This document shows positions 1-36,567 of a DNA stretch of 36,567 bases, piece by piece. The notes under the pieces were generated by a model. The model made no database searches. It was given only the letters and a program-made list of their open reading frames with translations, and was not told the DNA's origin. The translations under genes and the position numbers were made by a program. The stretch comes from a virus. The stretch is taken from positions 1 through 36,567 of IMG/VR virus record IMGVR_UViG_3300031726_000758, one strand, 5' to 3'. The first letter of the stretch is position 1. Each line of letters opens with the position of its first letter.

Positions 1-111
1 CAAAACCTGATTAGGGACGTTGGAACTGAATCCAGAGAACGCCCCCGTGTTTTGATCAGATACTAAAAGACCAGGAGAAAGGGTTCCAATGTCTGTTTGG
101 TATGTTGTCAT
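1..111 (-). CDS. Partial fibre-like protein, N-terminus only
   Basis: Only the first 37 codons lie in the window; the gene runs off the left edge. It starts with ATG at 111 after an AGG-containing ribosome site about nine bases upstream, 29 bases downstream of the previous gene's stop. The visible N-terminus (MTTYQTDIGTLSPGLLVSDQ) is rich in Ser, Thr, Gly and Asn. It resembles in style the N-termini of the beta-rich surface proteins at 33844-36565, which also begin MTT or MST followed by a Gly/Ser-rich stretch. It is probably the last member in this window of the leftward fibre/surface operon. Joining its frame to position 36567 gives no plausible continuation. The function is inferred from context only. 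Confidence 0.6.
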   Translation of the reverse strand, partial: MTTYQTDIGTLSPGLLVSDQNTGAFSGFSSNVPNQVL

Positions 112-139
112 CAATTAGCCTATTGTAAGGGAGGAATCA

Positions 140-622
140 TTAGGCCAATGTAAACGAACCACCAGTCATATTACTGATCACGAAACTCAAATTAGCAACC
201 AAACAAACGGTCGCAGCAAACTGATATTGCGCAGTCGAAGATAAAGATCCAGCTACCGTTGAAGAAGCGCCAGCAGTAAATAGTTGTTGGCCAGCAGCAA
301 GCTGAACTTTAAACCCACCACCGCCAAAAGCTGCCAGCTGTTGGATAGAACCAAAAGGAACGGTAGTAGGCATCGTGAGAGTTACAAGACCAGCATTATT
401 AGCAGAATAACCTTGGTTGATAACCATCGTAGCGGAAGTGCCCGTCACGTTGTTCCACGGAAGCGCCAAAGCGGCCGGAGGCTGCCATGAGGGGGCAGTT
501 CCTGAGCCAGTCGATGTCAAAATCGTGCCTGTAGCTCCGGTTGGAACGCCAGTGAAAGTACCCGTTCCGGAGTTGTAAACTGTACCGATAGCTGCCCCAA
601 GAGCATTGGTTGGTGTTGTCAT
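140..622 (-). CDS. Small phage fibre-type protein with a beta-rich GY...QNAGQ-like module
   Basis: This 160-residue protein has two parts. Residues 1-50 are a Gly/Thr/Ser linker ending in GSGTAPSWQ, a form common in phage fibre proteins. Residues 55-160 are a beta-rich module carrying NQGY, MPTTVPFG, GGGGFKVQLAAGQQ and a C-terminal ISNMTGGSF. The same module, with NHGY, LPVNSAFGD and ITQNAGQQI, occurs in the upstream gene at 671-1261, so the two are paralogues. Modules of this type are known to me from phage tail-fibre and environmental surface proteins, often as the final domain. It is leftward and follows its paralogue by 48 bases. The likely role is virion surface or receptor binding, which is inferred from composition and context. 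No catalytic motif is seen. Confidence 0.65.
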   Translation of the reverse strand: MTTPTNALGAAIGTVYNSGTGTFTGVPTGATGTILTSTGSGTAPSWQPPAALALPWNNVTGTSATMVINQGYSANNAGLVTLTMPTTVPFGSIQQLAAFGGGGFKVQLAAGQQLFTAGASSTVAGSLSSTAQYQFAATVCLVANLSFVISNMTGGSFTLA

Positions 623-670
623 AAATAAAACCTATAAGTGTGAGTTGATATGCATATGTAAACTTTTTCT

Positions 671-1261
671 CTAAGTCAGCGTGAAATTACTCATAGATGG
701 AGTGATAACATTCCAAGTCAGATTAGGGACAACACACAACAAAGTTATCGAAGCCCCTTGGATAGCGCAAGAAAGAGAGCCCGTTTGTCCTAGAGTGGAA
801 TATAGAGTCGGACTCACCAAGATTTGTTGCCCAGCATTTTGCGTGATGGTAAAACCAGGAAACGCTGGCGCCCCCCCTCCGGTAAACGTAACCGAAGCCA
901 CAGAGACAGTGTCACCGAAAGCGCTATTGACGGGCAGAGAGAGCGAAACAGGAGCGGCCGAACCAAAGACTTGGTATCCATGATTGGTGACCATGCTCTG
1001 AGAAGAACTCACCGCAACCCATGTTAGCGCGCCTCCTCCTCCGGAAGTGCTGGAAATATTTAGCCAAGTGCTGTTTCCGGCATAAACGTAGATTTGACCC
1101 GAAGAGGGCACAATCCATACACGCCCCAGGGGCATCGTCGTATTATATAAAGCGCCGCTGACTGGAGCAGAGTTAGAAACAGTTACGCCCGAAGTGGCTA
1201 AAGCGTTCGGGGAAAAGATGTTAGGGGCGGTAAGGGTATTTGCGCTAGTGACTGAGGACAT
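671..1261 (-). CDS. Small phage fibre-type protein, paralogue of the gene at 140-622
   Basis: I place the start at ATG 1261 (196 residues, MSSVTSANTLTAPN), which follows an AAGG ribosome site. A longer frame from 1312 would add 17 basic residues that overlap the previous gene and look spurious. The N-terminal half is a Ser/Ala/Thr-rich linker with IYVYAGNSTWLNIS. The C-terminal half is a beta module with TNHGYQVFG, LSLPVNSAFGD, FTITQNAGQQI and a final SMSNFTLT. That order of motifs matches the neighbour at 140-622, so gene duplication is likely. It probably forms part of a fibre or other surface appendage. The pair lies downstream of the portal in the same leftward unit. Confidence 0.65.
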   Translation of the reverse strand: MSSVTSANTLTAPNIFSPNALATSGVTVSNSAPVSGALYNTTMPLGRVWIVPSSGQIYVYAGNSTWLNISSTSGGGGALTWVAVSSSQSMVTNHGYQVFGSAAPVSLSLPVNSAFGDTVSVASVTFTGGGAPAFPGFTITQNAGQQILVSPTLYSTLGQTGSLSCAIQGASITLLCVVPNLTWNVITPSMSNFTLT

Positions 1262-1298
1262 GTTCGGTATTACCTTAAGCTTTATGCTGTGTACGCGT

Positions 1299-1652
1299 TT
1301 ACGGAAGGGCAATATTTGTTAGTGAGCAAAATCCGCTGGAAGGTAAGGCAGAATTGGCTTTGAAACCCACAGCTACACTTCCCGAAGCCACGACTTGATT
1401 GGACTTCAAATCTAGAGTCACACTGTCGCCGGCGCCCAGATGGCCTTGAGTGGAAATGCCTCCGGAAAGGGTGTAATCAATAATCACGTTGGTGAAGTTA
1501 TTGAGAACCAGGATGGCACTTGCAGCAACGATTGTGTTAAATGTCGTGTAGGATGCCGTTATAGACCCGAAAGCAACATCTATCACAGGGGTAAGAACTG
1601 CAATTAAAGGGTTAGAATACAGCCCATGGACGCTCGAAACAGGCGCTGTCAT
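1299..1652 (-). CDS. Small virion-associated protein, function unknown
   Basis: This is a 117-residue, hydrophobic beta-rich protein (VIDVAFGSITASYTTFN, ILVLNNFTNVIIDYTLSGG, GAGDSVTLDLKSN) with no Lys-rich or catalytic motif and no clear signal peptide or membrane segment. It starts at ATG 1652, two bases from the stop codon of the upstream gene, and ends just before the fibre paralogues. The position between the portal and the fibre genes and the beta-sandwich-like pattern suggest a small virion protein such as a decoration or fibre-attachment component. I do not recognise the family. No convincing Shine-Dalgarno sequence precedes it, so it may depend on coupling to the upstream gene. Confidence 0.55.
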   Translation of the reverse strand: MTAPVSSVHGLYSNPLIAVLTPVIDVAFGSITASYTTFNTIVAASAILVLNNFTNVIIDYTLSGGISTQGHLGAGDSVTLDLKSNQVVASGSVAVGFKANSALPSSGFCSLTNIALP

Positions 1653-1655
1653 TTA

Positions 1656-1847
1656 CTAACGCGCTTTGCTTTTGTGAATATTTCGGATGTTCTCTTCTTG
1701 TCGGCGATCAATCTCAGAAGGATGGTCAGGATACGTAGGGCCCGGTCCCATGGATTTGTTTACGCCTTCTTTAGACTTGTAAACTTTCTGGGGGACTGTT
1801 TCCTTCGGGTCCCATTTCGGACGGTATGAAAGGTCTATTTTGCCCAT
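1656..1847 (-). CDS. Small basic protein overlapping the portal gene's 3' end
   Basis: This 63-residue protein is rich in Lys, Pro and Glu (MGKIDLSYRPKWDPKE, YPDHPSEIDRRQEEN). Its start, ATG 1847, lies inside the end of the portal gene, giving a same-strand overlap of 77 bases in a different frame. An AGGA ribosome site five bases upstream supports the start. Its stop is three bases before the next gene's ATG, fitting a tightly packed operon. The function is unknown; small basic proteins here could be portal-associated, but nothing shows this. The long overlap is the main reason for doubt, although the gene fills a gap that would otherwise be empty. Confidence 0.5.
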   Translation of the reverse strand: MGKIDLSYRPKWDPKETVPQKVYKSKEGVNKSMGPGPTYPDHPSEIDRRQEENIRNIHKSKAR

Positions 1848-3900
1848 TGGATTCCTGCAGGTTAGTAGTTATTAATGACTCTTGGTTCAATAATAATATT
1901 AACTCTTTAACTTTATCTAATCCATACTGTTCTATCAAAGGCATTATCTTTAATAATGATTCTGCATTGTTTTTATTAGATACTGATTCGTTCTTAGCTA
2001 CTTCGGCATTTCGCTCGTTTTCTAGACCTACATAAGAGCCAGCACGGGCGTGGTGAGATTGAGCCAGATTGATTTGCTCCACAGCTTGAGCGTTGACTTT
2101 CTTGATCTCAGCCTCAACAAGAGCAAGCTCGAGGGCCATCTTCTGACTGGCAGCTTCTTTCTCAGCTTCTTGTTCTTTCTGAAGAGCAGCAATAAGTTCT
2201 TCTACGCCCTGAACGGGGGCTTGTCTTAGCCCGAACTCAATGGGCATCTTGACGCCTAACATGGCGCAGATCTCAGATAGATTGACAAACTGATTGCGCT
2301 TTTGAGAGGTAGATATATTAGCGTCTTCGATCACAAATTTAAAATCCGTCAGATTCATGCCCAGAAATCTCTCACACTCCTTGTAATCAGGAATATGTAA
2401 TACTTCAGCCAGCTTCTGAGGAGACCAGTTGGAAGCAACAATCTTGCACTTCAGAATAGCGAGCCGATGACGACATTCATCCAAAGCGCCCCAGTATTTT
2501 TGCAAAGCAGTGTCAGAAATATCCTGCTGAATCATGCTCATGATGCCAGAAGTGCTCTTGCTCTCGTTATTTTCCAACATGGGCTTAGCGCTAGAGGCCT
2601 CTTCAGCAGATTGCCTGAGGTAATCGATCAACGCAAAATTACTCTGTGGGATATTCACCGGAGAAAGTTGCATGACAGGAGGAGTGCCTTCTTTGCGAAC
2701 GACATTCAAAGCTTCTCCCGTACGGGAAGCCATGTCTTCGTCGACGAGCTGGTCTTCTTCAAACTGCAATCCGGAGTTGATGGAAGACTCCAGGATGTTA
2801 TGGTTTTTGATCATCGCGTGATTGGTCAAAATCTGCTGAGAAAACAATGCGTCGGGATAGCCCCTAACTCGGAACTGCGGGATCGGATGCTCGGGGTTAT
2901 AATCCCAATAAAAGGCCACGAGAGGACAGTCATCGATATCTAGGTAGTTGTCATATTCCTTGACCAAGGTCTCATTGATGACGATAGAGAGCTTCCAGCG
3001 CGTGGAGGGAAGGGATACATATTCGAACTTCAGACGAGGGTCATTCAGAATTTCTTCCGGAAGTTGTCCCTCAGTAAATGACAAACCCTGAATAGGGCTC
3101 TCTACATTGCTGATATAAACTTTTTTATTGTAAGGAACTTGATGCCAAAGACGACTCACAGCGACAGTGTTGAGCTGACGGCTCGTCTGGGATTCAGGCA
3201 TAAAAGAAAAAATATTATTGGCATACGAAGCGTTGCCCATGCTAGCAATACGATCCGCAACCTCCGGATAGCACCTCATGGCCACATTGGTGTCGAGATA
3301 CTTCATCAACCAAACATATTTACAATCCGTCAAGCCGACAATGTCTCGGCACGTGTAGTCGTAGATAACGGCATTATAGTCATAAACTTCATAGTCAATC
3401 TCGCCGTTGACCAGGTCTTTTGTGCGGTTCAAGAACAATTCACAGAAAGAAAGTCCGGTAATCATGCCGTGCTGAAAGGCGCGAGAAAACTTGTGCTGTA
3501 AGCCTGACCGATTCTCGATGTAACTCAATATCTTGGTGTAGGCCGTAGCAATCTCGTCATACTCGGGATAGTTAGAAATGCAGGTGACACTCTTGCGATT
3601 CTTAATCTCTCGGCCAGAAATCCAGTTGCACTTCGAGTTGACAATGTTAAAATTGTAGCCGTTCTGTTGAGTGGTCTGGGCATTGAACCCGAAGCCACCG
3701 CCCCCTTGCATCTGAATATAAGAGGTCGCTCCGCAGTACATCGAAAGAGCACCGCTGCCTCGAATCCAACGCTGTTGGTTGATGCCGATGTCCGTGTTCT
3801 GAATACGGCTCATCAAATCTATGGCAGAACTTCCTCCGCCAGTCCCGATATAAAGAGAACTTGTACCGGGAATAAGGGGTGCTGGAGGATTAAATGACAT
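1771..3900 (-). CDS. Portal protein, P22-like
   Basis: This 709-residue protein matches large podovirus portals of the P22 gp1 type (about 725 residues) in length and pattern. The visible portal features are a helical N-terminal half with the FSRAFQHGMITGLSFCELF stretch, a beta-rich middle with paired aromatic residues (YDYNAVIYDYTCRDIVG), the NHAMIKNHNILESSINSG segment, and a long Ala/Glu/Gln-rich coiled coil near residues 565-615 that would correspond to the C-terminal barrel. The portal forms the dodecameric DNA channel at one capsid vertex, binding terminase during packaging and adaptor proteins afterwards. I start at ATG 3900 after a GAG site rather than TTG 3906. It overlaps the upstream gene by 11 bases. 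Unusually, it lies about 11 kb from the terminase, with the replication module between it and the other head genes. Confidence 0.8.
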   Translation of the reverse strand: MSFNPPAPLIPGTSSLYIGTGGGSSAIDLMSRIQNTDIGINQQRWIRGSGALSMYCGATSYIQMQGGGGFGFNAQTTQQNGYNFNIVNSKCNWISGREIKNRKSVTCISNYPEYDEIATAYTKILSYIENRSGLQHKFSRAFQHGMITGLSFCELFLNRTKDLVNGEIDYEVYDYNAVIYDYTCRDIVGLTDCKYVWLMKYLDTNVAMRCYPEVADRIASMGNASYANNIFSFMPESQTSRQLNTVAVSRLWHQVPYNKKVYISNVESPIQGLSFTEGQLPEEILNDPRLKFEYVSLPSTRWKLSIVINETLVKEYDNYLDIDDCPLVAFYWDYNPEHPIPQFRVRGYPDALFSQQILTNHAMIKNHNILESSINSGLQFEEDQLVDEDMASRTGEALNVVRKEGTPPVMQLSPVNIPQSNFALIDYLRQSAEEASSAKPMLENNESKSTSGIMSMIQQDISDTALQKYWGALDECRHRLAILKCKIVASNWSPQKLAEVLHIPDYKECERFLGMNLTDFKFVIEDANISTSQKRNQFVNLSEICAMLGVKMPIEFGLRQAPVQGVEELIAALQKEQEAEKEAASQKMALELALVEAEIKKVNAQAVEQINLAQSHHARAGSYVGLENERNAEVAKNESVSNKNNAESLLKIMPLIEQYGLDKVKELILLLNQESLITTNLQESNGQNRPFIPSEMGPEGNSPPESLQV

Positions 3901-4357
3901 AAGCAAACTCTACATTTACAAAAGCTGAGTAAGAAGTCCAATTGGCCGTGGTGGTGAGCAATTGCACAGAGGCAGTTGTTAAGTCAAAACTTAAGCCAAT
4001 GCTATCGCCCGGAGCAGCCACATTCAAATAAGGAATCGGAATAGAAACCGACCCGTTGGTGGCAACGCCGTACAAACACAAAATCTTCAGATTAGGAGCC
4101 TTCTGAATGGTGGTGCTCACCGAGGTCGTCCCTGACAAAATCGAAGGAACGATAGAGATGATCCGACTGGTCTGCGTCCCGTTAAAAGAGTTGCCCGTAG
4201 AGGAAATGATATCGTTATAAATGCCGACCGTACGGATATTGACCGCAAAAGCGACATCGGAAGAAAACTTGTTGAGAGCCCTTAATAACAAGTCCGGATC
4301 ATCAACAATGCTAATATCAGAAAATGAGCGCGTTTGTTGCAGGAAAGGGGAAGTCAT
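3890..4357 (-). CDS. Small virion-like protein upstream of the portal
   Basis: This protein of about 155 residues has a short polar N-terminus (MTSPFLQQTRSFSDIS), one helix-like stretch (DDPDLLLRALNKFSSDVAF) and then a Ser/Thr/Val-rich beta half ending SYSAFVNVEFAYVI. It overlaps the portal start by 11 bases, so the two are probably translationally coupled. The start is uncertain: ATG 4357 or ATG 4372 (MIIYG). Neither has a strong ribosome site. I do not recognise the family; the position suggests a head or decoration protein. It is the first gene of this leftward unit, and its promoter should lie in 4358-4441, divergent from the small plus-strand genes. Confidence 0.6.
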   Translation of the reverse strand: MTSPFLQQTRSFSDISIVDDPDLLLRALNKFSSDVAFAVNIRTVGIYNDIISSTGNSFNGTQTSRIISIVPSILSGTTSVSTTIQKAPNLKILCLYGVATNGSVSIPIPYLNVAAPGDSIGLSFDLTTASVQLLTTTANWTSYSAFVNVEFAYVI

Positions 4358-4441
4358 ACCATATATTATCATGTTAATATTCAGTTTGCAAATTAATGAA
4401 CATTAAAAGATAATCAGTTAAGACTCTAACGGAGGGGCATT

Positions 4442-4612
4442 ATGGTGGCTATAGAAGACTTAGTTTGGTTCTTTAAACATAGAGATGCTGTGCTTAATAA
4501 ACGTTTTTATAATCGTGATAAACCTGGATGCCGAAAAGAAGGCACCTACTACAGCCGAAACCGAGACAAGTGCCTGGACTATGCGTTGCGCATGAGAATG
4601 CGTTCTCAATAA
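4442..4612 (+). CDS. Small basic protein of 56 residues, unknown
   Basis: This short frame has an excellent ribosome site (GGAGG six to seven bases before ATG) and encodes a basic aromatic protein beginning MVAIEDLVWFFKHRDAVLNK and ending in an Arg/Met-rich tail. It is the first of three small plus-strand genes, placed divergently from the virion gene at 3890-4357. No known domain is recognised. Size, charge and position beside the replication initiator would fit a small regulator or DNA-binding accessory factor, but that is only a guess from context. Confidence 0.6.
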   Translation: MVAIEDLVWFFKHRDAVLNKRFYNRDKPGCRKEGTYYSRNRDKCLDYALRMRMRSQ

Positions 4613-4634
4613 ATTCTCAATAAAAAAGGCAAAA

Positions 4635-4796
4635 ATGGAAAAGAGATTTTTTCCAGGGTGTCCGTGTTGTGATTATAAGCTGATCAATTATCGGCAGTGT
4701 AAGCAGAAAAATGGTAAGTATAAGCGACCAGTTTGGCATGCATGGTCAGATGTCGAAAAAACACACCAGAAAAGATATCTATATGACACAGTTTGA
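4635..4796 (+). CDS. Small Cys-rich basic protein of 53 residues, unknown
   Basis: This frame starts at ATG 4635, five bases after an AAGG site and 22 bases after the previous stop. It has a cluster of cysteines near the N-terminus (FPGCPCCDYKLINYRQC) followed by Lys-rich and aromatic residues (KYKRPVWHAW, QKRYLYD). The Cys spacing could bind a metal ion, as in small zinc-binding phage proteins, but the ligand set is incomplete by eye. Its last 14 bases overlap the start of the next gene. The function is unknown. Confidence 0.5.
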   Translation: MEKRFFPGCPCCDYKLINYRQCKQKNGKYKRPVWHAWSDVEKTHQKRYLYDTV

Positions 4797-4986
4797 GCAA
4801 TTACAGTTTGAGAAATTTTGGGTTGAAGTTTTTAATGATCCTGATCTTTTAGAAAAAGCCAAAGCTTATCTGGATGCGGGTGGTCATGCTTATGATTTTT
4901 TTATTGAACAAATGGTTTTTAATAACCCGAGGTTCTCGGAGGATACAAAAAGCGGGACCGAGAAGCACGACTCGAATAACCGTTGA
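4783..4986 (+). CDS. Small acidic protein of 67 residues, unknown
   Basis: I start at ATG 4783 (MTQFEQLQFEKFWVEVFND). The longer in-frame extension from 4711 is the out-of-frame shadow of the 53-residue gene. The protein is acidic and probably helical (DPDLLEKAKAYLDAGGHAYDFFIEQM). The 3' end runs 68 bases into the oppositely oriented initiator gene, a tail-to-tail overlap. It is the third gene of a short rightward cassette with overlapping starts and stops. The overlap and position hint at regulation of, or cooperation with, the replication gene, but the function is unknown. Confidence 0.5.
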   Translation: MTQFEQLQFEKFWVEVFNDPDLLEKAKAYLDAGGHAYDFFIEQMVFNNPRFSEDTKSGTEKHDSNNR

Positions 4987-6469
4987 GCCCTAAAGACGCC
5001 GACATCGGAATATAAGCCGCATCCTGGATAACTTCCATGTCCCGAGGCATAATCTGAATAACTTCCGGGCAATCCGCAACGGATGCCGATTCAAAATCCT
5101 GATCCAGACCGTGGTAATGCTCCTGATTCTCGGGAGATAAATGGTGCTCGAACTGGGAGAAAAAATCTTTCAGGATAACTTTTTCCTCTGAACGGGACAG
5201 ATCAGCGTGGAATAAAACTTTTCTGGAGGAGGGACGGAAAGGCGTAATCATGGAGGATGGAGCTCCTTGGCTTTTTCGATGAGACATTCTCTGTTTCGTA
5301 TTGGTGTAGGGGCATTTATATTTAATTAGACGAATTTCTTCAGTAGTAAATTTACCAGTAGAAATCCGATTAGTTATTTTTCTTAATCTCGTTAGTTCTG
5401 TTAGATGTTTTGAGCCGTAGCTGCACATAGTGTAAGTGTTTCGGCCAGCAGCTATTATAAATCCGAGAGGATTGGAGACTTTAGCTTTCTGGTCTGAGTC
5501 CAACATGTTCCAGTAAGATATTCCATGCTCGAGTTCATAGGTCTGGATCGCCCCTGGTTTTATCCTCTTAAGCAAAAGTTGAACATCGGGGTTTGTATAA
5601 ATTCTATTAGCTTTAGCTAAGAGGGGTTCTGTCTTAACTGGTACCGTACTTTTGCTGTATGGTTTTGATTTCAGCTTCAGAGCGATACGAGCGGCTTTTT
5701 TATAATCTGAATCAAGCCGAATCCAAAGGCTGCGGTCACCGTCTTTTCTTTTGCGTGTGTTCATCTGGCTTCTGAAAGTGATGCCAATCTCTTCAGCATG
5801 TTCACGGATTTTATTCATCCAGTACTGAACGGCTGCGACGGATACACCGAGACCCTGAGCGATCTTTCTGTACGACAGACGTGCATGGGAGAGTCCTGTT
5901 TCAAGATCGATATATCTATTTGCATTCTGGCACCGATAGAGCATGTCAAGAATCTTGAGGGGAAGATTGGGAAGTCGTTTCCATTGCTGTTTGGATTTAG
6001 CGTTCTCAGCTCGTGTCCGTTTGTTCTTGGCTTCGCCCCTTTTCATCACGGCGAGCGTTTTTTTGTAGAGCTTAACATTTGCATGAAACCAGAGCGTCTT
6101 GTCAGCCTTGAGGTAGTTCCAGCGACGAGCCATGAGGAGGCATTTTTTCTGGAGTTTCTTGCAGCTGTAGCTGACCTGGTCTACGGTTAGGTTTAGCTGC
6201 TTAGCAATGTCTTTGTATTTGCAGCGACTGTAGGTTCGGCCGTCGGCACCTGTGCGAGCAAATTGGTGGTTGGCGTTTTGGGTGTTCCAGCGCTCGACGA
6301 GCTGAAAGACAGCCTGATCAATAGTTGAAAGTTTTGTGTGAGATTGGTGCGCATAAGGACGGATAATGAGCGGATTTTGATCTTTTTCTGAACAAAATAA
6401 AGTTTCTGCAAAATTTTTTGTGATTTTGCTAGCGCTTAAAACAGGATGGTTGGTAATATGATTACGCAA
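4919..6469 (-). CDS. Tandem winged-helix protein, probable replication initiator
   Basis: This 516-residue basic protein has two similar helix-turn-helix regions: about residues 80-130 (CKYKDIAKQLNLTVDQVSYS, then LWFHANVKLYKK) and about 195-256 (LSYRKIAQGLGVSVAAVQYW, then SLWIRLDSDYKK). Each has the order helix-turn-helix, basic linker, then LW-type beta wing. Duplicated winged helices are the architecture of iteron-binding plasmid initiators. The C-terminal 200 residues are basic and Ser-rich without a motif I know. The start is TTG 6469, supported by GAGGAG four bases upstream; no ATG lies near. The start and ribosome site are inside one of the 49-bp-period repeats, so binding of its own product there would repress translation or transcription. 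It could instead be a transcription regulator. Confidence 0.6.
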   Translation of the reverse strand: MRNHITNHPVLSASKITKNFAETLFCSEKDQNPLIIRPYAHQSHTKLSTIDQAVFQLVERWNTQNANHQFARTGADGRTYSRCKYKDIAKQLNLTVDQVSYSCKKLQKKCLLMARRWNYLKADKTLWFHANVKLYKKTLAVMKRGEAKNKRTRAENAKSKQQWKRLPNLPLKILDMLYRCQNANRYIDLETGLSHARLSYRKIAQGLGVSVAAVQYWMNKIREHAEEIGITFRSQMNTRKRKDGDRSLWIRLDSDYKKAARIALKLKSKPYSKSTVPVKTEPLLAKANRIYTNPDVQLLLKRIKPGAIQTYELEHGISYWNMLDSDQKAKVSNPLGFIIAAGRNTYTMCSYGSKHLTELTRLRKITNRISTGKFTTEEIRLIKYKCPYTNTKQRMSHRKSQGAPSSMITPFRPSSRKVLFHADLSRSEEKVILKDFFSQFEHHLSPENQEHYHGLDQDFESASVADCPEVIQIMPRDMEVIQDAAYIPMSASLGLNGYSSRASRSRFLYPPRTSGY

Positions 6470-6625
6470 ATGACTCCTCTTTACCGAGCATTCGTAAGTT
6501 TAAGGCAAGGCATCGCAAATGACTCCAGCTTTCCTTTTTGGATGTTGGTGAGTTTGAGAAAAAGCAAATGACTCGCTTTTACCGGGTGTTGGTAAATATG
6601 TTGCAAATGCGACCTTTTTCTGGGT
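6442..6625. repeat. Iteron-like direct repeat array at the initiator start
   Basis: GCAAATGACTC occurs exactly at 6466, 6515 and 6564, a period of exactly 49 bases, and a fourth degenerate copy (GCAAATGCGAC) is at 6603. Between the copies a second element recurs, roughly GTTGGTAAGTTT: GGTTGGTAATATG at 6448, TTCGTAAGTTT at 6491, GTTGGTGAGTTTG at 6544 and GTTGGTAAATATG at 6588. The array covers the start codon and Shine-Dalgarno of the initiator gene. Long-period repeats next to a rep gene are typical of plasmid origins. That the gene product binds them is inferred. Confidence 0.7.
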
Positions 6626-6804
6626 TGTTTGGAAGAACAAATCCCTCCTTAAGGTTTTGTATTTTTTATGCACTATGCTCTCGTGGTATTGAGTATCGGT
6701 GTTGTAAGTATCTGTGTTTAGTTTACGGAGAGGCCTTTAGATGGAAGTCTATTGGCTTCTTTTTTTTTATTCAATGGATTTCTATAAACTTAATACATGA
6801 CGCC
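6470..6804. other. Non-coding candidate replication origin
   Basis: No convincing gene lies in this 335-base stretch. It holds most of the iteron-like array, then an AT-rich part from about 6640 to 6800 with T-runs (6759-6768) that would melt easily. TTATGCACT at 6666-6674 matches eight of nine positions of a DnaA box (TTATNCACA). Iterons, an adjacent initiator gene, an AT-rich segment and a DnaA-box-like site are the standard parts of an iteron origin. The DnaA-like site alone could be chance. The promoter of the initiator gene should also lie here. Confidence 0.5.
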
Positions 6805-9282
6805 TTAATAAATCATCCCCTTCTCAGTCATATTCAACAACATCGCCGCCAAAACCACCGGACTCTGACAGTACTGCGTATTCTGCATCTGATCAGCGCT
6901 TAAAAAAAGCGACAACTGTAAAGTCTGTCCGGTATTCAAAACAGGCAACCTGTGCCAAATATATGTCTGTTGATACTGCAAGCCCGTCAAACCAAGATTG
7001 GTATCAGGCGCAGTTCCTATGATCGACTGAGTAATGATCGCATCACCCACAAAATTATCCGTTGAAAAGGGAACAAAATTCTCGGTCACATAACCAGAAA
7101 TCTGTCCTCCAGGGGTCGTTCCCAACAACAACCTCAACGTAGACAACTCACTTCCCATGCCTTTTTCCCAGTTGGGAGCAAACTCTTTGGTCTGTATTAA
7201 AAAGTTATCCGTAACCGCAGCTACGCCTAACCCTCCGTATGAACCTGAAGTTAACGCCGCAACCTGGACCGTATTCGTATCTACCACTTGCACAACTAAC
7301 GTACTCACCCCGTTCAGAGAGGTCGTCCCCAGGCAATTATTTATAAAAATATATTGGCCCTGGAGGAGATTATGATTATTGATTTGCAGCTCAGTGTAAG
7401 TGTCCCCGGGAGTCACCGCCTGAATGATCATGTAGGCTTCATTAAAGGTAGCATTTCCCTTGAGTAACACAGCGCCTGTAGGTGTACCACCCGCAACCTG
7501 CTGAGTGCCTGTAGAGCCGCTTAAATCGCCCCAGGTGCCTGCTGATGCCCATGTTTCATCACTATCCCATGTCAGGCTATCTTGTTGTTCGATATATTGC
7601 CCGTAACAAGTGAAAGTCTCTTGGTAGAAACTCCAGTTGTTTTCGATATAATTCAACACGATTGTCTGCGAAGGATATTTCAAGGGGTCACTCGGATAGG
7701 TAAAATACACCAGCTGCTGGAGATAATCTCTGATGCAGCAAACCCGAAGTCGTCCATTATTGTCTCGTGAAATATTCTCTGTGGCATCAGGAATTGTAGT
7801 TTGATCAATTCTTTTGACATCATTAGGCGTAGCCACAGTGATTCCAACGACATTAATGCCCAGCATCTGGTTGTCAAGCAAGACAGAAGAGAAGGGGCAG
7901 ATAGAGCCGTAGACATTGCTGATATTGAAACTGATCAGGGGCGAAATGAAATTATTGGTCGCCACGACACGCACATAAGAAGCGGACATTCCCAGGATCA
8001 GCTGCTCATAGAAAACTTCAGCAGAAACGATAGCCTGGTTGCCAGCAATAACAATAAATCCTCCATAGCCCTGAGGGGTTTCCCACCAACATGTAGGGTC
8101 TACAGTGTAGAGCGATTGGTTAACTTGACTGTAACGAATCACATCCGTTTCCTCGATGACAGACCCATCAGAAGCGGTAAGGGTAGTTCCGAGCATCAGC
8201 AAGCGGTTGGCGTATTGCAGGATAAGTTTAGCCCCCGTTATATAGTAAACCTTGAGAGTACCCGCGCTAGTCGGACTAGGAATGATAGGAGGGGCAAAAT
8301 TCTGGAATCCTTCGAAGAGAGGGGTGTTAACATAAATCCTGAGGCCGTTACCCGTGGGGTTAGCCACGCTAGAGGTTAGGTACTGGCAAATGCCGCCCGA
8401 TGTGTATGCCGAAAGGCTCACCGAAGGACCCGCAAGCAAAACGGTAAAGACAGGATCTCCGACGACTGTGACCGTTCCGACTAGGCCATTGATCTCAGTC
8501 ATGCCGAAGACTTCATAGAAAAAAACCTGATCGCCCACGATGAGGCCGTTAGAGGCTATGGAGACAGTGACGAGGTTAGGGCCTGTGGAAGTGATGTTCG
8601 TTAAAGGCTTGAAGTTGAGGGCGCTTTGCCCGTTGGAAACAAACAAGACGTCGTTATAATTCTCGAAGTCAAATTGCTGGTAATCTTCTCCGAACCATTG
8701 GACAGGATTAGGGGTAACAGAATTCATCCCGTAGAAAGAGACGTTGTAAAAAGATCGAGACGTGTAATTGAAACTGTAAGCAAAACTGGTGTCGAAGACG
8801 ATCAGAAATAGCGTCGTATCAAAGGCAACGTTCTGAAAATAGCCAAGGCCCATAACAGGGAGTCCTGGATAATAACCCACAGAAGCTTGAATAACAGTGG
8901 ACGGAGCAACCCCAGAAAGGGTGAAAGCGCCTGTAGCATAATTGAAAGATCCATAGATACTCGTGCCGTTGATGATGTTGCCTAAGCCGTCATCGGTATA
9001 AACGGTAGAGCCTAGGGTTAAACTCAAAGAAAGAGGGCCGAAGGCCGAGAAGGGGGTCGCCGTAATGGTTATCGTTCCAGAAAAAGTCCCGCTGACGCTG
9101 GTGGTCCCTATATTAGGGGAAGTGAATTCTAATTCTAGTTGGCCCAGAAGGGACGCTCCTAGCTTTTTAGCGACTACCCCTCGGCGCACAGTGGCGTTGA
9201 TAAGGTTAGCAAATTCTGTATCTTCAATGCCAAAGGCAGGCAAATATTGGTTAACACCTGCGGAGAAATTTCTTAGAAGCAT
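6805..9282 (-). CDS. Large tail hub or nozzle-like virion protein
   Basis: This 825-residue protein begins MLLRNFSAGVNQYLPAFGIE, an opening like that of podovirus tail-nozzle/stabilisation proteins of the P22 gp10 kind, and its middle alternates short beta strands with aromatic turns (YANRLLMLG, CWWETPQGYGGFIVIAGN, IVLNYIENNWSFYQE) as in a beta-propeller. Inserted modules are visible: DYATG-type (GSFNYATGAFTLSG, about 110-140) and two short modules with INGL/LNGV turns (about 230-300 and 640-700). The last part is also beta-rich. It is much longer than P22 gp10 (472 residues), mainly because of these insertions. AGGAG eight bases before ATG supports the start. It follows the fibre-like gene by 11 bases and the adaptor gene beyond that, matching head-to-tail gene order. 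It could instead be a different tail-hub protein. Confidence 0.55.
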   Translation of the reverse strand: MLLRNFSAGVNQYLPAFGIEDTEFANLINATVRRGVVAKKLGASLLGQLELEFTSPNIGTTSVSGTFSGTITITATPFSAFGPLSLSLTLGSTVYTDDGLGNIINGTSIYGSFNYATGAFTLSGVAPSTVIQASVGYYPGLPVMGLGYFQNVAFDTTLFLIVFDTSFAYSFNYTSRSFYNVSFYGMNSVTPNPVQWFGEDYQQFDFENYNDVLFVSNGQSALNFKPLTNITSTGPNLVTVSIASNGLIVGDQVFFYEVFGMTEINGLVGTVTVVGDPVFTVLLAGPSVSLSAYTSGGICQYLTSSVANPTGNGLRIYVNTPLFEGFQNFAPPIIPSPTSAGTLKVYYITGAKLILQYANRLLMLGTTLTASDGSVIEETDVIRYSQVNQSLYTVDPTCWWETPQGYGGFIVIAGNQAIVSAEVFYEQLILGMSASYVRVVATNNFISPLISFNISNVYGSICPFSSVLLDNQMLGINVVGITVATPNDVKRIDQTTIPDATENISRDNNGRLRVCCIRDYLQQLVYFTYPSDPLKYPSQTIVLNYIENNWSFYQETFTCYGQYIEQQDSLTWDSDETWASAGTWGDLSGSTGTQQVAGGTPTGAVLLKGNATFNEAYMIIQAVTPGDTYTELQINNHNLLQGQYIFINNCLGTTSLNGVSTLVVQVVDTNTVQVAALTSGSYGGLGVAAVTDNFLIQTKEFAPNWEKGMGSELSTLRLLLGTTPGGQISGYVTENFVPFSTDNFVGDAIITQSIIGTAPDTNLGLTGLQYQQTYIWHRLPVLNTGQTLQLSLFLSADQMQNTQYCQSPVVLAAMLLNMTEKGMIY

Positions 9283-9293
9283 CTGTAAGGCTC

Positions 9294-9980
9294 CTATTGG
9301 CCGATGGCGATGTAAAAATAAGTTCCCGGCGCAGCCGAATTGATCGTGAATCCAGCTAACGAAATTCCGCTGATACTGTAAGACTGAGGATTAGCCGTTC
9401 CCGAGGGCATGCACCCGAACAGAGGAATATTGGTAGAAAAGGGGGTTATGAATGTTATCTGGGCAGTCACAATGGCGGTGACTAAGATGCCCCCCATTTT
9501 GATGGTCTGGGAGTTCAGGATAAAACTGAATTCAGTGACCGTAATAGCTCCGTTGTTATAAGTCGTCGACTGAGCGATCTTCGTTAGCTGGATAGGGTCT
9601 GGTGTCACTGTGGTCGGATATTGGATGAACAGCTGAGGAATAGCCCCTACGAGAGCCCCGAATAAACGGGCGTTAGCCGCATCAGCAGTCGGCGTGGTCA
9701 GCTGGTTGATATAAGTGCTCTGGATATGTTGACCGATGTCTACGGTCGATCCGAGGGGGTTATGCTCTTGTCCGAAGCCGTCACCGATGGTGTTGAAGTT
9801 CTGATTGAGCTTTGGGGCAGAAACCCTGAACGTCTCACTGATAGTCGCTGGCGTGTTAGGAGCCCAGATTGTAGAGGGCGCAGCAAAAGTTGTATTATCA
9901 TTGGTGGCCCGTAGAGAGAGATATTGGGGCTGCGGACCAGGCTGTTTAACCAATGGCGTGTTCGGATTAAGGGGTGTCAT
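9294..9980 (-). CDS. Fibre-like protein with a gp53-like C-terminal domain
   Basis: The 228-residue protein has a Pro/Asn-rich N-terminus, a helical segment (ETFRVSAPKLNQNFNTIGDG) and a C-terminal domain reading MGGILVTAIVTAQITFITPF, then SGISLAGFTINS and APGTYFYIAIGQ. A strand-rich block opening with a Gly-Gly turn and closing with F-x-I-A-I-G is the signature of the phage gp53-like tail-fibre C-terminal domain, a small receptor-facing knob. GGGA six bases before ATG supports the start. It lies between the probable adaptor and nozzle genes, so it is probably a tail spike or fibre subunit attached near the nozzle. Confidence 0.65.
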   Translation of the reverse strand: MTPLNPNTPLVKQPGPQPQYLSLRATNDNTTFAAPSTIWAPNTPATISETFRVSAPKLNQNFNTIGDGFGQEHNPLGSTVDIGQHIQSTYINQLTTPTADAANARLFGALVGAIPQLFIQYPTTVTPDPIQLTKIAQSTTYNNGAITVTEFSFILNSQTIKMGGILVTAIVTAQITFITPFSTNIPLFGCMPSGTANPQSYSISGISLAGFTINSAAPGTYFYIAIGQ

Positions 9981-9995
9981 ATTGATCCCGATTTA

Positions 9996-10967
9996 TTAAT
10001 TAGTGTAAGGCACCTGAGATCCAAAGACAGCACCCGAGTAACCCGAGTTGAATATCGTCGGACTGCGAGACTGAAACCTTTGACGCGTAGAGATCCTCAA
10101 AAGCATCCGTTCTTGCTCTTTGAAAAGACCGTCCAAAATCTGAAGCTGGCTCAGGTCTTTCAGCTCAAGCAACATATAACGAGCGGTTCCATAGGCAAAA
10201 TATTTGAACATGTTACTGATGATGACCGGCTGAGTCGTTTCAGCATAAGCGATCGGATTCACATAAGCGGCCACAGCAGCCACATAAGACTTGTCAGGAG
10301 GGTTTCTGAAGGTGAATGTCTGGTTATAAAAAAGACACGCCGTAGGTTGCCCTTTCTGATAGGTCTGCGTGTTCCCGTAAATAGGAGTTCCAGAAGGAAC
10401 AGCGCTCGGAAACGTTACTGTGGCTGCGCCCGTCAAGTAATCTACACTCCCGCAAAGCTCATTGGAAGAGTTTAAAAGGCCTCCCGTTCCGTTGTCAGAG
10501 ACGACCATATTGGTGCTTTCATTCAAGGCTGCGGAGATATAAAGGCCCGGATAAATGGTCCCTAGGAAGTCCGTATAACCCCGAATAGCAGGAAAGGGAA
10601 GTCTCAAAGTGTAAGTGGAAGAACCGTTCCCGACGCCAGCAGTGACGGTGTAATTATTCAACAGCCAGTCTAAGGCAAATTTATTCACATCCTGATAAGT
10701 CCGGACAGGAATTCCTAAGACGAAGACATCTCCGAAGACGCCAGAAAATTGGTTCTGCGGGAAAACGTATTTGTCGATATTGGGCTGCAAAATAAAACGA
10801 TACCAGGTCTTATAACTCAGAAGCTGGATGTTCTGAGGCATATCTTGAGTAACAAATATGTTTATATAATTTAGTATCGTTTCATCAGTGAACTGATAGG
10901 AATTAACGCCTTTTATGTTAATTCTAACTTCATTGATAAGCTGGGCGACAGTGAATGTAGGAGTCAT
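9996..10967 (-). CDS. Probable head-to-tail adaptor
   Basis: The 323-residue protein has helical ends: N-terminal TVAQLINEVRINIKG with FTDETILNYINIFVTQDM, and C-terminal SNMFKYFAYGTARYMLLELK with KEQERMLLRISTRQR. Between these is a beta-rich insert carrying GSVDYLTGAATVTFPSAVPS, a module also found in the nozzle-like protein. Helical hairpins around a strand-rich insert suit podovirus adaptor proteins that stack under the portal. Its ATG overlaps the stop of the upstream gene as ATGA, indicating coupling. Placement between capsid genes and the nozzle-like gene supports the role. Similarity to a named adaptor family is not strong enough by eye to be certain. Confidence 0.5.
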   Translation of the reverse strand: MTPTFTVAQLINEVRINIKGVNSYQFTDETILNYINIFVTQDMPQNIQLLSYKTWYRFILQPNIDKYVFPQNQFSGVFGDVFVLGIPVRTYQDVNKFALDWLLNNYTVTAGVGNGSSTYTLRLPFPAIRGYTDFLGTIYPGLYISAALNESTNMVVSDNGTGGLLNSSNELCGSVDYLTGAATVTFPSAVPSGTPIYGNTQTYQKGQPTACLFYNQTFTFRNPPDKSYVAAVAAYVNPIAYAETTQPVIISNMFKYFAYGTARYMLLELKDLSQLQILDGLFKEQERMLLRISTRQRFQSRSPTIFNSGYSGAVFGSQVPYTN

Positions 10968-11584
10968 CTAACACAAGACACTGGTGCTCGAGAAGCTGTA
11001 AAATAAAACTGAGGCCGGGATGATTTCTTCATGTAGTATTGACCCGATTCACAGTAACCGGTTTGGTAAACTTTATTAGCGATTTCCTCAGGCGTAAGTT
11101 CTCTAGAAGTGAGTTGGTAGGGAGTGCAAGTCTTGTTGATATGTAAAATGATATGCCGTGGCACCGCTATCTTTTCTGAGTGAGGGATCGACCAAAACTC
11201 GAACTTGCTCCAGATGGTTGGGTTATAGCAAAAATTCAGGTTTGCAAAGGTTCCCGCTTCATAAAGAGCGACATTGCTGTGCAGATAGCACTCTACATAT
11301 TCATGGAGCCAGATAAAATTCTTTTGGTCCTCAGACGTCTTTTCACGAACGGGTCCTGGGGCTAAAGGAATTGTCTTCGTAGGGAAAATCCTTCTAGCGG
11401 GCTTGTCGTCTATCTCAACGAAATTTCCGAAAATGTCTTTATACTTGTCCACTTCTTCTTTATTGTCAGCTGACTGAAAAGTGTCGATGGAGGAGCAAGG
11501 TTTTACTATCCCCATTTCTAATGCTTGGGTTTGTGCCTCTTTCATTAGAGCTTGGATATGCTTATCTTCTGACTTGTTGCCCAT
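10964..11584 (-). CDS. Virion-operon protein of 206 residues, unknown
   Basis: A strong AGGAG four bases upstream marks the start. The N-terminus is charged and helical (KSEDKHIQALMKEAQTQALE). The rest is mixed with many aromatic residues (NFIWLHEYVECYLHSN, FEFWSIPHSEKI, SGQYYMKKSSRPQFYF) and several cysteines. No signal peptide, membrane segment or known motif is visible. Coupling by ATGA overlap to the adaptor-like gene suggests a head-completion or connector role, or a non-virion helper. I do not recognise the family. Confidence 0.55.
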   Translation of the reverse strand: MGNKSEDKHIQALMKEAQTQALEMGIVKPCSSIDTFQSADNKEEVDKYKDIFGNFVEIDDKPARRIFPTKTIPLAPGPVREKTSEDQKNFIWLHEYVECYLHSNVALYEAGTFANLNFCYNPTIWSKFEFWSIPHSEKIAVPRHIILHINKTCTPYQLTSRELTPEEIANKVYQTGYCESGQYYMKKSSRPQFYFTASRAPVSCVR

Positions 11585-11613
11585 ATGTCTCCTGGTTGCG
11601 CGTTTAACTAGAT

Positions 11614-11892
11614 TTAGCTCGTGCTCGTAGTTGACTCATCCGAACCGCTAGCTGCGTTGCTAGCAGGAACAGAATCACTGTCAGAAGGAGTGGCAAGAAT
11701 AGTAGGCTTGTCAGCTGAAGGACTATCAACTGGAGCGCTATCCGCATGCAACATCGAAGACAGAAAGTCATGTTCGCTCTCATCAGCGGTTAAAGAATTT
11801 TTTACAGCATGAAAGCGGCCCATTATTATGAGCTCTTTATCCTCAAGCTCTTTTAAGAGGCTACTAGCTAGCGATTTAAGTTTTTTAAACAT
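11614..11892 (-). CDS. Small protein with a Ser/Asp-rich tail, unknown
   Basis: The 92-residue protein has a basic, possibly amphipathic helical head (MFKKLKSLASSLLKELEDKE) and a low-complexity C-terminal half of Ser, Ala, Asp and Pro (SADKPTILATPSDSDS). It follows the decoration-like gene after 40 bases containing a 13-bp-period repeat and is preceded by an AGG ribosome site eleven bases from ATG. Such a head-plus-disordered-tail design occurs in small capsid-associated proteins, but no function can be assigned from sequence. Confidence 0.5.
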   Translation of the reverse strand: MFKKLKSLASSLLKELEDKELIIMGRFHAVKNSLTADESEHDFLSSMLHADSAPVDSPSADKPTILATPSDSDSVPASNAASGSDESTTSTS

Positions 11893-11905
11893 AGTTATTT
11901 TACCT

Positions 11906-11941
11906 GTTAGTTAACAACGTTAGTTAACGACCTTAGTTAGG
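11906..11941. repeat. Short 13-bp-period repeat between two virion genes
   Basis: GTTAGTTAAC occurs at 11906 and 11919, with a degenerate third copy CTTAGTTAGG at 11932, spaced 13 bases. Each full copy contains the palindrome GTTAAC. On the minus strand it reads AACTAACGTTGTTA, a near match to AACTAACGTTATTA before the terminase gene at 14817. It fills the gap between the genes at 11933-12994 and 11614-11892. It may be a regulator-binding site or an internal promoter element. Confidence 0.4.
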
Positions 11942-12994
11942 AACTGTAGCTGGATAAGTCAGAATGCTTCCAGCGCCTTTGAGTTCAGCGTAAAGTGTTC
12001 CAGAAGCCACGCCACATACAGAAGAGCCCAGAGACAAGATCCATTGAGCGTTAGCCAAGCTAGCGTTCTGATAATTGTAAGGGGTCTGTCCATAAGGAGT
12101 TGCTTGTGGAGGCGTAGGCTTGTTAGTCGTCCATACGGCTGCTGAAGGGAACGCAAAAGGAAGCACTCCAGACGAATTCGCATTGATCGTAATAGAGTTT
12201 GGCAACGCTTGGTTAACGGCAGTAATGGTCCAGGCTTCTGACGATCCGTACTGAGTTTTGTTAAGGCCTTGAGCTCCATATTCAGAAGGAATGGTTAGAA
12301 AGACTTGACCGCTACCACCCCCAGGAGCTAAGCCCACAAAGAAGTTATGGGTGAAAGCAAACTGGATCGTTGTGCTGGTGCCCATAATGATTTTCGTAAT
12401 CAAGTTGGCGGATGGGAAAGTGACTATTGTAGGCGGTTGAACCACTTGTGCGTGGAACGAAGTCGCACCAGCAGCAAATCCAGAAGCATCTAGATAAGGG
12501 ATGGTAAAGCTTGTTCCAGTGACGTTAGAAATCGTGAACAGATAACCGTTCAGCTGAGGAGCGCCGACAACATTCGTTAAGCGAACCACTTGGCCGTTTG
12601 AAAAGAGAGTGTTGGCAGAAGGAATTGAAGCTACAGCAGGGTTAGCAGCTGTAATCGTCGTTCCTGTGGTTTGCACCGGATAAATGCTCGGGTATGCAGT
12701 ATTGTAAATGCTGATTCCTCCAGTGGAGACCGACAAGCTCTGAACTGTGGTAGAAGAGCTTACGTTTTCTAGCAACAGAGCCGATCCGGCAGACATGTAA
12801 TTGTTCCAGTAAGCCTGGATCATAGTCGGAGAAGGGGGCGATGTGCCGTAAGTGCTGGGGTTAATCAGAGTTACGCTGGTATAGACTTGTTGCAAAGGAA
12901 TCAACAAAGGAGATCCAGTCGTTGTTATGATCAAGGTGTCATTCTGATTCTGAGTAATTCCTTGAAGATTTGCTGTAGTTGGGACTGTAGACAT
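11933..12994 (-). CDS. Beta-rich virion (decoration-like) protein
   Basis: The 353-residue protein is almost free of charged residues and rich in Thr, Ser, Ala, Gly and Pro. It starts MSTVPTTANLQGITQNQNDT and contains a small module (VRLTNVVGAPQLNGYLFTIS, then VTGTSFTIPYLD, about residues 140-170) that also appears in the nozzle-like protein. It lies directly downstream of the major capsid gene with 26 bases between, where decoration or capsid-stabilising proteins are usually encoded. Decoration, head fibre or minor capsid roles all fit. No enzyme motif is visible. Confidence 0.55.
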   Translation of the reverse strand: MSTVPTTANLQGITQNQNDTLIITTTGSPLLIPLQQVYTSVTLINPSTYGTSPPSPTMIQAYWNNYMSAGSALLLENVSSSTTVQSLSVSTGGISIYNTAYPSIYPVQTTGTTITAANPAVASIPSANTLFSNGQVVRLTNVVGAPQLNGYLFTISNVTGTSFTIPYLDASGFAAGATSFHAQVVQPPTIVTFPSANLITKIIMGTSTTIQFAFTHNFFVGLAPGGGSGQVFLTIPSEYGAQGLNKTQYGSSEAWTITAVNQALPNSITINANSSGVLPFAFPSAAVWTTNKPTPPQATPYGQTPYNYQNASLANAQWILSLGSSVCGVASGTLYAELKGAGSILTYPATVPN

Positions 12995-13020
12995 GTAGAT
13001 TTCTTATTGTAATTGTTGAT

Positions 13021-13980
13021 TTAGACTTTATATGTAGTTGTAGATCTCATGTTAAAGACCCAATTTTCTTGAAGGACGGAAGACCCGAAGTAAGCCTTAG
13101 CAGCGATCGAAACTTGCAATCCAGCAGCATTTGAATATTCAGGGGGTCTGTAAATTGTCTCTAGAGCATTTCCGCCGAGAGAAACCCCACAGTAAGGAAG
13201 TCCACCACCTACGAAGGTATTCAGGACCACATTGCCCAATGTAGAAGCATTGAATTCAATAGGAACGTTAGCCGACGTCCAGAACCTAAATCCTGGAGGA
13301 GCAGATCCGAATTCAGCAGGTCCACGTTCGTTGTTTTGGATAGGATAGTTCATGGTCTGTTGAAAGCCAGAAACGCTCAACAAGGAAGGGATAAGCTGAT
13401 GGTTTGCCAAGGCAAAGTAACTGTTTTGAACAGGCTGAGTGTTGAACTGTAACGATCCTTCTTGTCCTTGCATGGAAAAAGGAGCAGCTCCAATTTTGAG
13501 AGCGGTAAATTCGTTCTGAAGGTCCAACGCTGTCATTTCTGTAGGAGAATCTCCATTTACCCCGTAACGGCAGTTGTATGCGGAAGCATTAGACTGAAGG
13601 GCTTGATAATAGAGAATGTCTTGACCGGTACGGATAGAGACAGCCAAACGAAGAGCAGCTTCCGTTAAATAAGGGAGCTGGGCTTGTTGAATAAATCGAG
13701 TATCTAAAAAGATCTGCTGCGTGTAAAGGTTAACGGCCGTAGGCAAGATCTCGTTAGTCAGCGTAACCACATTCCCGGTAGGAGCGCCCGGTTGAACTGG
13801 CTCGATAGCAGGAGGAAGTTGGTTAAAACGAGAAACGAGGATAACGTTACCGCTTCTTTCTGGGAGAACAAGCTGCCTCGCAAACATAGAGGCATTCATG
13901 TCCTGGGTCGGAGTGGCCTCAATTACTGAACTAAGGTAGTTATTAAGGGTATAATTCTGATTCTGAGTTGAGATAGTCAT
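13021..13980 (-). CDS. Major capsid protein, N4-gp56-like HK97 fold
   Basis: The 319-residue protein has the order seen in N4-gp56-type capsid proteins: a polar N-arm (MTISTQNQNYTLNNYLSSVI), ARQLVLPERSGNVILVSRFN, a Pro-rich loop (PPAIEPVQPGAPTGN), LPTAVNLYTQQIFLDTRF, and a long spine-like helix (TEAALRLAVSIRTGQDILYY). A YNCRYGVNG loop and a beta-rich C-terminal domain follow. It lies between the scaffold-like gene and the decoration-like gene, which is the classic head order. No internal protease gene is visible, so maturation cleavage is not indicated. It would form the icosahedral shell. Confidence 0.75.
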   Translation of the reverse strand: MTISTQNQNYTLNNYLSSVIEATPTQDMNASMFARQLVLPERSGNVILVSRFNQLPPAIEPVQPGAPTGNVVTLTNEILPTAVNLYTQQIFLDTRFIQQAQLPYLTEAALRLAVSIRTGQDILYYQALQSNASAYNCRYGVNGDSPTEMTALDLQNEFTALKIGAAPFSMQGQEGSLQFNTQPVQNSYFALANHQLIPSLLSVSGFQQTMNYPIQNNERGPAEFGSAPPGFRFWTSANVPIEFNASTLGNVVLNTFVGGGLPYCGVSLGGNALETIYRPPEYSNAAGLQVSIAAKAYFGSSVLQENWVFNMRSTTTYKV

Positions 13981-13994
13981 TGATTAGCTATAAT

Positions 13995-14696
13995 TTATTG
14001 TATTGATGTATTACGAGGTCTGGGCATAGCGCTTAGAATCTTTCTAATCTGTTCAGCGTTTTCAGCGGAACCTCTAGGCGCAAGCTGGTTTAAAATATTG
14101 TCTTGATCGTCTGCAAAGGAATAAGAGGGAGACTGAGCCGTAGGCTGATAATCACCGTGCATGCGCACAGAATTGTTCATCCGTTCTTTGGCTTTCTTAA
14201 GACTCTCTTCCTGTTCCTTGATTCTTAAGCATTTTTTAAACAAGAAAGATGCTTTAGCGGCCGGGTCTTTTTCAAGAGCGGTCATAGCAATCATGACTTC
14301 GGGCTCATCTTCTTGTAGTTTCTTTAGAGCTTCCTCATTGACGACCTTGCTGAATTGGCCCCCTGTTTCAGCCTGCATGTACGTAAACATGTTCTTAGAT
14401 TGATAATCACTCAGAGCTTGCGACACAATTTGTTGAGTTTTTTCTTCGTTATGTTTAGCTACAACAGACATCAAATCAGCGAGTTTGCTAGTTTCTACAT
14501 AGGGCTCATCCTGATTAATTCCTGCTTCCTTAAGTAAAGAGGAAGAAAAATCACTCTGAGTTGCGCGCGCTTTATGCTTCAGTGCTAGCTCTAGATCCTG
14601 TTTCTCTTGTTCTACGCGTTCGAGCTTGTCTCTAAGACGGGCGAAATTGAGCTCTTTGTCGGTAGCCGGTTGATCTAGTTCATTAACAGTCGTCAT
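13995..14696 (-). CDS. Scaffold-like protein
   Basis: The 233-residue protein is highly charged and mostly helical. It has an N-terminal coiled coil (LRDKLERVEQEKQDLELALK), a middle with ETSKLADLMSVVAKHNEEK, a second helical stretch (LRIKEQEESLKKAKERMNN) and a polar C-terminus with a short basic tail. AAGGAAGG seven bases upstream supports ATG 14696. It immediately precedes the major capsid gene with 14 bases between, the usual place for the assembly scaffold that binds capsid subunits inside the procapsid. Function is inferred from position and helical composition rather than sequence identity. Confidence 0.65.
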   Translation of the reverse strand: MTTVNELDQPATDKELNFARLRDKLERVEQEKQDLELALKHKARATQSDFSSSLLKEAGINQDEPYVETSKLADLMSVVAKHNEEKTQQIVSQALSDYQSKNMFTYMQAETGGQFSKVVNEEALKKLQEDEPEVMIAMTALEKDPAAKASFLFKKCLRIKEQEESLKKAKERMNNSVRMHGDYQPTAQSPSYSFADDQDNILNQLAPRGSAENAEQIRKILSAMPRPRNTSIQ

Positions 14697-14730
14697 GGGA
14701 ACCTTCCTTTTAACGTCAGGATACGAATTT

Positions 14731-14760
14731 TAACACGGATAATGTCGCTATTACGTGTTA
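14731..14760. promoter_or_regulatory. Interrupted inverted repeat in the scaffold/terminase divergent region
   Basis: The arms TAACACG (14731) and CGTGTTA (14754) are perfect complements. Inside them TAAT and ATTA pair further, separated by a six-base loop and with a two-base bulge on the left arm. It lies in the 134-base gap between the divergent leftward head operon and rightward terminase gene, where both promoters must sit. An operator for a phage regulator is the simplest reading. A transcribed hairpin is possible too. Confidence 0.4.
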
Positions 14761-14810
14761 ATTACATTAAACGGCATAATGTATTTATATTAAATAATGT
14801 CCTGATCAAT

Positions 14811-14826
14811 ACAACAACTAACGTTA
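14811..14826. promoter_or_regulatory. Shared 13-mer motif before terminase
   Basis: ACAACAACTAACG at 14811-14823 is repeated exactly at 27081-27093, in the other main divergent promoter region. Here it continues into the palindrome TAACGTTA (14819-14826). It occupies the position where a Shine-Dalgarno would be expected before the terminase ATG at 14831, and no SD is visible. It may be a binding site for a regulator that coordinates these operons. Confidence 0.4.
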
Positions 14827-14830
14827 TTAT

Positions 14831-16141
14831 ATGTTATTCGAAGCACAAATAAGGAATCTGAAGTACGTCCGAGATAGTAATCATAAGATCTACATTTGGG
14901 ACGGCTCAGTACGAAGCGGAAAAACAACGAATGTGGCAGCCTGCGTGCCAATTATGATGGAAAGGCTTCCTAATGAAGAGTTTTGCCTTGTCGGTGTCAG
15001 TCAAGCAACGATAGAGAGGAATATCATTCGATCTTTCAAGCAAATGTTTGGAGATCACAATGTGATATATAAACAAGGTGACAAGCCCAAGGTCTTTGTA
15101 TGTGGACGCATATTCCATTGCATAGGGGCGAGCGACCTGCGATGCGAAGCGAAGATCAAAGGGGCTACATTTGCTGCTTGTATTGTAGATGAAGCGTCTG
15201 AGATGCCTCAGGAGGTGTTTCTAGCCCTGATTCAGAGGATCAGTGTCCCAGGAGCCTTTATGATGTGCACGACCAATCCGGACCATCCAGGGCACTGGCT
15301 GAAGACGGAATTCATAGATAAGGCCGAGGAGGTGGGTGTAAAACATTTCTTGATGAGATTAGAAGACAATCCCTCGTTGCCAGAGGATTATATAAGGACC
15401 CTGAAAGCCAGTAACACCGGAGTCTGGTACAAAAGGTTTGTGCTGGGTGAATGGGCCAAAGCGGAAGGGTTAGTCTTCCCAGCGTTCGGAGAAGATTGCA
15501 TAATCAGAGAACCTAAGCCTTTAAGTCCCCAATGGTCGTGTGCCGTTGATGCAGGAACAAAAAATCCTTGTGTGTTCTTGGCGATCGCTCAAGACCCGAG
15601 CGGCTGGCCCCGGATATGGGTGGATGAGGAGCGGTATTTCAACTCTCAGAAGGAGGGATACTATAAAAATGAAATGGACAACGTGCTCGATTGCATCGAC
15701 TTCTGCGTAGAGCGCGGAATAGGAGAAGTTTTATTAGATCCTTCGGCACTATCGTTCGCAATAACCCTTAAAAGGGAAGCCAGGCGCCAGGGCATTCATC
15801 TCAATGTTATTAAAACTGATAATACAAAACGATGGAAAGATAACACCAAGGGGATAGCAACGATTAGCAACCTGCTAGGCACGGGAGATCTGAAAATCAG
15901 AAGCAGATGCACAAACTTGATCCGGGAACTGCATTCGTATTCCTGGAAGAATAATACGCAGTATTCAGAGTCTGAAGAGGCGATAAAGGTTGATGATCAC
16001 TGCATAGATGCGCTGAGATATTATCTGAATACACGCCCCATCCGGGAGAGCAAACCGGCTAAGCATTTATGTTATAACGGGTTAACCGAGAACCCTGAGA
16101 AGTTTGTGGTTAAATGCAATAACCTTAGAGTGTTATTCTAA
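14831..16141 (+). CDS. Terminase large subunit
   Basis: The 436-residue protein is a complete two-domain packaging motor of the PBSX/T4-like group. The ATPase part has the Walker A loop GSVRSGKTT (residues 25-33) and Walker B CIVDEAS (about 117-123), followed by the coupling segment MMCTTNPDHPGHW. The nuclease part has AVDAGTKNP (first acidic residue, around 240), EVLLDPS (second) and VDDHCIDALRYYL (third, near the C-terminus), the RNase H-like set that cuts the concatemer. It would pump DNA through the portal. It starts a rightward unit, has no visible Shine-Dalgarno, and ends nine bases into the oppositely oriented gene 16133-16381. No small terminase subunit is recognisable upstream. Confidence 0.9.
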   Translation: MLFEAQIRNLKYVRDSNHKIYIWDGSVRSGKTTNVAACVPIMMERLPNEEFCLVGVSQATIERNIIRSFKQMFGDHNVIYKQGDKPKVFVCGRIFHCIGASDLRCEAKIKGATFAACIVDEASEMPQEVFLALIQRISVPGAFMMCTTNPDHPGHWLKTEFIDKAEEVGVKHFLMRLEDNPSLPEDYIRTLKASNTGVWYKRFVLGEWAKAEGLVFPAFGEDCIIREPKPLSPQWSCAVDAGTKNPCVFLAIAQDPSGWPRIWVDEERYFNSQKEGYYKNEMDNVLDCIDFCVERGIGEVLLDPSALSFAITLKREARRQGIHLNVIKTDNTKRWKDNTKGIATISNLLGTGDLKIRSRCTNLIRELHSYSWKNNTQYSESEEAIKVDDHCIDALRYYLNTRPIRESKPAKHLCYNGLTENPEKFVVKCNNLRVLF

Positions 16142-16381
16142 AAGACCCGGGTCGTAGATTTCCTTAAGGATCGAATCCTTCAACGTGGCAGCATAAGGCT
16201 TAAACCAAGGCTCTTCAGAGATGGGACAATCGGAACATTCTAAATGCTCGATCAGCTCAATCCATTCTTGCCAGTCTTCACAGCTCTCTACATAGGGATC
16301 TTTGAATGCAGAAAAGCGAGAAGCGTTGTTTTCTTTGTACCAGTTGAATTGAGAGTTTAGGTCGAAAAAAAATGATTTCAT
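16133..16381 (-). CDS. Small acidic protein of 82 residues, unknown
   Basis: The frame encodes an acidic, Trp- and Phe-rich protein (MKSFFFDLNSQFNWYKENN, DWQEWIELIEHLECSDC, EEPWFKPYAATLKDS). It is a lone minus-strand gene: its end overlaps terminase by nine bases and its start is only 14 bases from the divergent thymidylate kinase. No Shine-Dalgarno is seen before ATG 16381, and the upstream sequence is C-rich on this strand, so expression is uncertain. The composition looks like a real globular protein rather than a chance frame. The function is unknown. Confidence 0.45.
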   Translation of the reverse strand: MKSFFFDLNSQFNWYKENNASRFSAFKDPYVESCEDWQEWIELIEHLECSDCPISEEPWFKPYAATLKDSILKEIYDPGLLE

Positions 16382-16395
16382 AGAGAAGGGGGGTT

Positions 16396-16998
16396 ATGTT
16401 TATCACTATTGAAGGAATCGATGGCGCAGGAAAAACGACTCTTGCACGTTCATTATGTAAATATTATGTTGGATCGAGATATTACCACTTTCCTGTTTTC
16501 AGGGTCATGCGTAGTCTCATATACAGCCCATTAACAGGTAATTATGCCAGATTTTTTCTATTTCTTGCGGATATGAGTCACGCGCTAGAGGAGCTCATTA
16601 TTCCAGGGCTACGTAGGGGGTGCACTATCATATGTGACAGATATCATGATTCTACATTGGCTTATCAATGTTATGGATATTGGATGGAGCTGGAGGTTAC
16701 GGAAAAGATTTGGAAAATAGCTTCCCACGGATTAATGCCAGATATAACATTGCTTTTAGACCTGTCTCCGGAAGAGGGACGGCGGAGGGTCCAAGCTAGG
16801 AATAAAGAGCTTAATCAGAGCCTAGACGTGTTCGAAAAGGAGCCTAGAGACTTTCCTAAGCGAGTGAGGGAGGGGTTTTTAGCGCTCCAGAAGAAATATA
16901 GCGAAAGAATCTATATCCTGGATGCTGAAAAGTCGAAGGAAGAAATATTCAATGCAGCAAAATGCCTAATTGAAGATCCTAAACCAAAAATAAATTAA
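16396..16998 (+). CDS. tmk: Thymidylate kinase (dTMP kinase)
   Basis: The 200-residue protein has the normal length and motifs of bacterial-type dTMP kinases: the P-loop GIDGAGKTT (residues 7-15), the DRYHDSTLAYQ motif (81-91) and an Arg-rich lid region (RRRVQARN, about 129-136). It converts dTMP to dTDP with ATP, feeding dTTP synthesis. A strong AAGGGGGG ribosome site precedes ATG. Phages use this enzyme to raise nucleotide supply during replication. It is unusual here because it sits just after terminase, outside the replication operon at 27-31 kb. Confidence 0.9.
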   Translation: MFITIEGIDGAGKTTLARSLCKYYVGSRYYHFPVFRVMRSLIYSPLTGNYARFFLFLADMSHALEELIIPGLRRGCTIICDRYHDSTLAYQCYGYWMELEVTEKIWKIASHGLMPDITLLLDLSPEEGRRRVQARNKELNQSLDVFEKEPRDFPKRVREGFLALQKKYSERIYILDAEKSKEEIFNAAKCLIEDPKPKIN

Positions 16999-17009
16999 GG
17001 GAACGATGT

Positions 17010-17120
17010 ATGGAAAGGTCAAAATCAAACTGTGGTTGTTTCAACGAAGATTGCAATAGCATGTCGGCAAGAGCCCTTATGAAAAAAATGGGACGTGAAG
17101 ATTTTAAGCATCTGGATTGA
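17010..17120 (+). CDS. Very small Cys-containing protein of 36 residues
   Basis: An AGGGA site eight or so bases upstream precedes ATG 17010, eleven bases after the kinase stop. The peptide MERSKSNCGCFNEDCNSMSA continues with a basic tail and ends in LD. Three cysteines within eight residues could ligate a metal. An alternative start four bases earlier (ATG 17006) gives a 17-residue frame only. It may be a small phage protein translated with the kinase. The function is unknown and the evidence is ribosome site, spacing and composition only. Confidence 0.4.
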   Translation: MERSKSNCGCFNEDCNSMSARALMKKMGREDFKHLD

Positions 17121-17369
17121 TCCGTTTATCTACACGCAGCAGCAAGTCAAAGAAATGCTCTATGCCCCTTTCAGGTGATTGTGTGGTCGTGCTGTTTCTT
17201 GACTCTTTGGTGCGCATGAACAAATTCTATTTCATTTTTACTGCGCAAATATATCTTTGAAGGCAAATGATAGAAAAAGGCAAAAACAGCATGGCAAATG
17301 ATATTAACCTGTAGGACTTTGATATTGGCTTGCCATTTATAGAGCCAAAATGTTATTGGAGAGCGAATA
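17121..17369. promoter_or_regulatory. Intergenic region with GCAAATGATA repeats
   Basis: This stretch holds no gene. GGCAAATGATA occurs at 17262-17272 and 17293-17303, and a related GCAAATATA at 17245. The core GCAAATGA is the same as in the iteron-like array at 6466-6574. The region lies just upstream of the gene at 17370, so it may be a promoter or operator. No clear terminator or sigma-70 promoter pair is seen. Confidence 0.35.
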
Positions 17370-17909
17370 ATGAGCGGTCAGCTACGTAGATTAATTCAGG
17401 CATTGGAACGTGTCGAGCAGGTTATGTTGGAGATGGATCAAGCAGAGTTGATGGCACAACTGGCCACGACCGTGCAAATGATCGAAGATTGTTCTAATGC
17501 TGCTACTATTTGCATGCGCTTGATTGAATATCTGGAGAAAAAAATTAAGGAGAATCATCCTCAAATGATGGAAGAAGAAGCAAAAAAAATGCTGAAAGAT
17601 GAATTATTGAAAGAAATGGCGGAAGAATTGGATTCATGTCCTGATAACGGTAGTTATCGCTTTGCAAGAGACTTAATGCCCGAGCTGGGATATAAAAACT
17701 ATAAAAGATTTAAAGTTGGACCAATTGTAAAAGCTGTCCAGATGTGTCTACGTGGAGATGAGAATTTCACAGAAAACTTTCAAGAGGTGCGTCGAGAAAT
17801 CCACGGAAGGTTGCGTTCCGACTTTTTACTAAGCGATTATGCCGTGGGTTGGGTAACGTACTACGCCGAAGAAGAAACGGGTTTTCAAAAATCACACCCT
17901 AAGCCGTAA
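17370..17909 (+). CDS. Helical protein of 179 residues, unknown
   Basis: GGAGAG eight bases before ATG supports the start. The N-terminal half is helical and likely coiled coil (MSGQLRRLIQALERVEQVML, then LIEYLEKKIKENHPQMMEEE). The C-terminal half is mixed with RFARDLMPELGYKNYKRFK and a final aromatic segment (AVGWVTYYAEEETGF). No known domain is recognised. It ends the rightward unit and overlaps the oppositely oriented 51-residue membrane protein gene by 25 bases. A small terminase or regulator would fit by size, but no helix-turn-helix is convincing. Confidence 0.55.
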   Translation: MSGQLRRLIQALERVEQVMLEMDQAELMAQLATTVQMIEDCSNAATICMRLIEYLEKKIKENHPQMMEEEAKKMLKDELLKEMAEELDSCPDNGSYRFARDLMPELGYKNYKRFKVGPIVKAVQMCLRGDENFTENFQEVRREIHGRLRSDFLLSDYAVGWVTYYAEEETGFQKSHPKP

Positions 17910-18040
17910 GTGACAATAAAATATTTCTCCACATTGCTACTGGCACTCGTTTCGACGCCTACAGAGTAGTAGAGATGGTCGTTCAGGTAAAAATAGACTA
18001 AGACACCGAGCAGCGCACAAATAAGGCCTTTATTATTCAT
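17885..18040 (-). CDS. Small single-pass membrane protein of 51 residues
   Basis: The frame (MNNKGLICALLGVLVYFYLN) has one N-terminal hydrophobic helix at about residues 4-20, preceded by a short basic start, then a polar tail ending YFIVTYGLGCDF. Its ATG lies inside the last eight bases of the gene at 18033-18248, so coupled translation is likely. Its 3' end overlaps the convergent gene 17370-17909 by 25 bases. A small inner-membrane protein in a late operon could act in lysis (holin or antiholin) or superinfection exclusion, but nothing in the sequence decides this. Confidence 0.5.
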   Translation of the reverse strand: MNNKGLICALLGVLVYFYLNDHLYYSVGVETSASSNVEKYFIVTYGLGCDF

Positions 18041-18248
18041 CTTCATCAGGCCGTTCACACTCATACATCGCCCTCCATATGCTCATAACCCATAAATTAC
18101 AATGGTACTCCTCTTCTTTTATGCGCTCTTCCGGGCGAAGAGGAGGAAATGAATCATCATCACCCCTCTTAAAACTGGCCCAAATCTCTGCTTCAACTTC
18201 ATCTGTAATCTCTGGAATCCATGTAGGAGAATTCTCATCATTCTTCAT
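18033..18248 (-). CDS. Small acidic protein of 71 residues, unknown
   Basis: I start at ATG 18248, after GAGGTG at five-base spacing; a GTG two codons earlier is the alternative. The protein is acidic with Trp residues (MKNDENSPTWIPEITDEVEA, EIWASFKRGDDDS, LWVMSIWRAMYECERP). The start overlaps the 3' end of the repeat-rich gene 18238-19635 and the stop overlaps the start of the membrane protein gene, so the three form a coupled set. The function is unknown. Confidence 0.55.
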   Translation of the reverse strand: MKNDENSPTWIPEITDEVEAEIWASFKRGDDDSFPPLRPEERIKEEEYHCNLWVMSIWRAMYECERPDEDE

Positions 18249-19635
18249 CTTCACCTCGTGCCTCTAACTTATCATGCAATTGCTTTAACTCCTCCTCAAC
18301 GACCTTAGCAGCCCCGACAGCAGCAGCGGATTTAGCACGGAGATAATGTTGTCTTAACAAAGGATCACGGCTGATACGGCGGTAGATGTCTTTGCCTTCT
18401 TTAGTTAACGCAGCGCCTGCGGCAGCCCATTTACTTCCAGCACGCGCAAAGGGAACAAAGTGGAGGAGGTACGCCAGATGATAAGCGTCGTTATTTTTGA
18501 AATGAGACCGGAGCCATTTTAATGCCCCTGGATTCTGGTGGTGAGTTGAATAGGCATGGTCAGCAGCTTTATTTAAGACAGAGAACTTTTCAGCGCCAGG
18601 GGCTTTGTAAGCAGCGGACTTGATGTCTTGGCTGACGTTGAAGAGGATTTTATTGATCTGATCGACTTCGGATTTGGAGAAGCGTTTGTCTTTAAGAACT
18701 TTTCCGATGGATTGGTTGACGTCATGAGCGGCTTTTATAGACTCATCGATAGTGGCCTTAGGGATCTCGCTCTTGCCGTGGAGAAAGGCCCTTTTCATGC
18801 CGCCAAGGTGGGATTTAATAAGCGAGTAAGCCTCAGGATTAGCAATAACCTTGGACTCATGAAACGCTTTCTCAATCGGGTCTAGAACAGCCTTGATAGG
18901 AATGATCTTGCCTTTGGGCATAACAGCTTTGGCTAAGCCGTAGACTTTTTTAGCAGCGCGTCCAGGATTAGTGGGAGTTAGCAACTCAGCAGCAAGAGCG
19001 GTCTTGTGTAAACCCGCTTGCCTTAGGGCATCTCCAAAAAGACCCGCGGTGATTGCCCAGGGAGCAGCCCCAGAAGCAGCAGCAGTGAAGGCAGCATTAG
19101 GAACGGCTTTTTCTAGGTAATTTTCTAAGGTTCCACCAAAACCTGGAGCGCGCTTAGAGAAGTAGTCCGGAGCAATAAGGCTTTCTAAGGATTTTTGATG
19201 CTCTTCAGAAGTGGGATTGGCCAGGTTGTAATTTTCTTGCGGAACTCCAGGGGAAATCTCAGGGGCCTTACCAGTGCGAGCGAATTTAGTGAGATATTTG
19301 TCTTCGGGCTCTTCTTCTAAACCGGCTGCGCCGAGACGGGCTAGAGAGCCGATGGTTGAGGTTAAGCCGCGAGAAAGGCCTTTATGGAGGCCACGGAAGG
19401 TGTTTTTGAGGTAGTTATCGTCGGGTTCTTCGTCCGGGTCATAAGGGGCCTTATCGGAGGCTTTGACGCGATATTTAGCCCAGCGCTTGTCGAAGTCTGT
19501 GAGGGGGCTCTCTTCTGGAGCGTTATCTTCGGATGCGTTATCTTCGGATGCGTTATCTTCGGATGCGTTATCTACGCGGTATTTAGCCCAGCGCTTACTG
19601 AAATCGGAATATTGATCTGGATCGGCAGCAGCCAT
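18238..19635 (-). CDS. Repeat-containing protein, possible ejection protein
   Basis: The 465-residue protein has an N-terminal part with a duplicated motif, F(S/D)KRWAKYRV, at about residues 12-21 and 48-57, separated by a tandem DNASE-type repeat encoded by 15-bp units (19520-19575). A long Ala- and Lys-rich helical region follows, with hydrophobic stretches (AVPNAAFTAAASGAAPWAIT, LLHFVPFARAGSKWAAAGAA) and a helical C-terminus (AAKVVEEELKQLHDKLEARG). Large, helical, Ala-rich proteins with repeated short motifs downstream of head genes are typical of podovirus internal (ejection) proteins that enter the host with DNA. This role is inferred. It lies ten bases after the similar-style gene 19646-21007. 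Confidence 0.5.
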   Translation of the reverse strand: MAAADPDQYSDFSKRWAKYRVDNASEDNASEDNASEDNAPEESPLTDFDKRWAKYRVKASDKAPYDPDEEPDDNYLKNTFRGLHKGLSRGLTSTIGSLARLGAAGLEEEPEDKYLTKFARTGKAPEISPGVPQENYNLANPTSEEHQKSLESLIAPDYFSKRAPGFGGTLENYLEKAVPNAAFTAAASGAAPWAITAGLFGDALRQAGLHKTALAAELLTPTNPGRAAKKVYGLAKAVMPKGKIIPIKAVLDPIEKAFHESKVIANPEAYSLIKSHLGGMKRAFLHGKSEIPKATIDESIKAAHDVNQSIGKVLKDKRFSKSEVDQINKILFNVSQDIKSAAYKAPGAEKFSVLNKAADHAYSTHHQNPGALKWLRSHFKNNDAYHLAYLLHFVPFARAGSKWAAAGAALTKEGKDIYRRISRDPLLRQHYLRAKSAAAVGAAKVVEEELKQLHDKLEARGEDEE

Positions 19636-19645
19636 AGAATGTTAT

Positions 19646-21007
19646 TTACTCCGCACCCTGGTTAGCGGCCTCAGACTGCGTAGCTTCAGACTGCGTAGCT
19701 TCAAACTGCGTAGCTTCAAAAGCCTTCAGGTCTTTGTAAGGAATATTATACATATGACCATCAGGACCACGCACAGAAATGGTCTTGTTACCGTTTTTCT
19801 TCATAAATCTCTTTTCGGCAGCTTCAATGAGATGCTCTTGCATCATAGGATCAGCACGGCCGTACTTCTGGACGATTTTTTCGTATTCTTCGCCAGACTC
19901 AATGACATTACGACCCAGGTCTATGACGGCCTGGATAAGGCGTTTGCGAGCAGCAGGACTGTTATTTCCTTGGACAATCCCTTTACGTTGCTCTTCGATC
20001 TCAGCCATTAAAATACGGCCAGCGTAGTTATTACGAAGGTAGGTAGGAAGGAGGTTAGCAACTTCTTTACGGAACTCTTGCTCAGTAGCGTTGGCGAAGA
20101 AATTGGGATCTAAATCTAGCTTGCGGCCTATCATCTCTAAGAAAGCTAAAGGCTTCCCTGTGATCTTGCCAGTGTCATTAAGGGCTTTAAGGTTAAGACC
20201 CGAGGCGAGTGTTTTCTGACCTTCTGTAATGGATTTAGCAGCTTGCTGACGGAGAGGAGCATTTTCTTTTTCGTAGTGTAAGACGCGTTTGTTGTTTTCT
20301 AGGCGTTTGGCTTCATTGAGCTTATGCTCTCTTTCAGTGATGCCGCTAGCGCGAAGTTCACCCACGGTGGGAGGGGGCATGAATTCTAACTTTTCAATCG
20401 GCTGTAGCTTAGGCCTTTCAACTGGCTTGCCCGTGTCCGGATAAGATTGGTCCGCCTCAATAGAGGATAAAGTGGCCGCTGAAGCGTTAGCAGGATCATC
20501 TACCGTGTTGCCCTGAAGGGGCATATGAGTGTTTATAGGAGCCCTTCCGTAGTCTGAGTTAATCGTTTCGGGCTCTGGGCCGTTACCGGTTTGATTGTAA
20601 CTGTCAGGGGAAGGACGAGCGCTACGGGAGTGAGTGTCGGAGTAGAGTTGCTGATTAGCCTCTGAGCGCTGAGGACGCATCTGAGGACGCATCTGAGGAC
20701 GCATCTGAGCCCCCTGGGGCGGAAAGTACGGCGCGTTATTTTGAGATGAGGCCAATTCCTGCTTAGAGAGATTGTTCAGTAAAGCAATCCCTGCTTTTTC
20801 GGGAATAGCGCCAGACCGGACGGCATTTATGATTGTGGCCGGATCTTGTATCGCTTGAGGATTGTTTAGCAGATTAGCAATGCGAGATTTTTCTAACTGG
20901 GCAACTTTATTCCGAGCGCCTTCGTGAAGGTTCTGAGAGGATTGTGCAAGGCCTTGTAAGAGGGAGACGATGCCGCGGGGACGGTTGTTAGGGGGGAGGA
21001 TAAACAT
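19646..21007 (-). CDS. Repeat-containing helical protein, possible ejection protein
   Basis: The 453-residue protein has a helical N-terminus (LLQGLAQSSQNLHEGARNKV), a disordered Pro/Gln/Asn-rich part with three MRPQ units encoded by 12-bp tandem repeats (20671-20710), and a helical core from about residue 215 to 410 (EREHKLNEAKRLENNKRVLH, EQEFRKEVANLLPTYLRNNY). The C-terminal FEATQ/SEATQ repeat is encoded by 15-bp units (19676-19722). No enzyme motif is seen. It is probably a structural or ejected protein paired with the gene at 18238-19635. No good ribosome site precedes ATG 21007. Confidence 0.5.
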   Translation of the reverse strand: MFILPPNNRPRGIVSLLQGLAQSSQNLHEGARNKVAQLEKSRIANLLNNPQAIQDPATIINAVRSGAIPEKAGIALLNNLSKQELASSQNNAPYFPPQGAQMRPQMRPQMRPQRSEANQQLYSDTHSRSARPSPDSYNQTGNGPEPETINSDYGRAPINTHMPLQGNTVDDPANASAATLSSIEADQSYPDTGKPVERPKLQPIEKLEFMPPPTVGELRASGITEREHKLNEAKRLENNKRVLHYEKENAPLRQQAAKSITEGQKTLASGLNLKALNDTGKITGKPLAFLEMIGRKLDLDPNFFANATEQEFRKEVANLLPTYLRNNYAGRILMAEIEEQRKGIVQGNNSPAARKRLIQAVIDLGRNVIESGEEYEKIVQKYGRADPMMQEHLIEAAEKRFMKKNGNKTISVRGPDGHMYNIPYKDLKAFEATQFEATQSEATQSEAANQGAE

Positions 21008-21093
21008 TAGAGCGTTCTGCGGTTATATCTGTGTGGTGTACTGCGTTCTGTTATTAGCTCAGTATATCTCTAATATATATTAAATGTTTTTAA

Positions 21094-21681
21094 CTAATCT
21101 GGGAGGCGCATTGCGGACGAGCGGGGTAATGATGAATGTTCTTCCCGGATGGAATCTAATGGTGTGCGTTGCACATATTGGATCATGTGGGAGAGGAAGA
21201 GATCGTTCATTTCATCCATGGCCGTGGTAGCAGCATTCGGCTCGTGATTAAGATATTCCACAATAAATTCATCGTCACAAGTATTGGACTTCAGATAGTT
21301 ACAGGCCTCAGCGGGATCTGGTAACGGAATGTCACTACTACGACAAAGAGGCCGAGGGGGCAATATGATATCTAAAAGTTCTCTACAAACAAGTTCTATG
21401 GTAAGAATTCCCGTTTGGGCGGTCACGGCGGTACAAACCGAGGGGTCTTCAGGGTCATTGAATTGGGTGGCGTAAGTGTAGAATTCGTTATGACCGTTTC
21501 CAGCCCAGATGTGGTTGGTGGGTTTTATATCGGCAAAAAGAGGATGTGGTGGAAGACCGGGAGGGGGAAGTTTGGGGGTGAGGGTAAACACAAATCCTTG
21601 GTGGGGGATGGTTTGAATGTCTAAAATAATATTGTGAAGATGGCATAAGGCGAAAAGGGCTTGGAAGGCGCTGTAGAGCAT
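21094..21681 (-). CDS. Paralogue A of a tandem pair, unknown family
   Basis: I start at ATG 21681 (195 residues, MLYSAFQALFALCHLHNI), which follows AAGGA at eight bases. A GTG at 21729 would add 16 residues that are really the duplicated leader of the neighbouring copy. The core (IWAGNGHNEFYTYATQFNDP, then TGILTIELVCRELLDII) is strongly conserved with the gene at 21722-22270, as is QRTPLDSIR near the C-terminus. The middle and tail differ, here Pro- and Asn-rich. No known domain or membrane helix is recognised. Tandem duplication is clear. Confidence 0.65.
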   Translation of the reverse strand: MLYSAFQALFALCHLHNIILDIQTIPHQGFVFTLTPKLPPPGLPPHPLFADIKPTNHIWAGNGHNEFYTYATQFNDPEDPSVCTAVTAQTGILTIELVCRELLDIILPPRPLCRSSDIPLPDPAEACNYLKSNTCDDEFIVEYLNHEPNAATTAMDEMNDLFLSHMIQYVQRTPLDSIREEHSSLPRSSAMRLPD

Positions 21682-21692
21682 ATTGATTTCCT

Positions 21693-21710
21693 TTAATTGC
21701 TGTATAACAT
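21693..21710 (-). pseudogene. Vestigial third start site (five codons) between the paralogues
   Basis: Between the two paralogues the sequence GAAATCAATATG TTATAC repeats the ribosome site and first codons (ATG, Leu, Tyr, Ser) of both genes, then stops after five codons (MLYSN). The unit CATATTGATTTC occurs on the plus strand at 21679, 21708 and 22268. It looks like the remnant of a third copy or the footprint of the duplication junction. It could also act as a tiny leader that couples translation. Confidence 0.5.
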
Positions 21711-21721
21711 ATTGATTTCTT

Positions 21722-22270
21722 TTAATCACAGGTAAAGGGGTGGCGTTTTAACGTTTGATATTCAGCCCGGATGGAATCTAATGGTGTGCGTTGCACATAT
21801 TCCGCGACATGCAAGAAATACAGGTTATTCAATTTGTGTGCAACTTTTAGCATTTCTTCGTCTTCGTATTGATTTACGGTTTGTTTACAATCAAAATAGG
21901 GGCCCATATACGAATTGTCCATCAATACAATCTCTTTCGGGAAAAAACCTTCCGTATCTGTTATGATATCTAAGAGCTCTCTGCAAACCAGTTCTAAGGT
22001 TAAAATCCCCGTTTCAGCTGCTAATCCAGTACATACGTTCGGGTTCTCAGGGTCATTGAATTGGGTGGCGTAAGAATAGTGATCATTATAGCCATTACCA
22101 ATCCAGACTTCGTTTTTAGGTTTTATGTAGGAGAATGACTTTGCTTTGATCATCTGGGAAGGAAATGAAATCTTTAAAATAAATCCTTTCAATTCATTCA
22201 CTTTCATTTCTATTGAAATATTGGTTGTCATACAAAAACTAAGGAGAGCTTGCGTAGCACTGTAGAGCAT
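21722..22270 (-). CDS. Paralogue B of a tandem pair, unknown family
   Basis: The 182-residue protein starts MLYSATQALLSFCMTTNISI after GGA at eight bases. It shares with its downstream neighbour the N-terminal MLYSA-QAL, the block IKPKNEVWIGNGYNDHYSYA with TQFNDPENP, TGILTLELVCRELLDII and the late QRTPLDSIR motif. Divergence is concentrated between these blocks and at the C-terminus. The conserved WxGNG-YATQFNDPE block suggests a folded domain common to both; I do not recognise it. The pair sits between a repeat-rich membrane protein and the possible ejection proteins. Confidence 0.65.
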   Translation of the reverse strand: MLYSATQALLSFCMTTNISIEMKVNELKGFILKISFPSQMIKAKSFSYIKPKNEVWIGNGYNDHYSYATQFNDPENPNVCTGLAAETGILTLELVCRELLDIITDTEGFFPKEIVLMDNSYMGPYFDCKQTVNQYEDEEMLKVAHKLNNLYFLHVAEYVQRTPLDSIRAEYQTLKRHPFTCD

Positions 22271-22299
22271 ATTGATTTCCGGTAAAAGTTAATTAGGAT

Positions 22300-23271
22300 T
22301 TAAAAGTATCCGTGTGATTTAAGATATTTTATATATGAGTTGGGAACCTCATGTACAGATAAATTTTTATATTTACCTTTCTTAAAGCGCTTGGTCTTGA
22401 TGTCTATTAAAGACTTTAATTTGTTACTAAAGAAAGGATTCATTTCTTCCATATGACGATCAAGATCCATCTGACGATGCAGATCGAGAGAGGGGGATTC
22501 TAGATGAAACTTCTGAACAATCGCGTCTCTTAATGATTTTAAATCAGACTCAGAAAGTTGCCAGTTTGAATCTGCGCAGTTTGATTCATGACTAATAGCG
22601 CCAAAGAAATCCTGAACGCGCGCTAGCAGTGGCATGGGCGGCCGTTCATCATTCTGAGGGCGAAACTGTATATTCAAGCGCTCGGTAGCATCGCTTACAG
22701 GAGTATTTGCGCTCTGGGAATCTGGCGCTTCTGCTGGCGCTTCTGCTGGCGCTTCTGCTGGCGCTTCTGCACATGCAAGTCGTGTAGGCATAGCCACAGC
22801 GTTAGCGGCCGGAGTTGGCGCTTTAGCAGCTGGCGCTTTAGCAGAGGAGATGGGCTCAGGATTAGCTTCACTGTAAGGACGGAAATGTATAAAACGCTTT
22901 GGATGATCGCTTACAGGATTAGCATCGCTTACAGGATTAGCATCGCTTACAGGAGTATTTGCGCTCTGGGAAGGTGACAATTCTACCCAGTGGGGAGGGA
23001 TTTCGGAACTCGGTTCAGAATGCGGTTCGGAATGCGGTTCGGAATGCGGTTCGGAACTCGGCTTAGAAATACGCTTTAACCAGGACTCGCCTATGTGTAA
23101 GACGATCACAAAAAGAAGGACTAAAGCGAGACCTCCGAAGATGATAAAGCCGAGGCGGAAGAAGGTGAGGATCTCATTGAGGTGATGGATAAGGATTGGA
23201 ATAGCTTCAGAAACAGCTTGAGAGACGGATTCAGAAAGGGAAGGGGAATCTAAGACTAAGGGGAGGGACAT
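22300..23271 (-). CDS. Single-pass membrane protein with low-complexity repeats
   Basis: The 323-residue protein has one strong membrane helix (about residues 39-60, FRLGFIIFGGLALVLLFVIV) after a Ser-rich start, then a long disordered part with several perfect tandem repeats: SEPH units, NPVSDA units and AEAP units, encoded by 12- and 18-bp DNA repeats between 22722 and 23060. A 35-bp exact direct repeat at 22686-22720 and 22938-22972 encodes SQSANTPVSDA twice. The last 80 residues are charged and probably folded (LHRQMDLDRHMEEMNPFF, KTKRFKKGKYKNLSVHE). AGGAG supports the start. Roles in lysis, DNA entry or host membrane attachment are all possible; none is shown. Confidence 0.6.
   Translation of the reverse strand: MSLPLVLDSPSLSESVSQAVSEAIPILIHHLNEILTFFRLGFIIFGGLALVLLFVIVLHIGESWLKRISKPSSEPHSEPHSEPHSEPSSEIPPHWVELSPSQSANTPVSDANPVSDANPVSDHPKRFIHFRPYSEANPEPISSAKAPAAKAPTPAANAVAMPTRLACAEAPAEAPAEAPAEAPDSQSANTPVSDATERLNIQFRPQNDERPPMPLLARVQDFFGAISHESNCADSNWQLSESDLKSLRDAIVQKFHLESPSLDLHRQMDLDRHMEEMNPFFSNKLKSLIDIKTKRFKKGKYKNLSVHEVPNSYIKYLKSHGYF
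22686..23060. repeat. Cluster of in-frame tandem DNA repeats
   Basis: Within the membrane protein gene are a 12-bp unit CTGGCGCTTCTG repeated four times (22722-22769), an 18-bp unit CATCGCTTACAGGATTAG repeated two to three times (about 22905-22955), a 12-bp unit around GAATGCGGTTCG (23007-23056) and a 35-bp exact direct repeat (22686-22720 and 22938-22972). All keep the reading frame. Such arrays expand and contract by slippage. Confidence 0.75.
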
Positions 23272-23830
23272 TCTTACTCCTGGTTAAAGGTTAAGGGCGG
23301 ATTGGAAACTAACGGTAAGGGCGTTAGAACATATGTTTACATAACAATTTTTTTTTAGCTATTCATATATATGTATAGAACCTAAAGAAATGTTTAAGGG
23401 TACCCCCCCCTTCAAGCAAAAAGTTAATTTAATTAATGCAATTAGCACTCATTTGCGTAGAAAAAGGATCGAATTCATGGCCGATCTTTATAACTTAGAC
23501 GGTCGATTAAATTGTAGAAGTTTATACGTTTAGTGATTATGCCTTTACGCGTATTCAAGAGGGCATAAATGCCAAAACATGACGCACAAATGGTCTAAAT
23601 GATGGTGAGCGGCCATATGAGCGGGGATAATGGGAGGTGGGTAAAACGGGGAGAGCTCCAACCCCGGCCCTCGCCTATCAGCGACAAAGGTCGCCGCTCC
23701 GCTCGGGACCGAGGCCTCCGCAACTGACAAATACGCTTACAATTCAGTGTCTACAATGTTTTTAATTAGGTTTTTAATGGGGTCTATGTTATCATGTTCC
23801 CTATAGTATCAACCCGAAAGGAAAAAACAC
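23272..23830. promoter_or_regulatory. Long intergenic region before the resolvase
   Basis: This 559-base gap separates divergent operons. It contains the perfect inverted repeat CTAACGGTAAGGGCGTTAG (23309-23327), a C-run at 23402-23410, a GCAAATGA core on the minus strand (23449-23456), and a GC-rich part (23640-23725). No gene is convincing; an 18-codon frame at 23476 with an AAGGA site and a 41-codon frame at 23602 are the best candidates. Promoters for both flanking operons and a recombination site for the resolvase are expected here. Confidence 0.4.
23640..23725. other. GC-rich structured segment, possible recombination site
   Basis: This segment is visibly richer in G and C than its surroundings. 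Consecutive small inverted repeats are present: GGAGAGCTCC (23650-23659), GCGAC-AAAG-GTCGC (23681-23694) and CTCGG-GA-CCGAG (23702-23713). It lies about 110 bases upstream of the serine resolvase, where resolution sites usually occur. Foreign origin or a folded RNA are alternatives. Confidence 0.35.
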
Positions 23831-24469
23831 ATGAAAAGATGTTACGCCCGCGTTTCAACAGAAGAACAAAGCTTAGAGAGGCAGCTTCTGACTTTTAAGG
23901 AGGCATTTGGCGGTGAGGTCTATCAAATGTATGAAGAGAAACGAACAGCGAAGGGAAGTGCGGTGAGACCGGTTCTGGAAAAATTAATAGCAGATCTAGA
24001 GGCAGGCGATGAGGTGGTCACTGACGCCGTTGACAGAATAGGCAGAAGCGTCAAAGACTTCATGGATAATATCTTTAAGATCCAGAGCAAGAAAGCCTCT
24101 TTATATATACTGAACCTACGCATGAGATTTGATGAAAACCCCTTTGCTAAGGCCATGATACAATTGCTGATGGTCTTTGCTGAATTGGAAAGGTCGATGA
24201 TCTCTGAAAGGACTAAGGATGGGTTGAAGCAAGCGAAGGCAGAAGGGAAGTTCAAAGGGAGAAAGCCCAGGATCACTGACCAAGAAATACAGTTTATCCT
24301 GGAAAAAAGAAAAAAGGGGTGGACTCTAGACAAAATCAGTAAAGCCGTAAAGGTCTCCAATTGTGGCGTTTTTAAAGCGATACAGAGATACGAGCGAGGG
24401 GAGTTTAACCTCAATAAAGAATATTGGATGGAGAAAAATAGAGATCAGATGGAGATATTAAAAAAATGA
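23831..24469 (+). CDS. Serine recombinase of the resolvase/invertase family
   Basis: The 212-residue protein has the standard small serine recombinase plan. The catalytic domain carries YARVSTEEQS with the nucleophilic Ser9 and Arg7, then VDRIGRSVKDFMD (about residues 67-79) and FAELERSMISERTKDGLKQA leading into the long E helix. The C-terminal part (about 147-187) is a helix-turn-helix (TLDKISKAVKVSNCGVFKAI). It cuts and rejoins DNA at paired sites, resolving multimers or inverting a segment. It is far too short for a large serine integrase. AAAGGA eight bases upstream supports the start. A stabilising resolvase fits a plasmid-like life style. Confidence 0.85.
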   Translation: MKRCYARVSTEEQSLERQLLTFKEAFGGEVYQMYEEKRTAKGSAVRPVLEKLIADLEAGDEVVTDAVDRIGRSVKDFMDNIFKIQSKKASLYILNLRMRFDENPFAKAMIQLLMVFAELERSMISERTKDGLKQAKAEGKFKGRKPRITDQEIQFILEKRKKGWTLDKISKAVKVSNCGVFKAIQRYERGEFNLNKEYWMEKNRDQMEILKK

Positions 24470-24984
24470 TCAATCACCCAAACGCACACTCTAAGATATC
24501 CGAAGAGGAAAGGCAGCTTGTGGGGCACACCTCGACCTTTATGGGTCTTTTGGACTCCAAGAAAGATCTCACCAAATCAGAATTATATTTATTACATGAT
24601 TATTCTCGTGCGCTCATTTCGATAGAGTGGTATTCCAATGTAATTTACGACTTGATGGTATATAGCGTCTATTTATTTTGTAAAAAATGCTTAGTCGAGG
24701 TAGCTGGACTTGATTTATTTAAAGGGGGGTTTTATGAACTTACTATTTTGGAGCTGCTAAACTGCTGCATTAATTTAGGATACCCATGTTTAGAAACCCT
24801 TATTCCGAAAAGACACTGGATGCAGTTGATGGAGATGGGAGAGCAGCTAGTCGAAAGTGGCTCTATTTCTCTATGTCCAGAAAACTTCGATGGCAACTAC
24901 TATAAAGACGAAAAACGAGAGCTCGTAATTGTGTTATCAACGTGCAAAGAGGCGCTAGAAGCTAAGGAGAAATTGAAATGTTAA
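24466..24984 (+). CDS. Protein of 172 residues, unknown
   Basis: The start ATG overlaps the resolvase stop as ATGA, so translation is probably coupled. The protein is helical with a moderately hydrophobic, Cys-containing middle (YSNVIYDLMVYSVYLFCKKC, LTILELLNCCINLGYPCLET) and a charged C-terminus (STCKEALEAKEKLKC). The middle is not long or apolar enough to be a clear membrane helix. No known domain is recognised. The coupling suggests it acts with the resolvase or shares its regulation. Confidence 0.55.
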   Translation: MINHPNAHSKISEEERQLVGHTSTFMGLLDSKKDLTKSELYLLHDYSRALISIEWYSNVIYDLMVYSVYLFCKKCLVEVAGLDLFKGGFYELTILELLNCCINLGYPCLETLIPKRHWMQLMEMGEQLVESGSISLCPENFDGNYYKDEKRELVIVLSTCKEALEAKEKLKC

Positions 24985-24997
24985 GAGGACGAGAATA

Positions 24998-25396
24998 ATG
25001 AATAAAGGCGCATGGAGAATTATATTAAATGCCTTAGGCACTCTATTTTATATAGGAATATCGGTGGTCGCCCAGTTATATTGGGATGGAGGGGGATCGC
25101 TGGAGATAGGAGGAATGTCTTTAGGCCCGTTGCTTAGGGTAAATGCCTATGTGTGTATGTTCCATATCGGGGCATTAATGTTTTTCGTCATCGGGATTTG
25201 GCATCTTTTATGGAAAGAGAATGGCCAAGATGAAGATGAAGCTTTTCTTCATGATGCAGGACTCTGGCATTGCGAACCTCCGCGTCATACAATTCTAGAA
25301 TATGTACACCATGGGATTGTGATGGGGGGCGTAATCGTGGCATTTGCATGGCTTTTCATGAAGGCAGCTTACCTTTTCGAGATGCCTTGGGGGTAA
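24998..25396 (+). CDS. Three-pass membrane protein of 132 residues
   Basis: Three hydrophobic helices are visible: about residues 6-28 (WRIILNALGTLFYIGISVVA), 49-72 (NAYVCMFHIGALMFFVIGIW) and 105-127 (HGIVMGGVIVAFAWLFMKAA). A polar acidic loop (KENGQDEDEAFLHD) separates the second and third. AGAGGA nine bases upstream supports ATG. Size and topology would suit a holin, but there is no endolysin gene beside it, so an immunity or exclusion protein is equally possible. It is the last gene of the resolvase operon. Confidence 0.6.
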   Translation: MNKGAWRIILNALGTLFYIGISVVAQLYWDGGGSLEIGGMSLGPLLRVNAYVCMFHIGALMFFVIGIWHLLWKENGQDEDEAFLHDAGLWHCEPPRHTILEYVHHGIVMGGVIVAFAWLFMKAAYLFEMPWG

Positions 25397-25400
25397 ATCG

Positions 25401-25531
25401 GTTAGTTCTGTTAGATGTTAACGCACTGCTGGCGTGCCAAAAGCTCCGCTGGCGTGGCAAAAGCTACCGTTAGTATTATTTATATTTCATTCTTTAAATC
25501 TAATAGAATATATCTAACAAATCTAACAGAA
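25401..25531. repeat. Repeat-rich convergent intergenic region
   Basis: The 19-mer GTTAGTTCTGTTAGATGTT at 25401-25419 also occurs exactly at 5391-5409 inside the initiator gene. Part of it, TTCTGTTAGAT (25406-25416), is inverted at 25521-25531 as ATCTAACAGAA, and imperfect copies precede it (ATCTAATAGAA at 25499, ATCTAACAAAT at 25512). Between these, a 20-bp unit (GCTGGCGTGCCAAAAGCTCC, then a near copy) is repeated in tandem from 25428 to 25468. The 25397-25562 gap has no gene. Confidence 0.6.
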
Positions 25532-25562
25532 ATCATGAATATCATTAGAAAAAGCACAGTTT

Positions 25563-26186
25563 TTAGTAGATATACCCCTGCTTGGGCAGTCCGAACTGTT
25601 GGCTATAACTAGAATTAGCGTTAGCGCTTTTGTTTCCTAGCTGTCCTCCGATTTGCCCGAAGCCTTTGATAAGGTTAGTGGCCCAACTTGAGGGCATAAT
25701 ATCTGAAACGATAGAAGCAATAGCGGGTAATCCTTTGCTCGCAAACTGACTCCAGCCGCTCTCCGGGTCTTGCAAAAATCCGTGCTCATAATCTTTGGTA
25801 TTCATGAGCTGACTGTTAAGCCCGAGCAATTGCTGAAGTGCATTCATTTGCATGTCTTCACGGCGTGCAGCTAGATTTTCTCCTAGGCCTTGAGAGGCTG
25901 AGGCTAAAGAATTATTTAATCCTGACCCTCGTTGACCCCCGAAGCGTTGTAAAATGCCGGGAACTATCTCTTGGTTAAAGCGATTTTGTTGCTGTTGCTT
26001 ATAAGCTTGTAAGCCGTTATCAGCGCCGTTGGCATTATCGGAAAACCCAGCAAGTTGAGATAACGAATTGATGGCCTTGGTGGTAATAGGACTCACCTGT
26101 TGCATCTGATTACGCAACGCTTGACGACCTACGTCATTACCAACAGGAACTTGAATAGGGGTGTAACCTTTAATCTTCTGAGCCAT
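25563..26186 (-). CDS. Probable ejection (internal virion) protein
   Basis: The 207-residue protein is rich in Gln, Asn, Ala and Gly. Its centre (QEIVPGILQRFGGQRGSGLN, then SLASASQGLGENLAARREDM) matches a pattern I know from podovirus internal or injection proteins, where a Gly/Ser-rich helical segment precedes an LAARR-type helix followed by a Gln-rich MNALQQLLGL helix. The C-terminus has a small hydrophobic segment and Ser/Asn-rich tail. It overlaps the upstream gene by 17 bases. It probably enters the host envelope with the DNA. The family call rests on pattern, not on a search. Confidence 0.55.
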   Translation of the reverse strand: MAQKIKGYTPIQVPVGNDVGRQALRNQMQQVSPITTKAINSLSQLAGFSDNANGADNGLQAYKQQQQNRFNQEIVPGILQRFGGQRGSGLNNSLASASQGLGENLAARREDMQMNALQQLLGLNSQLMNTKDYEHGFLQDPESGWSQFASKGLPAIASIVSDIMPSSWATNLIKGFGQIGGQLGNKSANANSSYSQQFGLPKQGYIY

Positions 26187-26568
26187 TATTCTCTACTCTG
26201 TCTACGTGTTGTGGTGGAATGGCGGCTTTCTTCGCTAAACGGTCTAACCGCTGCCTCTCTAAAATGCGTTGACGGTTCTCTTCAATGGAATAAAACTTCT
26301 TATATCTCCGAGCATTGCCTTGACGCAGCTTGAGAAGAGCCTCTCCTTTGAGGTTTTTGACGCACCTTTTGAGCTGTAAGCCAGTTTCTATTTTGAACTT
26401 ACGGATAGTGGATTCGATCTTAATTATAAATTCTTTGAGGGAGTGCAATTTAGATCCATCCGATTCTACGTAATCTTCTATTCTCTTTATAATATCAAAT
26501 TTTTTATATTCTTCCGATGTATCTGGTGACATTTCAAGTTCCTGTTCAGGCTGGGGGCTCGGGTTCAT
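26170..26568 (-). CDS. Charged helical protein of 132 residues, unknown
   Basis: The protein is strongly charged and mostly helical (KFDIIKRIEDYVESDGSKLH, FIIKIESTIRKFKIETGLQL, ENRQRILERQRLDRLAKKAA) with a Pro/Glu-rich acidic N-terminus. There is no membrane helix or known motif. It sits between the gene at 26569-27030, whose stop is immediately adjacent, and the probable ejection protein, with a 17-base overlap to the latter. A coiled-coil virion or assembly factor is plausible. The function is unknown. Confidence 0.55.
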   Translation of the reverse strand: MNPSPQPEQELEMSPDTSEEYKKFDIIKRIEDYVESDGSKLHSLKEFIIKIESTIRKFKIETGLQLKRCVKNLKGEALLKLRQGNARRYKKFYSIEENRQRILERQRLDRLAKKAAIPPQHVDRVENNGSED

Positions 26569-27030
26569 TTAAATATCCTGGGGCTGTATGCTTAGCGGTA
26601 ACTTTTTCTCGGCTGATATATCCTCTATCTCCGCCCATCCCTCGTCGTAAACGTCAGATGCGGGCATCTCTTTAGCAATAATCTCATTGATCGTCTTCAT
26701 TAACAGTCCGGGATCTAATACCTCGTTAACCAGGTCGGTGAAGAAGATCTCATTGAGAGCCTTAAATACAGCCAAGTTAGGAAGCGCTGTCTTAGGGTCT
26801 TGAGCTAGATTTTTCATCTGCCTGAAGCGCACATGTACTCCTTTGGCTTTGGCTAAATCCACCAACGAGATATCGAACAGATTGCCTAAATGCTGGCTAA
26901 TGGACTTCGCGGTAATATAACTTTTTTTATCTTTTTGACGGTCTGTCATGCACCACGCATTCGCCGGAAGGCCCTCGGCCAAATGGGTCAGATAGCTATC
27001 AAATACTGCATTCTCATGGAAAAGTCCCAT
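26569..27030 (-). CDS. Protein of 153 residues, unknown
   Basis: I start at ATG 27030 (MGLFHENAVFDSYLTHLAEG) because AGGGA lies six bases upstream. A longer frame from TTG 27087 adds a hydrophobic leader that looks like translated promoter DNA. The protein is mixed alpha/beta with charged helices (KSISQHLGNLFDISLVDLAK, AVFKALNEIFFTDLVNEVLD) and a short KKSYITAKSI segment near the middle. No family is recognised. It is the first gene of a leftward three-gene unit whose promoter faces the early operon. Confidence 0.55.
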   Translation of the reverse strand: MGLFHENAVFDSYLTHLAEGLPANAWCMTDRQKDKKSYITAKSISQHLGNLFDISLVDLAKAKGVHVRFRQMKNLAQDPKTALPNLAVFKALNEIFFTDLVNEVLDPGLLMKTINEIIAKEMPASDVYDEGWAEIEDISAEKKLPLSIQPQDI

Positions 27031-27139
27031 AAAAGTCCCTTGCTTTGTATATAGTGTTATTATATATATTGCGTTATTAGACAACAACTAACGCGTTACG
27101 CTAAAAATTAGCAAGCAAATAAAAATAAGCAGGTAATAC
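27031..27139. promoter_or_regulatory. Divergent promoter region with the shared 13-mer
   Basis: ACAACAACTAACG at 27081-27093 repeats the motif at 14811-14823, and continues into a perfect palindrome TAACGCGTTA (27089-27098). The surrounding sequence is very AT-rich (TATATAGTG, TTATTATATATATT at 27045-27070), as expected for promoters in both directions. It controls the leftward gene at 27030 and the early rightward operon at 27140. An operator for a phage repressor is the likely meaning. Confidence 0.45.
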
Positions 27140-27724
27140 ATGGTAATCTCCGAAGAAACACTAGCCTATGCAGAATCAGCCTTCACCACAGAAACCACCA
27201 TTTCTAAGCTCTTGAAGAATGAGAATTCAGTGATATTCCGTATTGTCAGTGACATCAAAATGGGATATGAACTCTGGAAGAAACCAAATCCTTTATTGCC
27301 GATCGCGGATCAACCACCGCTTTCTAAGCACGTATTTAGGGCCGAAGACTACTCAAAGGCTAAAGCACTCAGAGAGCCCCATGACGACAAAATAACCCCC
27401 TTTCTGTTCTTCTGTGCGTATCTGCATGCCAAAAAAACCCTGCAAATCGTTAAGGTAACAGGAAAATTCGTCTTTGAGGATATCGTGGCTATTTATCGAA
27501 AGTTCCAACCTGAGAATATCTATGATTTTGCTACCTGCCAGGTTCAGAAGACAGTTGAGGGGGGACAGAATAAATATGTCTTTAACCTGATCACTAAACT
27601 CGATGAAAACTTTGCTACTCAAGTGGCGCGTTCAGAACCCCCTGAAGAATGCTTAAGGCTCCTGAAAATGATGCCGTTTGATCTAGAAAATGTCTATGAG
27701 AATAAGGATGCCTTTGATGTCTGA
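27140..27724 (+). CDS. Early-operon protein of 194 residues, possible annealing protein
   Basis: The protein starts MVISEETLAYAESAFTTETT after an AGG site. It has an N-terminal helical part, a loop with PNPLLPIADQPPLSKHVF, and a mixed second half with repeated Phe/Lys/Val (TLQIVKVTGKFVFEDIVAIY) and FNLITKLDENFATQ. No RecT, Erf or Sak signature can be read by eye. It overlaps the exonuclease gene by eight bases, the place where phages usually encode a single-strand annealing protein partnered with a YqaJ/lambda-type exonuclease. Function is inferred from position only. Confidence 0.45.
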   Translation: MVISEETLAYAESAFTTETTISKLLKNENSVIFRIVSDIKMGYELWKKPNPLLPIADQPPLSKHVFRAEDYSKAKALREPHDDKITPFLFFCAYLHAKKTLQIVKVTGKFVFEDIVAIYRKFQPENIYDFATCQVQKTVEGGQNKYVFNLITKLDENFATQVARSEPPEECLRLLKMMPFDLENVYENKDAFDV

Positions 27725-28688
27725 GCCTTTATCTGAACCTTTATCGGGACCGTTCAGAAAATTTGACACGTCCCAAGAAAAGGAGTGGTTGGAGTGGCGC
27801 TTAGAAGGAATAGGAGCCTCTAGCTGCGCGACCTTATTCGACTGCAATCCTTTTGAGAGCCAGTTAGAGCTGTGGAATAAGCTGACTAAAAATCCTGCGG
27901 CTGCGGCGAAAGCAAAAAATGACGGCTATAACCTTCATCGCATGAACAAAGGCAAGAAGCTGGAAACGGTTTTATTTCCCGAGCTGCGTAGAGCGTTCAA
28001 GATGGATATAGAAGAACAAATGTGTTTGCAGCATCCGGATATTCCTTATTTAAGAGCAACTCTGGATGGCATAAACGTACAGAACAAATGCATCTGGGAA
28101 ATGAAGTTCATGGGGAATCATGAAAAGTATTTATCTCTTACCTCTATCCCGATGGCTCACCGGCTTCAGATCCAACAGCAACTGTTGCTCGCACAAAAAT
28201 GTATTGATGCCGACGCGCAGTGGAAAGCGTACTATATCTACTCCAATGGCTTAGGGCCCACCGGCATCGACTGGAGATTTTTAGAAGAAAAACCAGATCC
28301 GGACATGCAAGAATCTATCATCGAGAGGGTGAAATACTTCTGGGAAAACCATGTGGTGCCCCAAATCCCTCCGAGTGCAGCGCCCATAGATGCCGTAGAA
28401 AGAGATGATGAAGCATGCATAGAAAGATGTAAACGTCTCAAAGAGATCATGCGTTATGTCGATGAAGCGGACCAGATTAAAAAAGAACTCAAAGAAATGG
28501 GAGCTGATGTTCCTTTTAGCTGCGCAGGCGTGAACTATTCTTTCAATAACAAGATGTCTGTCGCCCGATATAAAGATGTTTGTGAACTGCCCTGCGTGCT
28601 CAAAGCGTTAAAAGATAACGGGCTTTCCATAGATGAATTCCGGTCTCCTCCGATTGTTCAGCGCCGGATCTGGATAGATCACGAGTAG
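27717..28688 (+). CDS. YqaJ-like (lambda exonuclease family) nuclease
   Basis: I start at ATG 27717 (323 residues), which has AAGGA upstream and overlaps the preceding stop. The order of motifs is that of YqaJ-type recombinases: WLEWRLEGIGASSCATLF (about residues 24-41), MNKGKKLETVLFPEL (76-90), RATLDGI (113-119, metal-binding Asp), IWEMKFMG (126-133, the Glu-x-Lys pair) and the QIQQQLLLAQ helix (151-160). The enzyme would resect double-strand ends 5' to 3' for recombination-dependent replication or repair. The tail after residue 240 is helical and less conserved, giving a length above the family norm of about 210-230. Confidence 0.85.
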   Translation: MSEPLSEPLSGPFRKFDTSQEKEWLEWRLEGIGASSCATLFDCNPFESQLELWNKLTKNPAAAAKAKNDGYNLHRMNKGKKLETVLFPELRRAFKMDIEEQMCLQHPDIPYLRATLDGINVQNKCIWEMKFMGNHEKYLSLTSIPMAHRLQIQQQLLLAQKCIDADAQWKAYYIYSNGLGPTGIDWRFLEEKPDPDMQESIIERVKYFWENHVVPQIPPSAAPIDAVERDDEACIERCKRLKEIMRYVDEADQIKKELKEMGADVPFSCAGVNYSFNNKMSVARYKDVCELPCVLKALKDNGLSIDEFRSPPIVQRRIWIDHE

Positions 28689-28702
28689 AAAGAGAGGAAA
28701 AC

Positions 28703-30178
28703 ATGCATAAAGATCTCGCGGTAATCTTGACGCCCGGTGAGTTAGATCAAGCGTTTTTCTCGATTCTTAGATGCCTTCGCGCCCACGGTAGCTTTTATAT
28801 CAAAGACCAACGTCTGGTTCGAATCATAACAACTTCGGAGACTGTGCACCTGAAAGAGGTAGATAGCGTTTATCTCGCGACATTCCTCTCACAAAATATG
28901 AAGTTCCTCAAAAAGGATAAAACGGGGAAAACTCATCAGCTAGACTGTCCCGAGGCTTTATGCCGTTCTTTTCTGTCCCTAGGGAATTGGGAGTTGCCTC
29001 AGTTAAAAAATATTATCTGCGCACCCACGATAAAGCCGAACGGAGAGCTCCTGATTAAGGAAGGCTTTGATGAAGAGTCTGGGCTCTATATGCATAAGAA
29101 CAAAGACTTTGTCTTCTTCAATATGGCCCCGCATCCCACGCTGGAAGACGCCAAGGAAGCAGCCTTTGCTTTATGTGATCTGATACGTGATTTCCCTTTC
29201 AGAGACCCTCCTAGTCGGTCCGTAGCGCTCTCAGCGGTGTTAACAGGATTAGTCCGTTCTTCTCTTCCCACAGCCCCTTTACATGCATTTACAGCTCCTA
29301 AAATGGGGACGGGCAAATCTTTGTTAGCGGCTGTCGTTTCTTTGATCGTGACAGGTCATGAGACGTCGGTAATCTCTCAGTCTACCAATGAAAGTGAAGA
29401 ATCTAAAAGGTTGCTAGCAGTTCTTCAAGACGGTCACCCGATTGTGTGCATAGACAATATCGAACGCCCCTTCGGGTCTTCCACGCTGTGCTCTATCCTG
29501 ACAGAAACCTCTTATAAAGGAAGGGTCTTGGGCAAGACACAAACAGCTATTTACCCTACATCGATTCTCTTTCTGGCCACGGGAAATAACCTCGTCTTCC
29601 AAGGAGACATCAGTACGCGGGTCGTTTTGAGTAGTCTGGATGCAGAAGTCCAACGCCCGGAAGAAAGAGAATTCGCAGTAAATTTACATCACTTTATCCC
29701 TCAACATCGGGGCATTCTGGTGCAATATGCACTCACAATCTTACACGCTTATAACCAGGCGGGAAGGCCAAAACAAGTATTCAAACCCTTCGGGCGCTTC
29801 GAGGAATGGAGCAACTGGATAAGGTCGGCGTTAGTCTGGTGCGGAATGGCTGATCCTTGTGCAAGTAGGAAGCAATTAGAAGACGATGACCCCGTCAGAA
29901 TTACATTAGCTAAAACTTTAGAAGCCTGGTTTAAGTTAGTAGGAAATCTAGATTTCAGAATAAGAGATGTATATAATAAAGCTGTAATGGAATGTAACGA
30001 GCTTATATTAGAATGCTTTTCAGAAATATCTAATACCCCAACGAAAAATGCCAATATTTGCCTGAAGAAAGTAGGTCAATATTTTAGAGCCAATAACAGA
30101 CGCATCGAGGGAGGGTACCGCGCCATTCGATGTGGTTCTTACCAAAATGCTGATACATGGAGAGTAGAAAAGATATGA
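28703..30178 (+). CDS. Helicase-type AAA+ ATPase (D5/SF3-like), no primase domain
   Basis: The 491-residue protein has Walker A APKMGTGKS (residues 198-206), Walker B IVCIDNIER (247-255), a sensor-like ILFLATGNNLV (288-298) and a possible arginine finger, STRVVLS (304-310). This layout is that of viral/plasmid DNA helicases of the superfamily 3/D5-like group. The first 190 residues are beta-rich with LIKEGFDEESGLY but lack a recognisable primase or polymerase domain. The C-terminus is helical. AGAGAGG seven bases upstream supports ATG. It would unwind DNA at the origin or load other factors. It lies directly after the exonuclease gene. Confidence 0.75.
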   Translation: MHKDLAVILTPGELDQAFFSILRCLRAHGSFYIKDQRLVRIITTSETVHLKEVDSVYLATFLSQNMKFLKKDKTGKTHQLDCPEALCRSFLSLGNWELPQLKNIICAPTIKPNGELLIKEGFDEESGLYMHKNKDFVFFNMAPHPTLEDAKEAAFALCDLIRDFPFRDPPSRSVALSAVLTGLVRSSLPTAPLHAFTAPKMGTGKSLLAAVVSLIVTGHETSVISQSTNESEESKRLLAVLQDGHPIVCIDNIERPFGSSTLCSILTETSYKGRVLGKTQTAIYPTSILFLATGNNLVFQGDISTRVVLSSLDAEVQRPEEREFAVNLHHFIPQHRGILVQYALTILHAYNQAGRPKQVFKPFGRFEEWSNWIRSALVWCGMADPCASRKQLEDDDPVRITLAKTLEAWFKLVGNLDFRIRDVYNKAVMECNELILECFSEISNTPTKNANICLKKVGQYFRANNRRIEGGYRAIRCGSYQNADTWRVEKI

Positions 30179-30531
30179 CGCGCCTGAACAAGGAGGCCGA
30201 ATTGTTAATTGAATTCGAGGACACATTACAGAAAATTGACGGTTACTTACGCGCTTTTTATCAAGATATCATGCTCATGGGAGAGGATTTCTTAGAAGAT
30301 ACAATGAAAAAATATATGACGCCTGTATGGACCCATATAGCCACCATTTGCAAAGAAGTTCCCTATGATGAAAAACCCTCAGTAAAAAGAATAATGACAA
30401 ATGCGGTGCGGACATTGGACGAGATGCTCATCCAAGAACAGTATGTTTGCCAAACGATGAATGATTTTATCCACTTTGTGTTTGTACGAACATGCAGAAA
30501 GTTTTTCTATGAATATATAATGTCTCATTAA
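30175..30531 (+). CDS. Small helical protein of 118 residues, unknown
   Basis: I start at ATG 30175, which overlaps the helicase stop as ATGA; an earlier ATG at 30157 is in frame but lies deeper in the helicase gene. The protein is helical and charged (LIEFEDTLQKIDGYLRAFYQ, MKKYMTPVWTHIATICKEVP, VRTLDEMLIQEQYVCQTMND). No DNA-binding motif is certain. The coupling to the helicase gene suggests a role in the same replication process, for example as a loader, but this is inference. Confidence 0.5.
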   Translation: MTRLNKEAELLIEFEDTLQKIDGYLRAFYQDIMLMGEDFLEDTMKKYMTPVWTHIATICKEVPYDEKPSVKRIMTNAVRTLDEMLIQEQYVCQTMNDFIHFVFVRTCRKFFYEYIMSH

Positions 30532-30532
30532 A

Positions 30533-30772
30533 ATGTTATTAACAGTAATTGAAAGTAAATCTTTTATATATATTCATATGCATGTAGAAGATCCTAAGGC
30601 GTTCACACAAGATTGGATGAGATTTTCCCATAACTTCGGATTCGGTAAGCCCATCTGTCTCCGGCTCCCAGAGAATATTATCGTGAAAGGTCGCTGGATG
30701 GATTGGCCCGACTGTATAGTGAAGCTCAAGAAGAATGAAGTGAAAACATTAACTTTGTGCAAATCGTGCTAG
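30533..30772 (+). CDS. Small protein of 79 residues, unknown
   Basis: The gene begins two bases after the previous stop, with no clear ribosome site. It encodes a beta-rich small protein (MLLTVIESKSFIYIHMHVED, GFGKPICLRLPENIIVKGRW, WPDCIVKLKKNEVKTLTLC). No known fold is recognised. The stop TAG shares its G with the probable GTG start of the RusA-like gene, so translation is continuous. It is part of the early operon. Confidence 0.5.
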   Translation: MLLTVIESKSFIYIHMHVEDPKAFTQDWMRFSHNFGFGKPICLRLPENIIVKGRWMDWPDCIVKLKKNEVKTLTLCKSC

Positions 30773-31173
30773 TGAGCATAGACATTTCTGCAATGCCCGT
30801 TCCCTATGATATTCAAGTGATCAAAACAAAAGGGGATGTGCGCGTTTACAATAGGAATTCTAAATTCAAGAAAGCCCTGCGTGAATTCATCATCAATGCA
30901 TTTTCAGGAGAGCCTATTCCGTCAGGAGGGGCAATTAGTCTGAAGCTTTACATTCTCTATCCCAAGAAGACAAGGGTGACCTACAAGCCCGACCTCTCAA
31001 ATATGTTGAAAACCATTGAAGATGCGGCCACCGGAGTACTCTATGCCGATGACTGTCAGATCTGCAAAGAGGTGCTCATCAAAAAACAAGGCACATTAAG
31101 TCACTGGAAATTCAGAGCCGTCTACGAAAGCTGGGACCATAACGAAGAAGAGTGGCCTCAGGATTTGGTATAA
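30772..31173 (+). CDS. rusA: RusA-like Holliday junction resolvase
   Basis: The 133-residue protein carries the RusA core: YKPDLSNMLKTIEDAATGVL (about residues 71-90) followed by YADDCQICKEVLIKKQG (91-107). These acidic residues bind metal and the Lys resolves branched DNA. The position normally filled by the second Asp in E. coli RusA (DLDN) is Ser here (DLSN), a variant I believe occurs in phage members. I use GTG 30772, which overlaps the preceding stop; ATG 30793 and GTG 30757 are alternatives. It would cut junctions made by recombination or replication before packaging. Confidence 0.8.
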   Translation: MSIDISAMPVPYDIQVIKTKGDVRVYNRNSKFKKALREFIINAFSGEPIPSGGAISLKLYILYPKKTRVTYKPDLSNMLKTIEDAATGVLYADDCQICKEVLIKKQGTLSHWKFRAVYESWDHNEEEWPQDLV

Positions 31174-31197
31174 AAACCGTTAAGGATTGTTAAAGCC

Positions 31198-31575
31198 ATG
31201 ATTACCGCAAAAGAACTTAAGACCCGGTTTCCTACTGAACAATCATGTAGAGACCATCTGATCAAAATGAAGTTCGGGACTTCCCTGGCATGCCCAAAAT
31301 GTAAGCAAGCATTCCAGAAATTCTATGAAAAAGACAACATTCTGAAATGTCCCCATAGGTGCGGTTATACGGATTCTATCACGGAAGAAACGATTTTCTT
31401 TCGCTCTCGCGTGCCTCTGAAAAAATGGTTCTATGCTATCTATCTCATGATCATCATGAAGAACAAAGTTGAGCGAAGAATGTTGGTAAAAGATCTGAAG
31501 GTTACCTTCCCGACGGCGACCAATATGAGAGAACGCATTCAGAGTTTGGCCAATTTAAATACATTTTTTAATTAA
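31198..31575 (+). CDS. Lone IS1595-type transposase zinc-ribbon protein
   Basis: The 125-residue protein matches the N-terminal zinc ribbon of IS1595/ISPna2-type transposases: FPTEQSCRDHLIKMKFG (residues 11-27), CPKC (32-35), CPHRC (51-55), SITEETIFFRSRVPLKKWFY (60-79). The DDE nuclease domain is absent and the frame ends with a clean stop after a basic helical tail (NMRERIQSLANLNTFFN). AAGGA precedes the start. No terminal inverted repeats or target duplication are visible, so it seems to be a coopted DNA-binding module in the early operon. A truncated insertion element is the alternative. Confidence 0.75.
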   Translation: MITAKELKTRFPTEQSCRDHLIKMKFGTSLACPKCKQAFQKFYEKDNILKCPHRCGYTDSITEETIFFRSRVPLKKWFYAIYLMIIMKNKVERRMLVKDLKVTFPTATNMRERIQSLANLNTFFN

Positions 31576-31588
31576 AGTTGGCGAGCTA

Positions 31589-31798
31589 ATGTGCTTTTGT
31601 AATCCTAACTACGAGCTAATGTACCAACAGTATAAAAACCTTCACCCGGAAGATGCCGCAGAAGAGACGCTGGAAGAATGGTATGTGAACCGCGAGGAAG
31701 GCTCGGGAGAAGAAAGTGCTGATAAGCGCACGCTTATAGACCTGATGAAGCTCAAGCAAGAGATTCCTCTACGCGACGCGAATCACTGCCCTAGGTAA
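31589..31798 (+). CDS. Small acidic protein of 69 residues, unknown
   Basis: This is the last gene of the rightward early operon, 13 bases after the zinc-ribbon gene. The protein is acidic (MCFCNPNYELMYQQYKNLHP, AAEETLEEWYVNREEGSGEE) with Cys residues near the start. No strong ribosome site is seen. Its 3' end overlaps the convergent C1q-like gene by 16 bases, with no room for a separate terminator. The function is unknown. Confidence 0.5.
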   Translation: MCFCNPNYELMYQQYKNLHPEDAAEETLEEWYVNREEGSGEESADKRTLIDLMKLKQEIPLRDANHCPR

Positions 31799-32289
31799 AC
31801 CACCGTAGAACGGGAGCCTTGACTAATCTGGCCCGCACAGTCGTAATAGCCAGATCCATATGTATTTCCCATGATAGTCTGAAACTGAAATGTCTCTCCG
31901 GCAGAAACATTAATAATGCGTCTGAAGTTAGCAGTATTCTGGCGATTGTTCGTCGTTGCATTTTGACAGAAATAAAAGTTTTGTCTACCTACAAGCCCTT
32001 GGGAAAGTCCCGTGACTTGCATATACAAACTAATATTAGGATTAAAATTCGCAAAAGAACCGGTATTACAACGAGCTTTTAGGTTAAGCAAATACTTACC
32101 GGGATAATTAAGCGTAAATACTCCTGTCGTAGTGTCATAAGAAGTAGCATCGCACGCCGTTTGGATAGTGTCATAAATTATGTAACTACCCGCAGTGGTA
32201 GCGGGAATCTGAATAGTATTTTCCAGATAGACACATAAAAAATTGCTCGTAAGGAAGGGGGCCCCTCCGATGATGCCAGTATAATTCAT
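31783..32289 (-). CDS. C1q/TNF-like beta-sandwich surface protein 1
   Basis: The 168-residue protein shows the C1q-type order: a starting strand after MNYTGIIGGAPF, TIQIPATTAGSYIIYD, then YDTTTGVFTLNYPGKYLLNL (the conserved D-x-x-TG-x-F-x-x-x-x-G-x-Y core strand pair), an Asn-rich receptor-like loop, and INVSAGETFQFQTIM before the last strand. The domain forms trimers that bind sugars or proteins. Phages use it as fibre tips or capsid-surface heads. It is the last gene of the leftward surface set, with two similar genes upstream. Confidence 0.65.
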   Translation of the reverse strand: MNYTGIIGGAPFLTSNFLCVYLENTIQIPATTAGSYIIYDTIQTACDATSYDTTTGVFTLNYPGKYLLNLKARCNTGSFANFNPNISLYMQVTGLSQGLVGRQNFYFCQNATTNNRQNTANFRRIINVSAGETFQFQTIMGNTYGSGYYDCAGQISQGSRSTVVYLGQ

Positions 32290-32292
32290 AAA

Positions 32293-32760
32293 TTATGCAA
32301 AGAAGAGTACATCTCCCCAGCCTCCTGATGCTCCGGACTGTATATTATGGGCGCTGCCCGCAGTATTATCTATTGTGAAATAAAAAGTGTCGCCCGGATT
32401 TCCCACGATCATCGTGCACAAAATAATGTTCATAAAACTATTTGTGAATGCCAGACTGCCGTTGAGCGTTGCGCACGTATGATATAGGGAACCGTTCACA
32501 TAAACATTCCCGGTGAAGCCTACGTTATTAGGAACTCCTTGGAGATAGGGAGTGATATGGATAATATAACAACCCGCGAGATTGCAAGTAAAAATTCCCG
32601 TACTCGTGTTCAGGGAACAAGCCGGCTCGGGGCCAATTAACTCGATATTGGAAAATGTTAAGGTAGAACCGCTTGAATAGCTATAACTACTCCCGTTGGA
32701 AAAGATCAGGCAATTATTCGCATTATAGGGGAGACCACCTACAATTCCAGAAGTTGTCAT
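32293..32760 (-). CDS. C1q/TNF-like beta-sandwich surface protein 2
   Basis: I start at ATG 32760, which overlaps the preceding stop as TGATG and has AGGGGG upstream; an extension to 32802 only retranslates the upstream gene in another frame. The 155 residues begin MTTSGIVGGLPYNANNCLIF, contain NTSTGIFTCNLAGCYIIHIT (the C1q-type core) and a late VGNPGDTFYFTI strand, like its neighbours. The three genes are coupled and probably trimerise as fibre heads or adhesins. Identity among them is low, so they may recognise different ligands. Confidence 0.65.
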   Translation of the reverse strand: MTTSGIVGGLPYNANNCLIFSNGSSYSYSSGSTLTFSNIELIGPEPACSLNTSTGIFTCNLAGCYIIHITPYLQGVPNNVGFTGNVYVNGSLYHTCATLNGSLAFTNSFMNIILCTMIVGNPGDTFYFTIDNTAGSAHNIQSGASGGWGDVLFFA

Positions 32761-33236
32761 CAGTTCCCCCTTTGAATTAACATAACATGCACCCGAGACC
32801 AAAGAGGATTGCCGTCGATGGTCTGAGCATTCATTCCGTTGACGGTGAAATAAACAGTGTCTCCGGCGGCCAAGAGATATTCCTCATACTTAGTAAAAAT
32901 GAGCTGAGTATTAGGAGGCGCCAGGGCCCCCGAAGACCATAAATTGTCGGCTCCGCTTCCTACCCCATTTAAGAACTGAATAACGAAAACATTCCCGGTA
33001 GTTGCATTGGAAAAACTGAAAAACACCTGAAAAACAAAAATACCCCCCACCTGAGCAGTGAACACTCCTGTGGTGGTGTTATAATCCATAAAGGGCGAAG
33101 CCAGTGCAATGTTATTCCATATAATAGGAGCGTTAGTCCCCGTAGTAAGGAGCTGATTCACCGTCATCGTGCAAAAAAGAGGACCAGCAACGATCGCCGA
33201 AATCCCACCAGCCATCCCAGAAAAATTAGTGCTCAT
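32760..33236 (-). CDS. C1q/TNF-like beta-sandwich surface protein 3
   Basis: The 158-residue protein has MAGGISAIVAGPLFCTMTVN at its start, then a core YNTTTGVFTAQVGGIFVFQV, matching the D/Y-TTTG-F-x-G-x-x-x-F pattern of the two downstream paralogues, and LLAAGDTVYFTVNG before the last strand. Its ATG overlaps the upstream gene's stop as ATGA. It is the first of three coupled beta-sandwich genes. The likely role is receptor binding or capsid-surface decoration. No signal peptide is present, in keeping with a virion protein. Confidence 0.65.
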   Translation of the reverse strand: MSTNFSGMAGGISAIVAGPLFCTMTVNQLLTTGTNAPIIWNNIALASPFMDYNTTTGVFTAQVGGIFVFQVFFSFSNATTGNVFVIQFLNGVGSGADNLWSSGALAPPNTQLIFTKYEEYLLAAGDTVYFTVNGMNAQTIDGNPLWSRVHVMLIQRGN

Positions 33237-33577
33237 AGGTCTTTATACTTTTTGTGAACAGCTTTTCTTATTCCAGCCGGATCTGGCGCGTTATGGGCAT
33301 ATGCCAAAGCAGCTTTCGCCCTTTTTTTCGTATTGATCGGATAGCTATGAGGAGATGCGCCCCCTGCGCGGCCAGCAAAGTCTGAAGAAGAAACGTTTTT
33401 ATATTTTCCTTCATTGGACGAACCAGCTTTCTTACGCAATGTGGCACGCTTCTCGCGAGGTTCTTTAACCCCTCGAGCTACTGTCACTTCAGAAGATCGC
33501 TTATGCTTAGTCGCGCCCGAACGTGTACTTGCGGGCTGTCGTTTTTTCTCGGTCTCTTTTTTCATGTGTTCTTTCAT
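33233..33577 (-). CDS. Very basic protein with a conserved SYPI...AV-KKY C-terminus
   Basis: The protein has about 114 residues; the start is uncertain among ATG 33577, ATG 33565 and GTG 33589. The N-terminal half is Lys/Arg-rich and disordered (KKRQPASTRSGATKHKRSSE). The C-terminus (SDFAGRAGGASPHSYPINTK, then KRAKAALAYAHNAPDPAGIR and AVHKKY) is like the short phage and bacterial motif F-x-x-x-x-x-SYPI-x-x-x-x-A-AL...V+-AV-x-+-Y. Its 5' end overlaps the gene at 33507-33833 in another frame. Nucleic acid binding or an internal virion role is plausible. Confidence 0.55.
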   Translation of the reverse strand: MKEHMKKETEKKRQPASTRSGATKHKRSSEVTVARGVKEPREKRATLRKKAGSSNEGKYKNVSSSDFAGRAGGASPHSYPINTKKRAKAALAYAHNAPDPAGIRKAVHKKYKDL

Positions 33578-33833
33578 GACGGTCTTCACGTTTATGTTTC
33601 ATATGACGTTCTTCTTTGCGGGGTTCTTCCCTATGTCTCATCCCGCGGTGGTCAGCTTTGGCGTGAGTCATCTTTTCCATCTCCCGGCCTTCTTTACGAT
33701 GCTCTCTATGCGCTTCGCGCTTATGGCCCTTTTCCATAGCTCGGCCTTCTTTCTCGTGATCAACCTTCATCCGGTGGATGGCATCGGAGATATGTTTGTG
33801 GACCTTTTCTAGGTGTTTGATATGTTTATGCAT
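33507..33833 (-). CDS. His/Lys/Arg/Glu-rich charged protein
   Basis: I start at ATG 33833 (108 residues, MHKHIKHLEKVHKHISDAIH); the longer frame to 33962 runs through the upstream surface-protein gene. Nearly every residue after position 20 is charged or His (HKREAHREHRKEGREMEKMT, HRGMRHREEPRKEERHMKHK). The His content could bind metal; the charge pattern suggests a long single helix or disorder. The 3' part overlaps the next basic gene by about 70-80 bases. It is a possible internal DNA-binding or linker protein; the function is unknown. Confidence 0.45.
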   Translation of the reverse strand: MHKHIKHLEKVHKHISDAIHRMKVDHEKEGRAMEKGHKREAHREHRKEGREMEKMTHAKADHRGMRHREEPRKEERHMKHKREDRHERTHEKRDREKTTARKYTFGRD

Positions 33834-33843
33834 GGTGATGTCT

Positions 33844-34809
33844 TTAATTAGTTGTGAAGTTGAAGTTGAAATTGTAAGTGCTTCCCGTAACGCCCACAGC
33901 ATAGACCTCAATCGCCTGAGTCGAAGTGTTGGCCAAAAATTGAATACTCGGTCCGGTGCCAAAGGCTAACAATTCTTTTCTCACGACGTTGTCGTTGGCT
34001 AAGGCTACATTGCCAGATCCCCGGATGCCTACGAAGAAAAATGTTCCGCCGTTGTTTCCCAGAGAACTTACCGGGGTGGTCGTGCTATTAAAAGCTTCCC
34101 AACTTCCTTGAACCGCTAGAGAAGAATTCAGGGCTAACGGAAAGCTCAAACACAGGACCGCGGTGGCCGTGCTAACCAAAAATGAAATAGGATTGACGGG
34201 AAGCGAAGACTTCTCCCAGATCTCTATAGAAGAACTATTAAAAGGTGCTTGCGGAGTGCTGGCAGTAGTGCCTCGAAAAGCGCAAATGCTGAAGGTCTGA
34301 GGGCCAACAAAGTTAGATCCAATGAGAGCACACGCCTGAGCGCTGCAAATCATTCCGCTACTAGAACTCTGGTTGGCTTGATAAGCGCTGATAACAGGGC
34401 TCCCGGTCTGGTTCAAATAGCCGCACCAGATCACACTATTCCCCGCCTGTCCGAAGACAAAGTCAACATTCAGATTTAAACAAGCATAAATCTGCGAAGT
34501 GGTCGAAAGAGGGGTAAATTGAAAGCTGTAGAACAAGGCGCCTGCATTATAAACACTCGACTGTGTGCCCACTACGGTAACGTTTAGAGGACTACCACCC
34601 CCGGGGTTAGGAGCAGGGAAGTTAGTGATTTGAATGATTCCCCCTCCAGCACTGAATTGGGCATTACTGTTAAAATCAAAAGCATTACTTCCTATGCATC
34701 GCAAAAACTGAGAGTTGGTGCTAGGGGCAATCCCGAAAAGCACACCAGCATTGGTCGTGGAAGAAATGCCGTAGGTGCTTTGCGCTAAAGAATTTGTAAA
34801 TGTTGTCAT
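33844..34809 (-). CDS. Large beta-rich surface protein 1 of a related trio
   Basis: The 321-residue protein starts MTTFTNSLAQSTYGISSTTN and is almost all Ser, Thr, Asn, Gly, Ala and hydrophobic strands with few charges. It keeps the plan of its two upstream neighbours: a flexible head, a central strand-rich domain (YNAGALFYSFQFTPLSTTSQ), a middle part with SSSIEIWEKSSLPVNPISFL, and a last domain ending YAVGVTGSTYNFNFNFTTN. The start overlaps the preceding stop as ATGA. Paralogous expansion of such proteins is usual for receptor-binding or capsid-decorating sets. The role is inferred. Confidence 0.55.
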   Translation of the reverse strand: MTTFTNSLAQSTYGISSTTNAGVLFGIAPSTNSQFLRCIGSNAFDFNSNAQFSAGGGIIQITNFPAPNPGGGSPLNVTVVGTQSSVYNAGALFYSFQFTPLSTTSQIYACLNLNVDFVFGQAGNSVIWCGYLNQTGSPVISAYQANQSSSSGMICSAQACALIGSNFVGPQTFSICAFRGTTASTPQAPFNSSSIEIWEKSSLPVNPISFLVSTATAVLCLSFPLALNSSLAVQGSWEAFNSTTTPVSSLGNNGGTFFFVGIRGSGNVALANDNVVRKELLAFGTGPSIQFLANTSTQAIEVYAVGVTGSTYNFNFNFTTN

Positions 34810-35744
34810 GGCGAAATCGTCCTGAAGGAATTCTGACAGATGAAAGTCGATCCGTTTACGCCAACAATCTGAGCTTGGACCCCACCGACTTGAGGGGTAA
34901 ATGTGACCGAAGGGCTGCTATAAACAGCGTCATACAAAATGGTATTAGCAGCAATCGTAGGAGCTACCGAGGCCGGATTGCCCACTTGTTGCACGACCAG
35001 AGAAAAAGTAGCAAAGTTGCTCAGGATATTAGCACTGTCCATGAACGTCTGATAACCTATATACATAACCGAAGTGTCCGCAGCAGGGCTGGGCAACAAA
35101 AAAGAATCTACAGGCGTGGCAGACGTGCTAATCACGGAAGGGTTGACAGTGCCAGGATTAGAGCCGTTGATCTCAATGACAGAAAAAGCATCCGAAGGAG
35201 AAATGGCCTCAGTTGTAGAAGGATTAGTGCTCTGGACGCAGAAATTCACCGTAAAAGGAGTGGTAGATCCCGTTGAAAATGTAGAAGTTGCAGTGATCGG
35301 GACCGTGAAGTCCACAAGCTGCCCGTTATTGCATTGGTTATCCAGAAGAGGAGAACCGCCAGCATTCAGGAAGCCAGCCACAGTAACGATATTTCCAGAG
35401 GCTGTAGACTTCTGATAGATAGTAGCGTCAAACTCAATCAGAAAAGAACTGGCAGCCGATGTCGGCGTGATATTCATCACCAAAAATTCAGATGCCAATG
35501 TATATGTTGTGCCCCCTCCGACCTGAGGCACGAAATTAGTCGTGGTCGGATTCATGCTAACGAGCTGACGGACTGCTCCCGAGCTAGAAGGTGCTACCGT
35601 AGAAACAAAGTCATAAGTATTGGGGCCCGTGCACACTAAAACATCATCTTGAGCGGTCGACGGAATGGGAACGAAAAGGCCCGAATTATTGAGACAATTT
35701 ATCCCGGGTTGTAGAAGACCAACTGAAGAAGAAAAAGTGCTCAT
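34806..35744 (-). CDS. Large beta-rich surface protein 2 of a related trio
   Basis: The 312-residue protein begins MSTFSSSVGLLQPGINCLNN and shares with the gene upstream a late segment with S-x-TSATPV followed by F-x-DSAN-(I/L)-SN: here STSATPVDSFLLPSP and YQTFMDSANILSNFATFSLV. Its final strands (VQAQIVGVNGSTFICQNSF) parallel the ends of the other two. It is nearly free of Lys and Arg. Its start overlaps the upstream stop as TGATG, so the trio is translated as a coupled group. It is probably a homotrimeric fibre or decoration protein. Confidence 0.55.
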   Translation of the reverse strand: MSTFSSSVGLLQPGINCLNNSGLFVPIPSTAQDDVLVCTGPNTYDFVSTVAPSSSGAVRQLVSMNPTTTNFVPQVGGGTTYTLASEFLVMNITPTSAASSFLIEFDATIYQKSTASGNIVTVAGFLNAGGSPLLDNQCNNGQLVDFTVPITATSTFSTGSTTPFTVNFCVQSTNPSTTEAISPSDAFSVIEINGSNPGTVNPSVISTSATPVDSFLLPSPAADTSVMYIGYQTFMDSANILSNFATFSLVVQQVGNPASVAPTIAANTILYDAVYSSPSVTFTPQVGGVQAQIVGVNGSTFICQNSFRTISP

Positions 35745-36565
35745 CAGATACCACCAGCAATTTGTTGGTAATTGGCCTTAACCGTAAATGTTTCTGAGGC
35801 AATTCCTATGACGTCAATAACCACGTCCGTTCCGGAAACTGTGTAAGTAAGAGAGGGGGACCCAACAAGACTGAAGTCAGGTCCCGTAGTCACCGTCGTG
35901 GTGGTTCCGTTATATTCTGCCATGACCATCCAGTCTTTTTGCATATTGCTGATAAGGTTAGCCGAGTCGAAATAAGTGACCGTACCAAGAAGCCAGAGAC
36001 TGCTCGGAACACCCGGATTTCCATTGGTAGGATCAAGTGTAAGAAGGGTCACAGGAGTGGCTGAAGTGGTCGTAACGGTTGCTTCCAAGAAAGGAGAGCC
36101 CGTATTGGCAAACTCTTTTATAATGATATAATCAAAAGGAGAGCCCCCAGCCTGAGTTCCTGCAGAAGTAAAAGCACATAAGTGAATATCAATTGCATTA
36201 GCAAAAGGGATGCTTCCTACTTCCAAGGTGCCACAACACCCTGCCGAGAGGGTTGCCGAAACACCATTTAGCACTTCAGAAGACGATTGAGGTGAGGTCA
36301 GAAGAGCCGGAAAAGCATACAAGTTCGTGAAAACTGTAGCTGAAGAAACCTGAACGGTATAGAAATATTCCACAGTGAAAATAGACGTCTGGCTATAAGG
36401 GAGAAAATTACATGTAAAAACCTCAGCGCCAGCATCATAGACAGATGTTGCATTCCCGACAGTGGAAATTGTCTGAGAGGGAAAATTAGCGCCTCCGAGG
36501 TTATACACAGAAAATTGAATAAGGCCAGAACTTTGCGTAGGAGAAGGTAAGTTGGAAGTGGGCAT
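35744..36565 (-). CDS. Large beta-rich surface protein 3 of a related trio
   Basis: The 273-residue protein starts at ATG 36565, two bases from the right edge, so its ribosome site cannot be seen and an upstream in-frame extension cannot be excluded. It has VYDAGAEVFTCNFLPYSQTS (matching YNAGALFYSFQFTPLSTTSQ in the first member) and TTTSATPVTLLTLDP with VTYFDSANLISNMQKDWMVM (matching the second). The end SETFTVKANYQQIAGGI is again a strand. These shared blocks show the three genes arose by duplication. It is probably a virion surface protein. Confidence 0.55.
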   Translation of the reverse strand: MPTSNLPSPTQSSGLIQFSVYNLGGANFPSQTISTVGNATSVYDAGAEVFTCNFLPYSQTSIFTVEYFYTVQVSSATVFTNLYAFPALLTSPQSSSEVLNGVSATLSAGCCGTLEVGSIPFANAIDIHLCAFTSAGTQAGGSPFDYIIIKEFANTGSPFLEATVTTTSATPVTLLTLDPTNGNPGVPSSLWLLGTVTYFDSANLISNMQKDWMVMAEYNGTTTTVTTGPDFSLVGSPSLTYTVSGTDVVIDVIGIASETFTVKANYQQIAGGI

Positions 36566-36567
36566 GA

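Follow-up and report, generated by a model that had tools for sequence, protein, structure and literature searches.

A block of C1q-like and large beta-rich paralogues as a candidate adsorption module in a tailed phage

The podophage GP4 reportedly possesses three types of tail fibre. Receptor-binding proteins with a C1q domain have been described for marine phages, the pelagiphages, where they are encoded in hypervariable metaviromic islands (PMC3909814), and extracellular contractile injection systems have C1q-bearing tail fibres (PMC12923769). TNF/C1q-like tips also occur on the mosaic adhesive trimer (MAT) fibres of Bdellovibrio bacteriovorus, one of which was shown to bind prey glycans (PMC10769870).

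Here we analysed a virus record of 36,567 bases, which is listed without an end-repeat class or a completeness estimate; the whole stretch is called the window in the following. One gene block of this record probably encodes eight surface proteins in three families (Table 1). We regard it, with a probability of roughly 0.66, as the adsorption (host-attachment) module of a tailed phage, in which short adaptors would be combined with interchangeable binding tips.

Layout of the block and the ends of the record

Three C1q-like and three large genes had been assigned to one unit in the first-pass annotation. The open reading frames, their location on the minus strand and their paralogy are in agreement with this view (z 7.2-12.5 for the C1q-like trio and z 5.6-17.8 for the large trio, each against shuffled sequence), but two small, non-paralogous genes lie between the trios. 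These small genes overlap by 71 nt, out of frame (33507-33577). The ATGA or TGATG junctions claimed for the unit could be recovered at most gene pairs, namely as overlaps of 1 nt (TGATG) between the genes at 35744 and 34806, 4 nt (ATGA) between those at 34806 and 33844, 4 nt between 33233 and 32760 and 1 nt between 32760 and 32293, while the genes at 32293 and 31783 are separated by a 3-nt gap. Two further module-type paralogues had been noticed at 140-1261, and indeed the proteins of 140-622 and 671-1261 are 36% identical to each other in an alignment (z 7.8) and have a C-terminal domain in common. Among the repeats listed, no direct or inverted DNA repeat of note, which might betray a recently duplicated stretch or an invertible fibre cassette, is situated inside the array. 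Scans for promoters and terminators gave counts near the shuffled expectation.

The array had been described as ending at 36565, but this position only marks where the contig breaks off, inside the third large gene, whose real beginning lies elsewhere. Compared with its paralogues, the gene read from 36565 is short of its N-terminal part, and such a start occurs in a minus-strand reading frame of 37 residues at 111-1. This reading frame is matched at E 2e-4 by a large-family profile that was built without it. Further evidence came from the single detectable relative, IMGVR_UViG_3300028800_000039 (39,188 bases), which was found by a primase search of viral contigs; scans with the capsid protein and the 160-aa protein led to the same contig, which was read as two pieces, L005 and L006. 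The third large gene is intact in this relative (L006:11197-12162). Against it, the 111-1 reading frame scores above 2000 of 2000 shuffles, and the gap at the join measures approximately 10 residues (approximately 28 nt). The map of the relative also runs across its contig ends, one of which has the resolvase and small genes and the other the primase. The join sites are positions 1-111 and 36565-36567 in the window and L005 1-190 with L006 19296-19588 in the relative. Judged from these sequences, both records are best read as circular or circularly permuted genomes that were opened at different points.

Because the third large gene spans the contig ends and the relative is unbroken at this place, the genes at 140-622 and 671-1261 belong to the array unit and directly precede the large trio; they run on into the array when the contig ends are joined, as seen in the uninterrupted stretch of the relative. 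The order on the circular map is thus portal, 117 aa, 196 aa, 160 aa, three large genes, two small basic genes and three C1q-like genes. In both genomes the unit lies downstream of the portal and the 117-aa gene, on the strand of the portal. The relative has its unit in one piece, with genes for 117, 195 and 159 aa followed by three large genes (321, 312 and 316 aa) with ATGA overlaps, then a small basic gene, an unrelated 81-aa reading frame and five C1q-like genes, one of which encodes a double domain. Its small basic gene (L006:14055-14261) resembles 33507-33833 by eye, although the automatic comparison gave no match above the threshold.

Table 1. Genes and gene parts of the block in the window (aa, amino acids).
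Feature	Position	Strand	Remarks
Beta-rich small protein, 117 aa; opens the unit behind the portal	1299..1652	-	PHROG 33847, E 2e-5; function of that PHROG not assigned
Module-type protein, 196 aa	671..1261	-	C-terminal domain related to that of 140-622
160-aa protein	140..622	-	Shared 46-residue N-terminal module, followed by a domain that also occurs in 671-1261; distantly matched in Microcoleus phage My-WqHQDG, E 2e-6
First 37 codons of the third large paralogue	1..111	-	Cut by contig end; continues at 36565
Large beta-rich paralogue g3, body	35744..36565	-	N-terminus at 1-111
Large beta-rich paralogue g2, 312 aa	34806..35744	-	Shared N-terminal module; the following approximately 230 residues are beta structure
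Large beta-rich paralogue g1, 321 aa	33844..34809	-	Paralogy; orthologue in relative
Small Lys/His/Glu-rich basic protein, between the trios	33507..33833	-	By eye, similar gene at same place in relative
Small basic protein	33233..33577	-	Without counterpart at that place in relative
C1q-like protein c3, 158 aa	32760..33236	-	Predicted all-beta C1q/TNF jelly roll
C1q-like protein c2, 155 aa	32293..32760	-	Start inside TGATG at 32760; C1q profile
C1q-like protein c1, 168 aa	31783..32289	-	Pfam C1q, E 7e-4

Predicted folds and shared modules

The C1q/TNF fold proposed for the small trio is supported by sequence profiles as well as by structure prediction. The Pfam C1q family (PF00386) scored 23.0 (c3), 20.2 and 13.3 bits, all of them under the curated cut-off of 23.7, and none of the C1q-like proteins of the relative exceeded this cut-off either. 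A profile made from nine C1q-like domains, however, matched human C1q in the PDB at E 3.4e-10, as well as C1QTNF5 (9e-5), collagen X (4e-4) and further C1q and collagen VIII and X domains. The AlphaFold model of c3, predicted as a monomer, is all-beta (pLDDT 79.5) and shows a ten-strand jelly-roll fold. A Foldseek search with this model gave 372 matches in the PDB at E <= 1e-3, of which the listed 50 comprise C1q, TNF-family and BclA domains and also the spike knob of phage phi812. The TM scores against C1q/TNF structures were 0.55-0.70 by query length and approximately 0.6-0.8 by target length. Several of the C1q-like proteins start with a short G-rich stretch (SGIVGG, TGIIGG, SGMAGG), which, judged by eye only, may serve as an anchor.

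The reading of the large trio as beta-rich fibre domains is weakly supported by the model of this family (pLDDT 57, residues 1-84 unreliable), for which TNF domains, a lectin of TNF-like type and viral proteins of the tail or collagen-like kind came up as suggestive matches; profile searches with the family returned no relatives. We also considered the large proteins as tandem C1q homologues, but profile comparison gave no support despite the weak structural matches to TNF domains, and an internal duplication within them was likewise unsupported.

The suggested modularity of the set became apparent at the N-termini, where a 46-residue module is common to four proteins: it takes up residues 1 to 44-46 in the 160-aa protein and in each of the large proteins. 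The hhalign comparison of this module reached E 6e-4 with a probability of only 29%; the module is also seen in an alignment and with a profile, which was trained on the rows that it then matched. In the large orthologue pairs of the two genomes, the module is no more conserved than the rest of the protein. Hence, the idea that it works as an adaptor rests on its sharing between paralogues.

The C1q-like proteins have weak matches to PHROG families, and these are tail, minor-tail and tail-fibre and not head proteins. Together with the position of the genes after the portal instead of the capsid gene, this argues against the assumption that the proteins decorate the capsid, where they, as head fibres or decoration proteins, would stick to glycans, mucus or particles and would have no part in the choice of a receptor for DNA delivery. 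Head decoration would be a fitting role for small, repetitive beta-sandwich domains at the surface that carry short N-terminal anchors, the C1q/TNF fold is found on other particle surfaces, for example in BclA of the Bacillus exosporium, and the unit sits in the structural region. Altogether, we regard capsid decoration as the main rival of the adsorption module, though an unlikely one.

The phage and the divergence of the block from its relative

Among the proteins of the window, a terminase, portal, major capsid protein, D5-like primase, RecE-like exonuclease and RusA-like resolvase were recognised. The best terminase identity to named phages is 33%, and the capsid protein reaches 27% over half its length. 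The nearest named capsid protein comes from a record labelled Podoviridae. Compared with the podovirus-labelled record MW202713, only the capsid protein and a trace of the terminase matched. No close relative was detected among 50,697 phage records, and the large and C1q-like proteins have no homologues in this phage collection; when viral contigs were searched for exact peptides of the large, portal and C1q proteins, no match appeared. By its sequence, the phage is a member of a lineage without close named relatives. The portal matches PHROG 156 (E 3e-35) and the solved portal 8jov (E 8e-9), and aligns over 20% of its length, at approximately 25% identity, with the portals of BcepIL02, BcepMigl and others (Bcep22-type and similar phages). 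The longest reading frame encodes 825 aa, a long tape-measure-like frame is absent, and no tape measure was matched in family scans of the window proteins, many of which matched no family. A short tail, i.e. podovirus morphology, is therefore plausible. No integrase was recognised among the window proteins scanned, which cover part of the reading frames, and bacterial genomes scanned with a capsid alignment gave no match and hence neither a prophage nor a host.

Some additional features of the two genomes should be mentioned. Both encode a serine resolvase/invertase-type recombinase (window 23831-24469, L005 6005-6646; Pfam Resolvase E 3e-33 and 2e-33), which could act in the resolution of circles in a plasmid-like state. 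The window has a lone IS1595-type zinc-ribbon reading frame immediately past the C1q genes (31198-31575, E 4e-5), and the relative has a full IS1595 transposase at another place (L005 9779-10642). With a likeness of only 53-58% to proteobacterial copies, this transposase is too distant from them to point to a host. The relative also encodes an S-adenosylmethionine decarboxylase-like protein with an N-terminal hydrophobic stretch (L005 10693-11271, Pfam E 2e-27), possibly an auxiliary metabolic gene. Residues 236-300 of the 825-aa virion-structural-like protein (window 6805-9282) score as the FCCH domain of the ubiquitin-activating enzyme E1 (Pfam, 42 bits); this segment is probably a common small beta-barrel rather than an enzyme. 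The adjacent reading frames 21094-22270 and 22676-23073 show a 170-nt repeat of 74% identity (21364-21533 and 21962-22131), and several short tandem repeats occur at 22300-23271; internal or ejection proteins are the likely products of these frames.

The comparison of the window with its relative revealed a gradient of divergence. The capsid protein is 82% identical, the 323-aa protein 80%, the 825-aa hub 76%, the 353-aa protein 74% and the portal 73%. Close to the portal, the 117-aa protein is 65% identical, the 196-aa protein 52% (L006:10095-10682) and the 160-aa protein 76% (L006:10698-11177). The large proteins correspond one-to-one and in the same order to those of the relative at 38-40% identity (40% for the third), and in a tree they form three orthologous pairs with support of 90-100. 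The C1q-like proteins are 22-40% identical, have no resolved one-to-one pairing in the tree and differ in number, three genes in the window against five with six domains in the relative. Taken together, the large and C1q-like proteins at 22-40% stand against 73-82% for other structural proteins and the copy number has changed, as judged from two genomes only. Since the comparison rests on two genomes, the fast divergence could partly reflect relaxed constraint. Nevertheless, the gradient and the changed gene number fit the pattern of host-recognition or otherwise exposed proteins at the sequence level.

The preserved order of the large trio could also be taken to mean that each copy has a fixed place, as expected if the proteins were parts of the tail or its collar, with paralogues building different rings of one complex such as a hetero-oligomeric adsorption device. 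In that case no receptor choice would be involved and the divergence would indicate weak constraint. It is difficult to reconcile with such ring parts that the large proteins are so far under the identity of the other structural proteins in the same genomes and that the C1q set changes in number, so that we consider this explanation improbable. A release of the C1q-like proteins, or their display on the infected cell, for example to bind or mask its surface, is even far less probable, although they are encoded last in the unit as domains standing alone, because their predicted starts, as read from the sequence, have no evident signal peptide and the genes lie in a structural unit.

Proposed role and comparison with described systems

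For the preferred reading as an adsorption module, we infer location on the virion, trimer formation, binding, co-transcription and a role in host range as follows. Each protein would be fixed to the virion, at the tail or collar, by its short conserved N-terminal part. Exposed tips would be formed by the C-terminal beta domains, probably as trimers like other C1q/TNF domains, and may bind glycans or proteins of the cell surface. With several paralogous tips, one virion, or the lineage over time, could fit more than one receptor. The large proteins would diverge in place, while the C1q-like ones would be gained, lost, fused and replaced, and the whole block would be read as one unit. It speaks against this reading that the array genes are short and stand-alone and lack the elongated shaft usually seen in tail fibres, and that the fold of the large trio is of low confidence, with no profile match in its favour. 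As a tentative extension, which we find rather doubtful, the C1q-like end might represent an expandable array, in which a conserved core grows or shrinks a set of stand-alone trimeric tips that dock via short N-terminal peptides and provide several specificities per virion.

The block offers a compact natural system with many receptor-binding-like tips of two fold families in one small genome, and the number of tips differs in its relative. If the proposal is true, it becomes testable whether phages widen their host range by several tips at once instead of swapping one fibre.

Several fibre types on one short-tailed particle would be a likeness to podophage GP4, as far as the title reported for that phage tells. 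With the contractile injection systems, the phage would have C1q tips on phage-tail-derived fibres in common; however, those systems use single chimeric fibres with eBAP anchors, whereas the array phage has separate genes in an array (PMC12923769). The MAT fibres likewise comprise a whole set of fibre-like proteins whose tips are TNF/C1q-like, but they are typically proteins of approximately 1,000 aa with a long shaft and a tip and are situated on a cell (PMC10769870), whereas the array proteins, with 155-321 aa and short N-terminal modules, stay well below this length and belong to a phage. The two appear similar in principle, as an analogy. As in the pelagiphage islands, a C1q domain is found in a putative phage surface protein that is strongly variable against a conserved genome and encoded near tail genes, and in both cases the receptor role is deduced (PMC3909814). 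Unlike there, the lineage has no close named relative, and three to five stand-alone C1q genes in tandem are accompanied by a second, large paralogous trio. Thus, C1q receptor-binding proteins in phage islands were already known (PMC3909814), and what is new is their tandem array of varying size, the second paralogous trio and the changing number of tips.
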